The notes beneath the pieces were generated by a model, which saw only the letters and a program-made list of their open reading frames with translations, was not told where the DNA came from and ran no database searches. Below are positions 1 to 64,000 of a DNA stretch of 64,000 nt, in pieces. Location: assembly GCA_015478725.1 (NCBI GenBank), contig JADMIG010000014.1, positions 1-64,000 on the forward strand. The letters run 5' to 3'. Within the stretch, counting starts at the first letter, position 1; every line of letters begins with the position of its first letter. The DNA comes from Chloroflexota bacterium. Its GTDB lineage: Bacteria > Chloroflexota > Limnocylindria > Limnocylindrales > CSP1-4. Both the position numbers and the translations under genes were made by a program.

Positions 1-139
1 CCCCCCCGTGCCCGCCCGCACCCCCCGACGCGCGCCCCGCCCGCCCGCGCCCCTCGCACGATCGCGCCGCGCCGAACGGACGGCGGTACACTCGTCGCGA
101 CGTTCGGCAGCCGACCCACAGCGCTCGAGGAGACGACCC

Positions 140-2089
140 GTGCCGAAGAGCTACACCCGCCTGACGACCCCGCTCGTCCGTGACGGCGTCGTGAATGGCG
201 ACCGCCGCACGGGCATGCTCCGGCCGGCGACCTGGGACGAGGCGCTCAACCGTACCGTGACCGGGCTCCAGGCAGCGAAGGCGGCCCACGGCCCGACGAC
301 GTTCGGCCTCTTCAGCTGCAGCAAGGCCACGAACGAGGTGAACTTCGCCGCCCAGAAGTTCAGCCGGACGGTCCTCGGCAGCAACAACATCGACAGCTGC
401 AACCGGACCTGACACGCCCCATCGGTCGCCGGTCTGGCGACCATCTTCGGTGCCGGCGGTGGCACGAGCTCCTACCGCGAGGCTGAGGAGACGGACCTCA
501 TCGTCCTCTGGGGCAGCAACGCCCGGGAGACGCATCCGATCTTCTTCCATCATCTCCTCCGCGGAGTGAACAACGGCGCCCGGCTCTACGCGGTGGATCC
601 CCGCCGGACGAGCTCGGCCGAGTGGGCGGACGTCTGGCTGGGGCTCGACGTCGGATCGGACATCGCCCTCGCCAACGCCGTCGGCCGCGAGATCATCGCC
701 TCCGGCCTCGAGCATCGCGAGTTCATCGCCCGGGCGACGTCCGGCTTCGATGCCTACCGGGCGAAGGTCGAGCCGTACACGCTCGAGTACGCCGAGCGCG
801 AGACGGGCGTCCCGGCGGACGCCATCCGGGACCTCGCCCACGCGTACGCCACGGCCGACAAGGCGATGATCTGCTGGACCCTCGGCATCACCGAACACCA
901 CAACGCCGTCGACAACGTCCTCGCGCTCATCGACCTCGCGCTGCTCACCGGCCACGTCGGCCGCTATGGGAGCGGCGTGAACCCGCTCCGTGGCCAGAAC
1001 AACGTCCAGGGCGGCGGGGACATGGGAGCGCTGCCGGACCGGCTGCCCGGTTTCCAGTACGTCGAGAACGACGCGCTCCGGGCGAAGTTCGACCGGGAAT
1101 GGGGCGTGCCGGTGCCGCCGAAGCGCGGCTGGCACATGTCCGGGATGTTCGATGCGATGGACCGCGGCGAGCTCAGCGCCCTCTACGTCATCGGCGAGAA
1201 CCCGATGCAGTCGGAGGCGGACCAGCACCGGACACGGCGGCTCCTCGAAGGGCTCGAGTTCATCGTGGTCCAGGACATCTTCCTCACGAAGACCGCCGAG
1301 ATCGCCGACGTCGTCCTGCCGGCCACAGCCGCCTGGGCCGAAGCCGAGGGGACGGTGACGAACTCCGAGCGCCGGGTCCAGCGCGTCCGCAAGGCGCTCG
1401 AACCGCCCGGGGAGGCCCGCGACGACCTGTGGATCGTCTACGAGCTCGCCCGCCGGATGGGAAGCGACTGGGGCGAGGCGTCCGCCGAGCGGACATGGGA
1501 CGAGGTCCGACGGCTGGCGCCGCCGTTCGCCGGGATGAGCTACCGCCGCCTCGAGGAGCTCGGCGGGATCCAGTGGCCGTGCTACGACGAGACGCATCCG
1601 GGCGAGCTCTTCCTCCACAGCCGCCTGTGGGAGGATCCCGTCCCGGGCAACCGGGCGCCGTTCGTCGCGGTCGACCACGACCCACCGGTCGATCGCCTGA
1701 CGGAGGACTTCCCGGTCCGCCTCACGACAGGCCGCCGGCTCGACTCGTACAACACCGGCGTGCAGTCCGGCGGATACCGGTCGCCGCTCCGTCGGGGCGA
1801 GTCTCTCGACCTGTCGCCGGAGGACATCGCGACCTACGGGCTCGAGAGCGGCGAGCGCGTCCGTGTGATCTCGCGGCGGGGCGAGCTCGTCGCGCCGGTG
1901 CGGATCGACCCGTCGCTCCGGGCCGGCCTCGCGTTCATGACGCTCCATTTCCAGGACGACGTCGCGACGAACCTCCTGACGATCGACGCGACGGACCCGA
2001 AATCCGGCACGGCCGAGTTCAAGGCGACGGCGATCCGGATCGAGAAGCTGCCGGTCGCCCTCGCGACGGCCTCGGCTCGCGCCGGCTGA
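140..2089 (+). CDS. fdhA: Formate dehydrogenase catalytic subunit, selenocysteine-containing
   Basis: Molybdenum- or tungsten-dependent catalytic part of a cytoplasmic formate dehydrogenase (formate to CO2). The frame reads through an in-frame TGA at 410-412 (residue 91), taken as selenocysteine: NRT-U-HAPSVAGL matches the active-site U-H pair of E. coli FdhF, and the frame continues homologous to 2089 (GQNNVQG, VQDIFLTKTAE, then a molybdopterin dinucleotide-binding domain from about residue 520). GTG 140 is preceded by GAGGAG 7 nt upstream; the open frame above it has no recognisable protein sequence. The [4Fe-4S] domain that normally starts this family is absent. The protein begins at RLTTPLVR, just where that domain ends, and the missing part is encoded at 6061-7077. 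A TACACT box at 87-92 could be the -10. Software that stops at TGA will break this gene into two ORFs. Confidence 0.9.
410..449 (+). promoter_or_regulatory. Bacterial SECIS element for UGA decoding
   Basis: Directly after the TGA lies a perfect 7-bp stem, GGTCGCC (424-430) with GGCGACC (436-442), closed by the loop GGTCT (431-435). The loop sequence and the lead-in TGACACG..CCCATCGGT closely resemble the fdhF SECIS of E. coli, whose apical GGUCU loop is bound by SelB. This supports recoding of 410-412 rather than termination. The selA/selB/selC/selD genes this needs are not in the window. Confidence 0.85.
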
Positions 2090-2095
2090 CGGCCG

Positions 2096-3349
2096 ATGGC
2101 AGTTCGGCTCATCCGCACGATCGGAACGCTCGTCGCGGTCGCGGCGATCGCGGGCTGCGGCTCGACCTCGATCTCCCTGGCCCAGCCGTCGCCAACCGGG
2201 GTCGCCGGACCGAGCGCGTCCGTCGCACCGGGCGCTCCATCGGGAGCGCCGTCCGGGGCGCCCGGACCCTCGCCGATCGTCGGTCCGACCGCGTCGCCCT
2301 CCTCCAACCCATCGCCCTCCTCCCGACCGAGCGCGTCCCCGGCCGTGGCGTTCACGCCGACCGCCGTGACGTTCGTGTCGGCGAACGACGGCTGGGTCAT
2401 CGGCACTGTTCCCTGCTCGGCCGGTTCGTGCCTCGCCGTCAGGCGCACGACGGATGGCGGTCGGACGTGGACCGCTGCGCCGGCGCCTGCCGCGGTGCCG
2501 TCGGCCGGGATCGGGCAGCCCGGCGTGTCGTCCATCCGGTTCGCCGACCCGCTCGACGGCTGGTCATTCGGATCGAGCCTGTGGGCGACGCACGATGGCG
2601 GGGCGACCTGGCATCCCACGTCCGTGCCGGGCCTGCCGGCGGACTCCGTCATGGGACTTGAGGCTTCCGGCGGCACCGTCACCGCTCTCGTCGCGGATAC
2701 CGCTGGCGCGATCCGGCTCGCGACGAGCCCGGTCGCCACGGACGCCTGGCACGTGACCGGGCCGGCGGTCAGCCTGGGCGCCGGGCCCGTCCCGCGCCCG
2801 AACCTCGTCCTGAGCCGCTCCGCCGGCTGGCTCCTCGAGGTCGATCGGACAGTGATCGCACCCGGCGCCCGCCTCGTCGGTGGCACGTGGCGGACCTGGC
2901 AGCCGCCCTGCGCGACGGCGAACGGACCGGCGCTCCTCGCCGCCGCGGACGCCTCCAATCTCGTCGCCGCGTGCGATGCCGGCGTCTGGGGACCACCGTC
3001 GGGCGGCTTGCCGATGGGCGCTCACCTCTACCTCTCCCGCGACGGCGGCCTGACCTTCACGCTCGTCGCCGGCACGCTTCCACTCGGCTACCCGTCGTGG
3101 ATCGCGATGCCGACGGCGACCACGATCGCGATCGCCGGCACTCGGACCAGTGGCAGCGCGATCGCGATCTCCGCGGACAGCGGGCGGACCTGGCGGGTCG
3201 TGACCGTGGGTTCGGCGACTGAGGCGATCACGTATCTCGGCTTCACGACCGCGACCCAGGGCGTCGCGATCGCGACCGACCAGGCCGGCGGCGGGCGGCT
3301 GCTCATGACCCGCGATGGCGGGAGGAGCTGGTCGCCGGTCGCCTTCTGA
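2096..3349 (+). CDS. BNR/Ycf48-like beta-propeller lipoprotein
   Basis: Exported lipoprotein of 417 residues. The N-terminus has a basic start, a hydrophobic stretch and the lipobox AIAGC, then a Ser/Pro/Gly-rich linker to about residue 80. The rest contains repeated Asp-box motifs typical of sialidase/Ycf48 propellers (TTDGGRTW, THDGGATW, SRDGGLTF, SADSGRTW, TRDGGRSW). Such domains usually bind or scaffold other molecules; no enzymatic role can be read here. It starts 6 nt after the formate dehydrogenase stop and may be co-transcribed with it, but a functional link is not shown. The linker is very GC-rich, as in other lipoproteins of this window. Confidence 0.8.
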   Translation: MAVRLIRTIGTLVAVAAIAGCGSTSISLAQPSPTGVAGPSASVAPGAPSGAPSGAPGPSPIVGPTASPSSNPSPSSRPSASPAVAFTPTAVTFVSANDGWVIGTVPCSAGSCLAVRRTTDGGRTWTAAPAPAAVPSAGIGQPGVSSIRFADPLDGWSFGSSLWATHDGGATWHPTSVPGLPADSVMGLEASGGTVTALVADTAGAIRLATSPVATDAWHVTGPAVSLGAGPVPRPNLVLSRSAGWLLEVDRTVIAPGARLVGGTWRTWQPPCATANGPALLAAADASNLVAACDAGVWGPPSGGLPMGAHLYLSRDGGLTFTLVAGTLPLGYPSWIAMPTATTIAIAGTRTSGSAIAISADSGRTWRVVTVGSATEAITYLGFTTATQGVAIATDQAGGGRLLMTRDGGRSWSPVAF

Positions 3350-3362
3350 GCGGGAGCGGCTC

Positions 3363-3755
3363 TCAGGCGGGCGAGACGACCGGCAGGCCGAGGGCGCGCG
3401 CGGCGGCGGCGAGGCGCAGGTCGTAGGTGACGAAGGCGGCCAGGTCGGCCCCGAGTGTGAGTGCGGTGGCGAGATGGATCGCGTTGAGCGTGCGCAATTC
3501 GGGCGGCTCGAGGCTCGACGCCCGCTCGGCGATGTGGGCCGCCACCGCGATGACCTCGACGGACGCCACGATCCTCTCGAGGTGGCCCGGGTCGTGCGGC
3601 CGCCGCGCGGTGGCTCGCCGGGTCTCGACGATCCCGATGAGGCTGGTCATCACCCGCTCGCTCTCGACGTACCACCGCTGCATCTCCGCCGACCCGGGCT
3701 CCTCCACGGCGAGCTTCACGAGCGCCGAGGCATCCGCGTAGGTGACCGCGGTCAC
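3363..3755 (-). CDS. vapC: VapC-family PIN-domain toxin
   Basis: PIN-domain ribonuclease toxin (130 residues) of a type II toxin-antitoxin pair; VapC proteins cleave tRNA or rRNA. Acidic residues visible: Asp in YADASALVKL, Glu in IVETRRA and Asp in FVTYDLRL. The third conserved acidic position, usually TLDAIHLA, reads TLNAIHLA, so one metal ligand is Asn; activity may be reduced. The gene overlaps its antitoxin at 3752-3755 (ATGA). The pair sits on the opposite strand between parts of the formate dehydrogenase locus. Confidence 0.88.
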   Translation of the reverse strand: MTAVTYADASALVKLAVEEPGSAEMQRWYVESERVMTSLIGIVETRRATARRPHDPGHLERIVASVEVIAVAAHIAERASSLEPPELRTLNAIHLATALTLGADLAAFVTYDLRLAAAARALGLPVVSPA

Positions 3756-4051
3756 CGGTCGTCCTCGTCGCGCATCTCCTGGAGGATCTCGCTGATAGGT
3801 CGACCGGGGATCTTCGGCGGCGGAGGAAGCGTCCGATGGTCCATCGTCGCCGGCGTGATGGCTCCCTCAGCGATGAGGCGGGCAAGGCCGATCAGCGGCT
3901 CCGGGCGTCGCGGTTCGAGGCGCGCGACCGGAACGCCGTGCTCCGTGACCTCGAGGCTCTCGCCGGCCTTCACGCGGTCAAGGTAGACGGACAGGTTCTG
4001 ACGCAGCTCACGGACGCCGACCCGGGCCGGCGGTCCGCCCTTCTCGCTCAT
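3752..4051 (-). CDS. vapB: Phd/YefM-type antitoxin (VapB)
   Basis: Antitoxin of the pair with the downstream PIN toxin. Residues 10-50 match the Phd/YefM fold (VGVRELRQNLSVYLDRVKAGE, then TEHGVPVARLEP). The acidic C-terminus (EILQEMRDEDDR) would wrap the toxin. I place the start at ATG 4051: a -10-like TACCGT lies 7 nt upstream, which fits a leaderless message, while the upstream in-frame GTG falls inside that promoter. Expected to repress its own operon through the repeat just upstream. Confidence 0.85.
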   Translation of the reverse strand: MSEKGGPPARVGVRELRQNLSVYLDRVKAGESLEVTEHGVPVARLEPRRPEPLIGLARLIAEGAITPATMDHRTLPPPPKIPGRPISEILQEMRDEDDR

Positions 4052-4069
4052 GTAGCACACGGTAGCACA
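4052..4069 (-). promoter_or_regulatory. vapBC promoter with two direct repeats
   Basis: On the minus strand TGTGCTAC occurs twice with a 10-bp period immediately before the vapB ATG. TACCGT, spanning the junction of the two copies, is a plausible -10 located 7 nt from the start. Repeats on one helical face over the promoter fit an autoregulatory operator, but binding is inferred. Confidence 0.45.
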
Positions 4070-4084
4070 TCATGCTGCGATTGA

Positions 4085-4125
4085 GCCCGCCGGGGAGCCC
4101 GGCCCGCCGGGGAGCCCGGCCCGCC
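4085..4125. repeat. Tandem 17-bp repeat between vapB and the diaphorase gene
   Basis: GCCCGCCGGGGAGCCCG is present at 4085-4101 and 4102-4118, followed by a partial third copy. It lies in the divergent intergenic region and does not touch either -10 box. Confidence 0.7.
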
Positions 4126-4173
4126 GCGTGCGACCAGGCCGGCCTCAGCACCCCGGTGCGACAGCCGCGGTAC

Positions 4174-4179
4174 TACACT
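4174..4179 (+). promoter_or_regulatory. -10 box for leaderless diaphorase operon
   Basis: TACACT ends 7 nt before GTG 4187, and no ribosome binding site is visible. This spacing recurs across the window and suggests transcription starts at or next to the start codon. Confidence 0.45.
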
Positions 4180-4186
4180 CCGGCGA

Positions 4187-6060
<1,874 letters not shown>

Positions 6061-6064
<4 letters not shown>

Positions 6065-7077
6065 CGGCCGAGGCGGATATCGCCCGGATCCCGTTCGAGC
6101 CGCCCGCGCGACCGAGCCATCCGCCGGTTCCGCCGCCCGCCGTGGAGCGCCCGCCGGTCGAGCTGACGATCGACGGACGGGCCGTCGCAGTGCCCGCCGG
6201 CTCGACCATCCTCGACGCCTGCCGGGCGCAGGGGATCGACACCCCGACGCTGTGCTACGTCGAGAACCTCACGCCGGTCAACGTTTGCCGCATCTGCGTC
6301 GTCGAGGTCGCCGGGTCGCGGACGCTCGTGCCGGCCTGCTCGCGCCCGGCCGAGGCCGGGATGGACGTTCAGACGGACTCGGAGCGGGTCCGCCTGTCGC
6401 GAAAGATGGTCCTCGAGTTCCTCGGCTCGTCCGTGGACGTATCGCTCGCCGGTCCGCGCGAACCGGACGGGTCGATCGCTGCCTATGCCGCGCGATATGG
6501 CGCGGACCCGAGTCGCTATGGTGACGCCGCCGCGCCGGCAGCCGCGGACGAGCGCGACGCCCGCGAGTCCGGCCACCATCACCCGGCCGCGGGGGAGCCG
6601 ACCGCCGCGACGGTGAGCCAGCCCGTGAAGGTCGACAACGAGCTGTACGTCCGCGACTACAGCCGCTGCATCCTCTGCTACAAGTGCGTCGAGGCATGCG
6701 GCGTGGACGCCCAGAACACGTTCGCCATCGCCGTGGCCGGTCGGGGATTCGACGCCCGGATCTCGACCGAATGGAACGTCGGGCTGCCGGATTCGGCGTG
6801 CGTCTACTGCGGCAACTGCATCGGCGTCTGTCCCACCGGCGCGCTCATGTTCCGCTCGGAGCACGAGATGCGGGCGGCCGGCACGTGGGACGAGTCGGCC
6901 CAGACCGTCACGGAGACGATCTGCCCGTACTGCGGCGTGGGTTGCGCGCTGACCCTCCACGTCCAGGACAACTCGATCGTCAAGGTCAGCTCGCCGATGG
7001 ACTCATCCGTGACGGACGGCCATCTGTGCGTCAAGGGCCGCTTCGGCTTCGAGTTCGTCCAGAACCGCGAGGGCTGA
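6061..7077 (+). CDS. Formate dehydrogenase N-terminal iron-sulphur module (split alpha subunit)
   Basis: A protein of 338 residues equal to the N-terminal third of a large formate dehydrogenase alpha chain. In order: [2Fe-2S] ferredoxin domain (about 35-115; CYVENLTPVNVCRIC and PACSR), an Ala/His-rich linker (150-185), two [4Fe-4S] clusters (CILCYKCVEAC, CVYCGNCIGVCP), and the molybdopterin-enzyme [4Fe-4S] domain (CPYCGVGC, then DGHLCVKGRFGF). It stops at NREG, exactly before the part carried by the gene at 140-2089. The two products probably assemble into one functional alpha subunit that passes electrons to the NuoEF-like protein encoded just upstream (4-nt overlap). This is the proximal cluster domain itself, so the catalytic protein would not be complete without it. 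Confidence 0.88.
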
Positions 7078-7109
7078 TTCCGCGGAGCGGCAGGCGGCCG
7101 CCCGTCGGA

Positions 7110-7955
7110 TCAGATGCCTGCGACCCGCTCGGGATGGGCGTAGACGTTGAACCCGTCCCCGCGGAGGAATCCGATGAGCGTCTGGCCGAGGCGCTCGGCC
7201 GCCTCGACGGCGAGGTCTGAGGGAGCCGAGACCGCGGCGAGGATCGGGATCCCGGCGACCGCTGCCTTCTGGACGATCTCGAAGCTCACCCGCCCAGAGA
7301 CGAGGAGCGCCCGGTCGTGGAGCGGCAGGCGGCCGGCGAGGAGCTCCGCGCCGACGAGCTTGTCGAGCGCGTTGTGGCGACCGACGTCCTCGCGGAGCGT
7401 GACGAGCTCGCCGGTGGGGGTGAAGAGCCCCGCCGCGTGGAGGCCGCCGGTCGCCTCGAAGACGGTCTGGGCGGCGCGGAGCGCGCTCGGCAGGCCGAGG
7501 ATGACGTCCCGGTGGATGACCGGCTGACCCTCCGGCAGGGGATCGCAGCGGACCGCGACGTCGTCGATCGAAGCCTTCCCGCAGATGCCGCAGCTCGCCG
7601 TGGCGACGAAATGACGCTCGGCGATGCGGGTCGTGTCGAATGGGCGACGGAGGCGGACCGTCACGACGTCATCCGGCTGGGCGAGCGCGGCGGGATCGCC
7701 GACCTCCACGGCCGCGACGTCCTCGGGTCCGTCGATGAGGCCCTCCGTCCGCAGGAACCCCACGGCGAGCTCGGCCTCCGAGCCCGGGGTCCGCATGGTC
7801 ACGGCGACCGCGACCGGCTGCTGCGCGGGCCCTGCCGCCCGGATCTCCATCGGCTCCTCGCCGACGAGGGTATCCGGCCGATGGTCGACGCTCGCGCCCC
7901 GGACGGCGATGATCGCGGCCCGCGCGGTGCGGCGTGTCGGGAACTGGTCCGTCAC
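7110..7955 (-). CDS. fdhD: FdhD sulphurtransferase for formate dehydrogenase cofactor
   Basis: FdhD passes sulphur from a cysteine desulphurase to the molybdenum cofactor and is needed for formate dehydrogenase activity, so it fits the adjacent locus. Visible motifs: EEPMEIR, the sulphur-relay motif SCGICGK, REDVGRHNALDKL and SGRVSFEIVQKA. The start is uncertain: GTG 7955 begins 25 nt after the stop of the upstream DUF2277 gene and gives a usual-length N-terminus. An ATG at 8030 would add 25 unrelated residues and overlap DUF2277 by 50 nt. Convergent with the iron-sulphur module gene. Confidence 0.88.
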   Translation of the reverse strand: MTDQFPTRRTARAAIIAVRGASVDHRPDTLVGEEPMEIRAAGPAQQPVAVAVTMRTPGSEAELAVGFLRTEGLIDGPEDVAAVEVGDPAALAQPDDVVTVRLRRPFDTTRIAERHFVATASCGICGKASIDDVAVRCDPLPEGQPVIHRDVILGLPSALRAAQTVFEATGGLHAAGLFTPTGELVTLREDVGRHNALDKLVGAELLAGRLPLHDRALLVSGRVSFEIVQKAAVAGIPILAAVSAPSDLAVEAAERLGQTLIGFLRGDGFNVYAHPERVAGI

Positions 7956-7980
7956 GACCGGCGAGTCGGAGGCGGCCTGG

Positions 7981-8190
7981 TCACGACGCGGCGAGTCGGT
8001 CGAGAAGCCGGCTCGATGCGGCGGCGACATCGGCGACGGCTGCCTCGAACGCCTCGGCGTTCCTCCGACTCGGCACCCGGTAGCCGCTCACCTTGCGGAT
8101 GAACTGCAGCGCAGCGGCCTGTACCTCGTCGGGTGTCGCGGGCGGGACGGATGGGTCGGTTCTGCGCAGGGTCCTGATCGATCGGCACAT
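7981..8190 (-). CDS. DUF2277 family protein
   Basis: Small protein of 69 residues matching DUF2277 along its whole length (MCRSIRTL at the start, AALQFIRKVSGYRVPS in the middle, AASSRLLDRL at the end). Function is unknown; the family is found mostly in Chloroflexi and Actinobacteria, which fits the proposed host. I choose ATG 8190 because the family starts with MCR; upstream in-frame residues are not conserved. It lies just upstream of fdhD on the same strand and may be co-transcribed. Confidence 0.85.
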   Translation of the reverse strand: MCRSIRTLRRTDPSVPPATPDEVQAAALQFIRKVSGYRVPSRRNAEAFEAAVADVAAASSRLLDRLAAS

Positions 8191-8255
8191 GGCGCCACGG
8201 TACGGCGAGCCCGGGGTTGTGTCCAGAGTGCGCATTCAGGTAGTCACCTGCGTAC

Positions 8256-8283
8256 TTGACTATTCGTGTGGCTAGTCTAGTAT
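8256..8283 (+). promoter_or_regulatory. Promoter of the MNT-HEPN operon
   Basis: TTGACT (8256-8261) and TAGTAT (8278-8283) are 16 bp apart. The -10 ends 6 nt before GTG 8290, so the transcript is probably leaderless. The region is locally AT-rich against a GC-rich background. Confidence 0.6.
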
Positions 8284-8289
8284 TCAGTA

Positions 8290-8928
8290 GTGGATCTCTC
8301 GCACCCAATCCGTGGCATCATCCCGACGCTCGACGCGCCGGTCCTCGAGGTCCTTGCCGGCACGACCCGTGGGCTCTCCGGGCGCGAGGTTCACCGCCTC
8401 GCCGGCACCGGCAGCGTCCGCGGCGTCCAGCTCGTCCTGGCACGCCTCGTCGCGCAAGGGCTTGTCAGCGCCGAGGAACATGCCAGTGCGACCCTGTACG
8501 CGGCGAACCGCGCGCACCTCGCCTGGCCGGCACTCGAGGATCTCATCGGCCTCCGCCGTCACGTCCTGGATCAGATCCGGGCCGCCGTCGCCGGCTGGAC
8601 GATTGCCCCACTTCACGTGTCGCTCTTCGGGAGTGCCGCGCGGCGCGAGGGAAACGCCGGGAGCGACATCGACCTGTTGATTATCCGCCCTGACGCGTTG
8701 GCGGAGGGCGACGAAGTGTGGCAGACACAGATCGACGCGCTCCGTGATCGCCTCCTGATCTGGACGGGAAACCGGTGTCAGGCGTTCGACATTGACCGTG
8801 CCCGACTCGGCGCTCACGTCGCGACAGACGACCCACTGGTGGAGAACTGGCTCAGCGACGGAGTGCCCCTCGCCGGCGAGTCGCTTCGCTCGCTCGTCGA
8901 CGGCCTCGAGCCCGCGATCCAGCAATGA
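8290..8928 (+). CDS. MNT nucleotidyltransferase antitoxin with N-terminal winged helix
   Basis: 212 residues. Residues about 15-75 look like a winged helix-turn-helix (GLSGREVHRLAG, then QLVLARLVAQGLVS). Residues about 100-180 form a minimal nucleotidyltransferase with the signature GSAARREGNAGSDIDLL. In known MNT-HEPN pairs this enzyme inactivates the HEPN toxin by AMP addition. The fused DNA-binding domain suggests it also regulates its own promoter. GTG 8290 follows a good promoter with no leader. It overlaps the HEPN gene by ATGA. Confidence 0.8.
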   Translation: MDLSHPIRGIIPTLDAPVLEVLAGTTRGLSGREVHRLAGTGSVRGVQLVLARLVAQGLVSAEEHASATLYAANRAHLAWPALEDLIGLRRHVLDQIRAAVAGWTIAPLHVSLFGSAARREGNAGSDIDLLIIRPDALAEGDEVWQTQIDALRDRLLIWTGNRCQAFDIDRARLGAHVATDDPLVENWLSDGVPLAGESLRSLVDGLEPAIQQ

Positions 8929-9380
8929 GTCCCCGCCGGAGCGGCCGAACTGCACCATGCGACCCCGCCGATGCGGCTGTCCGACTTCGCCACGCCGAGT
9001 CATTCCTCATCGTCGCCGATCTCGTTCTCGACCAGTCGGACGACCAGGTCCTCTCGCTCACGAGTGTTGCAGCGTCGCTCGCCGTCCTCGCCGGGATCGC
9101 CGCAACGGACGCCGCGTGTTGCGCCGCACTCGGGCGGCGTGCCCGCGGCCAGAATCATGATGAGGCGATGATGCTCGTCCGCACGATCGTCCCGGGCGGC
9201 CAGGCAATGGCCCGCGATCTCGGCCGTGTGCTCGCCCTCAAGGACGATGCACAGTACGGAGTCCTGACGGTATCGCCCGAGCGTGCCCGAGCGTCCGTCG
9301 GCTGGGCGCGGAGACTTGCCGCGGCGGCGCGTGAGGTGGTGGCGCCGACCGGCGCCGGCCGTGGAGTCGGCGGACCGTGA
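8925..9380 (+). CDS. HEPN-domain toxin candidate
   Basis: 151-residue helical protein directly after and overlapping the MNT gene. It contains RARGQNH, fitting the catalytic R-x(4-6)-H motif of HEPN ribonucleases, inside an otherwise Ala/Leu-rich helical protein. HEPN toxins cleave RNA and are silenced by their MNT partner. The pairing and the motif are the main support; overall similarity is weak, so it could be a substrate-binding HEPN without nuclease activity. Its end overlaps the next gene by GTGA. Confidence 0.7.
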   Translation: MSPRRSGRTAPCDPADAAVRLRHAESFLIVADLVLDQSDDQVLSLTSVAASLAVLAGIAATDAACCAALGRRARGQNHDEAMMLVRTIVPGGQAMARDLGRVLALKDDAQYGVLTVSPERARASVGWARRLAAAAREVVAPTGAGRGVGGP

Positions 9381-10240
9381 TCTTCCTCAAGCTCGTCGCG
9401 TTCGCCGCCGGTGCCTTCCTCGCGACCCGGGCGGTCATGTCCGCGATCCGCGTCGTCGTCCTCCCGCGTGCCTCGAACGAGCCGGTCGCGCGCTTCGTGT
9501 TCGTCACCACCCGTCGCCTGTTCGATGCGTTCAGCCCCCCGCGCAAGCCCTATGCGTTCCGGGATCACGTCCTCGCCTACCTCGCCCCGGTGTCGTTGCT
9601 CCTCCTGCCGGTCGTCTGGTTGACGCTGGTCCTCGCCGGATACACGGCGATCTTCTGGGCGCTCGGCGTCGACTCGTGGAGCGCCGCGCTCCGGGTGAGC
9701 GGCTCATCGCTCCTGACCCTCGGCTTCGCCCCGTCCGCGGGGCTGCCCCAGGACCTCGCCGCGTTCAGCGAGGCCGGCATCGGCCTGCTCCTCCTCGCCC
9801 TCCTCATCGCGTACCTGCCGACGATGTACGCCGCGTTCTCGCGGCGCGAGCTTGCGGTCAACCTCCTCGAGGTCCGGGCGGACTCGCCGCCCACGGCGGT
9901 GGCGATGCTCCAGCGATTCCACCGCCTCGGGACGATGGACCAGCTCCACGGCCAGTTCCTCGTCTGGGAGACCTGGTTCGCCGACATCGAGGAGACCCAC
10001 ACCTCCCTCGGTGCGCTCGCCTTCTTTCGATCGCCGCAGCGCGACCACTCGTGGGTCAATGCGGCAGGGGCGATCATGGACTGCGCCGCCCTGAGACCCT
10101 CATCGCCCTGGCCCGGATCACGATGGCACCGCCCGCCCGCTGGAACGGCCGTCCGTGGGAGGTCATCGAGCCGGTGCACCCGGCACGGACCCGCCAGGGC
10201 TGACGCTCAGCCGCCAGGGCTGACGCTCAGCCGACGCTGA
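9377..10240 (+). CDS. Potassium-channel-like membrane protein, probably truncated at the C-terminus
   Basis: Membrane protein with hydrophobic segments near residues 2-25, 70-100 and 130-155. GSSLLTLGFAP between the latter two resembles the pore loop of two-TM potassium channels. A cytoplasmic region (RRELAVNLLEVRADSPP, SPQRDHSWVNAAGAIMD) follows. After AAGAIMDCAAL, near 10095, the sequence changes to an Arg/Pro/Ser-rich stretch unlike a protein core, and the family's usual C-terminal helices are missing. A deletion or frameshift near 10090-10100 is likely; another frame reads LIALARITMAPPARWNG to 10203. GTG 9377 overlaps the HEPN stop. Confidence 0.65.
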   Translation: MIFLKLVAFAAGAFLATRAVMSAIRVVVLPRASNEPVARFVFVTTRRLFDAFSPPRKPYAFRDHVLAYLAPVSLLLLPVVWLTLVLAGYTAIFWALGVDSWSAALRVSGSSLLTLGFAPSAGLPQDLAAFSEAGIGLLLLALLIAYLPTMYAAFSRRELAVNLLEVRADSPPTAVAMLQRFHRLGTMDQLHGQFLVWETWFADIEETHTSLGALAFFRSPQRDHSWVNAAGAIMDCAALRPSSPWPGSRWHRPPAGTAVRGRSSSRCTRHGPARADAQPPGLTLSRR

Positions 10241-10269
10241 CGCTCAGCCGCCGGGGCTGACGCTCAGCC
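10198..10269. terminator. Array of short hairpins between convergent genes
   Basis: A 20-bp unit ending in the palindrome GGCTGA-CGC-TCAGCC is repeated: full palindromes at 10198-10212, 10218-10232 and 10255-10269, with a shortened copy between. It lies at the convergence of the channel-like gene and the acetamidase gene and overlaps both ends. Repeated 6-bp-stem hairpins there fit a bidirectional terminator, though no T-tract is present. Confidence 0.55.
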
Positions 10270-11313
10270 GGCGCCGCTGGCACCGCCGGTCGCCATCACC
10301 GCCCGTCCGATCGCCCGCAGGCGGTCGTGGACGCCGCCCATCCACGGGATGTCGCGCGGCAGGAACCGCTTCGGGACCTTGGCCACGATCGTGTAGTTCG
10401 GGTCGACGACGTTGGCGATCCGCGAGGTAGCGATCTGGCTCACGAGCTGGTAGGTATCGGAGACGGAGAGGCCGCTCTCCGCGACGATCCAGCGGATGAG
10501 TTGGCTGTGGGCGATCCGGAAGGCGTCCTCGAGCGGTCGATACGAACCCGCGACCATGATCGAGTCGTCGCTCTCGAGCCGGGGCCACTCGGCGTAGACG
10601 CCCTTCACGACGTCGACCGTGAAGGTCGTGTTCATCGCCCCTTCGACCGCCGCGCCGCAGACCTCGCCCTCGCCCATCCGGTAGTGACCGTCACCGATCG
10701 AGAAGAGCGCGCCCGGCACGTTGACGCCGAGGTAGATCGTCGTGCCGGCCTTCGCTTCCGGCGTGTCCATGTTGCCGCCGAACGCCTCGGGGACGAGGAC
10801 GTTCCGCCGCTCGAAGGCGGCTGGCGCGACGCCGATCGTGCCGTGGAACGGCTCGAGCGGCAGGCGGACCTCGTAGTCCGAATCGAGGGCGTCGAAGGAG
10901 AGCTCGTTGGCCGCCGCGTCCACCCGGTACAGCCAGACCTTCTCCGGCAGCGCCTCCTGGAGCGTCGCGGTGTAGCGGGTTCCGGTCAGCGAGCCGAAGA
11001 ACAGGACGTGGGTGCTCACCGCCCAGTCGCGGGCCGGTCGGACGTCGATGAGGTGGATCGCGAGCGTGTCGCCCGGCTCCGCGCCCTCGACATGGAAGGG
11101 CCCGGTCTGGGGGTTGATGAACGGGTATTCGATCGACTTCGACGGCAGGTCGCTCGTGCTGCGGATGCGGCCGTCGAAGCAGTCCTCGACATAGACGTCG
11201 AGCACCTCGCCCGGACGAACCCGCCGGATGGGGTCGTAGCCGCCGAACGTCCAGGCGTAGGTCTTCGGGTCCTGGACGAAACGGGTGATGGTCGGCGCGA
11301 GCGGTCCGGTCAC
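10264..11313 (-). CDS. Acetamidase/formamidase family amidohydrolase
   Basis: Cytoplasmic enzyme of 349 residues that would hydrolyse short-chain amides to ammonia and the acid. Family features: VRPGEVLDVYVEDCFDG, FHVEGAEPGDTLAIHL, FHGTIGVAP, GGNMDTPEAKAGTTIYLGV, and GDGHYRMGEGEVCG. GTG 11313 overlaps the stop of the upstream peptidase by GTGA, which fixes the start better than the long open frame above it. Last gene of an operon with a peptidase and an amino-acid permease, so it may release nitrogen from amides derived from imported compounds. Confidence 0.88.
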   Translation of the reverse strand: MTGPLAPTITRFVQDPKTYAWTFGGYDPIRRVRPGEVLDVYVEDCFDGRIRSTSDLPSKSIEYPFINPQTGPFHVEGAEPGDTLAIHLIDVRPARDWAVSTHVLFFGSLTGTRYTATLQEALPEKVWLYRVDAAANELSFDALDSDYEVRLPLEPFHGTIGVAPAAFERRNVLVPEAFGGNMDTPEAKAGTTIYLGVNVPGALFSIGDGHYRMGEGEVCGAAVEGAMNTTFTVDVVKGVYAEWPRLESDDSIMVAGSYRPLEDAFRIAHSQLIRWIVAESGLSVSDTYQLVSQIATSRIANVVDPNYTIVAKVPKRFLPRDIPWMGGVHDRLRAIGRAVMATGGASGAG

Positions 11314-12434
11314 AGCGGTCTCCACGATCGAAGCAGGTCGAGCGTCCGGCCGATGGGCAGGGCGTGGAGGACGTGGCCGTCCCGCCCGCGCACCGTCGTC
11401 GCCGTGAACATGGCGTTGAGGGCCGCCTCCTCGGTCGCGTCGGCGACCGCCTCGAAGAGCCGATCGATGGGGCTGCCCTGGGTCCAGAACTGGCCCTCCA
11501 CGAGGACCTCGATGGGATGGCCGATGCGGGCGGTCTCGCGCGGGATCCGGTTCGCCGTCGAGAAGGCGATGAAGATCTCGCCCGAACCGTCGTTGCCGAC
11601 GGAGCCGGTCCGGGCGAGGCCGACGTCCACCCGTCGGGCGAGACGCCGGAGCTGGCGCGGGTGGAGTGGCACATCCGTCGCGACGACGGCGATGCACGAT
11701 CCCTCGTGGTGGTGCTCCGGCATGAGATCGGCGATCTGCCGCCCGATCGGCACCCCGAACAGCTGGAACTGGTGGCGGTTCGCGTAGTTCGTGTTGACGA
11801 GGACGCCGACGGTGTATCGCTCGCCCTTGAGCTCGAGGACGCGGGATGAGGTCCCGATCCCGCCCTTGAAGTCGAACTGCTGGGTCCCGGTCGCCGAGCC
11901 GACGCTGCCCTCGGGAACGGGCCCGTCGGTCGCCGCGTCGAGCGCCGCGTCCACGTCCTCCCGGGTGAGGCCGAAGGCCCGATTGTCGTTGAGGAAGCCG
12001 TCGTCGCATTCGGCGATGACGGGGATGACGATGTCCAGGTCCGCGACGGCCGGATCGCGGCCGACCATGTACCGGCTGACCGCGTCGTAGGCGAGGCCCA
12101 CGTGCGGCGTGTCCGTGATGACGATCGGTGAACCGATGAGACCCCACTCGTCGATCACAAGATTGCTCGTCACCTCGCCGTAGCCATTGAAGACGGATGT
12201 CGCCGCGTAGAGCCGGTCGCGGAACAGGTCGCCGCCGTGCGGCCAGATCGCCGTGACCCCGCTCCGGATGACGGGATCGCCCGAGCCGGGCGCGCCGCGC
12301 ACGACCGTCTGGTGACCGACCCGGACCCCGGCCACGTCCGTGATCGCGTTGTTCAGCCCGGGGACGTGGACGCCGACGGACAGGCCGAAGTCCCGGATCC
12401 GGCCGCGTTCCTCCGGCGGCGGGTCGCCGGCCAT
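11310..12434 (-). CDS. P1 family peptidase (DmpA-type aminopeptidase)
   Basis: Ntn-hydrolase-like peptidase of 374 residues in the family of DmpA and beta-peptidyl aminopeptidases, which cut themselves before a nucleophilic serine. The likely cleavage region is NDGSGEIFIAFSTAN. Other family marks: GLNNAITDVAGVRVGH, GVTAIWPHGG, FNGYGEVTSN and GGIGTSSR. ATG 12434 fits the family N-terminus (GRIRDFGLSVG). It lies between the permease and acetamidase genes with very short spacing, suggesting a transported peptide or beta-amino amide as substrate. Confidence 0.88.
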   Translation of the reverse strand: MAGDPPPEERGRIRDFGLSVGVHVPGLNNAITDVAGVRVGHQTVVRGAPGSGDPVIRSGVTAIWPHGGDLFRDRLYAATSVFNGYGEVTSNLVIDEWGLIGSPIVITDTPHVGLAYDAVSRYMVGRDPAVADLDIVIPVIAECDDGFLNDNRAFGLTREDVDAALDAATDGPVPEGSVGSATGTQQFDFKGGIGTSSRVLELKGERYTVGVLVNTNYANRHQFQLFGVPIGRQIADLMPEHHHEGSCIAVVATDVPLHPRQLRRLARRVDVGLARTGSVGNDGSGEIFIAFSTANRIPRETARIGHPIEVLVEGQFWTQGSPIDRLFEAVADATEEAALNAMFTATTVRGRDGHVLHALPIGRTLDLLRSWRPL

Positions 12435-12448
12435 CGCTCGGACCCTCG

Positions 12449-13873
12449 CTACGGGAGCCGTGACAGCTCGCTCGAGGTGTCCGTGGACATGTTCCAGTAG
12501 CGGTCCTTGTTCGGCTCGAGGAAGAGGAAGAAGTAGACGATCCCGACGATCGCGATGACGCCCACGATGAGGAGGTCCGTCGTCTTCTGCTGGGTGATCG
12601 CGACGATCGTGCCGACGAGGGCGATGAGCGGCGGGACCGGCCAGAACGGCATCCGGTACGGCCGCGGGAGGCTCGCCTGGCGCATCCGGCTCACGAGTGC
12701 GGACAGGGCGATGAGCGCGTAGAGGACGATGAGGAGGACGGCCGTGAAGGTGACGACCGTCACGAGAGACGACTGGAAGCAGAGGATCGCGGCCATGCCA
12801 CCGGTGAGGATGGTCGCCACCCACGGCGTGCGGAGCGTGGGGTGCACCTGGGCGATCGCGTCGCTGATCGGGCCGGGCCAGGCACGGTCGCGGCCGGACG
12901 ACCAGACGATCCGGGCGAACTGGAGGGTGATCGCGAGCGACGCATTGAAGATCGCGATGATCGCACCGTAGGTGAGGAAGTTGACGAACGTGTCGCCGAA
13001 GGCGGATCGGGCGACATCCGTGAGCGGGGTCGGCGAGCCGATGAACTTGCCGAGGTCAGGCGCCCCGAAGACGATGGCGATGAACGGGATGAGCTCGAAG
13101 ACGATGCCGATCATCGCCGCCCGGACCACCGCCTGCCCGACGTGCGATGCCGAGCCCTTGGTCTCCTCGCTGAAGTTGATCGCGCTGTCGTAGCCGTTGA
13201 CCGAGAACATCGCGATGGCGACGGCAGTGAAGATGAGCGGCAGTCCGACCGCCGAGCCGTCGCCCATGACCGGGTTCGTGAGGATCGTCAGCGGTTGCTG
13301 CCAGTGGCTGAAGCCGGCGAGGGCGAGGACCGTGACGACGACGAGCTCGATGAGGAGGAAGACGCCGGTGAGGACGGCGTTGAAGTTGATCCGGAGGATC
13401 GCGATGACCGTCACCGCGATCATGACGACCGTCGCGGCGATGTTCGACGGGATGCCCGGGTTGAGGGCCTGGACGTAGACGCCGATACCGATCGCGACGC
13501 TCGCCGGCAGGAAGATCGCCTGGCCGATGTAGTCGAGGAGGGCGAGGAAGCCGACCGGCCGGCCGAGGACCCGGGTGACGATCGAGTACAGGCCACCGGC
13601 GACCGGGAACATCGAACCGAGCTCGCCCATGCACAGGGCGACGTTGATGGCGATGAAGCAGCCGATGATGTACGCCCACAGCGAGCCGCTGCCCGCGGTG
13701 GCGATGACCACCGGACCGATGACGAGGAGGGATGCCGTGGGCGTGATGTCCGACACGACGAGGGCGATCGTCCCAAGGACCGAGACCGCCCGGTTCAGCT
13801 CCTGCTTGTAGCCGAGCGCATGGAGGATCTGTTCGCCTCCGACCTCGTCGCCCGGACGTCCGTCACCAGCCAT
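12449..13873 (-). CDS. APC-family amino acid permease
   Basis: Inner-membrane transporter of 474 residues with about 12 hydrophobic helices and APC features (VVSDITPTASLL in helix 1, GELGSMFPVAGGLYSIVTRVLG in helices 2-3, NGYDSAINFSEETKG in the middle). ATG 13873 has a strong GGAGGAG site upstream; the longer open frame above it is not protein-like. First gene of the permease-peptidase-acetamidase operon, so it likely imports the amino acid, dipeptide or amide degraded by the next two enzymes. Confidence 0.9.
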   Translation of the reverse strand: MAGDGRPGDEVGGEQILHALGYKQELNRAVSVLGTIALVVSDITPTASLLVIGPVVIATAGSGSLWAYIIGCFIAINVALCMGELGSMFPVAGGLYSIVTRVLGRPVGFLALLDYIGQAIFLPASVAIGIGVYVQALNPGIPSNIAATVVMIAVTVIAILRINFNAVLTGVFLLIELVVVTVLALAGFSHWQQPLTILTNPVMGDGSAVGLPLIFTAVAIAMFSVNGYDSAINFSEETKGSASHVGQAVVRAAMIGIVFELIPFIAIVFGAPDLGKFIGSPTPLTDVARSAFGDTFVNFLTYGAIIAIFNASLAITLQFARIVWSSGRDRAWPGPISDAIAQVHPTLRTPWVATILTGGMAAILCFQSSLVTVVTFTAVLLIVLYALIALSALVSRMRQASLPRPYRMPFWPVPPLIALVGTIVAITQQKTTDLLIVGVIAIVGIVYFFLFLEPNKDRYWNMSTDTSSELSRLP

Positions 13874-14069
13874 CGACCGCTCCTCCGCCCCCCGATGGAT
13901 CAGGTTGCCGTCGGCGTCGCACCCCAGACCCGGCGGTCGGCACGCGCGCCAGCCTCCCCGCGGCGCATGCCCGCGATCGTACGAGGTCGCGGGCTCGTCC
14001 ACAAGACGATTCCTGCAGGACGAGACGATTCCTCCACCCCGTCCGAGCCCGCCACCAGCCGCTCGTTCC

Positions 14070-14239
14070 CGCCAGATGGCCCTCACACGGGCATTGGTCA
14101 GAACGTTTTGTGACACACGCTCCCCTGGCGGTCCGGTGTCAGGAGTCAGGCGCCGCCCGCGCCGCCGGTTACGCTCAGCGCGCGGCACGAACGGCCCATC
14201 GACTCGAGGCTCCGGCGACGAGCGCCCGCCTGAGGGTCA
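14070..14239. repeat. Possible decayed copy of the dispersed repeat
   Basis: In the 407-bp gap upstream of the glycosylase, 14070-14100 (CGCCAGATGGCCCTCACACG...) resembles the repeat core found at 26.2 and 55.1 kb. 14217-14239 carries the same core in inverted orientation: its complement TGACCCTCAGGCGGGCGCTC differs from the 55.1-kb copy at one base. No clear terminal repeats remain. No gene is visible in the gap. Confidence 0.55.
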
Positions 14240-14280
14240 TTTGACAATTCGCAGACCCGGTACGGAGGGAGACGGCGCGC

Positions 14281-15279
14281 ATGCCGACTCGCACGATCCG
14301 CCTCGACGGCCCGCTCGATCTCGGGCGGACGCTCGCCCCGCTGCGGCGTGGTCGGGGCGATCCGACGATGCGGATCGGGCCGGACGGGGTGTGGCGCGCG
14401 ACGCGCACGCCCGATGGGCCGGCGACCCTCCACCTCGCGGCCCGCGACGGCGCGGTCGACGTCGAGGCGTGGGGTGACGGTGCGGGCTGGTCCCTCGAGC
14501 ATGCCGGCGAGCTCATCGGGCTGCGCGACGATCCGGCCGCGTTCCAGGCCGATCATCCGCTTCTCCGCGAGCTCGCCGGCCGCCATCCCGGGCTTCGATT
14601 CCCGCGGACGCTCGGGGTCGTCGAGGCACTTATCCCGGCGATCGTCGAGCAGAAGGTGACGGGAGACGAGGCCCATCGCGCGTGGCGCGGTCTCGTCGCC
14701 GCGCACGGGGAACCGGCGCCCGGGCCGGCAGGCGCGAACGGGCCGGCAGGAGCGCCCGGGCCGATGGGCGCGGCGGGCGCGAACAGGCATGGCGAGACCG
14801 CACCTGGGCCGGCGGGAGCGGACGGATCGACCGGGCTTCGGCTGCCGCCCGCACCGGAGGTCCTCGCCGCGCTCCCGTACTTCGCGTTCCATCCGTTCGG
14901 CCTGGAGCGACGCCGTGCCGAGACGATCCGGCGAGTCGCGGCGGCCGCCACCCGGCTGGAGGCGACGACGGAGCTCCCCTCTGCGGAGGGGCAGGCGCGG
15001 CTTCAGGCGATCCCGGGCATCGGCCCGTGGACGGCGGCGGAGGTGGCGGCTCGAGCGTGGGGCGATCCGGACGCGGTGAGCGTGGGGGACTTCCACCTCC
15101 CGAACCTCGTCGCCTGGGCCCTCGCCCGGGAGCCGCGCGGGACGGACGAGCGGATGCTCGAACTCCTCGCCCCGTTCGCCGGTCAGCGCGGGCGGGTCAT
15201 CCGCCTCCTCGAGGTGGCCGGCATCGCCGCGCCGCGCCACGGACCGCGCTACGCTGGCCGGCGGATCGAGTCGCTCTGA
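14281..15279 (+). CDS. HhH-GPD DNA glycosylase (AlkA-like) with collagen-like insert
   Basis: Base-excision repair glycosylase that would remove alkylated bases. The N-terminal half resembles the AlkA beta domain. The helix-hairpin-helix is LQAIPGIGPWTAAEVAARAW, followed by the GPD loop SVGDFHL with its catalytic Asp. Residues about 144-185, between IVEQKVTGDEAHRAW and LRLPPAPEVLAALPYF, hold a Gly-x-y run (GPAGANGPAGAPGPMGAAG and again GPAGADG) that looks like collagen-type repeats and is not part of the family. The reading frame is intact across it. An AGGGAG site precedes ATG 14281. Confidence 0.85.
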   Translation: MPTRTIRLDGPLDLGRTLAPLRRGRGDPTMRIGPDGVWRATRTPDGPATLHLAARDGAVDVEAWGDGAGWSLEHAGELIGLRDDPAAFQADHPLLRELAGRHPGLRFPRTLGVVEALIPAIVEQKVTGDEAHRAWRGLVAAHGEPAPGPAGANGPAGAPGPMGAAGANRHGETAPGPAGADGSTGLRLPPAPEVLAALPYFAFHPFGLERRRAETIRRVAAAATRLEATTELPSAEGQARLQAIPGIGPWTAAEVAARAWGDPDAVSVGDFHLPNLVAWALAREPRGTDERMLELLAPFAGQRGRVIRLLEVAGIAAPRHGPRYAGRRIESL

Positions 15280-15295
15280 GTGCCGAGGGACACGG

Positions 15296-15940
15296 ATGGA
15301 CCACGACTTCGCGACGCCGCCGCTCCGCGTCGAGCCGGTGACCCTGGAGGGAGACCACGTCCGGCTCGAGCCACTCGAGGCAGATCGGCTCGACGAGCTC
15401 TGGGAGGTCGCAAGCGAGCCGTCACTGTGGCGCTGGATCTCGTTCCCGATCCGGACGCGGCACGACCTCCGCGCGTACGTCGATACCGCCCTTGCGGGCC
15501 GGGCGGCCGGCACGACGCTCCCGTTCGTCACCGTTGAGCAAGCGACCGGGCGGGTGGTCGGCAGCAGCCGCTTCGGCAACATCGTCGCAGCGGACTATCG
15601 GACGGAGATCGGCTGGACCTGGGTCGGCGTCCCGTGGCAGCGGTCGGCGATCAACTCGGAGGCGAAGCTCCTCATGCTCGACCACGCCTTCGGCACCTGG
15701 CGCTGCCATCGGGTCGAGTTCAAGACGGACTCGCTCAACGAGCAGTCGCGGGCCGGGCTCGTGGGGATCGGGGCCACATTCGAGGGCATCTTCCGGAACC
15801 ACGTCCTGACCCACAGCGGGCGGATGCGCCATTCCGCGTGGTACTCGATCACGGACGATGACTGGCCGGCGGTCCGGGCGCGGCTGGTCGGGCGGATCGC
15901 GGCGGGTGGGCGAGAAGGCGTGGCGCCGCCCGGCGACTGA
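15296..15940 (+). CDS. GNAT acetyltransferase (RimJ/RimL-like)
   Basis: 214 residues of the RimJ/RimL-type N-acetyltransferase fold: VRLEPLEADRLDELW at the start, GSSRFGNIVAADYRTEIGWTWV in the central sheet, and RVEFKTDSLNEQSRAGLVGIGA towards the acetyl-CoA end. Acceptor unknown. ATG 15296 is preceded by GAGGGA; it follows the glycosylase by 16 nt, so the two are probably co-transcribed. Confidence 0.85.
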   Translation: MDHDFATPPLRVEPVTLEGDHVRLEPLEADRLDELWEVASEPSLWRWISFPIRTRHDLRAYVDTALAGRAAGTTLPFVTVEQATGRVVGSSRFGNIVAADYRTEIGWTWVGVPWQRSAINSEAKLLMLDHAFGTWRCHRVEFKTDSLNEQSRAGLVGIGATFEGIFRNHVLTHSGRMRHSAWYSITDDDWPAVRARLVGRIAAGGREGVAPPGD

Positions 15941-15954
15941 CGCTCGCCGCTCGC

Positions 15955-17277
15955 TCAGGCACGGCTCGCGCCAGCCGGCAGATCCGCCTCGAAACGTGCC
16001 CCACCGCCCGCCGCCTCGCCCACGACGAGCGAACCGCCGTGACGCTGGACGATCCATTGGGCGATCGCCAATCCGAGGCCCGTGCCGCCGCTGGACGCAC
16101 CCGGCGCGCGCCAGAAGCGGTCGAAGACGTGGCTCCGGTCCTCCTCCGGGATGCCAGGTCCGGCGTCCTCGACGATGAGCCGTCCGCCGTCGTGTTCGCC
16201 GGGTTGGACCGTCACACGAACGACGGATCCAGCCGGTCCGTGGCGGATGGCATTGTCGACGAGGATCGTGACGAGCTGCCGGAGGCGAGTCGGGTCTCCC
16301 GTGAGCGGCGTCGCCGATCCTTCGACCTGGACATCGATGGATCGTCCGGCGGCGACGGTCCGCAGGCCATCCACCGCGTCCGTCGCGATCCGCTCCAGAT
16401 CGAGCGGTTCAGGTGCGAGCTCCTCGATCCCCGAATCGGTCCGCGCGAGCAGGAGCAGGTCGCCGACGAGCCCCGCGAGGTGGTCGACCTCCGCCCGCAC
16501 GTCGGCGAGGGCCTCCGACTCCGTGCCGAGGGTCCGCTCCGGATGTCGCTCGAGATGTTCGACGGTGGCGCGGATCACGGCGAGCGGCGTCCGCAGCTCG
16601 TGGCTCGCATCGGCGGCGAACTCGCGCTGGCGGCGGAGCGAGTCGCGGATCGGGACGAGCGCCCGCCGCGCGTAGACCCAGCCGCCGGCGCCGGCGGCGG
16701 CCACGGCCGCCAGCCCGCCGACGACGAGGATGAGGAGGAGCGTGCGGAGCGTTCCCTGCTCGGCGCTGATGTCCTGGACCACCTGGAGGACGACCGTCCC
16801 GTTGGCTCGCGGGACGGGAAGGCTGAGGACCCGGACCGGGACCCCACCCACCGATGCGGTTCGGACGTCCGTCAGTCCGGCGAGTGCGGCCTTCACGCCC
16901 GCGTCGATCGGAAGGCCCGCCAGGCGATTCGACGGACCGATGACCTGGCCGGTGGGTGTGACGATCATCGCGATGGTCCCCGGCGCCGGTCCACCGAAGG
17001 AGACGCCCACCGGCGCCTCGCCGGCCGGCCGGTCGGGGAACGGGTCGGGGACTTTGGAGACGAACCGCTCGGTCGTTGCCACGCGATGCTGGAGCTGATC
17101 GAGGCTCGTCGTCGCGAGCGAGCTTGCGACGGCGGCATAGATCGCGGCGCCGAGGATGGCGAGGACGGCGAGCATCGTCCCGGCGCTCCACGCGACGAGT
17201 CGCCAGCGCGTCCTCCGAAGGAGCGGCGCGTCCGGCCCAGGACCCGCGATCGGGGCGGGTCGCGGCGCGTCGGTCAT
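15955..17277 (-). CDS. Sensor histidine kinase
   Basis: Membrane histidine kinase of 440 residues paired with the regulator upstream. A helix near residues 25-50, an extracytoplasmic sensor (about 50-185), a second helix (about 190-215), then H-box DASHELRTPLAVIRA, N-box LVDNAIRHG, G1 DAGPGIPEEDR and G2 GGTGLGLAIAQ. The signal is unknown. ATG 17277 overlaps the regulator stop by ATGA, so the kinase is translated second from the same message. Confidence 0.9.
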   Translation of the reverse strand: MTDAPRPAPIAGPGPDAPLLRRTRWRLVAWSAGTMLAVLAILGAAIYAAVASSLATTSLDQLQHRVATTERFVSKVPDPFPDRPAGEAPVGVSFGGPAPGTIAMIVTPTGQVIGPSNRLAGLPIDAGVKAALAGLTDVRTASVGGVPVRVLSLPVPRANGTVVLQVVQDISAEQGTLRTLLLILVVGGLAAVAAAGAGGWVYARRALVPIRDSLRRQREFAADASHELRTPLAVIRATVEHLERHPERTLGTESEALADVRAEVDHLAGLVGDLLLLARTDSGIEELAPEPLDLERIATDAVDGLRTVAAGRSIDVQVEGSATPLTGDPTRLRQLVTILVDNAIRHGPAGSVVRVTVQPGEHDGGRLIVEDAGPGIPEEDRSHVFDRFWRAPGASSGGTGLGLAIAQWIVQRHGGSLVVGEAAGGGARFEADLPAGASRA

Positions 17278-17957
17278 GGTCCGGCGAGCCGGTATCCGAC
17301 TCCACGGACGGTCTGGATCCGCGCGCCCTCGACGCCGAGCTTCGTCCGCAGGTAGTGGATGTACACCTCGACCGCGTTCGGGGTGAGGGCGGCGCCCACC
17401 GGCCATGCCCGATCGAGCAGCTCGTCGCGCGAGAGGACACGTCCCGGATTCCTGAGCAGGCACTCGAGGAGGGCGAATTCCTGGCGCGAAAGGTCGATCT
17501 CCGTGCCGCCGAGATACACCCGCCGCGATGCTTCGTCGAGGACGATGCCGCCGCTGACGACGCGTCGCTCCGCCCTCCGGCCCACCCGGCCCGACGTCGC
17601 GCGGCGATCGAGTGCCCGTAGTCGCGCCGCGAGCTCGTCGTAGGCGAACGGCTTGACGAGATAGTCGTCCGCCCCGGCGTCGAGCCCGGCGACCCGATCG
17701 TCGATCGCATCCCGGGCGGTGAGCATGATGATCGCGAGACTCGAACCGCTCGCCCGGATTCGACGGGCGACCTCGAGACCCGAGATATCCGGCAGCCCGA
17801 TGTCGAGGATCATCGCGTCGATGCCACCCGCCGCGCCGAAGAGCTCGAGCGCCGTCTCGCCGCGTTCGGTGACATCGACGACGTGCCGGTCGTCACGGAG
17901 CAGGCGGGCGAGCGCGCGGCCGAGCCGGACGTCGTCCTCGACGATGAGCAGGTGCAC
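17274..17957 (-). CDS. OmpR/PhoB-family response regulator
   Basis: 227 residues: receiver domain (acidic pair EDD near residue 8, phospho-acceptor Asp in MILDIGLPDISGLE, KPFAYDELAARL) and a C-terminal winged helix (SRQEFALLECLLRNPGRVLSRDELLDRAW, then YIHYLRTKLG and TVRGVGYRL). It would control target genes on phosphorylation by the kinase encoded next. The glycine-rich exported protein gene ends 32 nt after... its start side on the same strand, so it could be part of the same regulon or operon. Confidence 0.92.
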   Translation of the reverse strand: MHLLIVEDDVRLGRALARLLRDDRHVVDVTERGETALELFGAAGGIDAMILDIGLPDISGLEVARRIRASGSSLAIIMLTARDAIDDRVAGLDAGADDYLVKPFAYDELAARLRALDRRATSGRVGRRAERRVVSGGIVLDEASRRVYLGGTEIDLSRQEFALLECLLRNPGRVLSRDELLDRAWPVGAALTPNAVEVYIHYLRTKLGVEGARIQTVRGVGYRLAGP

Positions 17958-17989
17958 CGCGCTACCGATTCATGACCGTGGACCGGCGG

Positions 17990-18586
17990 CTACTGGCCCA
18001 CGACGGTGATGTCGGAGGCCGGGCCGATGGTCCGGGTGCCGCCGACACGAGGGCTCGCGGCCGGGCTCGCGCCCGCACCCGGTGCGGTCCCACCGCCACC
18101 GCCCGGCACGCCGCCCGCTCCGGCGCGGATCTGGACGAGCACGGTCGAGCCGGCTGCGACCGCGCTCGCGGACGCTGCCGTCTGCTGGTGGTACGTGGTC
18201 GAGCTGTCGACGGGGATATCGATCGTCGTTCCATTCGTGAGCTTGAGCGTGATGTGGTCGGCCGTGATCGCGGTCAAGGTACCGCGAAGTGCGGCGGTCC
18301 CGCCGAAGATCCGGCCGATGCCGCCGCCGCCGAGCCCGGCTGCCCCGCCGGTGCCACCGTTGCCGCCACCGAAACCGTTGCCGAGGCCTCCGGCACCTCC
18401 GCCGAACCGGCCGACCGCGACGGCCGCCGCGGGCGCTGTGACCCGACCGGCCGCGAACCCCACGCCGCCGATCGCGATGAAGGCGGCGACGAACAGGAGG
18501 ATCGTGAGGGGATCACGCCGCCCGACGGGTCGCCCTGCGACGACTGGGGTCGGCTGGATCGGGTGGGTCGGCTGGATCGGGTCCAT
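17990..18586 (-). CDS. Exported glycine-rich membrane-anchored protein
   Basis: 198 residues: short Pro/Gln-rich cytoplasmic start, one hydrophobic helix (ILLFVAAFIAIGGVGFAAG), a Gly/Asn-rich stretch, then a beta-rich segment (TLTAITADHITLKLTNGTTIDIPVDSSTTY) like DUF5666-type domains, and a Gly/Ala/Pro tail. Function unknown. ATG 18586 follows GGAGACC. It lies upstream of, and on the same strand as, the two-component pair, which may regulate or be co-expressed with it. Confidence 0.7.
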   Translation of the reverse strand: MDPIQPTHPIQPTPVVAGRPVGRRDPLTILLFVAAFIAIGGVGFAAGRVTAPAAAVAVGRFGGGAGGLGNGFGGGNGGTGGAAGLGGGGIGRIFGGTAALRGTLTAITADHITLKLTNGTTIDIPVDSSTTYHQQTAASASAVAAGSTVLVQIRAGAGGVPGGGGGTAPGAGASPAASPRVGGTRTIGPASDITVVGQ

Positions 18587-18873
18587 GTGGGTCTCCGAGG
18601 TGGTGGCGGGAGGTGGTGGATTCGGCTGGATCGGGGGTTCGGCGCGCCGCGTGACGGCGGGATTGCGCGGCCCCGAGCCGTCGCGCCCGCGGCGTCTGGT
18701 CCCGACCGTAGGCCCGCACGCTGAGACCGTCCTGAGACCATCGCGATCCGGGGCGGGCTCGTTGTCACCCAATCGCATCGTTTCCGATCCCGGAGCGACG
18801 ACGACCCGCGCCCGGCAGGCGCCGATGCTCCTGACCCCACGCATCTCGTGGGATCGAGGAGACGCGCGCTGCG

Positions 18874-23498
<4,625 letters not shown>

Positions 23499-23502
<4 letters not shown>

Positions 23503-23726
23503 CGACGATGATCCACCCGTTCGACCAGACGTTCCGCCGCTTCGACGCCGTGCGCGACGGCCGGGCGGCGCCGGTCACCTGTGCCACGTGCGGCTGTCGT
23601 CTGGAGCGTCCGGCGAGCCGCGCCGCGTGGGCGCATTTCAACCCCCTCGGTGGGCGCGACGCCCGCGGCTGCCGCGTGCACTGCGCGGATGCCGCCCACG
23701 ATGCGGGTGGCCGCACGCTCGACTGA
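23499..23726 (+). CDS. Small Cys/His-containing protein downstream of gltB
   Basis: 75 residues with CATCGCRLER near residue 30, then a His and two further Cys residues (GCRVHCADAAH), a possible zinc site. No family recognised. GTG 23499 overlaps the gltB stop (GTGA); ATG 23508 is the alternative. The overlap and the codon pattern support a real gene translated with gltB. Confidence 0.55.
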
Positions 23727-23840
23727 CGCGGCCCGCCGCCGGCCTCGGCGGACGAACGTCCGGACATCGTCGCGCGCTCCGGATCAGTGCATCCGTGAAT
23801 GGTTCACCAATGCACGATCGCGGCCTTGATGGGTGCCTTC

Positions 23841-23879
23841 CGAGGGCCGGTTCCGAGGGCCGGTTCCGAGGGCCGGTTC
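23841..23879. repeat. Three tandem copies of a 13-bp repeat
   Basis: CGAGGGCCGGTTC is repeated three times without change in the 170-bp space between two convergent genes. No stem-loop with a T-tract is visible. Confidence 0.7.
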
Positions 23880-23896
23880 TCCGCGACGAAGGGACC

Positions 23897-24241
23897 CTAC
23901 GGGGCGGGGATGACGAGCTTCGCGCCGGGCCGGAGCATCCGCGGGTCGGTCACCTTCGGGTTCGCCTTGCGGAGCGCCGCGAGCGTGACGTGGAACTTCA
24001 CCGCGATCCCGTACAGCGTGTCGCCCTTGCGGACGACATAGGTCGTCGGGCTTGGGGCGGCGACGCTCGGTGCGGCGGACGCGGTCGGGGCGGCGACGCT
24101 CGGGGCCGCGGATGCGCCCGGGGTGGCGCTCGGCGGCGCGGACAGGCTCGGTGCCGGCGTCGAACTCGAACCGCAGCCGGCCAGCACCGCCGCGGTGAGG
24201 ATCGCCGTGATCGACGCTCGAGCTCGGGCCGGTACGTCCAT
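23897..24241 (-). CDS. LysM-domain lipoprotein
   Basis: 114 residues. Signal peptide with lipobox VLAGC, a Ser/Ala/Pro linker containing repeats of APSVAAP, and a C-terminal LysM domain (TYVVRKGDTLYGIAVKF, LRPGAKLVIP) that would bind peptidoglycan or related glycans. ATG 24241 follows GGGAGAG. In-frame ATGs further up come from the repeat at 24255-24296 and are not good starts. Confidence 0.85.
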   Translation of the reverse strand: MDVPARARASITAILTAAVLAGCGSSSTPAPSLSAPPSATPGASAAPSVAAPTASAAPSVAAPSPTTYVVRKGDTLYGIAVKFHVTLAALRKANPKVTDPRMLRPGAKLVIPAP

Positions 24242-24254
24242 CGCGCTCTCCCTG

Positions 24255-24296
24255 CTGTGTCGCATGGCGGTCGATCTGTGTCGCATGGTGGTCGAT
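24255..24296. repeat. Direct 21-bp repeat upstream of LysM gene
   Basis: CTGTGTCGCATGGCGGTCGA and the same sequence with one change follow each other head to tail (24255-24275, 24276-24296), 14 bp upstream of the lipoprotein start. It could be an operator; it also introduces spurious in-frame ATGs. Confidence 0.6.
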
Positions 24297-24408
24297 CGGG
24301 ATCTGTCGTCGCCCCGCTCGACGGCTCGCTCACCGTCCATGTTGCGCCACTTCGCTTGCCCGCGCCACGGTCCCTCGTCCGGCGTCCCCGGGGGTTCGGG
24401 CGGACCGC

Positions 24409-26109
24409 CTACCCGTGGGCGGACAGGGCGCCCAGGTGTTCGGTGAGGCGGAGGTTCTCGCGATAGTCGATCGGGACCTCCACGAGGCTCGGGCCATCGT
24501 GCTCGAGTGCCCGCATGAGCGTCGGGTAGAGCTCGGCGGCCGATGACGGCCGGAACGCGGCGAGGCCGAACGAGCGGGCGTAGGCGACGAAGTCCGGATT
24601 CGTGAACTCAACGCCGAACGGGCGACCGAACTCCGTTCGTTGCTTCCAGTCGATGAGCCCGTAGCCGTCGTCCCGCCAGACCACGACGACGATGTTCGTG
24701 CCGATCCGAGCCGCGGTCTCGAGCTCCTGGGAGTTCATGAGGAACCCGCCATCGCCGCACAGGGCCACGACGTGGCGGTCCGGGTGCACGAGCTTGGCCG
24801 CGATCGCACCGGGGAGCGAGATCCCCATCGCCGCGAAGCCGTTCGAGATGATGACGGTGTTCGGTTCGTACGCCTGGTAGAGCCGCCCGACCCAGACCTT
24901 GTGCGCGCCGACATCGCTCACGACGATGTCCCTGGGTTCCAGCGCTCGACGGAGGTCCGCGATCGCCTTCTGCGGCTTGATGGGCCAGCCATCGTCCTGC
25001 TCGTAGGCGTGGAGATCGGCGAGGAGGGCGGTGCGGAGGTCCTGGTGGACGAGGGTCTCGCGCGCCAGATGCCGCTCGCTCGCGCTCCGTCCGCCGACGC
25101 CGTCCGGAAGGACCGCCGCGAGCAGCCGCTCGAGCGTGCCTTCGATGTCGCCGATCAGTTCCACCTCCGGTCGGTAGAACGCGTCGACCTCCGCAGGCTG
25201 GGTATCGATGTGGATGATCCGCCGCCGCCCTTCCGGGTTCCAGCGCGAGGGCGCGTACTCGACGAGGTCATAGCCGACCGCGACGACGAGGTCCGCACGG
25301 TCGAAGCCGGAGAGCACGTGGTCGCGGGCCTGGAGCCCGACAGCCATGAGCGAGAGGTGACTGCGGTCGTCGATGGCGCCCTTGCCCATGAAGGTGACCG
25401 CCACCGGGACGTGGAGGCCGTTCGCGAAGGCGCGGAGCGGCGCTGCGGCATCCCGGCGAAGGACGCCGTTGCCGGCGAGGACCAACGGTCGCTCCGACTC
25501 GCGGAGGAGGCGGGCGGCGTGGGCGATCGCCTCGTCGGTCGGCTCCGGGAAGTACGCGTGCGTCGGTTCGAGGGGATGGGCATCGTCCGTCACCGCCGTC
25601 GCCGCAAGGTTCTCCGGCAGCTCGATGTGCGTGGGGCCGGGCTTCTCGAGCTGGGCGACCTTGAACGCCTTGCGGACGATCTCCGGCACGGCGCCGACCT
25701 GCTCGACCCGCTGGTTCCACTTCGTCACGGGCTCGAACATCCGCACGATGTCGACGAACTGGTGGGCCTCCTTGTGGGTCTTGTCCAGGCCGGCCTGGCC
25801 GGTGAGCGCGACCATCGGCGCGTGGTCGAGGAACGCGTCGGCGATGCCGGTCACGAGGTTGGTCGCCCCTGGCCCGAGCGTCGCCATCGCCACGGCCGCC
25901 CGGCCGGTGAGCCGACCATGGACATCCGCCATGAACGCGGCGCCCTGCTCGTGCCGCGTCGTCACGTGACGGACCGCATCCTGGCGGCTCAGGGCGTCGA
26001 GGATGTCCATCGTCTCCTCGCCCGGAACGGAGAAGACGTACCCGCAACCTTCGGCGGCGAGGCACTCAACGAGCAGCGAGGCGGCCGTCCGGGCGCGTGT
26101 GAGGGCCAT
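24409..26109 (-). CDS. Acetolactate-synthase-like thiamine diphosphate enzyme
   Basis: 566 residues, cytoplasmic. N-terminal TPP pyrimidine domain with the catalytic Glu in TTRHEQGAAFMAD, a central domain, and the C-terminal TPP-binding motif from ALCGDGGFLMNSQELETA to the aligned Asn region WRDDGYGLIDWKQR. It would condense two pyruvates to acetolactate; close relatives include catabolic AlsS-type enzymes, and no small regulatory subunit is nearby, which favours that type. Another TPP carboligase or decarboxylase cannot be excluded. ATG 26109 lies 8 nt from TAGACT, so a leaderless start is likely. Confidence 0.82.
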   Translation of the reverse strand: MALTRARTAASLLVECLAAEGCGYVFSVPGEETMDILDALSRQDAVRHVTTRHEQGAAFMADVHGRLTGRAAVAMATLGPGATNLVTGIADAFLDHAPMVALTGQAGLDKTHKEAHQFVDIVRMFEPVTKWNQRVEQVGAVPEIVRKAFKVAQLEKPGPTHIELPENLAATAVTDDAHPLEPTHAYFPEPTDEAIAHAARLLRESERPLVLAGNGVLRRDAAAPLRAFANGLHVPVAVTFMGKGAIDDRSHLSLMAVGLQARDHVLSGFDRADLVVAVGYDLVEYAPSRWNPEGRRRIIHIDTQPAEVDAFYRPEVELIGDIEGTLERLLAAVLPDGVGGRSASERHLARETLVHQDLRTALLADLHAYEQDDGWPIKPQKAIADLRRALEPRDIVVSDVGAHKVWVGRLYQAYEPNTVIISNGFAAMGISLPGAIAAKLVHPDRHVVALCGDGGFLMNSQELETAARIGTNIVVVVWRDDGYGLIDWKQRTEFGRPFGVEFTNPDFVAYARSFGLAAFRPSSAAELYPTLMRALEHDGPSLVEVPIDYRENLRLTEHLGALSAHG

Positions 26110-26117
26110 GGGTTGCG

Positions 26118-26123
26118 AGTCTA
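26118..26123 (-). promoter_or_regulatory. -10 box of the acetolactate-synthase-like gene
   Basis: On the minus strand TAGACT ends 8 nt before the ATG. The dispersed repeat begins 2 bp further upstream, so the spacer and -35 of this promoter lie inside the repeat. Confidence 0.45.
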
Positions 26124-26125
26124 GC

Positions 26126-26448
26126 CGTGATTCCCGCGGACGTTGTCGACAGCGGAGACCTGCCCGGCTCCCACCGGCTCCGGAACCATCGGGCGGGGTA
26201 CGTCGCGGCACGCCGTTCGTGCCAGCTGACCCCCAGGCGGGCGTTGGTCACCGACTCTCCACGGGGCGCTCGTAGACCTGAGCGTGGAGCGGGCCGGGTC
26301 GGCACGTCGATCCTGCCAGATGCCCGGGTGAGGGCCACCTGTCACCGACCTGCAGACCAGTGCCCGCCTGATGGCCATCTGCCGGAACCCTGGGACGGAG
26401 GGCTCGATCCGATAGGCATCCTCGTCAACGACGTGTCCGGGAATCACG
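26126..26448. mobile_element. MITE-like element with terminal inverted repeats, copy 1
   Basis: About 323 bp with no coding capacity. The left end CGTGATTCCCGCGGACG is an imperfect inverted repeat of the right end CGTGTCCGGGAATCACG. 26201-26448 aligns almost without gaps to 55081-55329. Inside are forward and inverted copies of a core like CCAGNTGACCCCCAGGCGGG, which would let the RNA or single strand fold extensively. No clear target-site duplication is visible. The remainder of this 368-bp gap holds only the promoter of the gene to the left. Confidence 0.7.
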
Positions 26449-26477
26449 GCAGTCCCCCGAGGACCGCCCGCAGCGCG

Positions 26478-27875
26478 TCAGTCTGTGGAGCGCCGACGGG
26501 GTGTGCGAGCGAGCGCGCCGCGGGGCCCGGCCGGGCGTGCGACGCGCGACGCGACCGCGCTCTCCCGGTCCGTCTGCCCGGGGATGAGCACCGGTTCGGG
26601 CAGCGCCGCCGGGATCGCGGCGAGCCGGACCGTGTTGCGCCCGCCCGCCTTCGCCGCGTACAGGGCCGCGTCGCTCTGGCCGAGCCATTGATCCACGCTG
26701 AGATCGAGGTTGAACCGGCCGATGAGCGTCGCGCCGACGCTGATCGAGACGACGTCCGACGGCGGATTGTCGACGTGCTCGATCTCGAGGGCGGCGACGA
26801 TGAGCCTGAGACGCTCGGCGGCGGCGAACAGCCGGTCCGCGTTGGACACCGTGATGATCGCCACGAACTCCTCGCCGCCGTAGCGATAGACGGCGTCGTC
26901 CGCCCGGAGTGACGCGCGGATCGCCGCCGCGACGCGCCGCAGGACGTCGTCGCCCGCGAGATGCCCCCGGAGGTCGTTGATCGCCTTGAAGCGGTCGAGG
27001 TCGATCATGAGCAGGCCGTAGATCATGCCCGATCGATCGATGTGCGCGCGGACCGCCCGCAGGTCCTCCTCGAGACGACGGCGATTGTTCGCCCCGGTCA
27101 GCGGATCGATGCGGGCGGTGAGTTCGAGGGCGTGCTGCGCGCGCTCCAGCTCGATCCGGTCGGCATCCGCGCGGCGGTGGAGCGCGCGGGTCTCCTCGAG
27201 CTGGACGAAGCTTCGGATCTGGGCTCGCTGAAGGAGGACATGCCCGGCGAGACTCGCCCCGAGGGCCACGAACAGGACGACGACGAGATCGCCGCGTTCG
27301 TCGGCGGAGAGCCGGTCGCCCGGGCCGAGCGCGAGGGCAGTCACTGAGACCGCCGCCATGGCGAGCAGCCAGCGGACGTGGACCTTCGTCCGCCACGGGA
27401 GGACGAGGGCGATGAGCCCGGGCAGGACGAGGAGGTAGCCGATCGACTGGATGGCGAGACCCGGCGCGGCGATCTCCGTGACGACGTCCGAGATGGCGAT
27501 GCCGAGGCTGAGGCTCCAGGCCACGGCCTCGGGGTGATGGCGGAGGCGTCCGCCGACCGCCCACCAGCCGCCGAGGGCGACCGCGATCGTGGCGAGGTCG
27601 ACCCCGAGCGATATGGCTGTGCCGTCGGCCTGGAGCCCGATCGTGGCGGCGGCATCGAATGCATCGGCGAGGGCGACCACGAGGCATCCGACCCGGATCG
27701 CCGATCGCACCCGGCGCCGCTGGACGGCCCGGAAGCGTGCGCTCTGGCCGACCCGCAGGTACTCCGAGCCGCGGAGTCGCTCCGGGATCGACCGGAGATC
27801 GGCGACAGTCGAGCCGATCCGGGCCCGAAGGGAGACGGGTGCCTGCGCCTCGATCCGGCGCTCGAGCGTGGTCAC
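26478..27875 (-). CDS. Membrane diguanylate cyclase (GGDEF)
   Basis: 465 residues. After a soluble start, about six hydrophobic helices (residues 60-215), a short helical linker, then a GGDEF domain with the active-site variant RYGGEEF and, five residues before it, RADD as an inhibitory I-site (RxxD). It would make cyclic di-GMP with product feedback. The C-terminal tail is Arg/Pro-rich. GTG 27875 has TACGGT 9 nt upstream and no ribosome site, so it may be leaderless. No EAL or PilZ gene lies nearby. Confidence 0.88.
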   Translation of the reverse strand: MTTLERRIEAQAPVSLRARIGSTVADLRSIPERLRGSEYLRVGQSARFRAVQRRRVRSAIRVGCLVVALADAFDAAATIGLQADGTAISLGVDLATIAVALGGWWAVGGRLRHHPEAVAWSLSLGIAISDVVTEIAAPGLAIQSIGYLLVLPGLIALVLPWRTKVHVRWLLAMAAVSVTALALGPGDRLSADERGDLVVVLFVALGASLAGHVLLQRAQIRSFVQLEETRALHRRADADRIELERAQHALELTARIDPLTGANNRRRLEEDLRAVRAHIDRSGMIYGLLMIDLDRFKAINDLRGHLAGDDVLRRVAAAIRASLRADDAVYRYGGEEFVAIITVSNADRLFAAAERLRLIVAALEIEHVDNPPSDVVSISVGATLIGRFNLDLSVDQWLGQSDAALYAAKAGGRNTVRLAAIPAALPEPVLIPGQTDRESAVASRVARPAGPRGALARTPRRRSTD

Positions 27876-28018
27876 CGTCAGGCCACCGTACAGCCGGTGG
27901 CCATGGACGCGCCCGACCTGCCCTCATGGATCGGACCGGTCCGCTGCCGCAGGGTGAGCATCGCCCGATCATGGCGGCTGCGGCTCCGTCCACCATGACC
28001 CAGATGTACCGCCCGCTG

Positions 28019-28726
28019 TCAGCGGCCCGAGGCGACTCCGGCCACGATGCGGTAGCCGACACCGCGGACCGCGACGATCGCCGGACCGTCGGCCGCCTCC
28101 ACCTTGGCGCGGAGGCGGGCGAGGTGGGGCTTGAGCCAGAGGAGATCGGGATCGGGTTCGGCCGGCCAGCCGGCTCGGGCGAGCTGGAGGTGGGGGACGA
28201 GATCGCCGCCGGCCCGGACGAGCGCCTCGAGGAGCCGGTATTCGGTGGGGGTGAGGACGAGCGACGTCCGGCGGACGCGGGCTTCGTGTCGGGCGGGCTC
28301 GAGGACGAGATCGCCGATCCCGAGCGGGCCGGCGGTCGGGCCACTCGTCGTCCGCTCGACGCGACGCATGATCGCCCCGATCCGGGCGAGGAGCTCGGCC
28401 CGCCCGAACGGCTTGACGAGGTAGTCGTCCGCCCCGATCCGGAGGGCCCTGACCTTCGCCGACTCGCTGCTCTCGCCGGACACGACGAGGATCGGTGCCG
28501 GACCGGCGGCCCGGATGAGGCCGGCGACGGTGAAGCCGTCCGGACCCGGCATGGCGAGATCGAGGAGGACGAGGTCCGGCGCCTCCTCGCGGAATCGCTT
28601 GACCGCCGTCAGCCCGTCGTACGCCGTGATGACCTGGTGGCCCTCCGTGCCGACGAGCGCGGTGATGGCGCCGACCATCGCGGGATCGTCATCGACGACG
28701 AGGATGCGGAGCGGACGCTCGCCCAT
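28019..28726 (-). CDS. Response regulator, winged-helix type
   Basis: 235 residues: receiver (VVDDDPAMV, phospho-acceptor Asp in LVLLDLAMPGPDGF, KPFGRAELLARI) and a winged-helix output domain (LTPTEYRLLEALVRAGG, ending AVRGVGYRIVAG). The loop region around LARAGWPAEPDPDLLWLKPH departs from the common OmpR pattern. ATG 28726 lies 2 nt after the stop of the kinase gene, so both come from one message and this regulator is its partner. Confidence 0.9.
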   Translation of the reverse strand: MGERPLRILVVDDDPAMVGAITALVGTEGHQVITAYDGLTAVKRFREEAPDLVLLDLAMPGPDGFTVAGLIRAAGPAPILVVSGESSESAKVRALRIGADDYLVKPFGRAELLARIGAIMRRVERTTSGPTAGPLGIGDLVLEPARHEARVRRTSLVLTPTEYRLLEALVRAGGDLVPHLQLARAGWPAEPDPDLLWLKPHLARLRAKVEAADGPAIVAVRGVGYRIVAGVASGR

Positions 28727-28728
28727 CG

Positions 28729-30000
28729 TCAGATCGCCACCGCTGCCGGAAGGGCGACGACGAACCGGGCGCCACCGAGCGACGACGCCGGCTCGCACCA
28801 CAGTCGCGTTCCCATCGACTCGCCGAGCCGCTTCGCGGCGTAGAGGCCGATGCCCGAACCGCGCGCCGTCCGGGTGTCCCGGCGAGCGTACGGCTCGAAG
28901 ATCCGCTCACGCCATTCGGCGGGGATGCCGGGGCCCTCGTCGGCGATGCTGAGGCGGACGACTCCCTCGACGAGCTCCCAGCCCACGGTGATGGTCGAGC
29001 CCGGCGGGGCGTACTTCACCGCGTTCTCGAGGAGATGCTCGACGATCTGGCGGAGCCGGGGCGGATCGGCGAGGGCGTGGAGCGGTCGATCCGCGGCGAC
29101 GACGATGCGGTGGCCACCGAGCAGCGGCTCGAGCTCGCGAAGGACCTCGCCCACGAGCTCGCGCACATCGACAGGGACGACCTCGGCCGGATGGTCCGGC
29201 TCGACCCGGACGCTCGCGAGGATCGAGTCCACGAGCCGGTCAAGCCGCTCGACCTGGTCCATCGTCCCCTGGTACCAGGCCGCCCGGCGGGCGCGGCGTT
29301 CCGGGTCGCGCGACTGCCGTCCGCTCAGCTGCGGCTCGTCGGCGAGGAGGTCCACGTATGCGCGGACGACGGCGAGCGGGGTCCGCAGCTCGTGCGTGAC
29401 GAGCGCGATGAGCTCGGCCCGGGCCTCGTCGATCGCCGTGAGCTCGGCTGCCCGGGCGACCGCCTCCTGCTGCTGGCGGCCTTTCTCGACGACACTCGCG
29501 AGCAGATCGGCGATCGCGCCGAGATGGGCGACATCCGAATCGGAGAAGTGGCGCGTCCGCTCGGTCTGAACGTTGAGGACGCCGACCGTCTCATCGCCCC
29601 ACACGAGCGGGACCGACAGCATCGAGCTGACGAATCGCCGCTGGTCGATGCCGCGGACCCAGAGGAACCGCTGGTCTCGCCCGACGTCGTCGATGACGAG
29701 CGGCTCGCGGCTCGCCGCGACCCGGCCGGTGACGCCCTCGCCGAAGGGGACGCGCGCCCGGCCGATCTGATACCGATCGAGGCCGTTCGTCGCCGCGAGA
29801 GTGAGGCGAACGCCATCCCGGTCGAGCAGGTAGAGGGACGACACGTCGGCCCGCAGGGCGTCCCGTGTCTCGTCGACGACGGTCTCGAGGAGCTCGTCCC
29901 AGGTCCGCGCCGTCGTGACGAGACGCGCGACGCGGTGAAGGAACCGCAGCTGGGCGAGCTGCTCCTCGGGATCGTGGCCCTCGATCTCCGGGCTCGTCAT
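28729..30000 (-). CDS. GAF-domain histidine kinase
   Basis: Soluble kinase of about 423 residues. A GAF domain (about 30-180) contains VPFGEGVTGRVAASREPLVI and SVPLVWGDETVGVLNVQ. The dimerisation H-box is ALVTHELRTPLAVVRAY, followed by N-box LLENAVKYAPPG, IADEGPGIPAEWRERIFEPY and RGSGIGLYAAKRL. No membrane helix is visible, so it would sense a cytoplasmic ligand or redox state through the GAF domain. I choose ATG 30000, which has TATCGT 7 nt upstream (30008-30013); GTG and ATG 6-9 nt earlier are alternatives. Confidence 0.88.
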   Translation of the reverse strand: MTSPEIEGHDPEEQLAQLRFLHRVARLVTTARTWDELLETVVDETRDALRADVSSLYLLDRDGVRLTLAATNGLDRYQIGRARVPFGEGVTGRVAASREPLVIDDVGRDQRFLWVRGIDQRRFVSSMLSVPLVWGDETVGVLNVQTERTRHFSDSDVAHLGAIADLLASVVEKGRQQQEAVARAAELTAIDEARAELIALVTHELRTPLAVVRAYVDLLADEPQLSGRQSRDPERRARRAAWYQGTMDQVERLDRLVDSILASVRVEPDHPAEVVPVDVRELVGEVLRELEPLLGGHRIVVAADRPLHALADPPRLRQIVEHLLENAVKYAPPGSTITVGWELVEGVVRLSIADEGPGIPAEWRERIFEPYARRDTRTARGSGIGLYAAKRLGESMGTRLWCEPASSLGGARFVVALPAAVAI

Positions 30001-30007
30001 GACCATC

Positions 30008-30013
30008 ACGATA
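30008..30013 (-). promoter_or_regulatory. -10 box of the GAF kinase operon
   Basis: TATCGT on the minus strand lies 7 nt before ATG 30000 with no ribosome binding site between, matching the leaderless pattern seen at other genes here. Confidence 0.4.
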
Positions 30014-30162
30014 CAAACGATAGGGCTCGAACGGTGCGGCGATGGTTGCGGCCCGGGGTCGGGTCGGATGCGGAACGGTCACCCGAGCCCGCGGCTCGGG
30101 GTCCGCCCGTGTCCGCGATGTACCGTATCGGCGACGGGAGCGGACACGAGCGAGGAGGAGCG

Positions 30163-30999
30163 ATGCGGATCGTCGTGACCGGTGGCAGCGGCAAGGCGGG
30201 GCGCTGGGTCGTCCGCGATCTGCGGGCGGTGGGTCACGACGTGCTCAACGTCGACCTCGCCCACGATGGGAGCGCTCACGGGCAGTGCGTCCGGACGGAC
30301 CTCACGGATCTCGGTCAGTGCTTCGACGTCATCAGCGGCGCGGACGCCGTCGTCCACCTCGCGGCGATCCCGGCCCCGGAGCTCCGACCCGCGGGCGAGA
30401 CCTTCCGGCTGAACGTGCTCTCCACCTACAACGTCTTCGCTGCGGCCGAGGCGCACCACGTCCAGCGGGTCGTTTGGGCGTCGAGCGAGACCGTCCTCGG
30501 GTTGCCGTTCGACGATGCGCCACCGCCGTACGCCCCGGTGGACGAGAGCGCACCGCCGCGGCCCGAATCGTCGTACGCGCTCTCGAAGCTCACCGGCGAG
30601 ACGCTGGCCGGGCAGTTCGCCCGGCGGACCGGGATCCCGTTCGTGGGCCTTCGCATCTCGAACATCATGGAACCCGAGGACTACGCCGCGTTCCCGGGCT
30701 GGTGGGGCGATCCGCATCTCCGGAGGTGGAACCTCTGGGGGTACGTGGACGCGCGCGACGTCGCGGCGGCGGTCCGGGGCGCGCTCGAGGCGGATGTGTC
30801 CGGCGCGTCCGTCTGCATCGTCGCGGCCGCGGACACGGTCATGACCCGCCCGAGCGCCGAGCTCATGGCGGAGATCTATCCCGCCGTCCCGCTCCGCCGC
30901 CCGCTCGAGGGTCGCGAGACGCTCCTCTCGATCGACCGCGCCCGCGAGCTCATCGGCTACCGGCCGGCGCATCGGTGGGCGGACCACGTCCGCGAGTGA
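30163..30999 (+). CDS. NAD-dependent epimerase/dehydratase (extended SDR)
   Basis: 278 residues with an N-terminal Rossmann motif (VTGGSGKAGRWVV), NAD-binding region DAVVHLAAIP, an active-site Ser in WASSETVLG, and the YxxxK pair in SSYALSKL. It would act on a nucleotide sugar or a related sugar lactone; the substrate is not readable. ATG 30163 follows GAGGAGGAG, one of the few strong ribosome sites here. Convergent with the GMC oxidoreductase gene 6 nt away. Confidence 0.88.
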   Translation: MRIVVTGGSGKAGRWVVRDLRAVGHDVLNVDLAHDGSAHGQCVRTDLTDLGQCFDVISGADAVVHLAAIPAPELRPAGETFRLNVLSTYNVFAAAEAHHVQRVVWASSETVLGLPFDDAPPPYAPVDESAPPRPESSYALSKLTGETLAGQFARRTGIPFVGLRISNIMEPEDYAAFPGWWGDPHLRRWNLWGYVDARDVAAAVRGALEADVSGASVCIVAAADTVMTRPSAELMAEIYPAVPLRRPLEGRETLLSIDRARELIGYRPAHRWADHVRE

Positions 31000-31005
31000 C
31001 GCGGC

Positions 31006-32664
31006 TCAGGCCGGTCGGTGGCGGTAGAACTCGATCGGTTCGGGCGGCAGCGGCGTGTCGCCGCGGATGAGGTCCGCGGCCTTCTCGGCGAGCATCATCG
31101 TCGGGGCATAGATGTTGCCGTTCGTGACGTACCGCATCGCGGATGCGTCCACGACGCGGAGCCCGCTCGTTCCGTGGACCGCCATCGTCAGTGGGTCCAC
31201 CACGGACGACTCGTCGGTCCCGAGCCGGCAGGTGCACGACGGATGGAGGGCGGTCTCCGCGTCGCTCGCCACCCAGGCGAGGATCTCCTCGTCCGTCTCG
31301 ACGCTCGACCCTGGCGAGGTCTCGCCGCCGTCGTAGGCCTCGAATGCGGGCTGGCCGAGGATCCGGCGGGCGACCCGGATCGCCTCCACCCACTCGCGGC
31401 GATCCTGGGCCGTCGAGAGGTAGTTGAAGCGGATTGCCGGATGGACTCGCGGGTCTCTCGAGACGATCCGGACGGACCCCCGAGCGTCCGAGTACATCGG
31501 CCCGATGTGGACCTGGTAGCCGTGGCCGCCGGCCGGTGACGAACCGTCATAGCGGATGGCGAGCGGGAGGAAGTGGAACATGAGGTTCGGGTAGGCGACC
31601 TCCTCGTTGCTCCGCGCGAACCCGCCGCCCTCGAAGTGGTTGGTCGCCCCGGGCCCGCGTCGGAGGAAGAGCCACTGGAAGCCGATCCACGGCCGTCGCC
31701 ACTTCTGCGTGGCGGCTGGCTGCATGGAGACCGGCTGGGTGCTCGAATGCTGGACGTACACCTCGAGGTGATCCTGGAGGTTCTCGCCGACGGCCGGCAC
31801 GTCCGCCACGACGTCGATCCCGAGCGACCGGAGATGCTCCGTCGGGCCGACGCCGGAGAGCTGGAGGAGCTGGGGTGAGGCGATCGCCCCGCCGGCGAGG
31901 AGCACCTCTCCGGCGAGGACCCGCCGTCGCGATCCACCCCGGACGTACTCCACGCCGATCGCCCGCCGCCCCTCGAAGAGGACGCGGCTGGCGAACGCGC
32001 GCGTCTCCACGGTGAGGTTGCGGCGGTCCATGACCGGATGCAGGTAGGCCCGGGCCGCCGACAGCCGGCGGCCCCGCCAGATGTTCCGGTCGAACGCGGC
32101 GAAGCCCTCCTGGCGGTAGCCGTTGACGTCCTCGGTCAGGCTGTAACCGGCCTCCTGCACGGCGCCGAAGAACGCCGTGAAGAGGGGGCTCGAGGCGGGC
32201 CCCCGCTCGAGGCCGAGCGGCCCGCCGTGGCCGCGGAATGGATCGTCTGGCGCGGCCGCCGTGCAGTCCTCCATCCGCTTGAAGTACGGCAGGCAGTGGG
32301 CGTAGTCCCACGTCACCATCCCGGGGTCCGCCGCCCAGCGCTCGAAGTCGAGCGGGTTGCCGCGCTGGAAGATCATCCCGTTGATGCTCGAGGAACCGCC
32401 GAGGACCTTGCCGCGAGCGTGGTAGATCCGCCGGCCGTTCATGAACGGCTCCGGTTCGGACTCGTACTTCCAGTCGTAGAAGCGGCTCCCGATGGGGAAC
32501 GTCAGCGCTGCCGGCATATGGATGAAGACGTCCCACAGCGAGTCCGGGCGGCCGGCCTCGAGGACGAGGACGCGGGTTCCCGGATCGGCGCTCAGGCGGT
32601 TGGCGAGCACGCAGCCGGCGGAACCCCCGCCGACGATGACGACGTCGTACCGCTGCTCGGCCAT
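31006..32664 (-). CDS. GMC family FAD oxidoreductase (choline dehydrogenase-like)
   Basis: 552 residues. N-terminal FAD-binding motif [25 protein letters not shown]-type GMC signature [16 protein letters not shown], second motif around [16 protein letters not shown], and the C-terminal His-Asn region (HPSCTCRLG, then [17 protein letters not shown]). It oxidises an alcohol to an aldehyde; close relatives act on choline or polyethylene glycol, but neighbours give no substrate clue. ATG 32664 has TAGCAT 6 nt upstream, suggesting a leaderless start. Confidence 0.9.
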
Positions 32665-32773
32665 CCCCCGATGCTAGCAGCGTCGGACGGGGGTCCGAGC
32701 GGCCCCGACAGCGTCCGTGCGGCTCCTCAGCGTCCCGCGGCGCGGCCGGGCCCTCCGGGTAGGATTCGCGGCG
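32665..32773. promoter_or_regulatory. Divergent promoter region, oxidoreductase and MFS genes
   Basis: On the minus strand TAGCAT (32671-32676) lies 6 nt before the oxidoreductase ATG. On the plus strand TAGGAT (32760-32765) lies 8 nt before the MFS ATG. Both would give leaderless messages; no ribosome sites are visible. Confidence 0.45.
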
Positions 32774-34117
32774 ATGGCCATCCACGCCGCCCGACGGGCG
32801 TCCCGCGTCTCGCTGCCGCTCATCGGGGCGTTCGTCATCGGCGCCATCGTCTATGGCGGGCTCTACACGTACCCGGCCCTGTCAGTCGCGTTCGCGGCGG
32901 ACTTCGGGATTGGTCGGACGCTCGCGGTCACCCCGTGGACGATGTTCCTCATCGTCACCGCCGTGGCGAGCCCGTTCCTCGGCCGCGCCTTCGACGAGTT
33001 CGCCGACCGGGATCTCCTCACCGCGGCGATGGTCCTCAACGCCGCCGGCTGGCTCGTCGTCTACCTCGCGCCGGACATCTCGATCGTGATCCTCGCCTAT
33101 GCGGCCCTCCACGCGATCGGCCTCCAGCTCGCCTTCATCGGCATCTCCACCGCGGTCGCCCGTCGCTACGCGGGCATCTCCGGGCTCGCCCTCGGGGTCG
33201 CGTATGCGGGGCCGGGCATCGGGGTCGCCGTCGCCCTGCCGGTCGCCGCCGGGATCATCGCCACGGCCGGCTGGCGAGCGACCTCGCTCGTCTTCCTCGG
33301 CGCCTCGCTCGTGGGAGTCGCGTTCGTGTGGCTCATGACGAGCGGGCCGTCCATCGTCGTCCCCGCGAGGCGCCCGGTCCATGAGGGACGTTCCAGCGGG
33401 CGCGAGGAGTCGCCCACCCGGGCGGCGGAATCGGCGATCGCGTCGCGCGCGTCGGGGCTCCACGAGACCGCGGCCCCGGGCGCCGTCGCCGCGGGACTCG
33501 AGCCGCTGCCGGTGGGGAGCGGCGACGGTCGCCACAGCGTCAGGCGCGCCGTGCGCACGCGGCGGTTCCTCGTCCTCTTCATCGGGGCGGCCGCGATCGG
33601 GGCGTTCGACGAGGGCGTCCTCCAGGCGTTCCTGCCGAACGCCGTGCGGAATGGGATGTCCGCGGAGCTGGCGGCCTTCGCCCTCGGATTCCAGTCGCTC
33701 GCCTACGTCGTCGGTCAGCTCGTCGGCGGCTGGCTCTCCGACCGCGTCGGCCGGCGGGGGGTGGGCATCGGATCGGCGGTCGTGGTCCTCGGCGGCGCCG
33801 TCGCCGCCATCGGTCTCGCGTCCGTCTCGCCCGGGCTCGCCATCGCCGGCCTCGCCGCCCACGGGGTCGGGACCGGGGCGACGATCGCCGTCCGTTCGGC
33901 GGCCTTCCACGACGTCTTCGGCGGACCGAACTTCGGGACGATCTTCGGGTTGCTCGCGGTGGCGTACCCCATCGGGGGCACGATCGCCGTCTACGTCGGC
34001 GCGCTCGGACTCGACCGTCTCGGGTCGTACGCCGTCCTCATCCCGGTCATCGTCGCGGCAGTCGCGACGTGGTCGGCCGCTCTGTGGATCGCCGGCCCTC
34101 GCCGCCGAGCCCGCTGA
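32774..34117 (+). CDS. MFS transporter
   Basis: 447-residue membrane protein with 12 hydrophobic helices in two halves, separated by an Arg/Ser/Ala-rich cytoplasmic loop of about 70 residues (around residue 205-270). The MFS motif A region in the second half reads GGWLSDRVGRRGVG; the first half has FLGRAFDEFADRDLL. Resembles the OFA/monocarboxylate-type branch; substrate unknown. ATG 32774 is preferred over the upstream in-frame start at 32717 because TAGGAT lies 8 nt before it. Confidence 0.85.
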   Translation: MAIHAARRASRVSLPLIGAFVIGAIVYGGLYTYPALSVAFAADFGIGRTLAVTPWTMFLIVTAVASPFLGRAFDEFADRDLLTAAMVLNAAGWLVVYLAPDISIVILAYAALHAIGLQLAFIGISTAVARRYAGISGLALGVAYAGPGIGVAVALPVAAGIIATAGWRATSLVFLGASLVGVAFVWLMTSGPSIVVPARRPVHEGRSSGREESPTRAAESAIASRASGLHETAAPGAVAAGLEPLPVGSGDGRHSVRRAVRTRRFLVLFIGAAAIGAFDEGVLQAFLPNAVRNGMSAELAAFALGFQSLAYVVGQLVGGWLSDRVGRRGVGIGSAVVVLGGAVAAIGLASVSPGLAIAGLAAHGVGTGATIAVRSAAFHDVFGGPNFGTIFGLLAVAYPIGGTIAVYVGALGLDRLGSYAVLIPVIVAAVATWSAALWIAGPRRRAR

Positions 34118-34173
34118 GCGATCAGCCGGGAGCCTGGACTCCCATCTCGACCTCTGGCCAGGCCCCGCTCGAC

Positions 34174-34317
34174 TCAGCCATCGGTCCGCCGGACGAGCAC
34201 ATCGAACTTCTGGCTCGTCGGCTCCCACGCGAGCTCGACCCGGACGCTCGGGTCATGCCGCGTCGCGTCCAGGCGCTCGACGATCGCCTCGCCGAACTGC
34301 AGGCCCGCGAGACTCAC
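34174..34317 (-). CDS. Small hypothetical protein
   Basis: A 47-residue frame from GTG 34317 (start MSLAGLQFGEAIVERL, end VLVRRTDG) with codon use like the neighbouring genes and a sensible amphipathic start and beta-like end. No family recognised and no ribosome site. It lies in the 337-bp space between the convergent MFS and methylglyoxal synthase genes. A short GCTGA-GCGA-TCAGC hairpin at 34113-34126 ends the MFS side. Confidence 0.35.
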   Translation of the reverse strand: MSLAGLQFGEAIVERLDATRHDPSVRVELAWEPTSQKFDVLVRRTDG

Positions 34318-34454
34318 CGTCCGCTCGGCGCGTCAACACCACCTCAACGACTCGGATCCCGGAGAGGTGTCTGGTGGTGCGGGCTGCCCCGGCCGTGCCT
34401 CTGCCTCCTGGCGCCCTGCCCCAGCGCGCCCTCGGTCGCCCCGCTCCTGCCCGC

Positions 34455-34910
34455 CTACTCCGGTCGCGAATACCGATCGATGTAGGCGTTGTAGTCCGGC
34501 GTCTGCCGTTCGTAGCCACTCGTCATGAGGGGCGACGAGATGACGAAGTCGGCCGTCGCTCGATTGCACGCGACCGGGATGTTCCAGACGACGGCCAGGC
34601 GGAGGAGCGCCTTCACGTCGGGATCGTGCGGCTGCGGCTCGAGGGGATCCCAGAAGAAGATGAGAAGGTCGATGCCGCCTTCGGCGATGAGCGCTCCGAG
34701 CTGCTGATCTCCGCCGAGCGGTCCGCTCTGGAGTTTGACGATGCCGATGCCGAGTTCGTCCTCGAGGAGCGTCCCGGTGGTGCCGGTGGCCACCAGGTCG
34801 TGCCGCACGAGCGTGAGACGGTTGTACTTCGCCCATTCGATGATGTCGGTCTTCTTGTTGTCGTGGGCCACGAGGCCGATCGTCTGTCGCCGCCCCGGAA
34901 CGTCGTCCAT
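34455..34910 (-). CDS. mgsA: Methylglyoxal synthase
   Basis: 151-residue cytoplasmic enzyme converting dihydroxyacetone phosphate to methylglyoxal and phosphate, a bypass of lower glycolysis under phosphate limitation. Motifs: [12 protein letters not shown] (phosphate loop), [12 protein letters not shown] with a catalytic Asp, and [17 protein letters not shown] with the conserved His and Asp. ATG 34910 is preceded by AAGGAGAGG. Length is typical. Confidence 0.93.
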
Positions 34911-34949
34911 CGTGCCGTGCCTCTCCTTCGTTCCGCGGGCGGCCCACAT

Positions 34950-35445
34950 GCGCGAGGGCTCCGCCTGCCCGTCGCCGTCACTCGTCCGGCCCTGGCCGCC
35001 GTTCGACCTCGCCGCATCTTCGCTCTCGCTGCGTGCGCCGGCCTGATGTTCTCACGGGTCGCAGCGTCGGCCCGTGCCGGGCCTTGGCGCTCATGCGCTC
35101 GCGTGGCCGGCGTGGCCGGCGTGGCTCGGCGTGGCCGGCGAGCCTCGCCCAGCGTTCCATCCGACGCTGGAAGGGATCGGCGTGGCCGGCGTGGCTCGCC
35201 CAGGGTTCCAACCGACGCTGGAGACTGGCCGCGAGCGATCGGCCGTGCCCTGTCTGCGGCAGTTCGCTCGCCCAGCGTTCCATCCGAGGGATGACGCCCA
35301 TCGTCGGCACGCACGACGGACCGGTCGCGCAGCCGTCCAAAGGCGTCGTGCGCCGGTTGGATCGTCCGGCGTTCCGGCCCCGGCGTTCCGGCCCCGAGGT
35401 TCCCGGCGTCCCGGGCTCGCCCGGCGTTCCCGGCCATCCGGCGCC
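34950..35445. repeat. Repeat-rich non-coding region
   Basis: About 500 bp without a supportable gene. It contains GTGGCCGGC units (around 35101-35140 and 35180-35200) and three imperfect copies of CTCGCCCAGCGTTCCATCCG (35144, 35196 and 35267 onwards). The first and second copies continue into CGCTGGA and so form a CCAGCG...CGCTGG palindrome. CCCCGGCGTTCCGG-type repeats occupy 35370-35440. The spacing is irregular and the copies differ, so it is not a CRISPR array. Confidence 0.6.
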
Positions 35446-35670
35446 TCAGTGATCGCTGGAGGGATGCGCCCGCTCCCGCACGAGCGAGAGGGCGAGCACC
35501 GGACAGACCTCGACCGCTCGCCGGGCGAGCGGCACGAGCCGGTGCGGGATCGGCCCCGATCGGAAGATCGGATAACCCCAGTCGTCGAGCGCGATGTGCT
35601 CGGGCAGGAGCTCGGCACACATGCCGTAGCCGTCGCAGCGGATGCGGTCGATGCGAAGGACGTCGCCCAT
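35446..35670 (-). CDS. Small single-cluster ferredoxin
   Basis: 74 residues. Ligand pattern CDGYGMC with a later CP (EVCPVLAL) fits the [3Fe-4S]/[4Fe-4S] ferredoxins that serve cytochrome P450s and other oxidoreductases; the middle position holds Gly-Tyr-Gly rather than a second Cys, so a [3Fe-4S] cluster is likely. Last gene of the five-gene redox operon, 1 nt after the NuoF-like gene, and a probable electron partner of it. Confidence 0.85.
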   Translation of the reverse strand: MGDVLRIDRIRCDGYGMCAELLPEHIALDDWGYPIFRSGPIPHRLVPLARRAVEVCPVLALSLVRERAHPSSDH

Positions 35671-35671
35671 C

Positions 35672-36919
35672 TCAGACACGCCTCGCTGCCGCCGTCGGCC
35701 GTGAGCAGCCGTGCGTCCGCTCGTGGAGGGCGAACTCGTCGGCGAAGACGCGGAGACCGCTCTGGAGGAGGCCCGCCGCCCCATCCGGGTGGTGGCAGGC
35801 GCCGCGGCCGGCGATCTGACCGGCCCAGCGCGTGACATCGGCGAGGTCGCCGTCGTGGTGGGCTCCGGTCGCGAGCCGGCGAAGGGCCCCGGAGATGGCG
35901 CCGAGTCCGAAGATGCACGGGCCGCACTGGCGGGCGCTCTCGCCCGCCATGTACTCCATGATCCGGGACGTCGCCCACACGCCACATGCGTCCGCGGGCA
36001 GGAAGGCGACCATCCCGCAGCCGAAGCCGAGGCCGCGTGACGAGAGCGACGCAGGGTCGAGGGGCTCGTCCCAGCGACCCTCGGTCGCTGCCCAGCCGCC
36101 GAAGTACCCGCCGAGGAGCACCGCGTCCGTCGCTGCGGTCAGGCCGCCGGCCGCGTCGACGAGCTCGCGGAGCGTCGTCCCGTATTCGATCTCCCGGACG
36201 CCCGTCCCGGCAACGGGTCCGGTGACGGTCACGAGCGCGGTCCCGGGGGTCAGATCGCGGCCCGTGGCGCGAAACCACTCGTCGCCATGGCGGGCGATGA
36301 GCGCGGCGGCCGCAAGGCTCTCGACGTTCTGGATGAGCGTCGGCCGCCCGCCGAGCCCTCGTTCGTGCGGACGCGGTGGGACGGCCATGGGGCGGGCGTC
36401 GCGAGCCTCGAGGTAGTGGACCATCGCCGACGACTCGCCGGCGATGTATCCCATGGGTGCCTCGACGATCCGGAGCGGCGGTCCGCCGCCGAGAGGTCGT
36501 TCCGCGACGGCCCGCACGAGCGCGTCGACCGCCGCCCGGTGCTCCATCCCGACGTAGAGGACGACGTCGTCCGCCCCGACGGCGGCTGCGGCGAGGATCG
36601 CCCCGTCAATGACGAGATGCGGGCGCAGGGTCATGAGCGAGCGATCCTTTGCGCTCCGTGGCTCACCCTCCGCCCCGTTCGCGACGACCGCCGCTCGACC
36701 GCCCGATCGCGCCCCGACGCTTCGCCACTTCCTGCCGACCGGGAACCCCGCGCCACCTCGGCCGAGGAGTCCGCTGCGCTCGATCGTGTCGATGAGGCCG
36801 TTGCGGGCGTCGGCGATCGGCAACGGCCCGAGGCGCGCTCGATGCTCGGCGAACGACTCCGCACCGGCGCTGAACTGCGGTCCGGCGAGCAGGCGATCCG
36901 CCGTCGCTGCGGGCGCCAT
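35672..36919 (-). CDS. NuoF-like NAD(P)H-binding flavoprotein
   Basis: 415 residues related to the 51-kDa subunit of complex I: FMN loop GRGGAGFPVGRKW, NGAEGEPRSAKDR, GYIAGESSAMVHYLEA, RPTLIQNVESLA and an SLBB-type segment. The [4Fe-4S] ligand motif reads ESARQCGPCIFG; compared with ESCGQCVPCRVG of the other NuoF in this window, the first Cys is Ala. The distal Cys is in GRGACHHPDG, which adds two His. So one ligand is lost or replaced and the cluster may be [3Fe-4S] or His-ligated. No NuoE partner is fused or adjacent. It would oxidise NAD(P)H and feed the ferredoxin or the membrane haem protein encoded next to it. Confidence 0.85.
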   Translation of the reverse strand: MAPAATADRLLAGPQFSAGAESFAEHRARLGPLPIADARNGLIDTIERSGLLGRGGAGFPVGRKWRSVGARSGGRAAVVANGAEGEPRSAKDRSLMTLRPHLVIDGAILAAAAVGADDVVLYVGMEHRAAVDALVRAVAERPLGGGPPLRIVEAPMGYIAGESSAMVHYLEARDARPMAVPPRPHERGLGGRPTLIQNVESLAAAALIARHGDEWFRATGRDLTPGTALVTVTGPVAGTGVREIEYGTTLRELVDAAGGLTAATDAVLLGGYFGGWAATEGRWDEPLDPASLSSRGLGFGCGMVAFLPADACGVWATSRIMEYMAGESARQCGPCIFGLGAISGALRRLATGAHHDGDLADVTRWAGQIAGRGACHHPDGAAGLLQSGLRVFADEFALHERTHGCSRPTAAARRV

Positions 36920-36921
36920 CG

Positions 36922-37500
36922 TCAGCGATCCCGTCGCTGGGTCGGAGGCAGTGCCGCGTCGATCTCCGTCCGCAGCGCAGCGGTCGCCTGCGTCCGCCAG
37001 GCGAGCGCGCCGACGACGGCCGCCACGCAGGTGCCGTTGAGCAGCCATGCCCACAGGGCGCCGCTGTCGCTGCCGGTGCCGAGCCCGTGCGCGATGGCGA
37101 TCGGCCACGCCCCGTACGAGAGCCAGTGGATCGCCCGCCACGTTCGGTGCCCGAGGTGCGTTCGCAGGAGGCTCGTGAGGATGATCGCGGCGACGAGGTA
37201 CATGGCGACGACGCCAAGGCCGAGCCAGAACTGGCGGTACGGCGACGAGAACGGGATGAGGGCTGCCGCCAGGCCGAGCGAGGTGAACGGATCGAGGACG
37301 GCGATGAGGATGTGGATGGCGAGGAACACCACCGCGAGGAGGGCGACATTGCGGTGGAATTCGGCGGTGAGGAATCGAGGCCAGCCAGGCCGGCCCCACC
37401 GGGCGACGGTGAGGATGCCGAGGCAGACGACGACGGTGAGGAGGATCTGCGAGACCATCCCGGCACCGCGGGTCGCGTACCACAGGATGCTCGCGCTCAT
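36922..37500 (-). CDS. Ferric-reductase-like bis-haem membrane protein
   Basis: 192 residues with about five or six membrane helices. Two helices each carry a His pair 13-15 residues apart (FHRNVALLAVVFLAIH and IHWLSYGAWPIAIAH), the arrangement that holds two stacked b haems in ferric reductases and MsrQ. It lacks the FAD/NAD domain of full ferric reductases, so electrons must come from a partner, presumably the NuoF-like protein and ferredoxin. ATG 37500 overlaps the apbE stop by ATGA. Confidence 0.85.
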   Translation of the reverse strand: MSASILWYATRGAGMVSQILLTVVVCLGILTVARWGRPGWPRFLTAEFHRNVALLAVVFLAIHILIAVLDPFTSLGLAAALIPFSSPYRQFWLGLGVVAMYLVAAIILTSLLRTHLGHRTWRAIHWLSYGAWPIAIAHGLGTGSDSGALWAWLLNGTCVAAVVGALAWRTQATAALRTEIDAALPPTQRRDR

Positions 37501-38543
37501 CGAGCTGGCTCGGCCCTCGCCGGGGCGTCGGCCCTCGCCGGGGCGTCGGTCGTCGGCGGGGCGTCGGTCGTCGGCGGGGCGTCGGTCGTCGGCGGGGCGA
37601 TCGTCGCTGCCGGGGATCGCTCGATCGGTGCCGCCGGCCAACCGCCGACGCGGACGATCTCCCCCTCCGCGGAGACGAGTCGGGCGGGCAGGTCGAGCGC
37701 CTCGAGCCAGGCGATCGCCGATGCGCCGCGGATGATCGACGCGGTCGCGGCGATGTTCGCGTCGACGCACGTCGCGGCGATGACCGAGGCCGTCCGCCAG
37801 GGGCTGTCCGCCGGCGCACCGGTCCGCGGGTCGATGAGATGGTGGGCCGCGACGTCGCCGCGGATCCATCGTCGGACGGTCGTGCCGGACGTCGCGACGG
37901 CGCCACCCGAGATCGCGATCACCTCCCCGTCCGCATCGATGGGAGTCGAGCTATCCTCGGCGACGAGGATCCGCCAGCCACCCTCCGGTGCCGAGCCGGC
38001 CGTCGCGATGTCGCCACCAAGGCTCACGAGGACGCCGCCGGCCTGGCCGCTCTCGAGCGCGACCGCTGCGGCGAGGTCGGAGGCGAGCGCCTTGCCGACC
38101 GACCCGAGGTCGAGCTCAACGCCAGCCGAAAGACGGACCTCCCGCGTCCGGGAGTCGAAGTGGATCGCCTGCCAGCCCGGGACCGGCTCGAGCCGGATGT
38201 GGAGCGGCTCGGAGCGCTGGCCGAGGCGGCTGAAGTCGTCGTCGTAGCCGGCCATGCGCATCGCGCGCCCGACCGTCGGATCCACCAGGCCGTCGCTGAG
38301 GCGTCCCGCCCGGATGCTCGACTCGATCGCCTGGGCGAACAGCCGGCTCGCGACGAATGGCCGGCCGGCCGCCGCATTGAGCCGGCTGAGCTCGCTGTCC
38401 GATCGGAATCGGCTGTATGCGAGATCCACCTCGTCGAGCAACGCGGCAACGGCGGATCGGGCGCGGGCGAGGTCTCCCTCGAGGACGAGAAGGTGGGCGT
38501 TCGTACCGAGTGCCCGCCAGGTCGCCGTGGTCACGTCGCTCAT
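37497..38543 (-). CDS. apbE: FAD:protein FMN transferase (ApbE)
   Basis: 348 residues; ApbE links FMN covalently to Thr of exported redox proteins. Motifs: MGTNAHLLV-like start (RALGTNAHLLVLEG), SRFRSDSELSRLN, GLVDPTVG, LDLGSVGKALASD, GGDIATAG and HHLIDPRTGAPAD with the metal site. No export signal is clear. The C-terminal 35 residues are a repetitive Ala/Pro/Thr/Asp tail (APPTTD three times, then APARAD) encoded by an 18-bp tandem repeat and are not part of the enzyme. It overlaps both neighbours by ATGA. No known flavinylation target with an FMN-binding domain lies in the window. Confidence 0.9.
   Translation of the reverse strand: MSDVTTATWRALGTNAHLLVLEGDLARARSAVAALLDEVDLAYSRFRSDSELSRLNAAAGRPFVASRLFAQAIESSIRAGRLSDGLVDPTVGRAMRMAGYDDDFSRLGQRSEPLHIRLEPVPGWQAIHFDSRTREVRLSAGVELDLGSVGKALASDLAAAVALESGQAGGVLVSLGGDIATAGSAPEGGWRILVAEDSSTPIDADGEVIAISGGAVATSGTTVRRWIRGDVAAHHLIDPRTGAPADSPWRTASVIAATCVDANIAATASIIRGASAIAWLEALDLPARLVSAEGEIVRVGGWPAAPIERSPAATIAPPTTDAPPTTDAPPTTDAPARADAPARAEPAR
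37513..37602. repeat. 18-bp tandem repeat at the 3' end of apbE
   Basis: Five units of 18 bp: two of GCCCTCGCCGGGGCGTCG, two of GTCGTCGGCGGGGCGTCG and one ending GATC. They encode the APARAD and APPTTD repeats at the ApbE C-terminus. Copy number could vary without shifting the frame. Confidence 0.75.
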
Positions 38544-38920
38544 GACACCCCGGTGGTCACCTGCGCCGGTGCCGCGATGTTCGTCGCGGTCGTCGTCGAG
38601 GGTCTCAGGGTAGCGGACGGTGTCAGCGCCGCGGCAGCGGACCGCGCGATCGCGGAACCGTCGTCGCCGCCGTTGCTGTCGTCGCCGCCGCTCAGGACGC
38701 CGAAGAGCGTGCCGCTGACGGACGTGACCCCGGCGGCGGAGCGTGCAGTCGTACCGGTCGACGCCGTCGCCGCGTGGGAGCCGGGATTGGTGATCGCGGC
38801 GAGCGAGCCGAAGCCGATGACGGCCGCAAGGCTCGCGAGCGCGGTTCCTGTGGTGGCGCTGCGCAACCGGGCGAGGGCCCGATCGCGATCGATCGTCGTG
38901 TGGCGGGTCGCGGTGTTCAT
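38540..38920 (-). CDS. Small exported protein heading the redox operon
   Basis: 126 residues: short charged cytoplasmic start (DRDRALARLRSATTG), one hydrophobic helix (about 25-45), then an extracytoplasmic Ser/Thr/Ala-rich tail with an acidic Gly-rich patch (GGDDSNGGDDGS). No family recognised. Position as first gene, translationally coupled to apbE by ATGA, suggests it could be the ApbE substrate. The tail holds SVSGTLFG (Thr71), which resembles but does not equal the SGAT flavinylation motif of NqrC and RnfG. That role is inference. Confidence 0.65.
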   Translation of the reverse strand: MNTATRHTTIDRDRALARLRSATTGTALASLAAVIGFGSLAAITNPGSHAATASTGTTARSAAGVTSVSGTLFGVLSGGDDSNGGDDGSAIARSAAAALTPSATLRPSTTTATNIAAPAQVTTGVS

Positions 38921-39004
38921 GCCCGAAGTCTCGGGCGTCGCACCTTTCGGTCCGATTACGTGCCCCTGGCGTGGCGCCCGCACGCCCCGAACGGCCACCC
39001 CGGG

Positions 39005-39010
39005 TACAGT
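39005..39010 (+). promoter_or_regulatory. -10 box of the kelch-like lipoprotein gene
   Basis: TACAGT lies 6 nt before GTG 39017 with no ribosome binding site. The start is further supported by the signal peptide that begins there. Confidence 0.45.
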
Positions 39011-39016
39011 GGCGCC

Positions 39017-40114
39017 GTGACGGCGGACTCCACGATTAGGCGCGCGCTCGCGGCACTCCTCACGGCGACGGTCGTCGTCGCCGGCTGCGGTTCGTCGACC
39101 CCATCCACCGGATCGATGCTCCCGAGCACGGCATCGAGCGGTCCGCTCGCCTCGTCGGCCGCGATCGCCAGTCCCGGCCCGGGCGGATCCGCCGCCGGAA
39201 GCCCCGGATCGACGGGCGCCACCACTGCTCGACCATCGTCGCCCGCGACCGCCACGCCCGTCCCGCTTCGTCCGGTCGTCGTCTCGATCGCGCCGTTCCG
39301 GCTGCCGCAGGCACTCAGTCGGAGCGTCGCGGTCGCGCTCGGCGGCGCGACCCTCATCTGCGGCGGTTTCACGGCAAGCGGGACGACCACCGGCGACGTG
39401 CTCCTGTTCGACCCGGCGGGGCGGCTCGTGACCCGGATCGGGCGCCTCGCTGCCCCCGTCCACGATGCGGCCGGGACGACCGTCGGCTCGCGTGCCTTCG
39501 TCTTCGGGGGAGGATCGGTCCTGCCGGAGACGACCGTCCAGCTCGTCGATCCCCTCGGCGGCTCCCGAGTCGTGGGCCGATTGCCGTTGCCGCGGGCGGA
39601 TCTCGCCGCGGTCGTCGTCGGGGGCCAGGCGATCGTCGTCGGCGGTGGAACCTCCGCCGGTCCCGATCGAGCCGTGCTCGCCACGACGGACGGAATCCAC
39701 TTCCGGCGCATCGCGACGCTTGCGGTCGGCGTCCGCTATCCGGCGGTCGCGGTGAGCGGCGGCCGCGTCTTCGTCATCGGCGGTGCGACGCTGGCAGGCG
39801 ACGTCGCCACGATCCAGTCGATCGACCCCGCGACGGGGACCGTCCGGGTCGTCGGGCATCTGCCGTTCGCTCTGTCCCACGCCGTCGCTCTCGTCGTCGG
39901 CGGGGAGCTGCTCATCGCCGGCGGGCGCCGCGCCGACGCCCCCCTGCGGACCCTCTTCGCCCTGGATCCGGGACGCGGGGTCGTCCGCGAGATCGGGCAG
40001 CTCCCATACCGCGTCTCGGACGCCGCGGCGATCGTCGTCGGCGGGGTCGGCTACATCGTCGGCGGCGAGGCGGCCACCCAGCTCGCCACGATCATCGCGA
40101 TCCGCCCCGGCTGA
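39017..40114 (+). CDS. Kelch-type beta-propeller lipoprotein
   Basis: 365 residues. Signal peptide with lipobox VVVAGC, a Ser/Ala/Pro/Gly linker to about residue 90, then six or so kelch-like repeats with paired glycines followed by hydrophobic strands (LICGGFTAS, AFVFGGGSVL, AIVVGGGTSAG, VFVIGGATLAG, LLIAGGRRAD, GYIVGGEAA). Exported and membrane-anchored; a binding role is likely, with no catalytic motif visible. It is convergent with the PQQ-like lipoprotein gene, 3 nt away. Confidence 0.82.
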   Translation: MTADSTIRRALAALLTATVVVAGCGSSTPSTGSMLPSTASSGPLASSAAIASPGPGGSAAGSPGSTGATTARPSSPATATPVPLRPVVVSIAPFRLPQALSRSVAVALGGATLICGGFTASGTTTGDVLLFDPAGRLVTRIGRLAAPVHDAAGTTVGSRAFVFGGGSVLPETTVQLVDPLGGSRVVGRLPLPRADLAAVVVGGQAIVVGGGTSAGPDRAVLATTDGIHFRRIATLAVGVRYPAVAVSGGRVFVIGGATLAGDVATIQSIDPATGTVRVVGHLPFALSHAVALVVGGELLIAGGRRADAPLRTLFALDPGRGVVREIGQLPYRVSDAAAIVVGGVGYIVGGEAATQLATIIAIRPG

Positions 40115-40117
40115 CCC

Positions 40118-41614
40118 TCACGGGTTCGGCCGGATCGCGGTCACGCCGCGCATCGTGCCCACGAGCACGAGGCCGTTCCAGAGCGTCGGCGAGGCGAAAT
40201 GGGGCACCGGGCCGAGGCCGATGCGGGCGAGGACAGCCCCGGTCGAGGGTGACAGCGCGAAGAGCTCGCCGGCCCCGATCGCGATGCTCCAGACCGCACC
40301 GCCGCCGATGACCGGTGGCCCGTTGGCGCCGGAGCCCATCCTCCATCCGAGGTGGATCGAGCCGTCCGCGCCGATGCGGACCATGCGGAGCCCGTCCGAG
40401 CACGGAAGATAGATCGTGGAGCCGGTCTGCGCGGCACCTCCGAAGGCGGCGCATACCTCGGCGGACGAGACCTGACCGCCTATCCCTCCAAGGTTCCCCT
40501 GGCGCAGGACGTAGCCGGTGCCGCTCTTGCCGGCGATGAAGACCCAGCCGCCCGGCACGAGGACCGGGCTGAGCGAGCCGAGGTCGGCGTCCCTCGCGTT
40601 GTCCTGCGCCCACGTCGTCGGGGCGAAGAACGAACGCAGGCGAAGCGTCGGGGAGAGCTCGAGGACCGAGTCGCTGCCGTCATACGTGGACGTCGAGCTG
40701 CCGTTGCCGACCGAGACGTAGAGGTTGCCGTCACCGTCGAGGACGGGTCCGCCCGGCGCCCAGACCGCCCCTTCCCGCGCCACCGGCACCCGGTAGGCGA
40801 TCGTCGCGCCCTGGCCGGTCAGCGGCACGCCCACGACCTTGCCCCGATACTGGCCGCAGTCCCCGGCGAGGCCGCCGAAGCCGATGTACACGTAGCCATT
40901 GCCGAGCGCGAGCGCAGCACGCTGCTGGTGGGTGCGCGGGTCGTCGCCCGGGAGGTCCACGACGCGCGACCAGCGGACCGCGCCGGTCGCCGGGTCGAGG
41001 GCGAAGAGCACGTGGCTCGGTCCCGAGACCTCCGCCACGACGAATACCGACGCCGTCGTCGGATCGTAGACCGGAGTGCTCGTGATGCCGAGCGGGTCGA
41101 TGTTGCCGCAGGGAAGGTCGGAGAGCGGCACCGGCGTGCCGAGGTGGCGGCGCCAGATGACGCGCCCGTTCGCCGGATCGAGGGAATAGACGCTGTCGCC
41201 CTCGGTCGCGACGATGACCCGGCCGTTGACGCCGAGCGGTTGCCCGTAGACCGCTCCGTCGAGGATCGTGCTCCAGGCTTCCATCAGGCCGCGACCGACG
41301 GCGGGGAAGCCGGCCGCCACTCCGGTCCGCGCGCCGTCGCGGTGGTAGACCGGCCACTCGGCCGGGGTGGGATGTGGTGTCGGCGTCGGAAGTGGTGTCG
41401 GCGTCGGAAGTGGTGTCGGCGTCGAGGTGGGACTCGGCATCGGTGACCGGCTGAGGCCGGAATCGGAGGGGGAGGTGGCGGCGGTCGGTTCTCCTGTTGT
41501 CGCCAGCGAGGCCGGCGAGACCGACGTGGCCGGCGAGGCGGGTGCGGAGCCACACGCTGCCGCGACGAGGCACGCCCCGACCATGACACCGGTGAGCGGA
41601 TGAGCCCTGGTCAC
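40118..41614 (-). CDS. PQQ-like beta-propeller lipoprotein
   Basis: 498 residues. Signal peptide with lipobox VAAAC, a Thr/Pro linker (PTPTPLPTPTP), then a propeller with PQQ-enzyme-type repeats (VYSLDPANGRVIWRR, LFALDPATGAVRWSR, LFALSPSTGAVLARI). No quinoprotein active-site residues are evident, so it is more likely a binding propeller than a dehydrogenase. The start is uncertain: GTG 41614 gives a normal basic N-region; ATG 41584 would leave only a few residues before the hydrophobic core. It is divergent from the transglycosylase gene. Confidence 0.82.
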   Translation of the reverse strand: MTRAHPLTGVMVGACLVAAACGSAPASPATSVSPASLATTGEPTAATSPSDSGLSRSPMPSPTSTPTPLPTPTPLPTPTPHPTPAEWPVYHRDGARTGVAAGFPAVGRGLMEAWSTILDGAVYGQPLGVNGRVIVATEGDSVYSLDPANGRVIWRRHLGTPVPLSDLPCGNIDPLGITSTPVYDPTTASVFVVAEVSGPSHVLFALDPATGAVRWSRVVDLPGDDPRTHQQRAALALGNGYVYIGFGGLAGDCGQYRGKVVGVPLTGQGATIAYRVPVAREGAVWAPGGPVLDGDGNLYVSVGNGSSTSTYDGSDSVLELSPTLRLRSFFAPTTWAQDNARDADLGSLSPVLVPGGWVFIAGKSGTGYVLRQGNLGGIGGQVSSAEVCAAFGGAAQTGSTIYLPCSDGLRMVRIGADGSIHLGWRMGSGANGPPVIGGGAVWSIAIGAGELFALSPSTGAVLARIGLGPVPHFASPTLWNGLVLVGTMRGVTAIRPNP

Positions 41615-41652
41615 TCCGTCATGGTGGCACCATCCGTTCGTGGCGGCAGACC

Positions 41653-42483
41653 ATGTCGATCCGATCCGTCCGAGACGCGCCAATGAACATGGAGGACACG
41701 GAGACGGACGTGAGTGGCGAGCCAGCGCCGGCCCACCCGGCCGCCATCGCCACGCCGGGGCGGAAGTCGACCCGCCGTCGATTGCTCCGCTGGGGTTCGA
41801 TCTCCGCCGGCCTCCTCGTCATCGCCGCCGTCGCCCTCTGGGGACTGTCACCATCCGTCAGCGACCTCGAGAGCCGCGTGGCCACCCTCGCGGCGCTCCG
41901 TGGCACGCCGGTCCTCCGCCCGGGTGACGTTCCGACGCTCCTCGCCGAGGCGATCGTCGCGACGGAGGACGAGCGCTTCTACCAGCACCACGGCATCGAC
42001 GTCATCGGCCTGAGCCGAGCGCTCCTCTATGACGTGGCGCATCTGTGCGCCTGTCAGGGCGGATCCACGATCACCCAGCAGCTCGCCAAGGATCTCTACC
42101 TCAACGGGTCGGACGGCGGGTTCACCAAGCTCGTCGACATCGCCCTCGCGTTCAAGGTGGAGCTCCAGCCCACCAAGCAGCGGATCCTCGCCGACTACCT
42201 GACCGAGGTGCCTTCCGGTTACGGTCTGCATGGCATGCCGGAGGCGGCCTGCGCGTACTTCCATCGACCGCTCCGGGCGCTCGACCTGGGACAGATCGCC
42301 GTGCTCGCCGGCATGCCCCAGGCGCCCTCCGCGTACGACCCGCGGTTCCATCCGGTGGCGGCCGCGACCCGCCGCGCGGCGGTCCTCGCGTCGATGGTCA
42401 GTGAAGGCTATGTGACGCCACAGCAGGCCGCGACGGCCGCGGCGGAACCGGTCGTTGCGGCCGCGATGCCCGGCGGCTGCTGA
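41653..42483 (+). CDS. Monofunctional peptidoglycan glycosyltransferase (GT51)
   Basis: 276 residues with an N-terminal cytoplasmic stretch, one membrane helix (ISAGLLVIAAVALWGLS) and a GT51 domain that polymerises lipid II. Catalytic Glu in AIVATEDERFYQHHGID, then QGGSTITQQLAKDLYL, KQRILADYLTEVPSGYGLHGM with the second motif, and AVLAGMPQAPS. No transpeptidase domain follows, so it is monofunctional or a short relative of class A penicillin-binding proteins. ATG 41653 or ATG 41683 may be the start. Confidence 0.9.
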   Translation: MSIRSVRDAPMNMEDTETDVSGEPAPAHPAAIATPGRKSTRRRLLRWGSISAGLLVIAAVALWGLSPSVSDLESRVATLAALRGTPVLRPGDVPTLLAEAIVATEDERFYQHHGIDVIGLSRALLYDVAHLCACQGGSTITQQLAKDLYLNGSDGGFTKLVDIALAFKVELQPTKQRILADYLTEVPSGYGLHGMPEAACAYFHRPLRALDLGQIAVLAGMPQAPSAYDPRFHPVAAATRRAAVLASMVSEGYVTPQQAATAAAEPVVAAAMPGGC

Positions 42484-42580
42484 TCCGGCGCCGCGGCGCT
42501 CTCCCCCGACCGATCCGCGCCGTGCTCTCATCCGAACCGATCCACGCTGATCGCCACGCCTTGCGCCACCGAGTTCAGGC

Positions 42581-42677
42581 CGATCCGCCCCTGCCTCTGC
42601 CGATCCGCCCCTGCCTCTGCCGATCCGCCCCTGCCCTGCCGATCCAGGCTAACTCTGCCGATCCAGGCTGACTCCCA
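42581..42677. repeat. 20-bp tandem repeat, about five units
   Basis: CGATCCGCCCCTGCCTCTGC is repeated from 42581, the later units degenerating to CGATCCAGGCTGACTC. It lies in a 437-bp intergenic space that holds no supportable gene. Units are directly abutting, unlike a CRISPR. Confidence 0.7.
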
Positions 42678-42775
42678 TCAGGCGGCCGTTATCCAGGTCG
42701 CTCGAGTCCTTCGGGCCGCCAACGGCACGGATCTCGAACAAGATTCCCACCCGGCGAGAACGAGACTCAACGTTC

Positions 42776-42817
42776 ATGGCCCCGCCGGGCCCGTCCATGG
42801 CCCCGCCGGGCCCGAGC
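42776..42817. repeat. Direct 21-bp repeat
   Basis: ATGGCCCCGCCGGGCCCGTC occurs at 42776 and again at 42797 with two changes at the end. It lies in the same non-coding space, upstream of nothing recognisable. Confidence 0.6.
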
Positions 42818-42920
42818 GCCTCCCGCTGCCCTCCGACTCATGGATAGCGCCCGCCCGGCGGTAGTTAGCGAGGAATCGCGGCATCTCCGAGTCGAGGACA
42901 TCCCGCGCTCCCCGTCGCTC

Positions 42921-43517
42921 TCACGGTGTCCGCGGCAGGCCGAGCATCCCGTGGACGGTGGACTCGCCCGAGGCGTGATCCGGTCCGCGGAGACACGCAT
43001 CGATCTCCCACCAGTTCCATTTCACTGGCATCGGGATCGTCACCACCACCTGCTCGTCGCCGCCGATCGAGGCGCATCTCTCGGCGGGAGTCCGAACGTC
43101 GAATGTCGCGGGCTGACCACCGACACTGACCGCCTGGCCAGCCGTCGGGTCGAATGACCAGTACGGGCGCGAATCGCTCCACAGGCCGACGACGATGCCG
43201 TTCGGTGGGAGCCGGATCGGTGGCCAGTTCGTGCAGCTGATGGACCCGACGCTGCGGATGCATGGGTCCGGCAGCGGCTCCGGACCGAGAAACGCGATCG
43301 CCTGGAAGAAGCTGTTCGCGACGACGTACTGGGCGACCTGCCAGTTCGCGGGATATCGGATGGCGCTCGGGCCGAACGGCACCGCCAGCCCCGTCAGCGT
43401 CGTCATGGCGGGGCTCCGCAATGAACCCGAGGGCACGGTCGCGCCGCAGCCGCCGACGATGAGCGAGAGCGCGACCACGAGGAGCCATCCCGTCCGCACC
43501 TCGTCACGGTAGCCCAT
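42921..43517 (-). CDS. Lipoprotein of unknown function, paralogue of 50267-50899
   Basis: 198 residues. Signal peptide with lipobox IVGGC, then a mature domain with paired cysteines (DPCIRSVGSISC; RCASIGGDEQVVVTIP; IDACLRGPD). The protein at 50267-50899 has the same cysteine spacing and the same ACLRGPD near the end, so the two are paralogues. No known family recognised. ATG 43517 gives a normal signal peptide (RTGWLLVVALSLIVGGC). Confidence 0.75.
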   Translation of the reverse strand: MGYRDEVRTGWLLVVALSLIVGGCGATVPSGSLRSPAMTTLTGLAVPFGPSAIRYPANWQVAQYVVANSFFQAIAFLGPEPLPDPCIRSVGSISCTNWPPIRLPPNGIVVGLWSDSRPYWSFDPTAGQAVSVGGQPATFDVRTPAERCASIGGDEQVVVTIPMPVKWNWWEIDACLRGPDHASGESTVHGMLGLPRTP

Positions 43518-43597
43518 CGGATGCGGGACGAACCGCGGCGCCGGGGGCGGATGCCCGGGCGTCGCGTCCTTCGCGTGCCGCTACCATCGTGGCTGTC

Positions 43598-44299
43598 ATG
43601 AGGCGCCGAGGATTCACGCCGGTCCCGCTCGCCTTCCTCGCGCTCGCCTTCCTCGCCGCGGGGCTCCTGCTCGTCGGCTATGGCGTGCCCGTGGGCATCG
43701 GGCTCCTCGTCGGTCTCGTTTTCGGCGTGACGCTCGGGGCGGTTGGCCTCCTCTGGCTCGGTGGCGGGCCCGGTCGATCGATCGGGCCCTTTGCCACAAC
43801 GTGGTTGACATCGTCCGCGTCAGAGGGTCCCGTCGAACTTCCGGATTGGGTTCGCGACAGTGAGCGGGTGACGGGTGTTGACATCGGCCCACTTCGCCGC
43901 ATCCTCGTCGTCGGTCAGACGGCCGCGAGCGGCGGCGCAAGTATCGAGTTGACGACGATCGAGCTCCGGGACACGGGCGGCGTCGCGATCGCGGTCGTCC
44001 ACACCGCACCACCGGACGCGCGATCTCCCGGGCCGTTCGCCCGCGTCACGCTCATCGACGATGTCGGCACGACCTATGTGGCCGCCGCCGAGATCTCGGG
44101 TTCGGCTCCGTTCGTGGCGCGGCTCGCGATTCGGTTCGCGCCCGCTCCGCCGATCGTCGCTGCCCGTCTGACGGTCCGCATCGAGGAGTTCGCGGATCCG
44201 TTCTCCGGCCGCGAGCCGAGGCGTCTCGCCGGACCATGGTCGTTCGTCGTCCCCCTGGAAGGAGCAGCAGACGGAGCCCGACGAGCGCCCGAGCGGTGA
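43598..44299 (+). CDS. Membrane protein of unknown function
   Basis: About 233 residues: two hydrophobic helices near the start (PLAFLALAFLAAGLLLVGYG and IGLLVGLVFGVTLGAVGLLW), then a soluble domain of beta-like segments (LRRILVVGQTAASGG, VTLIDDVGTTYVAAAE) ending in Arg-rich sequence. No family recognised. ATG 43598 is chosen; GTG 43589 would lie within 2 nt of a TACCAT -10 box. The next gene begins inside its 3' end. Confidence 0.65.
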   Translation: MRRRGFTPVPLAFLALAFLAAGLLLVGYGVPVGIGLLVGLVFGVTLGAVGLLWLGGGPGRSIGPFATTWLTSSASEGPVELPDWVRDSERVTGVDIGPLRRILVVGQTAASGGASIELTTIELRDTGGVAIAVVHTAPPDARSPGPFARVTLIDDVGTTYVAAAEISGSAPFVARLAIRFAPAPPIVAARLTVRIEEFADPFSGREPRRLAGPWSFVVPLEGAADGARRAPER

Positions 44300-44900
44300 T
44301 CGGATCGATGATGCGACCGATCGCCGGCCGAGGATCCCCGCCAAACGATGGCTCGGCCTGGCGGTCGGGATAGGTGTCGGGCTTGTGCTGGTCCGTGCCG
44401 CTGTGCTGGCGTCGCCGGGTGAAACCGCCCCCACCGCGGACCAGCTCGCCGTCCAGCAGACGGTCGTCGCCGCCCTGGACGCGCCAACCGAGCTGTTGAT
44501 CATCCCGTCGGTCAACGCCGATGGGACCGTCGACCCGGAGATCAGGGTGCAGATGGAGGCCCACGCTCGGGAAGTGCTCACGGGACTCTTTGCCGGGGAC
44601 CTGCTGGCGGAGCGACTGGCGATCGCCGAGCGGAACATCGTGGAAGTCGGACCGGATGAGGGTCTGATCATCGGCGGCGGCGTTTCCGAGGTCCGGTTCA
44701 TCTCGACGGTCATCGATGGCGACCGGGCGGCGGTCGTCGTCCACGACCGGATCACCGAAGTTGGCAAGGCCGGACCGTCAGGGCGGACCTTCTCTCCCTC
44801 GGGCACCGAGACGAACACCCTCACATTGGTCCGCACGAACGGGCGCTGGCTCGTCGTGAGCGAGCAATCGACTCCGGACTCGGGGAGCCAGCCGGGCTGA
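44271..44900 (+). CDS. Membrane-anchored protein with a non-standard start
   Basis: The frame contains a membrane helix (RWLGLAVGIGVGLVLVRAA) and an exported domain (about 130 residues; VQMEAHAREVLTGLFAG, TLTLVRTNGRWLVVSEQ) with good coding character. The only ATG/GTG before the exported domain is GTG 44385, which cuts the helix. Upstream the frame is open with no ATG, GTG or TTG, but GGAAGGAG (44257-44264) sits 6 nt before an in-frame ACG at 44271. I annotate from ACG as the likely start; a sequence error is the other option. No family recognised. It overlaps the preceding gene and is probably co-translated. Confidence 0.5.
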   Translation, partial: TEPDERPSGDRIDDATDRRPRIPAKRWLGLAVGIGVGLVLVRAAVLASPGETAPTADQLAVQQTVVAALDAPTELLIIPSVNADGTVDPEIRVQMEAHAREVLTGLFAGDLLAERLAIAERNIVEVGPDEGLIIGGGVSEVRFISTVIDGDRAAVVVHDRITEVGKAGPSGRTFSPSGTETNTLTLVRTNGRWLVVSEQSTPDSGSQPG

Positions 44901-44945
44901 TGGTGGCTTGGGTGCGACCCCTCTACCGAGCGGCTGGGTGCCCGA

Positions 44946-45197
44946 TCAATCGCGATCGAGCTCGGCGAATACCTCGGTGGTGGGCCGGGCGCGTCCCGCC
45001 CGCAGGTCGGCGTTCGCGTCGCGCATCGAGCGCGCGAACTCCGGCGCACGGACGAGCGCGACGTCCTCCAGCTCGTCGGAATCGAGTGCCACTATGGCGG
45101 TCACCGGCCGTCCGTGGCGCGTGGTGATCGCCGGCCGAACGAACGGATCACCTCGTTCAACACCTGGCTGGACCGCCGACCGAGTTCAAGCCGCATG
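44946..45197 (-). pseudogene. Frameshifted Phd/YefM antitoxin remnant
   Basis: On the minus strand a start MRLELGRRSSQVLNEVIRS looks like an antitoxin N-terminus but soon stops. From about 45120 another frame reads PAITTRHGRPVTAIVALDS and continues to ELDRD, the typical Phd/YefM core and tail. A one-base change near 45125 separates the two. No toxin gene follows. Likely a decayed antitoxin whose partner is gone. Confidence 0.5.
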
Positions 45198-45202
45198 ATG
45201 GA

Positions 45203-45754
45203 TTAGGTCGGCGGTCGGGAGCGGCTGCGGCCGCCCCGGCCGAGGACCAGGCCGAAGAGGATCCCGATCGAAAGAGCGGCCAGTCCGACCAGCGCCGCCG
45301 TGGGCACGGGATCGCCCGGCGCAACGGAGACTCGAGCGGACGCACCCGGTTGATCGGCGGGAAAGTTGCGGACGACGATCGTCCATTGACCGCTCTTCGT
45401 CGGCGTGAACGTCCCTCGCCACAGCGTCGCATCGTTCGGATCGCGCGTTAGCGCCACCGCCACGGTCGTGCCGTCCACCGCCTGCGCCGCCACGTCGAAC
45501 GGGTAGTCGGCGAACGGATAGAGGACGTTCCAGAGGCCGGATGCCGCGGGATACGCGAGCGTCAGGACCGGCAGCGTGATGTCGCCCGCGCGGATCGGCA
45601 CGAACGTCCGCAGGAGCACCTCGATCGGGCGGCCAACCACCCCCTCCGCGGGTGACACGGACACGGAGATGTCCATCGCCGCCAGCGTCGGCTTGGCGGT
45701 GAGCGCTCCAACGGCCAGAAGCGCGAGAACGAGACCCGCGACAGCCCGCTTCAT
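45203..45754 (-). CDS. Exported protein with Ig-like domain and C-terminal anchor
   Basis: 183 residues: signal peptide (AGLVLALLAVGALTA), an extracytoplasmic beta domain (VSVSPAEGVVGRPIEVLL, TLWRGTFTPTKSGQWTIVVRN) resembling FixH/YtkA-type or Ig-like domains, and a C-terminal helix (TAALVGLAALSIGILFGLVLG) followed by a basic tail. Function unknown. ATG 45754 has TACGTT 7 nt upstream (45762-45767), matching the leaderless pattern. Confidence 0.7.
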   Translation of the reverse strand: MKRAVAGLVLALLAVGALTAKPTLAAMDISVSVSPAEGVVGRPIEVLLRTFVPIRAGDITLPVLTLAYPAASGLWNVLYPFADYPFDVAAQAVDGTTVAVALTRDPNDATLWRGTFTPTKSGQWTIVVRNFPADQPGASARVSVAPGDPVPTAALVGLAALSIGILFGLVLGRGGRSRSRPPT

Positions 45755-45921
45755 CGCGCCCAACGTACACCGCGGCGTCCCGGGATGGTGCGAATGCGGG
45801 AGGCGTTCGCATGCCGTGTCGACCAGACTGGACAAGCCAGAGTCGTCGCGTGCACGATGTTGGCGGTCCCGAGATTGCGCGGGGGATCGGCACGATGGTC
45901 CGCGTGTGGTGGAACAGCAAC

Positions 45922-46497
45922 ATGGACGCGAGGCGTTCGATCGGCCTGCTGATCGCCGCCGTCGGCTGCGCCGTGACCGCGCTCGGGATCGCGGCGTCTC
46001 CAGTTTCCTTGGTCGCCGGCGTCAGCTACGCTCCCGCGTTCGCTGCCTTGGTCGGCGGGGTCCTTGGAGCGGCGATGGGTGGATACCTCCGCCACCGCGT
46101 GCCCGACCATGAGCGCGCACCGCTGTGGGCGCTCGCCTACGGGGCGTCGGTGGTCGCGATCCTGGTCGCCACGCTCGGGACGGCGGCCGTGATCCGCCCG
46201 ACTGTGCGCGGCATCGCGGGACTCGTGGATGCCTGGCCCGGCGTCATCGCCGGCGGCTCCCTCATCTACTACGTCGGCGCGTTGCTGTGGGAACGCGATG
46301 CCCGGAGGCGTCGCCTCGCGGTGCTGGTGTTCCTCGCGGCCTGGCTCATGGCCGGCGGGCTCGTCGCGAGAATGAGCGGGGACCCATGGGCCTCGATCGG
46401 GCCGCTGGTCTTTCTCGTGGGCTTCGGTCTGTTCCTCGTCGCGTTCCTGGTGAGCCTTCCACTCCTCTTTCAGGACGAAGCCAAACCGGCCGCATGA
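45922..46497 (+). CDS. Multi-spanning membrane protein of unknown function
   Basis: About 191 residues with five or six hydrophobic helices (IGLLIAAVGCAVTALGIAA, FAALVGGVLGAAMGGYL, GASVVAILVATLG, VIAGGSLIYYVGALLW, LVFLAAWLMAGGLVA, LVFLVGFGLFLVAFLVS). No family recognised. Start uncertain: ATG 45922 begins close to the first helix; ATG 45895 adds nine residues. Confidence 0.6.
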   Translation: MDARRSIGLLIAAVGCAVTALGIAASPVSLVAGVSYAPAFAALVGGVLGAAMGGYLRHRVPDHERAPLWALAYGASVVAILVATLGTAAVIRPTVRGIAGLVDAWPGVIAGGSLIYYVGALLWERDARRRRLAVLVFLAAWLMAGGLVARMSGDPWASIGPLVFLVGFGLFLVAFLVSLPLLFQDEAKPAA

Positions 46498-46501
46498 TCC
46501 T

Positions 46502-46603
46502 GCCGGGTTCAAGATCGAGGGAGGCCTCCTTGGCCACCTCGACCGCCGCTTCACCGCGGTGCGAGAGGCGCTGTCGCTCGAACCGGATGCTTCCGGCCGC
46601 TGA
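46502..46603 (+). pseudogene. C-terminal remnant of an unknown gene
   Basis: In-frame coding-like sequence with no start: GFKIEGGLLGHLDRRF then TAVREALSLEPDASGR and a stop. Codon use resembles real genes. It sits between a complete gene and a convergent one, as do other short gene ends in this region. No family can be named. Confidence 0.3.
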
Positions 46604-46611
46604 GTCGCCGA

Positions 46612-47145
46612 TCAGACCGAGAGGTCCCGCAGGTATCGGATCTCGAGTACGTCGGCGTCTCCGATCTGCTCCACCCGTCGACCGCCATCGGCGTGCCAGC
46701 CGGCGGCCGCGTAGAAGCGGCGCGCCCGCTCGTTCGTCTCGAGCACCCAGAGGGTCGCCTCGCCGAAACCCGCTGATCGTCCGGCATCGATGGCGGCGTT
46801 CATGAGGGCACGGCCGACTCCCTGTCCCCACGTCTCGGGAGCGGCGTAGATGGCGAAGAGCTCACCGACGCCGATCGTCGCGTCGTCATCGCGGCTCGGG
46901 CCGATCGCCGCAAAGCCCACGAGAGCGCCGCCGGCTTCGGCCACGAGCAGGTGATGGCTCGCCCCGCGCGCCTCCCACCAGCCGACGCCCCACCACCGCG
47001 TTCGCCGCTCGACCGAAAGGCCATCGAGTACCTCGTCCGGCAGCTGGCCGCAGTACGCGACCTGCCAGCTCCGGACGTGGACGGCGGCGATCGCCGGCGC
47101 ATCGTCAACGGTCGCCGGACGGATGCTCACGTCGAGGCCGCTCAT
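46612..47145 (-). CDS. GNAT acetyltransferase
   Basis: 177 residues of the RimI-like fold: IRPATVDDAPAIAAVHVRSW, LVGFAAIGPSRDD, and the acetyl-CoA loop ELFAIYAAPETWGQGVGRALM, with NERARRFYAAAGWH near the end. Substrate unknown. ATG 47145 has TATCGT (47153-47158) 7 nt upstream, a likely leaderless promoter. Confidence 0.9.
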   Translation of the reverse strand: MSGLDVSIRPATVDDAPAIAAVHVRSWQVAYCGQLPDEVLDGLSVERRTRWWGVGWWEARGASHHLLVAEAGGALVGFAAIGPSRDDDATIGVGELFAIYAAPETWGQGVGRALMNAAIDAGRSAGFGEATLWVLETNERARRFYAAAGWHADGGRRVEQIGDADVLEIRYLRDLSV

Positions 47146-47250
47146 CCCGGCCACGATAGGCGGGCCGTCAACGCGAACATGGATCGGAGAGCCCTCAGAA
47201 CCTTCCGGTGCGGTCGGCGGGCGGCGCCGTGATCAGGAGGTTTGTTGAGG

Positions 47251-47865
47251 CTAGGGCACGATCGTGAGCCGGAACGTGTAGCTCCCGCTCCATGTCGTCC
47301 CGTTGAGGACATCGTCCATGTCCACCGCAACGCCGATCGACCAGCTGCCGGGGGGAGGCGCGGCGATGACGAAGGTATGCGGATCCGGGCCCTGGTGGGC
47401 GTCAAGCGTCGTGGCAGCGGTCTGGTCGATCGGCGACTGTCGCCCGTTCGTCGCGGGCCAATACGAGGCTGCGACGCGGTGGATGACGACGTCCGCCGGA
47501 GCCGCGAAGGTCAGCGGTTGCCCGACGGCAAGGCGAGGCCCGTCCGGCAGGAAGTAGTCGCTTCCGAAGATCCCCTGGCTGCCGCACCGCCGCCAGCTGA
47601 ACGAGTCCGCATAGCCGAGGGCGGTGTCCGCACCTTGTCCGAGCGTCACCTGCGGCGGCGATATTTCGGTGCGCCAGGCGGCTGACGACGGACATGGCCG
47701 ATCGTCGGGAAAGGGACTGACTGCGACCGTGCCGACGCCACCGATCGGGGTCCCTTCCCCTGCGACAGAGAGGCGACCGCTGCCGGGGGGCGGCGAGGCT
47801 GACGGTGTCGACGAGCACGCCGCGAGTGACGCTACAAGGCAGCCGACCAACAGCAGGCGTGGCAT
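47251..47865 (-). CDS. Lipoprotein of unknown function
   Basis: 204 residues. Signal peptide MPRLLLVGCLVASLAAC with lipobox, then a mature domain with Cys pairs (DRPCPSS, SWRRCGSQG), beta-like segments (PLTFAAPADVVIHRV) and a C-terminal strand ending FRLTIVP. No family recognised; it may be a periplasmic binding or Ig-like domain. The start at ATG 47865 is fixed by the signal peptide. Confidence 0.7.
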   Translation of the reverse strand: MPRLLLVGCLVASLAACSSTPSASPPPGSGRLSVAGEGTPIGGVGTVAVSPFPDDRPCPSSAAWRTEISPPQVTLGQGADTALGYADSFSWRRCGSQGIFGSDYFLPDGPRLAVGQPLTFAAPADVVIHRVAASYWPATNGRQSPIDQTAATTLDAHQGPDPHTFVIAAPPPGSWSIGVAVDMDDVLNGTTWSGSYTFRLTIVP

Positions 47866-47997
47866 TTTCGGATCCAGTCTCCCACGAGCAGGAACGCGGA
47901 CCCTCGAAGGCGCAGCAGCGCCCCTCGGGTCCCCGATCCACTCGCCGTGGATAGCGGTGTGAGGCAGGTACCAACCGTTCCTGGCGCACAAGGTGGC

Positions 47998-48579
47998 TCA
48001 GCTGACGCGGTACTCGACCGTGACCGACACGCTCAGGGTCTGCGGATAGGGCGGCACCTGAACCGTCGGCGACAACGGCTGTCCGGGGCCACTCCCGCTC
48101 GCTCCACCCATCATCGGCAGGACGCCATAGGAGGGCGACACCGAGGCGCTCACCGACAGGACCCCGCTGATCCTGAGTCCGGTCGCCGCGGCGATGGCGT
48201 CCGCCTGCGCCTTCGCGTCGGCGAGGGCCGCGACGAGGGCGCTCTTCTGCGAGGCGGCGCGGTCCGACCCGTCGGTCGCCATGTCGGCCTGTCCGACCCC
48301 GGTCACGACGATCGTGTGGTCAGGAGCGATGCCGGGAGCGCCCCCGAAGAACGGATAGGCGATGGCGCTGCCGGATGATGTGACGGTGGTCCCGCCTCCC
48401 GTGACCGCCGGGAGCGCACCCGGTGCCCCGGCCGTGGTGCCGCCAGAAGGCATGATCGGCGCGGCCGACGGTGATATGGCGGCCGTCCTGGCGGGCGCGG
48501 TCAGGCCCACCCCGACGAGGAGGCCCGCTGCGAGTCCGAGCGCGATCCCGATACCGAGGATCCGAGGAGTGGATGACAT
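47998..48579 (-). CDS. Exported SIMPL-domain (DUF541-like) protein
   Basis: 193 residues with an N-terminal signal or anchor (ILGIGIALGLAAGLLVGVGLT), a Gly/Pro/Thr linker, then a shortened SIMPL-type domain (IVVTGVGQADM, SALVAALADAKAQADAIAAATGL, SVSASVSPSYG, VSVTVEYRVS). SIMPL proteins are exported and poorly understood. The domain is shorter than usual. ATG 48579 follows GGAGTCGC. Confidence 0.7.
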   Translation of the reverse strand: MSSTPRILGIGIALGLAAGLLVGVGLTAPARTAAISPSAAPIMPSGGTTAGAPGALPAVTGGGTTVTSSGSAIAYPFFGGAPGIAPDHTIVVTGVGQADMATDGSDRAASQKSALVAALADAKAQADAIAAATGLRISGVLSVSASVSPSYGVLPMMGGASGSGPGQPLSPTVQVPPYPQTLSVSVTVEYRVS

Positions 48580-48772
48580 GGCTGCGACTCCTGTGCGGGC
48601 AGGTCTCGACGTCTCCGTGCCTGCCGTGGCGAGACGCTCGACGACGCGGGGCGGTTCCCGGCCGGGACCACACGCCCGGCTGTCTCGTTCGAGTCGCTCC
48701 CGCCCGTCGCACAACGGGGCAGGCGTGCGTCGTTCTCGACGACAATGGCTCGGTTCGTTCAGGGGGATCGTC

Positions 48773-50077
48773 GTGCCTCGGTTGATCGTCGCTTCGTTGT
48801 TGAGCCTCGTCCTCGCGGGTTGCGGGTCGACACCCGGACCGACCGCGACACCGGTCAGTGCCATCCCGACTGGATCGCCGACCGGCATCCCGACGGCGAC
48901 CGTCGCCCCGAGCGTGCCACCCGCGACCTCGCCGAGTCCGACGACGGTCGACGTGGTCCCCGGTGCCTTCACGACGCCGACCCCACCTCCAGCCGGCTCG
49001 GCATGGACGACGATTCGGTGGCACCGGCTCGCCGCGACCGACTCGCTGGCTCTCGTCCAGTCGGTCCTGCGCTGGCGCGGCGGCTTCATCGCTGTCGGGC
49101 GGGACGCATCGTCGACCCCTGTGTGGACCTCGCGAGACGGGACGCACTGGGAGCCGCTGCCCTTCAACACGGCGACGACGTTCTGGCCGGGCCTCCTGGT
49201 CGTCGGCGTTGCCGAGGTCCGCACCGGCCTCGTCGCTCTCACCGTGCTCGCCGGACCGAACGACTGCAGCGGTGCCTCCGCCTGCCAGACCTACAGCGCC
49301 ACGGTGCCGCTCATGTCGTGGACCTCGCCCGACGGGCGGGCGTGGGCGCCCCACACCGGTCCCGACCTCGGTCTGCCGTCCGAGTGGCGAGGCGTCCCCA
49401 TCCTGGCCGCCGGACCGACGGGGCTGGTGGCCGCGTCGATGGGGTCTGGCGCTCGCGAGGCGACCTCCGTCGACGGCATCCACTGGCGGACCGTGCCTGC
49501 CGGAGCGCTGCCGAAGGATGCCGCGGTCCGGGACGTCCGCGGCACGACTACCGGCTTCGTCGCCGTCGCGCAGACCTCGGCGGTCGGGGCGTCGGTGACC
49601 GGGAGCGTCGCGCTTCGTTCGACGGACGGCCGGACCTGGTCGAGCACGCCCCTGCTGCCAGTGAAGGCCCCCCGGATCGCCCGCGTGGATCGGCTCCTCC
49701 AGGGCGCGAACGGCTTCCTCGCGACGGGCTGGGACTACGGTCTGCCCGGCACGACCCTGTGGTGGTGGTCGGCGGATGGCCGACGCTGGCAGACGGTCAG
49801 CGGGTATCCGCCGATCGGCGCCTGCGCCCCGGCGATCTGTCTCGGGACGGAGCCCGCCGGCGATCTCGGGGCCGACGGGACGCGCATGGTCGCGTATCGC
49901 GGCGGTTCCCGCCCGGGAGCGTGGACGTCGTCCGACGGTCGTTCATGGACCTGGCTCGCGCCCGCCGGTCCTGCGCTCACGCTCTTCCAGGCGGGCGGCA
50001 GCCTCGTCGTCCTGCCCGGCGGGGTGCTCGTCTCGGATGGGAGCAGCACATGGTTCGGCGAGGCGGGGACGCGATAG
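48773..50077 (+). CDS. BNR-like beta-propeller lipoprotein
   Basis: 434 residues. Signal peptide with lipobox VLAGC, Thr/Pro linker (to about residue 75), then propeller repeats with degenerate Asp-box motifs (TSRDGTHWEP, TSPDGRAWAP, TSVDGIHWRT, STDGRTWSS, WSADGRRWQT, TSSDGRSWTW). Four Cys near NDCSGASACQ and GACAPAICLG may form disulphides. GTG 48773 is preceded by AGGGGG. Related in type to the lipoprotein at 2096-3349; role unknown. Confidence 0.8.
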   Translation: MPRLIVASLLSLVLAGCGSTPGPTATPVSAIPTGSPTGIPTATVAPSVPPATSPSPTTVDVVPGAFTTPTPPPAGSAWTTIRWHRLAATDSLALVQSVLRWRGGFIAVGRDASSTPVWTSRDGTHWEPLPFNTATTFWPGLLVVGVAEVRTGLVALTVLAGPNDCSGASACQTYSATVPLMSWTSPDGRAWAPHTGPDLGLPSEWRGVPILAAGPTGLVAASMGSGAREATSVDGIHWRTVPAGALPKDAAVRDVRGTTTGFVAVAQTSAVGASVTGSVALRSTDGRTWSSTPLLPVKAPRIARVDRLLQGANGFLATGWDYGLPGTTLWWWSADGRRWQTVSGYPPIGACAPAICLGTEPAGDLGADGTRMVAYRGGSRPGAWTSSDGRSWTWLAPAGPALTLFQAGGSLVVLPGGVLVSDGSSTWFGEAGTR

Positions 50078-50107
50078 ACGGGCGAGGCGGGACGAACGAC
50101 GCCCGCA

Positions 50108-50176
50108 TACGCCTCGCACGAATGGCTCCTCGTCTACGCCGACACCGGCGAGGTGCGGGTGATCGCCCAGGGCTGA
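50108..50176 (+). pseudogene. C-terminal remnant of an unknown gene
   Basis: A short in-frame stretch reading YASHEWLLVYADTGEVR then VIAQG and a stop has coding character but no start. It is followed by the non-coding 3' side of a convergent lipoprotein gene. Confidence 0.3.
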
Positions 50177-50266
50177 ACCTCGATGTACGTCGGCCCCACG
50201 CGAGTCCCACCATTCCGATGAACTCGGAACGAAGGTGGAGGTCGTGTGGCGTCGTGGATGTCCGAG

Positions 50267-50899
50267 CTACCGGACGATCGCCGATGTCAGCATCGCCCGG
50301 ACCTGCACCTCGGCGAGCGAAAGATCGGGCCCCCGAAGGCAGGCGACCACGACGATGTTCGAGAGCGGGGTCGGCTGTCCGATCGGGACGAGGACGCTGA
50401 TCGTCTCGTCCGCCCCGATGTCACGACAGGACCCCGGTCGCTCGATCTGCGGTCGCGCCGTGGAGCCGTTCATGGCGATCGGTTCGCCGCTCGTCGGAAG
50501 CCGACTGAGCAGCCGCTGCGCGACCCACTCGACGAACACGCCGTCAGGCGAGAGCGAGGTCAGCGAAGTGCAGGTCACCCCCCGGGCGTTCATCGGATTC
50601 GGCGACGCGCCGGGCCGCGTGGCGCAGTCGGCACGCAGCGGGTCGGTACTGAGATAGATGAGCGGCCCGCCCACGAGCGGGTCGGGATCGTTCGGTTGCC
50701 AGCGACTCCAGCCTACGGGTCGCTCGAAGGAGATCCCGGCGGCGCCATCGCGGACGGTGTTCGGCCCGGGCGGCAGGGTGGGCGACGCCGAGGATGCCGT
50801 CGCTCCGGGGACGTCTGGCGGGAGGCTCGGCGGAGCGGCGCATGCGGCGACCAACGCCGTGACGGCAAGGAAGCCGATGAGTCGAGGGCGCCTGTACAT
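50267..50899 (-). CDS. Lipoprotein of unknown function, paralogue of 42921-43517
   Basis: 210 residues. Signal peptide with lipobox LVAAC, Pro/Ser linker, then a mature domain with ISFERPVGWSRW, cysteines in ADCATRPG, VTCTSL, GSCRDIGADETISV and VACLRGPD. Cysteine positions and the ACLRGPD end motif match the lipoprotein 7 kb upstream. Family not recognised. Confidence 0.75.
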   Translation of the reverse strand: MYRRPRLIGFLAVTALVAACAAPPSLPPDVPGATASSASPTLPPGPNTVRDGAAGISFERPVGWSRWQPNDPDPLVGGPLIYLSTDPLRADCATRPGASPNPMNARGVTCTSLTSLSPDGVFVEWVAQRLLSRLPTSGEPIAMNGSTARPQIERPGSCRDIGADETISVLVPIGQPTPLSNIVVVACLRGPDLSLAEVQVRAMLTSAIVR

Positions 50900-50979
50900 C
50901 GTCGCTCAGACGCCGATCGTCGCGTACCGGTTGCTCCGTCGCCCGGCCGTGCAACTCGTTGACCGGGGCCCTGGCCGGG

Positions 50980-51243
50980 ATGATGATCGTCGAGACGCCT
51001 GATCGCGCGGAGGGACCCAGGTTGGACCAAACGCTCAGAGAGATGGGGCTGTACCTGTACGGTCCGTTCCTGCTCGTCAGCGTCGTGTGGATCGTGTGCG
51101 CGGGGTGGGTGGCGTTGACGGCCGGCAAGCGCGGCTACAACCCGTTCGTCTGGTTTCTCATCGGGCTTGTCGTGTCGCCCCTCCTGACGCTGGTGCTGCT
51201 GGCGCTCATCACCCCTCGACGCGGCCCGCACGGACCCGGCTGA
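50980..51243 (+). CDS. Small two-helix membrane protein
   Basis: 87 residues with two hydrophobic helices (YGPFLLVSVVWIVCAGWVAL and WFLIGLVVSPLLTLVLLAL) separated by the short loop TAGKRGYNPF. No family recognised; the layout resembles small short-hairpin membrane proteins. The start is unclear: ATG 50980, or ATG 51043 with AGAGAG upstream. Confidence 0.55.
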   Translation: MMIVETPDRAEGPRLDQTLREMGLYLYGPFLLVSVVWIVCAGWVALTAGKRGYNPFVWFLIGLVVSPLLTLVLLALITPRRGPHGPG

Positions 51244-51303
51244 CACGGCGCAGGTCGTCGGGGCGCTCGTCGGACTGGATGGTCGGGCAACGAAGGGGAC
51301 GGG

Positions 51304-51585
51304 ATGACGGGAGTCGAGATCAAGGCCGTGCTGGACGGGGCGCCCGAGTTCGTTGCCGACGCGGTCGAGCATCTCGCGTTGAGTCTCGGGGAGGCGCATC
51401 CGACCGTCGTGGCTGGTCGCCGGATCATGGCCTCCCTTGCCGCCATCCCCGACGGCGCGGTGCTGGTGACGGAGGACACGCTGGCGGCGGCGATCCATCG
51501 AGCGTGGCCCCACCGACGGAATACCGCGGCCGGATCGGTCCTGTCCGCAGCGACGATCCTCGCCGCACTGCGGGCGGAGCCGTGA
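51304..51585 (+). CDS. Small hypothetical protein
   Basis: 93 residues, helical in appearance (ADAVEHLALSLGE, GRRIMASLAAI, AAGSVLSAATILAAL), with coding-like codon use. No family recognised. ATG 51304 follows AAGGGGACGGG. Next genes are on the opposite strand. Confidence 0.5.
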   Translation: MTGVEIKAVLDGAPEFVADAVEHLALSLGEAHPTVVAGRRIMASLAAIPDGAVLVTEDTLAAAIHRAWPHRRNTAAGSVLSAATILAALRAEP

Positions 51586-51720
51586 TGCCCGTCGGACGGA
51601 CGACGGACCGCCAGGCTGCGAGGAGGGGTTCGGCAACGGCCGGGCGGAGCTGGCCCCGAGAGCGACCTGCTCGGTGCCGTGCCGGGCGAGACGCTTCGAG
51701 GCCAAGGCGTTCGAGAGGGG

Positions 51721-52173
51721 TCAGGACGAGGATTCCGATGGCGCCTGATCGGGGCGGACCACCGCGAACCCCTCGCGTTCGGCCGCCTGCGCGAGCCGCT
51801 CGTCAAGCGTGACGAGCCGAAGGGTCGCCGGGTGGTTCTCGGCGGCCACGATCGCCGCACCGAGCTGGAGGGCGTCGGCGGTACGCAGCGGATGGACGCG
51901 AAGCAGTCGGATCGCGGTCTCGCGGACGGCCGTGACCGGCTGGACCTCGCGCCAGGCCCTCACCAGGCCATCGAGACGCCGGAGCCCCCGGGCCATGGAC
52001 GGCGAGGTCAGGCTGCTCTCCCGTTCGAGACGAGCGAGCGCGGAGACGCACTCCGCCTCCGTCGCCCACCAGGCGACGACCTCGGGGTCGAGCTCGTACT
52101 CCCGCGTCACGGCCGCGCTCGACGATTCCGCCACCAGGAGGGGGACGATCGCCGAGCTGTCCCAGAACCTCAC
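51721..52173 (-). CDS. vapC: VapC-family PIN-domain toxin
   Basis: 150-residue PIN ribonuclease. All acidic positions are visible: FWDSSAIVPLL, EAECVSALARL, RTADALQLGAAI and LVTLDERLAQAA. Overlaps its antitoxin by ATGA. Second of three complete VapBC pairs here; this one keeps the Asp that the first (3363-3755) has lost. Confidence 0.92.
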   Translation of the reverse strand: MRFWDSSAIVPLLVAESSSAAVTREYELDPEVVAWWATEAECVSALARLERESSLTSPSMARGLRRLDGLVRAWREVQPVTAVRETAIRLLRVHPLRTADALQLGAAIVAAENHPATLRLVTLDERLAQAAEREGFAVVRPDQAPSESSS

Positions 52174-52463
52174 CGCCCGGATCGCCGTTCCTGGAGGAGC
52201 GTCTGAACCACACTGGTGCCCGGAGCCAGCGGCGGCGCCGGCGTGCGCAGCAGATCGAGGGGTGGCGGGGCGTCGCCGACCCGGATGACGCCAGCCCGTT
52301 CGAGGCGACGCAGGCGGCCCGTGGGGTCTGAGGACGCTGCGACCGGCTCCAGCCGGGCGACTGGCACACCGCGGTCGAGGATGAGGATGCTCTCGCCATT
52401 CCTGACCCGGTCGATGAGCGCGCTGAGTCCATTCTTGGCTTCGGTGATCGTTGCTGTGTTCAT
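52170..52463 (-). CDS. vapB: Phd/YefM-type antitoxin (VapB)
   Basis: 97 residues. ITEAKNGLSALIDRVRNGE and LDRGVPVARLEP are Phd/YefM motifs; the C-terminus (VVQTLLQERRSGR) would contact the toxin. ATG 52463 has TAGAGT 6 nt upstream, within a palindrome that is a likely autoregulatory operator. Confidence 0.88.
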   Translation of the reverse strand: MNTATITEAKNGLSALIDRVRNGESILILDRGVPVARLEPVAASSDPTGRLRRLERAGVIRVGDAPPPLDLLRTPAPPLAPGTSVVQTLLQERRSGR

Positions 52464-52464
52464 C

Positions 52465-52498
52465 TGGCTACTCTAGCCATCTCATTCCGGCTCGTAAA
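52465..52498 (-). promoter_or_regulatory. vapBC promoter with palindromic operator
   Basis: On the minus strand TTTACG (52493-52498) and TAGAGT (52470-52475) are 17 bp apart, and the -10 ends 6 nt before the ATG. TGGCTA-GAG-TAGCCA (52465-52479) is a perfect inverted repeat covering the -10, as expected for VapB autorepression. Confidence 0.6.
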
Positions 52499-52592
52499 GT
52501 CAAAAGCGGGCGCGACCGAGGCGTGGCGTGCTCCCCGCCGTGCGTGGCCGGATCCACGTCGCTCGGTTGCGAGCTGCCGGCGACCCGGTGAT

Positions 52593-52612
52593 ACTTGAGC
52601 GGTGGCTCAAGT
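52593..52612 (+). promoter_or_regulatory. ArsR-type operator over the regulator start
   Basis: ACTTGAGC-GGTG-GCTCAAGT is a perfect 8-bp inverted repeat. It overlaps the GTG start at 52602 and the presumed transcription start. ArsR/SmtB repressors bind such palindromes and let go when metal binds, so the operon is probably autoregulated. Confidence 0.65.
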
Positions 52613-52985
52613 GTTGACGATCGACCGATGCGACGTCGCCTCCCTGCACCCTGAGGTCGTCCGGCCCCTGATCGGTCGGCTGCTCTCGTCGGACGCCTCG
52701 CACGTGACGGCCTCCTGGTTCGACACCCTCGCCGATCCGACGCGGGTGCGGACCCTCCACGCCCTCGCGCTCACGCCGGAACTCTGTGTCTGCGATCTCG
52801 CGCTCCTGCTCGACCTGTCCGTCTCGGCCGTGAGCCACCAGCTGCGACTGCTCCGCGAACGCGGCGTCGTCACCCGCCGCAAGGCGGGTCGGATCGCGTT
52901 CTACGCGCTCGCCGACGAACATGTCCGTCACGTTCTCGCGGATGCGCTTGCGCACACGGCCGAGTCGACGAGCGGGACCGCCTGA
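52602..52985 (+). CDS. ArsR/SmtB-family metal-sensing repressor
   Basis: 127 residues with the winged-helix core (DLSVSAVSHQLRLLRERGVV). Two metal sites are suggested: ELCVCDLA in helix 3 (CxC type) and, in the last helix, DEHVRHVLADALAHTAE. The latter matches the alpha-5 zinc site DxH(x10)HxxE of SmtB/CzrA exactly, so a Zn/Co/Cd sensor is likely. It regulates the downstream exporter (TGATG overlap) through the operator at 52593. GTG 52602 lies inside the operator. Confidence 0.9.
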   Translation: MAQVLTIDRCDVASLHPEVVRPLIGRLLSSDASHVTASWFDTLADPTRVRTLHALALTPELCVCDLALLLDLSVSAVSHQLRLLRERGVVTRRKAGRIAFYALADEHVRHVLADALAHTAESTSGTA

Positions 52986-53875
52986 TGCCGGACGTCAACA
53001 GCGCCGCGGCGGCCACCCGCGGTCGCCTCCGGGTGGTCTTCGGGCTGACGCTCGCGATCTTCGCGCTGGAGGCCATCGGCGGGATCGCGGCGAACAGCCT
53101 CGCCCTGCTCGCCGACGCCGGACACATGCTGACGGACGTCGCCGGGGTCGGGCTCGCCCTTCTGGCGATCTGGATCGGCTCCCGGCCCCCGAACGCAGCG
53201 CGGACATTCGGCTATCAGCGGCTCGAGATCCTCGCGGCGGTCGTCAATGCCGTCCTCCTCTTCGGGGTCGGTGGCTTCATCCTGTTCGAGGCGCTGCGCC
53301 GGCTGGCCGCGCCGCCGGAGGTGGCGCCCGGGCTCATGATCGCGGTCGCACTCGTCGGCCTGGCCGGCAACGGCGCCTCGCTGTGGCTCCTTCGGGATGC
53401 GCAGACCCGGAGCCTCAATGTCCGCGGGGCGTACCTCGAGGTGCTCAGCGACTTCGCGGGTTCCGCGGCGGTCATCGTTGCCGGGGTGGCGATCGTCCTC
53501 ACCGGGTTCGGGGCGGCCGACGCGATCGCCTCGATGTTCATTGGGATCCTCGTCTTCCCGCGCACGTGGCGGCTCCTCCGCGATGCGGTCGACGTCCTCC
53601 TCGAGGCGACGCCCAAGGGTCTCGACATGGCGCTCGTCCGATCGCACATCCTCGAGGCCCCGGGGGTGGCGGACTGCCACGATCTCCACGTCTGGACGAT
53701 CACCTCGGGGATGAACGTCGTGTCCGCCCACGTGATCGTCGAGCCGGACACGCAGCCCGCCGTCGTACTCGACCACCTGTGCGAGTGCCTGGCCGGCTTC
53801 TTCGACATCGAGCACAGCACGTTCCAGATCGAGACCGCCGATCGGCGACGCCTGGAGGAGGTCGGGCACGCGTGA
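52985..53875 (+). CDS. Cation diffusion facilitator metal exporter
   Basis: 296 residues, six membrane helices and a C-terminal cytoplasmic ferredoxin-like domain (DCHDLHVWTITSGMNVVSAHV). Metal site in helix 2 is ADAGHMLTD (HxxxD). In helix 5 the usual HxxxD reads LEVLSDFAGS, that is ExxxD, which may change metal preference. Metal/proton antiport, with Zn most likely from the sensor. Starts 1 nt into the repressor stop. Confidence 0.92.
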   Translation: MPDVNSAAAATRGRLRVVFGLTLAIFALEAIGGIAANSLALLADAGHMLTDVAGVGLALLAIWIGSRPPNAARTFGYQRLEILAAVVNAVLLFGVGGFILFEALRRLAAPPEVAPGLMIAVALVGLAGNGASLWLLRDAQTRSLNVRGAYLEVLSDFAGSAAVIVAGVAIVLTGFGAADAIASMFIGILVFPRTWRLLRDAVDVLLEATPKGLDMALVRSHILEAPGVADCHDLHVWTITSGMNVVSAHVIVEPDTQPAVVLDHLCECLAGFFDIEHSTFQIETADRRRLEEVGHA

Positions 53876-53923
53876 GCGGATCGCACGGCGCGCGCGGTGG
53901 TACATGAACGGGAGTCAACGAGC

Positions 53924-54343
53924 ATGATCGATGTCTGCATCGCCGGTGCCACCGGTTGGGCCGGGCGCGCGCTGGTCGCCGGTGTCCTCGCGGCCGATGA
54001 CCTGACGCTGCGTTCCGCGGTCGCACGCTCGGCCGCCGGCGCGGACCTCGGCAGGGCGTTGGGCGGCGAGGCGCTCGACGTGCCCGTCTTCGGCTCCGTC
54101 GACGAGGCACTCGACGGCGTCGACGTGCTGATCGACTAAACCTCGCACACTGCCGTGAAGGCCAACACCCTTGCGGCGATCGAGCGCGGCGTCGCCGTCG
54201 TGATCGGCGCCTCCGGTGCGACTGCGGCCGACTACGCGGAGATCGACGCGCCGGCACGGGAGCACGCCGTCGGCGTGATCTCCGCCGGGAACTTCTCGCT
54301 CACGGCGGCGATGGCGCAGGCGGCCGCGATGCTCGTGGCTCGA
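53924..54343 (+). pseudogene. dapB: Broken dapB (dihydrodipicolinate reductase)
   Basis: N-terminal NAD(P)-binding part of DapB: VCIAGATGWAGRALV, then GVDVLID. An in-frame TAA at 54137-54139 replaces the aromatic residue of the conserved LIDFT motif, and the frame continues homologous (TSHTAVKANTLAAI, VVIGASGATAAD, GVISAGNFSLTAAM). At about 54343 homology stops: the C-terminal half with the catalytic His/Lys region is missing, and a VapBC pair starts 11 nt later. So it has both a nonsense codon and a 3' deletion. The lysine pathway would need another dapB. Confidence 0.75.
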
Positions 54344-54353
54344 TCGTGGACGC

Positions 54354-54590
54354 ATGGCAGAGGTGACGATCAGGGAGCTGCGCAATCGCGGTGGCGAGGT
54401 CGTGGACCGTGTGGCGGCCGGAGAGCGCCTGACGGTGACTCGCGATGGACGACCAATGGCGGAGCTCCGACCGTATCGGTCGACGCCGCTGTCGGCCGCC
54501 GTCCTCCTGCGTCGATGGCGGCGCCTGCCGATCCTTGACGCCGGGTCGCTTCGCGGTGAGGTCGACGCCGTCATCGATCCGCGTCTGTGA
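54354..54590 (+). CDS. vapB: Phd/YefM-type antitoxin (VapB)
   Basis: 78 residues: VTIRELRNRGGEVVDRVAAGE and VTRDGRPMAELRP are typical; the short C-terminus binds the toxin. ATG 54354 lies at the truncated end of dapB, so it may have gained that gene's promoter. Overlaps the toxin gene by GTGA. Confidence 0.88.
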   Translation: MAEVTIRELRNRGGEVVDRVAAGERLTVTRDGRPMAELRPYRSTPLSAAVLLRRWRRLPILDAGSLRGEVDAVIDPRL

Positions 54591-55018
54591 CCACGCGTCC
54601 CACCGGGCTGCTCGACTCGAGCGTGGTCATCGTGCTGACTCGCCTTCGCGATCCCGGCGGATTGCCCGATGCCCCGGTCATCTCTGCTATCACCCTCGCG
54701 GAGCTGTCGGTCGGTCCGCTCGTCGCCACGACCGACACCGAGCGCGCCGCCCGACTCGCACACCTCCAACAGGCCGAGGCCGACTTCGAGCCCCTGCCGT
54801 TCGATGCCGATGCCGCCCGTGCCTTCGGCCAGGTCGCCGCATCGCTCCGGCGGGCCGGACGCAAGACGTCGGTCCGTGCCCACGACGCGATGATCGCCGC
54901 GATCGCGATCGCCAACGATCTGCCCCTGTACACCTGCAACCCGGACGACTTCATCGGCATCGAAGGCCTGGATGTCGTCACCGTCGCGCTCCCGGATGAA
55001 CGGCGATCGACGGGATAG
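54587..55018 (+). CDS. vapC: VapC-family PIN-domain toxin
   Basis: 143 residues. Acidic residues in GLLDSSVVIVL, ITLAELSVG, HDAMIAAIAIAND and the distal NPDDFIGIEGL give a complete PIN active site of the VapC type. GTG 54587 overlaps the antitoxin gene. The MITE-like repeat begins about 50 bp beyond its stop. Confidence 0.9.
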   Translation: MTTRPTGLLDSSVVIVLTRLRDPGGLPDAPVISAITLAELSVGPLVATTDTERAARLAHLQQAEADFEPLPFDADAARAFGQVAASLRRAGRKTSVRAHDAMIAAIAIANDLPLYTCNPDDFIGIEGLDVVTVALPDERRSTG

Positions 55019-55066
55019 CGTCCTCGCCGCCTGTGGCAATGGCGGCAAGGGTGGCGGCTACCAGAT

Positions 55067-55329
55067 GCGATTCCCACGGACGTCGCGGCATGCCGTTCGT
55101 GCCAGATGACCCCCAGGCGGGCGCTCGTCACCGACTCCCGACGCGGCGCTGGCAGACCTGAGCGTGGATCGAGCCGGGCCGGCGCGTGGATCCTGTCAGG
55201 TGCCCGGGTGAGGGTCACCTGTCACCGACCTGCAGACCAGTGCCCGCCTCATGGCCATGTGCCGGAATCTGGGACGGCCGGGCTCGATCCGATGGGCATC
55301 CTCGTCGGACGCCGTGTCCGGCAATCACG
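55067..55329. mobile_element. MITE-like element with terminal inverted repeats, copy 2
   Basis: 263 bp non-coding. The left end GCGATTCCCACGGACG is an inverted repeat of the right end CCGTGTCCGGCAATCACG. From 55081 it matches the copy at 26201 nearly base for base. Copy 1 has about 60 extra bases after its left end. Shares the CCAGATGACCCCCAGGCGGG core and its inverted versions. The remaining space to 55579 has no supportable gene. Confidence 0.7.
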
Positions 55330-55579
55330 TCGTGACCTTCGCTGGCGTCAACCGCGCCTATAGTTGCCCCCCGAACCTCGCCGGCTCGGCGATCGACCTC
55401 GGGGTCAGGCCATGTCCTCGCAATCGGGAGGCATCGCACGACGTGGACCGCGGAGCTGCAAACCGCGGACCTCGACGATCGGCGGAGCCCGTCCTCGATC
55501 CACCGCAGCTCGGGCAGGCCGTGCAGACCCTCGGCCGCGGGGCAGGACGGCAGCGAGCGGTGTAGGCGGCTGGCGGTCG

Positions 55580-56076
55580 TCAGTGCCGGACGGCGATCCC
55601 GAACCATCGAGCGAAGGGAGGTCCGTCCGCCGTCTCGCCGTCGAGCTCGACCACGTACTGTCCGGGCGGCCAGGCGGTCGATCCGTCCGCGCCAGGCAGC
55701 GCCGTGTAGAGGCCGGCGAGTCCGGGTGGGATGCCCGACGGCGTGATATCGACGACGCCGATCACCCCGGGCCTGCCCACTGCGGATGACCTCCAGACGG
55801 AGGCCGAGAGGTTCGCCGGTGGGCGATCCGGATCCACGCTCGATGCGGGAGTGACGGCCGCGCCGGCTTCGGCAGCACCGCCGGTCGACGCCGTCGGGAC
55901 GCTCGCGCTCGGCATGATGACGCTGACTCGGCGATCGTCGGGCGGCCAGGGCTTGACGAGCGCCACGAGGACTGTGACGACGAGGACGATGACGAGGCCA
56001 CGCGGGTCGGGCCCGCCTTGCGGACCACGGACTGCGACGACCTCGACCCCCCCCGCCGCTCGTCCACTCCGGCCAC
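55580..56076 (-). pseudogene. Membrane protein gene interrupted at a poly-G tract
   Basis: The 3' part reads VVAVRGPQGGPDPRGLVIVL, a membrane helix (LVVTVLVALVKPW), a Ser/Thr/Ala linker, and an exported domain ending FARWFGIAVRH. Its only start is GTG 55966, inside the helix. Upstream, GTG 56076 begins MAGVDERRGG in another frame; the two join if one base is removed from the run of eight G (C8 on the plus strand, 56047-56054). Either a true frameshift, a phase-variable tract or an assembly error. Confidence 0.6.
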
Positions 56077-56095
56077 CTCCCGCCGGCCCGGGTCC

Positions 56096-56365
56096 CTACG
56101 ACCGCTCGCGCTCGATCCGATGGCGGGTCGTCACCTCGACGCGACTTCGCTCGCCATGCGCCGGATGCTCGACGAGGGCGATGAGCCGGCTCGCCATGAA
56201 GCGGCCCGTGCGTACCGGCTGGCCCGTCCGGGTCACCTCGCGGACCTCGACGACGCCGCGGCTCGTCACGACCTCGATCCGCCGACCCGCTCGCGTCGCG
56301 ACGATGTCGAACGTCTGCACGCCCTGACCGGTATCCACCACGGCTTCGACGCGGTCGCCCTTCAT
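56096..56365 (-). CDS. Small hypothetical protein
   Basis: 89 residues, beta-rich (KGDRVEAVVDTGQGVQTFDI, RRIEVVTSRGVVEVREVTRTG) with a basic C-terminus. No family recognised. ATG 56365 has TATGGT 7 nt upstream (56373-56378). It precedes the interrupted membrane protein gene by 19 nt on the same strand, so both could be one operon. Confidence 0.6.
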   Translation of the reverse strand: MKGDRVEAVVDTGQGVQTFDIVATRAGRRIEVVTSRGVVEVREVTRTGQPVRTGRFMASRLIALVEHPAHGERSRVEVTTRHRIERERS

Positions 56366-56372
56366 GGCCCGA

Positions 56373-56378
56373 ACCATA
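56373..56378 (-). promoter_or_regulatory. -10 box, leaderless type
   Basis: TATGGT on the minus strand lies 7 nt before ATG 56365 with no ribosome site between. Confidence 0.4.
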
Positions 56379-56455
56379 CGCCCTGCCGTCAGGCGCCCGG
56401 CTAAAGGTACCGCAGGCCCACGTCACCTTCGGGTGCGAAAGGAGCGCAACATGGC

Positions 56456-56575
56456 ATGGCAGAGACCCACGGATTCCTGGGGTCGGCGACGGTCGGCACC
56501 AAAGGCCAGATCGTGATCCCGGCGGAGGCCCGCTCGTCGATGGGCGTCAAGCGGGCGCGTATCCTCCGGGCGGGG
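56456..56575 (+). pseudogene. Truncated AbrB/SpoVT-type antitoxin
   Basis: From ATG 56456 (AAAGGAG upstream) the frame reads FLGSATVGTKGQIVIPAEAR and SSMGVKRARILRAG, the N-terminal half of an AbrB-fold DNA-binding domain as in MazE/VapB antitoxins. The second half (normally a DxxxxxxxG strand) is missing; the remaining open frame is antisense to the next gene. No toxin gene follows. Confidence 0.55.
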
Positions 56576-56599
56576 TCAGGTCGCCGGGAGCGAGCCGCG

Positions 56600-57076
56600 T
56601 CAGCAGTCGAACGCAAACCAGCACAACTCGTTGCGCAGCCGCTGGTCGTCGAGCACAAGTTCTCGGATCTCGTGGGGGAGTTGGGCGCGCTGCCACTGGC
56701 ACTCCAAGCGGCCAGCCGCCTCGCGCTCGTCATCAGCCGCTGCCGCCCGCGTCGCCCTGATCGCGTAGGCCGCGGCGCCGAGCTCGTGAGCCGCCACATG
56801 GCCCACCGCGGCGGCCTGGCCGGCAGCGTAGGCGGCATGCCGTGCTGCCCCACCCAGGTCTCTGGCAGCAGCGTTTGCATGGCCGGCCGCCGTGCGGGCC
56901 TCTGCCCACGTGATCCCACCCCGCGCCCAGGCCCGCCCGAGGTCGATCGCCCGACGTGGACGGTCGTCCTTCGGCCGTGCCTGCTCGAAGTGGTGCAGCA
57001 CATGCTCCGCGCAATCAGCCGCCCACCTCGCGAGAAGACGATGATCGTCGTCCTGGAGGATCCCACCGCGACGCAC
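56600..57076 (-). CDS. Putative immunity protein (Imm-5-like)
   Basis: 158 residues, almost all helical and Ala-rich: LLARWAADCAEHVLHHFE, DDRPRRAIDLGRAWARG, AAARHAAYAAGQAAAVGHVA, LPHEIRELVLDDQR. This pattern fits the family annotated as putative immunity proteins (Imm-5), thought to protect against polymorphic toxins. No toxin gene is next to it. ATG 57076 is the first start; the family assignment is from memory of the pattern. Confidence 0.7.
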   Translation of the reverse strand: MRRGGILQDDDHRLLARWAADCAEHVLHHFEQARPKDDRPRRAIDLGRAWARGGITWAEARTAAGHANAAARDLGGAARHAAYAAGQAAAVGHVAAHELGAAAYAIRATRAAAADDEREAAGRLECQWQRAQLPHEIRELVLDDQRLRNELCWFAFDC

Positions 57077-57383
57077 GGGTGATGAACCGCGGATCCCGGA
57101 TCTTGGGGAGGATCACCAGTTTGCCCATCTCGCTCTTGTGGCCGCCAAGGGTAGCGGCCTCCGACGAAGCTGCCTCCCTATGGTCGGTCGGTCACCCTTC
57201 CTCGGGCAAGCGTGATAACGGAAGGTACTGGCAGCTCACCGGGCGTGAGCGATGGATGCCCAAGTACCTTCCCGCGAAAGTCAGCGAACGCGGCGGACGT
57301 CTCGGCGAGGCATACTCGTCGTCGGTCCTGAGAGGCCGGCGTCCAAGCCAAGGCCCTCCATACGTCCGCGTAGGAGACTCGAC
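57077..57383. other. Intergenic region without a clear gene
   Basis: 307 bp. A plus-strand frame reads DEPRIPDLGEDHQFAHLALV without a start and ends at 57214; I cannot assign it. The 3' end carries TAGGAGACTC, the ribosome site of the next gene. Confidence 0.4.
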
Positions 57384-57650
57384 GTGCCGAAGATCATCGT
57401 CACCGCTGCCGTCAAGGATGTCGACGCGTGGCTGAAGTTCAAGGCGGACATGACCGCCGCGCTGTCGGCGGTCGCGTCGGACGGATCCAGCTACGTTGCG
57501 ATGGATGGCAGCAACCAAGTCGCGAGCACCTGGGACGTCCCCGACATGGAGGCCTTCCAGGCAGCGCAGCGTTCGTTCTCGCCGGAATTGGCGGCGGCGG
57601 CGGAACGAGCTGGGATGATCCCACCGATGATGATCTACATCAAGAAGTAG
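57384..57650 (+). CDS. Small conserved-looking hypothetical protein
   Basis: 88 residues: MPKIIVTAAVKDVDAWLKF, DGSNQVASTWDVPDMEAF and a C-terminal strand MIPPMMIYIKK. The beta-alpha-beta pattern suggests a small ferredoxin-like (dimeric alpha-beta barrel) fold. No activity can be named. GTG 57384 has AGGAG 7 nt upstream. Confidence 0.6.
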   Translation: MPKIIVTAAVKDVDAWLKFKADMTAALSAVASDGSSYVAMDGSNQVASTWDVPDMEAFQAAQRSFSPELAAAAERAGMIPPMMIYIKK

Positions 57651-57890
57651 CTCGGTCGCTGGTTGTCGCGGGAGACCTGGCTGGAAGGGTCGGGGAGGCA
57701 CGATCCCACCACGGTGCTGGCGAGGGATCGGCAGCGGCATGGTTGTCGAGTTTGGTCGGGGCGAGAGGAGTAGGGCCGACACTTACCAACAGTTCCGGTA
57801 CATCGTCTGGATCGACGGAGGCGCCGCGCCGCTCCGGCTGGTAGCGTCGGCATGATGGCCTCGGCACGGTCCCCACAAGGCGGTGTCCCG

Positions 57891-57952
57891 GCCCTCCGTG
57901 GCGCAATGGATAGCCGCCCTCCTTCGCACCCGAGCAGCGAGGAGGAGGCGGC
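57891..57952 (+). other. tRNA-like fragment and strong hairpin
   Basis: 57891-57913 resembles the 5' half of a tRNA-Arg (D-arm sequence GTGGCGCAATGGATAG) but no anticodon arm or T-arm follows. Instead 57913-57952 forms a long GC-rich hairpin (GCCGCCCTCCTTCGC with GCGAGGAGGAGGCGGC, 9-base loop). It could be an integration scar or a terminator. It lies in the 450-bp space before the phage-like genes, which otherwise holds nothing supportable. Confidence 0.3.
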
Positions 57953-58103
57953 GCGTGTGATGTAGTGCCGCGCCGCCCGCGACGAGCACCCTCGGGTCCG
58001 TCCGCACGGCATCCACGCACCGTTCTGCCGGTGGCTCATCCCCGCCGGCTCCTTGGCTGGCCCTACGTGCTCAGTGGGCCGGTGAACAGGAGGACCGAGC
58101 ACC

Positions 58104-58343
58104 ATGCGCTATGGCCCAGCCGACATCGCGGCGGTCCACCCTCCGATGGTTGCCGGCCACGTCCGGGCGACGGACTCGCGCACGACGGCGCTCGTCGACG
58201 GTGGGTTCGGCAACCCGGTCGGCGGGCGGCCAGGCCACTCCACGCGGAATACACTTTCGCGCCCGCTGGCTTACCGCGGTCTCAGGCCCTCTCACGCGTC
58301 CGCAGGTTTCGCCTTTTTTGTGACACGCGAGGAGGCCGGCTGA
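58104..58343 (+). CDS. Possible small protein upstream of terminase gene
   Basis: 79 residues from ATG 58104, with AGGAGG 10 nt upstream. The stop codon at 58341-58343 overlaps the terminase ATG (TGATG). The sequence (YGPADIAAVHPPMVAG, FAFFVTREEAG) has no recognisable family and weak coding character, so it may simply be leader sequence. A T6 run at 58314-58320 lies inside it. Confidence 0.3.
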   Translation: MRYGPADIAAVHPPMVAGHVRATDSRTTALVDGGFGNPVGGRPGHSTRNTLSRPLAYRGLRPSHASAGFAFFVTREEAG

Positions 58344-58849
58344 TGGGCGCCCGTGGTCCGGCCCCCAAGCCGCTCGCTCTCAAGATCCTCAACGGCTCGG
58401 CCGCCCACGACCCGCAACGGATGCCCAGGAACCCGGCCCAGCCGGCGCAGGTCGCGCCGGAGCTGCCGCCCGACCTCTCGCCGCGGGCCCGCGACCTGTG
58501 GCACGAGACGCTCGCCCAGCAGGCGCCGGGGGTCATCCTCGCCGCCCACGGCCCGTCCCTCCGCGCCTACGTCGAGGCGGTCGCCCGCTATGAGGAAGCG
58601 GCGGTGCTCCTGGCGGGGAGCGGCCCGCTCGTCCGTGCCGACGGTCGTGGCGCCCGTCGGGGCGAACTCGTCAAGAACCCGCTCGTGTCGATTGTCCGGG
58701 GCGAGGCCGACCTCATCCGGGTCTTCGCCCGGGAGCTTGGCCTCACGCCGTCGTCGGTCTCGGCGTTCAGCAACGTCCGGCCAGCGGTCCCGGAGGACGA
58801 TCCGATGCTTCGGCTCCTCACCCCGATCCGGTCGAAGCGGAGGGCGTGA
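58343..58849 (+). CDS. Phage terminase small subunit (P27 family)
   Basis: 168 residues. The start GARGPAPKPLALKILNGSAA with the motif NP.QP, and WHETLAQQ..LRAYVEAVARYEEA, NPLVSIVRGEADLIRVFARELGLTPSS match the P27-like small terminases that recognise phage DNA for packaging. ATG 58343 follows GAGGAGG. The large terminase that normally follows is absent from the window, so this is a remnant or part of a satellite element. Confidence 0.85.
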   Translation: MGARGPAPKPLALKILNGSAAHDPQRMPRNPAQPAQVAPELPPDLSPRARDLWHETLAQQAPGVILAAHGPSLRAYVEAVARYEEAAVLLAGSGPLVRADGRGARRGELVKNPLVSIVRGEADLIRVFARELGLTPSSVSAFSNVRPAVPEDDPMLRLLTPIRSKRRA

Positions 58850-59124
58850 TGAGCACGACGAACTACACCCGCCAACAGTGCGACGTCTGCGGGCGCGAGC
58901 AGGACTTCCCCCAGGGCAAGAGCGGATATGGCGCCCTGACGATGGAGGTCCGTGGCCCTCGTCTCCAACCCAAGGTGGATGAGTACGCCGATCTCTGCTC
59001 GCTCGCCTGCGCCGAGAAATGGATGGCGGCGGTGGTCAAGAAGGTCACCGCCAAGCTCGCTCCGCCATCGCCGCCTCCGATCGTGGTGGCCCCCAAGGGC
59101 TACGCGAAGGCAGAGCGGGCGTGA
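58849..59124 (+). CDS. Small zinc-binding hypothetical protein
   Basis: 91 residues with CDVCGRE near residue 11 and CSLACAEKW near residue 50, a likely four-Cys zinc knuckle, and a Lys/Pro/Ala tail. Phage islands often carry such proteins. The start ATG 58849 overlaps the terminase stop (TGATGA). Confidence 0.65.
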   Translation: MSTTNYTRQQCDVCGREQDFPQGKSGYGALTMEVRGPRLQPKVDEYADLCSLACAEKWMAAVVKKVTAKLAPPSPPPIVVAPKGYAKAERA

Positions 59125-59217
59125 ACCGGATCGGGGCACCTTCGCCCACAGCCGCCACGGTTGGCCCACGTGCCGCGATGAGCGCGCCACTGGCCACGGG
59201 CGCCACCCCACGAAGAA

Positions 59218-59243
59218 GGGCCCCAGGCGCGCGCCCGGGGCCC
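59218..59243. terminator. Bidirectional terminator between convergent genes
   Basis: GGGCCCC (59218-59224) and GGGGCCC (59237-59243) form a perfect 7-bp stem around a loop that is itself self-complementary (GGCGCGCGCC). It sits between a plus-strand and a minus-strand gene. No T-tract. Confidence 0.55.
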
Positions 59244-59264
59244 GAGGGTCGGCGATGGGGTGAT

Positions 59265-59468
59265 CTACGCGATGCTGGCCTCGCGGTCGAGCCGCGCCAG
59301 GTCGCGGTCGAGCCGCGCCAGGTGGCGGAGCTCGTCGCGCTCGTCGGTGAGGCGGGCGAGCTCGTGGACCGTGGCCGTGTTGAGGCGGCCCCATCCGTCT
59401 CGGCGGCGGCGGCGGATCGCCTCGTCGAGGTCGTCCGCGATCTCGTCGAAGGGGTGTCGCGCGGTCAT
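59265..59468 (-). CDS. Small charged hypothetical protein
   Basis: 67 residues, Arg/Asp/Leu-rich and helical (FDEIADDLDEAIRRRRRDG, LARLDRDLARLDREAS). The C-terminus is encoded by a short direct repeat. The three minus-strand genes here lie 3 nt apart, so they form an operon. Function unknown. Confidence 0.5.
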   Translation of the reverse strand: MTARHPFDEIADDLDEAIRRRRRDGWGRLNTATVHELARLTDERDELRHLARLDRDLARLDREASIA

Positions 59469-59471
59469 CGC

Positions 59472-59936
59472 TCAGCCCGCCTCCTCGACGGTGAGGGGTT
59501 CAGACATCGCCAGCAGCAGTCCGGAGGCCCTCGCGACGTCCGCGTCCTCGAGGATCTGCTGACCGGCCTCGGTCCCGGCACCGCCCGCGGCGGCGAGCTC
59601 GGCCTCGATCTTCGCCCGCCGACGCGTCACGGCGGGGGACTCGGCGACGGTCCGGATCGGCTCCGGCTTCTTGGCCTTCTTTGCTCCGTGGACGACCGGC
59701 GGGGTGCCGGTGCCGACCGGCAGCGCCGTGCCGGCGGCCTTGCTCGCGATCGACGCCTTCCGGAGCGCCCGGGTGTACTCCGTCCAGTGGGGCCGACACA
59801 TGGTCCCGAGGCCGTCCTTCCGGCTGGGCTGGACCGGGAAGTCCTCGATCGGCGCCTCGTGGGCCTCGATCCCGAAGGTCTTCGAGCCGATGCACGTGCG
59901 CACGACCGTGATGGTCGGGTTCGTCTCGGTCGTCAT
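59472..59936 (-). CDS. Hypothetical phage-island protein
   Basis: 154 residues. The N-terminal third (VVRTCIGSKTFGIEAHE, GTMCRPHWTEYTRAL) has two Cys and three His that might hold a metal. The middle is Lys/Pro-rich and the C-terminus helical (RRRAKIEAELAAAG). No family recognised. ATG 59936 is followed closely by its upstream neighbour's stop. Confidence 0.55.
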   Translation of the reverse strand: MTTETNPTITVVRTCIGSKTFGIEAHEAPIEDFPVQPSRKDGLGTMCRPHWTEYTRALRKASIASKAAGTALPVGTGTPPVVHGAKKAKKPEPIRTVAESPAVTRRRAKIEAELAAAGGAGTEAGQQILEDADVARASGLLLAMSEPLTVEEAG

Positions 59937-59939
59937 GAT

Positions 59940-60143
59940 CTACTCCTTCTCGATCGGGTTATCGGGGGCGTACTCGCCCTCGGCGAAGAGGCGGTCGGAG
60001 ATGATCTGCAGCTCGTGGCGGGTCAGGGCCATGTCTCCGACGTGGCCCCAGTGCAGGTCGTCGCCCGCCGGTGCGTCGTCGTGGTTCTCGAGCGCCTCGG
60101 TGATGCGGGCGAGCAGGGCGAGCGCGTCGGCCCGGAGCGCCAT
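59940..60143 (-). CDS. Small hypothetical protein with unclear start
   Basis: 67 residues from ATG 60143 (ALRADALALLARITEALE, MALTRHELQIISDRLFAEGE). A good ribosome site GGAAGGGAG lies further up and is followed after 7 nt by an in-frame ATC at 60182; translation may start there, giving 80 residues. GTG 60239 and TTG 60260 are other in-frame options. First gene of the three-gene minus operon. Confidence 0.45.
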   Translation of the reverse strand: MALRADALALLARITEALENHDDAPAGDDLHWGHVGDMALTRHELQIISDRLFAEGEYAPDNPIEKE

Positions 60144-60283
60144 GTAGGCGTCAAGAGCGGTGCTGCCTCTGGTGCTCGTGATGTCGGTTCTCCCTTCCGT
60201 GGTGCCCGCCGATCTGGCGGGTGCATGACCATCACTCACTCGTGCGGTGCACGAAGTCAAGGCGAAAGATCGGCGGTCGCCGC

Positions 60284-61624
60284 ATGAGCGCGAAGGCCGC
60301 TCCCGTCGCGCCGCCGGCCTGGCGGAACCGCATCGTCGGCTCCGGCGAGGTCGCCCCCGACCAGCTCCTCGCCAACCCCGCGAACTGGCGCGTCCATCCC
60401 GCCGCCCAGCGGAACGCCCTCCGCGGCTCGCTGTCCGAGGTCGGCTGGGTGGCGCAGGTCATGGTCAACCAGCGGACGGGATACGTCGTCGACGGCCACG
60501 CCCGCATCGAGGAGGCCCTCTCTCGCGGCGAGACCTCCGTGCCGGTCCTGTACGTCGATCTCTCGCCCGAGGAGGAGGCGCTCGTCCTCGCGACCCTCGA
60601 CCCGATCGGGGCGATGGCCGAGCAGTCCACCGAGCGGCTCGAAGCCCTCCTCGCGGACATCACGGTGGACGACGCCGGGCTGGAGGCGCTCCTCGCGAGC
60701 ATGCGGCCGCCGCGGGCGGGGCTCGTCGATCCCGACGACGTGCCGGACGTGCCGGAGGAGTCGTTCGTCCGACCGGGCGAGCTCTGGGCGCTCGGCGACC
60801 ACCGCCTGTTGTGCGGCGACGCCACCAACGCCGAGGACGTCGCACGCCTCCTCGACGGGGCGACCCCGACCCTCCTCGCCACCGACCCGCCGTATGGCGT
60901 GTCGCTCGACCAGACCTGGCGGGATGGCGTGTACAACGGCCCGCAGAAGCGCGTCCGCGGCTGGGACGTCACGCAGGGCGCCGAGCGGCCGTACATGGTG
61001 GTCGGCCGCAAGATGCGCGGCGACGGCAAGGCGGGCGCGCGCACCGCCGGCCATCGCAACATCACGATCAGCGGCGATGTCCGCGCCGACTGGTCCGCGG
61101 CGTTCGCCCTCGTGCCCTCCCTCCAGGTCGGCTACATCTGGTACGCGTCCGCCCACACCCTCGAGGTGCTGGCGGGTCTCCTCGACATCGGCTTCGAGCT
61201 CGTCGCCCAGATCATCTGGGACAAGGGGCTCTTCTCGATCGGCCGCTCGTGGTACCACTGGGCGCACGAGCCGTGCTTCGTCGTCCGTCGGCCGGGCCTC
61301 CCCAACCTCTTCATCGGCGAGCGGAACCAGGCCACGATCTGGCGCGCACCCAGCCCGAAGCGGCTCGGCTCAGGGAGCACCGAGGAGAAGCAGGATCACC
61401 CGGCGCAAAAGCCAGTCGTCCTGTCGGAGACGCCGATCCGCAACCACCTCGCGCCCGGTGGGCTCGTGTACGACCCCTTCCTCGGCAGCGGCACGACGCT
61501 CATCGCCGCCGAGCGACTCGGCCGACGCTGCTACGGACTCGAGGTCGAGCCGCGCTACTGTCAGGTCATCATCGAGCGCTGGCAGAATTTCACCGGCCGG
61601 CCGGCGGAGAAGATCGATGGCTGA
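60284..61624 (+). CDS. DNA methyltransferase with N-terminal ParB-like domain
   Basis: 446 residues. Residues about 15-115 are a ParB/sulfiredoxin-type domain (GYVVDGHARIEEALSRG, VPVLYVDLSPEEEALVLATLD). The rest is an amino-methyltransferase: catalytic LLATDPPYGVSLDQ and, near the end, the S-adenosylmethionine motif YDPFLGSGTTLIAAERLGRRCYG, the order of beta-class enzymes. Common in phages and mobile elements. No restriction gene is adjacent, so it is an orphan modification enzyme. ATG 60284 is chosen by family fit. Confidence 0.9.
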   Translation: MSAKAAPVAPPAWRNRIVGSGEVAPDQLLANPANWRVHPAAQRNALRGSLSEVGWVAQVMVNQRTGYVVDGHARIEEALSRGETSVPVLYVDLSPEEEALVLATLDPIGAMAEQSTERLEALLADITVDDAGLEALLASMRPPRAGLVDPDDVPDVPEESFVRPGELWALGDHRLLCGDATNAEDVARLLDGATPTLLATDPPYGVSLDQTWRDGVYNGPQKRVRGWDVTQGAERPYMVVGRKMRGDGKAGARTAGHRNITISGDVRADWSAAFALVPSLQVGYIWYASAHTLEVLAGLLDIGFELVAQIIWDKGLFSIGRSWYHWAHEPCFVVRRPGLPNLFIGERNQATIWRAPSPKRLGSGSTEEKQDHPAQKPVVLSETPIRNHLAPGGLVYDPFLGSGTTLIAAERLGRRCYGLEVEPRYCQVIIERWQNFTGRPAEKIDG

Positions 61625-61776
61625 GCGCCGACACGATGGGTGGATATTCGGCGCCAAGTTCGGCGCCAGATCCCCACGGTCCTCGACCATACGTCCGTCG
61701 GCTATCTTTCATGTCGTCCGGCAGCCCAGCGCTCGATTCGAGCCGGGTCGACCGGGCCGGTGGAGAAGCCAAAGGC

Positions 61777-62547
61777 ATGACGCGTTGGCGAAAGCCTCAC
61801 ATCTACAGCGTTCACGCATGGCCGGCGCCGACTGCGGGCACAGCGAGCGACACGCGCCGGGTCGAGCTCCTCGGCTACGCGAAACTCAACTCGTCAGGCG
61901 GCCCTGCTTGCGTCGCGAACGAGTACGTGTGCGGGCGGTTGGGGGAGCTAATCGGCCTTCCCGTGCCGCCCGGCGCAGTCATCAAGGGACCTCCGGGCGT
62001 CGCACCGGCATGGGTCACCCTGAGCTTCTCCGACGTGCCGCTGCCGCCCATTGATCCCGCAGAGGTCGCCCGCCGTGTCCCAGCGCTAGCCGCTGAGGTC
62101 GTGGTCTTCGACGTGCTGATTGCGAATGAGGATCGGCACCCGCGCAATCTCGCGTTCTTCTCCGCTGACCGCCGGCTTGAAGTGTTCGACCATAGCCATG
62201 CCCTTCTGGGAGCAGGCGCGGGCGCTGGGATCGGGCGACTTGACCGTGTCCGCGATGCCTTCGTCGTCGACGGAGCTAGTGGAGGAAACACTCACTGCCT
62301 CCTCGACCGCCTCACCGACGCGATGGCCGTGAAGCGCGCCGTCGAGCTCGCCCAGCGCGAGGTCCGCGATCTAGCCGTCCGGCGTGTGTGCGGGGAGGCA
62401 GAGCGGCTCGGGATCGGACTAGCCAAAGGAGATGGTGCCATGCTTGCAGACCACATCATCTCGCGGCGCCAGCGACTCGACCAGATCATCCGCAGCAACC
62501 TGACGGCGTTTCGCGCGATTCCGGTGGCAGACTGGGGCCTGATATGA
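61777..62547 (+). CDS. HipA-like kinase
   Basis: 256 residues. Short HipA-type kinase: an N-terminal region with CVANEYVCGRLGELIGLPVPP, then the kinase core AAEVVVFDVLIANEDRHPRN (HipA-like catalytic D..N..R motif) and VFDHSHALLG (metal-binding Asp). It lacks the N-terminal domain of full HipA and there is no HipB repressor. ATG 61777 follows GGAGAAGCC; ATG 61711 is an alternative. Overlaps the DUF3037 gene by ATGA, a pairing seen in other bacteria. Confidence 0.82.
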   Translation: MTRWRKPHIYSVHAWPAPTAGTASDTRRVELLGYAKLNSSGGPACVANEYVCGRLGELIGLPVPPGAVIKGPPGVAPAWVTLSFSDVPLPPIDPAEVARRVPALAAEVVVFDVLIANEDRHPRNLAFFSADRRLEVFDHSHALLGAGAGAGIGRLDRVRDAFVVDGASGGNTHCLLDRLTDAMAVKRAVELAQREVRDLAVRRVCGEAERLGIGLAKGDGAMLADHIISRRQRLDQIIRSNLTAFRAIPVADWGLI

Positions 62548-63305
62548 CGACCGAGATCTACCTGGCCAAGTACGTTCCTGATCCTGCTCGCTGGGAACCG
62601 CGCAACATCGGAGTCATCGTCCGCGCCGACGGCTCGGTGGGGTGCCGCTTCTTGGGGGAGAAGACGAGCGGCGCCATTGACGGGCGATCGATTCGCCATT
62701 CGGTGGGCGCGCCGGTGGACGTCTATCGCGAGTGGGTTCGCTTCTGGCGGCGTTCGATTGTTGAGGAAAGACAAGACCCAGCCTCACTGCGGGCACGTCC
62801 AGAGGCCACGTTCTTCGTGCAAGCGGCGGGAGAAGTGTGGCTCGATGACCGCCCCGATGCTTCTATCGAGGGCCTCGTCGGCGAGTACTTCCGTCGGCTG
62901 GTTGCAGATGAGGAACCGCCGGGTGCCCTCGAGTTGAAGGTCGAGGTGGAGCGGCTGCTCGCCGAGACTGGAATGTTGGCGCGCGCCGGTTTCAAACGGG
63001 ATGTCGTCATCGAGTCGTCCGGGAACGTAGCCCGCCATCGCGAGCGTCTCAGGTTTCCCTATGCATTCGAGAACGGACATCGGCTGGTGGGGCACCGCGT
63101 TCCACTCGGCATCGAGACGCTGGTGCACGATGCGCTCTACCGGTACCTGAATCTGCCGCAGGACGTCCGCGCGATCTCATTCGTGCACGGGTTCGATGAA
63201 GTGGTCGGGTCGCCCGCCGCCGCCAATCTTGCGGCGCTGTCGACCGTCATCGACGTGGCGACACCTGCGGCAGCTGCTGAACTCGACAGACTGGTCCCGG
63301 CGTAA
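62544..63305 (+). CDS. DUF3037 protein, partner of HipA-like kinase
   Basis: 253 residues. The start (EIYLAKYVPDPARWEPRNIGVIV) is the DUF3037 hallmark; the middle has FFVQAAGEVWLDD and RLVADEEPP, the end FPYAFENGHRLVGHRVPLG. Function unknown. Tight 4-nt coupling to the kinase suggests it is its substrate, antitoxin or targeting subunit. Located in the phage-like island, where defence and toxin genes are common. Confidence 0.8.
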   Translation: MTTEIYLAKYVPDPARWEPRNIGVIVRADGSVGCRFLGEKTSGAIDGRSIRHSVGAPVDVYREWVRFWRRSIVEERQDPASLRARPEATFFVQAAGEVWLDDRPDASIEGLVGEYFRRLVADEEPPGALELKVEVERLLAETGMLARAGFKRDVVIESSGNVARHRERLRFPYAFENGHRLVGHRVPLGIETLVHDALYRYLNLPQDVRAISFVHGFDEVVGSPAAANLAALSTVIDVATPAAAAELDRLVPA

Positions 63306-63533
63306 CCGGCTCGCTCCGTCGGTGCGTGTCTGCGCTGAGTGTCGGCCCGCCATCTGGGGCTTCGCCGACGCCGTTCCCGGACGCGGCATGGCCGTCCGGT
63401 GACCCTCCGCGCCAAGCTCCCATCCCGAGCGGTTCACCGCGATGATCGGCAAGATGACCGCGATCGACCGCTCCGATGGTCAACGAACCGCCACCGCGGT
63501 CAGCGGCGCGTTCCAGAAGGTGGGTGGCGACCG
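63306..63533. other. Intergenic region with a possible gene end
   Basis: 228 bp. A short plus-strand stretch CAECRPAIWGFADAVPGRG ends at 63402 but has no own start; it may be a remnant. No promoter is clear before the next gene. Confidence 0.3.
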
Positions 63534-64000
63534 ATGAGCCTGCGCTTCCGGCGGAGCATCCGGATCGCCCCGGGGATCAGGATCAACCTCACGAAGACCG
63601 GGCTCGGCCTCACGGTCGGCCCGCGCGGCGCCCACTACAGCGTCCACTCCTCGGGTCGCCGGACCCGCTCGGCCGGCCTGCCCGGCACGGGGCTGTACTA
63701 CCAGTCGCGGAGCGGTGGCGGAGTCCGTCGAGCGACGAGTGCCCGAGCGCGGATGGTCCAGGCTCCCACGCTGCCGCGACCGCGCACCGTGGCCGAGACG
63801 ATCCCCCATCCTGGCCTCTTCGCCTCGGCTGCCGAGAAGGCGTACCACGCTGGGCTCCTCGCCCATCTCGGCGGCGACGAGGCGAGCACCGTCACCCGCT
63901 TCGAGGAGGTCCTCGCGGCCGACCCGACGATCACCTCGGCGCACATCTTCGCGGGCTTCGCGGCAACCGCCCTCGGCGACGTCCCTCGGGCGATCGCCCA
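63534..64000 (+). CDS. DUF4236 protein with TPR-like region, cut by window end
   Basis: At least 155 residues, open to the window end. The N-terminus MSLRFRRSIRIAPGIRINLT with GLGLTVGPRGAHYSVHSSG and LPGTGLYYQS is the DUF4236 domain (about 55 residues). An Arg-rich linker follows, then helical pairs (SAAEKAYHAGLLAHLGGDEA, ITSAHIFAGFAATALGD) that look like tetratricopeptide repeats. DUF4236 is often found in phage and mobile-element proteins; its role is unknown. Confidence 0.85.
   Translation, partial: MSLRFRRSIRIAPGIRINLTKTGLGLTVGPRGAHYSVHSSGRRTRSAGLPGTGLYYQSRSGGGVRRATSARARMVQAPTLPRPRTVAETIPHPGLFASAAEKAYHAGLLAHLGGDEASTVTRFEEVLAADPTITSAHIFAGFAATALGDVPRAIA

Follow-up and report, generated by a model that had tools for sequence, protein, structure and literature searches.

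MsrQ-like flavinylation clusters, in which a PF01794 protein is encoded together with ApbE and an FMN_bind protein, have been described in a survey that also found 31 of them to carry a NuoF-like PF10589 protein (Meheust et al. 2021, PMC8238504). That survey dropped proteins lacking signal peptides, and genomes with an orphan ApbE remained. As far as the available portions of the sources go, ApbE transfers FMN to the final Ser/Thr of an [S/T]GA[S/T] motif (PMC8238504, PMC12052999), and the substrates they name are FMN_bind/NqrC, NqrB/RnfD, DUF2271, DUF3570, Flavodoxin_4 and FMN_red (PMC8238504, PMC11334425). A seven-residue ApbE tag is sufficient for modification and works best at a terminus, according to the accessible text of PMC12052999, and in trypanosomatid NADH:fumarate reductase FMN is carried by Ser9 near the N-terminus of a protein that itself contains an ApbE-like domain (PMC8065229).

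The locus described here encodes the familiar redox partners of such a cluster around a small protein of an unfamiliar kind. Its five genes occupy the minus strand at 38920-35446 of the window (the whole 64,000-nt stretch of DNA analysed) and are translationally coupled, successive stop and start codons overlapping or lying a few bases apart, with an ATGA at the gene 1/apbE junction. These coordinates and junctions, along with the Pfam assignments, bear out the five-gene coupled redox operon of the original prediction. Its features are as follows.

38540..38920, minus strand: gene 1, 126 aa, no family match; proposed flavin carrier
38543..38557, minus strand: gene 1 residues 122-126, the C-terminal TTGVS; putative flavinylation motif, Ser126 being the proposed acceptor
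37497..38543, minus strand: apbE, 348 aa, PF02424 (E=2.6e-51), of the Asn/Thr metal-site subfamily
37743..37763, minus strand: ApbE DANIAAT (residues 261-267), with Asn at the canonical metal-ligand Asp position and the Thr kept
36922..37500, minus strand: haem protein gene, 192 aa, Ferric_reduct PF01794 (E=2e-8), MsrQ-like, five helices
35672..36919, minus strand: NuoF-like gene, PF01512 (E=9e-32) and PF10589 (E=4e-17), NAD(P)H/FMN/Fe-S protein
35446..35670, minus strand: ferredoxin gene, 74 aa, Fer4_15 (E=7e-11)

In the reading that we consider probable, these genes encode a chain that carries electrons out across the membrane from NAD(P)H, and ApbE links FMN, through a phosphoester bond, to the serine that ends a flexible gene 1 product.

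The same five-gene order, sought in other genomes as the original prediction had proposed, is present in three relatives (L034, L036, L038), in which genes were called with a codon-usage model, and recurs in L035 with a ferredoxin truncated at the contig end. Beyond these the unit changes in composition: two clusters (L040, L041) retain gene 1 and are without nuoF and ferredoxin, a more distant set (L043-L048) has a longer haem protein, and in L151 gene 1 stays at the operon head with apbE moved to the operon end. Since gene 1 is kept in L151, L040 and L041 while the NAD(P)H module varies, the minimal conserved core consists of gene 1, apbE and the haem protein. This core was found in Chloroflexota, where many families have it, and on plasmids of actinomycetes (Rhodococcus, Gordonia, Arthrobacter, Cnuibacter, Streptomyces), where gene 1 is mostly unannotated; on those of Cnuibacter, Rhodococcus, Gordonia and Arthrobacter the annotated order reads FAD:protein FMN transferase, ferric reductase-like, NuoF-like, ferredoxin. 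Across 73 haem-adjacent apbE loci, gene 1 homologues lie directly upstream of apbE in most. Conservation of gene 1 together with apbE, a test named beforehand, was found to extend over both phyla. A scan of the genome collection with the NuoF-like protein alone returned two loci only, both in MAGs labelled Changshengia or Dormiibacterota. Several of the actinomycete plasmid clusters also contain a two-component system, VIT-family and DUF2231 genes.

Gene 1 has no match to any Pfam family up to E=1, among them FMN_bind, DUF2271, DUF3570, Flavodoxin_4, FMN_red and NqrB/RnfD, nor to any NCBIfam family. Its AlphaFold model, built with 11 homologues, contains a single helix (residues 7-44), and residues 48-118 have a pLDDT below 50; the protein is thus predicted to consist of one N-terminal membrane helix and a disordered linker, with no flavin-binding domain. 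Net positive charge ahead of the helix suggests an N-in, C-out orientation. The linker varies freely in length and sequence among homologues, and it is the extreme C-terminus that is conserved. The SGT at residues 69-71, originally put forward as the acceptor site, is not conserved in homologues and has to be abandoned in favour of the last residues, [ST]GGS.

Homologues of gene 1 end in this [ST]GGS, sometimes followed by one or two further residues, while the window copy ends in TTGVS; its last residue, Ser126, is invariant among 11 aligned homologues. Residues 123-126 (T-G-V-S) fit the pattern [S/T]-G-x-[S/T], most homologues having S-G-G-S there. Because ApbE is known to modify the final Ser/Thr of [S/T]GA[S/T], the protein terminates in what resembles an ApbE target. 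The resemblance is partial: the leading Asp of D-x-x-[S/T]-G-A-[S/T] is absent throughout, and Val or Gly replaces the Ala before the putative acceptor. In the accessible text of PMC12052999, the motif Asp is reported to be of little importance in one enzyme, and in another system flavinylation fell to about half its level when Val replaced the motif Ala, which counts against TTGVS in the window as an acceptor site.

Tails elsewhere depart further from the known motif. On actinomycete plasmids the small ORF directly upstream of apbE, usually unannotated, ends exactly in Ser (TTKGS, SAGS, HTAAS, TTRAS). Departures from [S/T]GA[S/T] include the actinomycete TTRAS, SAGS and TAAS as well as TRSSR and QSGKP, the last two lacking the Gly-Ala of the known ApbE motif, and further clusters in the home family have tails such as TTRQSGAKP and TSASGKP. 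Many upstream ORFs listed by the gene search are non-coding frames; one candidate small protein was picked per locus by its distance to apbE and its membrane-helix score, ignoring the tail. Ser then occurs in the last two residues of 53/67 candidates versus 54/420 background genes (Fisher 6e-28), and the final seven residues contain [ST]Gx[ST] in 13/19 of the Asn/Thr set versus 2/420 (Fisher 9e-19), figures that overstate certainty because related loci were counted as independent, and that refer to a tail motif defined after the data had been seen. Conservation of the tail beside a free linker holds irrespective of these counts.

The window ApbE (PF02424, 175 bits) resembles the solved ApbE structures 1VRM and 6NXI, and the catalytic Ser and His (Ser241 and His257 in the Vibrio enzyme) are present in it and in essentially all aligned ApbEs. 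Its metal site is altered. In E. coli ApbE the side chains of D280 and T284 hold metal 1 (PMC4767422); here the Asp (D285 in Vibrio, D280 in E. coli) is replaced by Asn and the Thr (T284 in E. coli) is kept. At this pair of positions ApbEs have Asp/Thr beside FMN_bind, Asn/Thr in the window group and Glu/Lys in most others. In a tree computed without the metal-site columns, a branch with support 99 separates the Asn/Thr ApbEs, actinomycete plasmids included, from the rest. All 7 ApbEs with an adjacent FMN_bind are Asp/Thr, and none of the 80 Asn/Thr or Glu/Lys ApbEs has one (Fisher 9e-8), a single regular-expression FMN_bind match inside a gene 1 linker (L158) having been discounted by eye. 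Substrate class and active-site class thus travel together. Judged by its sequence, the window ApbE is a homologue within a variant ApbE subfamily, and a transferase role is predicted for it; its activity is not certain, because the metal-ligand Asp is lost. In the Glu/Lys enzymes the lysine may stand in for a metal ion. The window ApbE has no hydrophobic N-terminus and no evident signal peptide, which requires an enzyme of the cytosol to modify a tail whose final place is outside. Cytosolic ApbEs do exist, as stated in the available part of PMC12052999, and with no evident export signal on this one, flavinylation of the tail would probably take place in the cytosol, either ahead of translocation or while it is under way.

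Whether gene 1 is the substrate depends in part on what else these genomes offer. The claim that no FMN-binding acceptor domain is encoded stands for the operon, a Pfam search of whose five genes revealed no FMN_bind and so ruled out an overlooked one, but not for the genome: its only PF04205 (FMN_bind) protein is found on contig C31, where a Ferric_reduct/FNR-like fusion belongs to the same, separate cluster. A canonical target elsewhere had been named in advance as evidence against the proposal; this one, however, has its own ApbE of a different class, Asp/Thr, and relatives whose only ApbE is in the gene 1 cluster lack FMN_bind. Three genomes of the latter kind (G021, G025, G402) contain none of DUF2271, NqrB/RnfD, Flavodoxin_4 and DUF3570 either; the tested genomes that have a single ApbE and lack FMN_bind, 12 in total, are all without these four. 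The single-contig genome G205, with a TRSSR-type cluster (tail VTTRSSR), follows this pattern: a single ApbE, no FMN_bind and none of the four families. ApbE was detected in 247 of 400 sampled Chloroflexota genomes and FMN_bind in 91. Most of 39 loci, drawn mainly from genomes that encode a single ApbE but not FMN_bind, have a haem protein adjoining apbE and a small membrane protein directly upstream, with tails of TRSSR, SGGS, TRAS, TRSS or similar. A third cluster in the window's own genome, on contig C2, pairs a haem protein with a small one whose tail is QVTTGASAAP, and has no apbE where relatives have one; given the likeness of this tail to the gene 1 tail, the two small proteins may share one ApbE.

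These distributions bear on the alternatives to gene 1 flavinylation. The operon ApbE might flavinylate another protein, the C31 FMN_bind protein for example, with gene 1 as an accessory subunit that uses its C-terminus to dock ApbE or the haem protein and bears no flavin itself. A conserved tail could indeed be a docking peptide, TRSSR tails differ from the known ApbE motif, and a canonical FMN_bind protein is present in this genome; yet that protein is adjoined by its own Asp/Thr ApbE, the relatives having only a gene 1-cluster ApbE are devoid of FMN_bind and of the four other known substrates, and the conserved tail residue is a hydroxyl residue in an ApbE-target-like motif, all of which makes docking an unlikely explanation. 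Another alternative is that the subfamily may no longer be a transferase, serving instead as an FAD-binding or FAD-hydrolysing partner while gene 1 binds something else. About 80 members have Asn or Glu for the metal-site Asp, and over 50 have Lys for the Thr, which would agree with such a loss. Nonetheless, essentially all members retain the catalytic Ser and His, and the substitutions are fixed per subfamily, each with a Ser-tailed partner, which looks like adaptation rather than decay, and we regard loss of the transferase function as improbable. It is very improbable that the locus is an ordinary MsrQ-like/NuoF flavin cluster with a missed FMN_bind partner and an incidental gene 1: clusters of MsrQ-like and NuoF-like genes with apbE and FMN_bind are certainly on record (PMC8238504), but in and beside the Asn/Thr loci examined there is no FMN_bind gene, and gene 1 is there instead, in the same position in two phyla.

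The remaining three proteins supply plausible redox partners for the putative gene 1-bound flavin. In the haem protein His 49, 63, 125 and 138, located in two helices, are invariant across two phyla, in agreement with the two haems originally predicted, and two stacked haem b sites are likely. Its model (pLDDT 82) has five long helices, and its best Foldseek match is human STEAP1 (E=0.08); VIA-align Z scores are 6.4 to NOX5 and 6.3 to STEAP1, values that unrelated seven-helix receptors equal or exceed. The NuoF-like protein retains the glycine-rich and acidic motifs and scores far below the NuoF equivalog cut-offs. It was rightly called altered: in its N3 motif (ESCGxCxPC) the first Cys is replaced by Ala, in the window and in all 9 aligned homologues, leaving three Cys rather than four. 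The ferredoxin, which weakly matches solved ferredoxins, P450 partners among them, has three cluster cysteines (C12, C18, C56), the last followed by Pro57, invariant in 10 sequences, a pattern suggestive of a [3Fe-4S] cluster.

A chain assembled from these parts would begin with oxidation of NAD(P)H by the NuoF-like protein, which would pass single electrons to the putative [3Fe-4S] ferredoxin; this in turn would reduce the inner haem b of the five-helix protein, and the electron would cross the membrane to the outer haem, which would reduce FMN joined as a phosphoester to the gene 1 C-terminal serine by the operon's ApbE. Gene 1 would thus act as a membrane-anchored tether, and because it is flexible and without a flavin-binding domain its flavin could move back and forth between the haem protein and an acceptor outside, which may be Fe(III). 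These components are most naturally read as passing electrons outwards from NAD(P)H; we infer this direction and the final acceptor, just as we infer the topology and the flavinylation at Ser126, and iron is suggested by the VIT-family genes nearby on some actinomycete plasmids. The proposed chain fits everything found, and overall the earlier interpretation is partly supported. With somewhat less assurance we favour a broader generalization, in which the window operon represents a phylum-wide class of disordered, membrane-tethered carriers bearing FMN on or next to the C-terminal residue, served by ApbE subfamilies of their own in which metal ligands are replaced, the Glu/Lys lysine possibly substituting for metal.

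If so, the class would help explain orphan ApbE genes, many in Chloroflexota genomes without FMN_bind and some in Actinomycetota, and would define ApbE subfamilies with new active-site chemistry. The original description of an undescribed variant does not hold for the operon type, since clusters pairing MsrQ-like and NuoF-like proteins with ApbE were reported in 2021 (31 clusters, PMC8238504); what appears to be new to flavin-based extracytoplasmic electron transfer is the proposed domain-less substrate type and its matching ApbE subfamilies. No description of either was found in the open-access PMC text searched, and no disordered C-terminal substrate is among those listed in the available parts of a 2024 study and a 2025 review (PMC12052999).

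With the MsrQ-like flavinylation clusters (PMC8238504) the operon shares a bis-haem MsrQ-like protein, ApbE, a NuoF-like NAD(P)H donor and, in some actinomycete versions, VIT-family iron neighbours. Where those clusters have FMN_bind, however, it has a disordered candidate substrate with a C-terminal Ser, and its ApbE differs in having an altered metal site and no evident signal peptide. Covalent FMN on a Ser/Thr of a short motif, mostly in extracytosolic electron transfer, is common to the known ApbE substrates and the gene 1 proposal; whereas those described in the accessible sources all have a folded domain, gene 1 is predicted to have only a membrane helix. In FMN_red substrates the flavin sites lie on an unstructured C-terminal extension (PMC11334425, in the part available). 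Trypanosomatid fumarate reductase (PMC8065229) likewise combines a Ser acceptor at an extreme terminus with an intracellular ApbE, but there the motif belongs to a large flavin-using enzyme and here to a stand-alone tether. The engineered flavin tag, in the accessible text of PMC12052999, is also a short terminal peptide with no folded flavin site, although the tag is artificial and built on D-x-x-[S/T]-G-A-[S/T] while in gene 1 the Asp is missing and the putative acceptor is the last residue. Should the proposal be correct, gene 1 would be a remarkably simple flavoprotein, consisting of no more than anchor, flexible linker and C-terminal flavin, and a natural version of that tag.

Past the end of its family profile, the ApbE of the operon is extended through a series of tandem repeats, and a second set of repeats lies in the gap 3' of the operon:

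37512-37595, tandem PPTTDA/PARADA repeats at the C-terminus of ApbE
35123-35294, GC-rich imperfect repeats of ~49 nt, in three copies

Two further regions of the window were noted:

17277-18586, a response regulator adjoining a small exported protein
58343-61621, a phage terminase small subunit-like gene and a ParB-like protein gene

The small exported protein in the former resembles one found beside the haem/apbE cluster of another genome, G022 (L044 8195-8821). The latter, as assessed by eye only, is likely a prophage remnant.

Small proteins with other tails accompany related clusters. A tail of the xQSG(K/R/A)P type marks a further set of haem/apbE clusters (L091, L094, L095, L097, L105, L106, L107), several of which are adjoined by two-component systems. 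Upstream of the xQSG(K/R/A)P-tailed protein there is often an extra small protein, whose own tail is acidic. In several Chloroflexota families (L138, L141, L145) a PepSY-like protein, its tail acidic or rich in Gly, lies upstream of the TRSSR-tailed protein and may be a partner that binds metal. Haem proteins of 355–386 residues, with an additional C-terminal domain of ~130 residues, occur in clusters lacking NuoF (L043–L048).

The genome of the window itself carries two more systems on other contigs:

L051, contig C2, 4317-5913, third cluster, a haem protein and two small exported proteins
L050, contig C31, 4527-7206, canonical second system

L051 adjoins ABC transporter genes of metal type, and its second small exported protein ends in QVTTGASAAP; apbE is absent at this position, but present at the equivalent place in the relatives L092, L093, L100 and L110. 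In L050, a Ferric_reduct-FNR-like fusion of 446 residues is accompanied by an exported FMN_bind protein carrying SGATY and by an ApbE of the Asp/Thr metal-site class, which, like that of the window, has no evident signal peptide.
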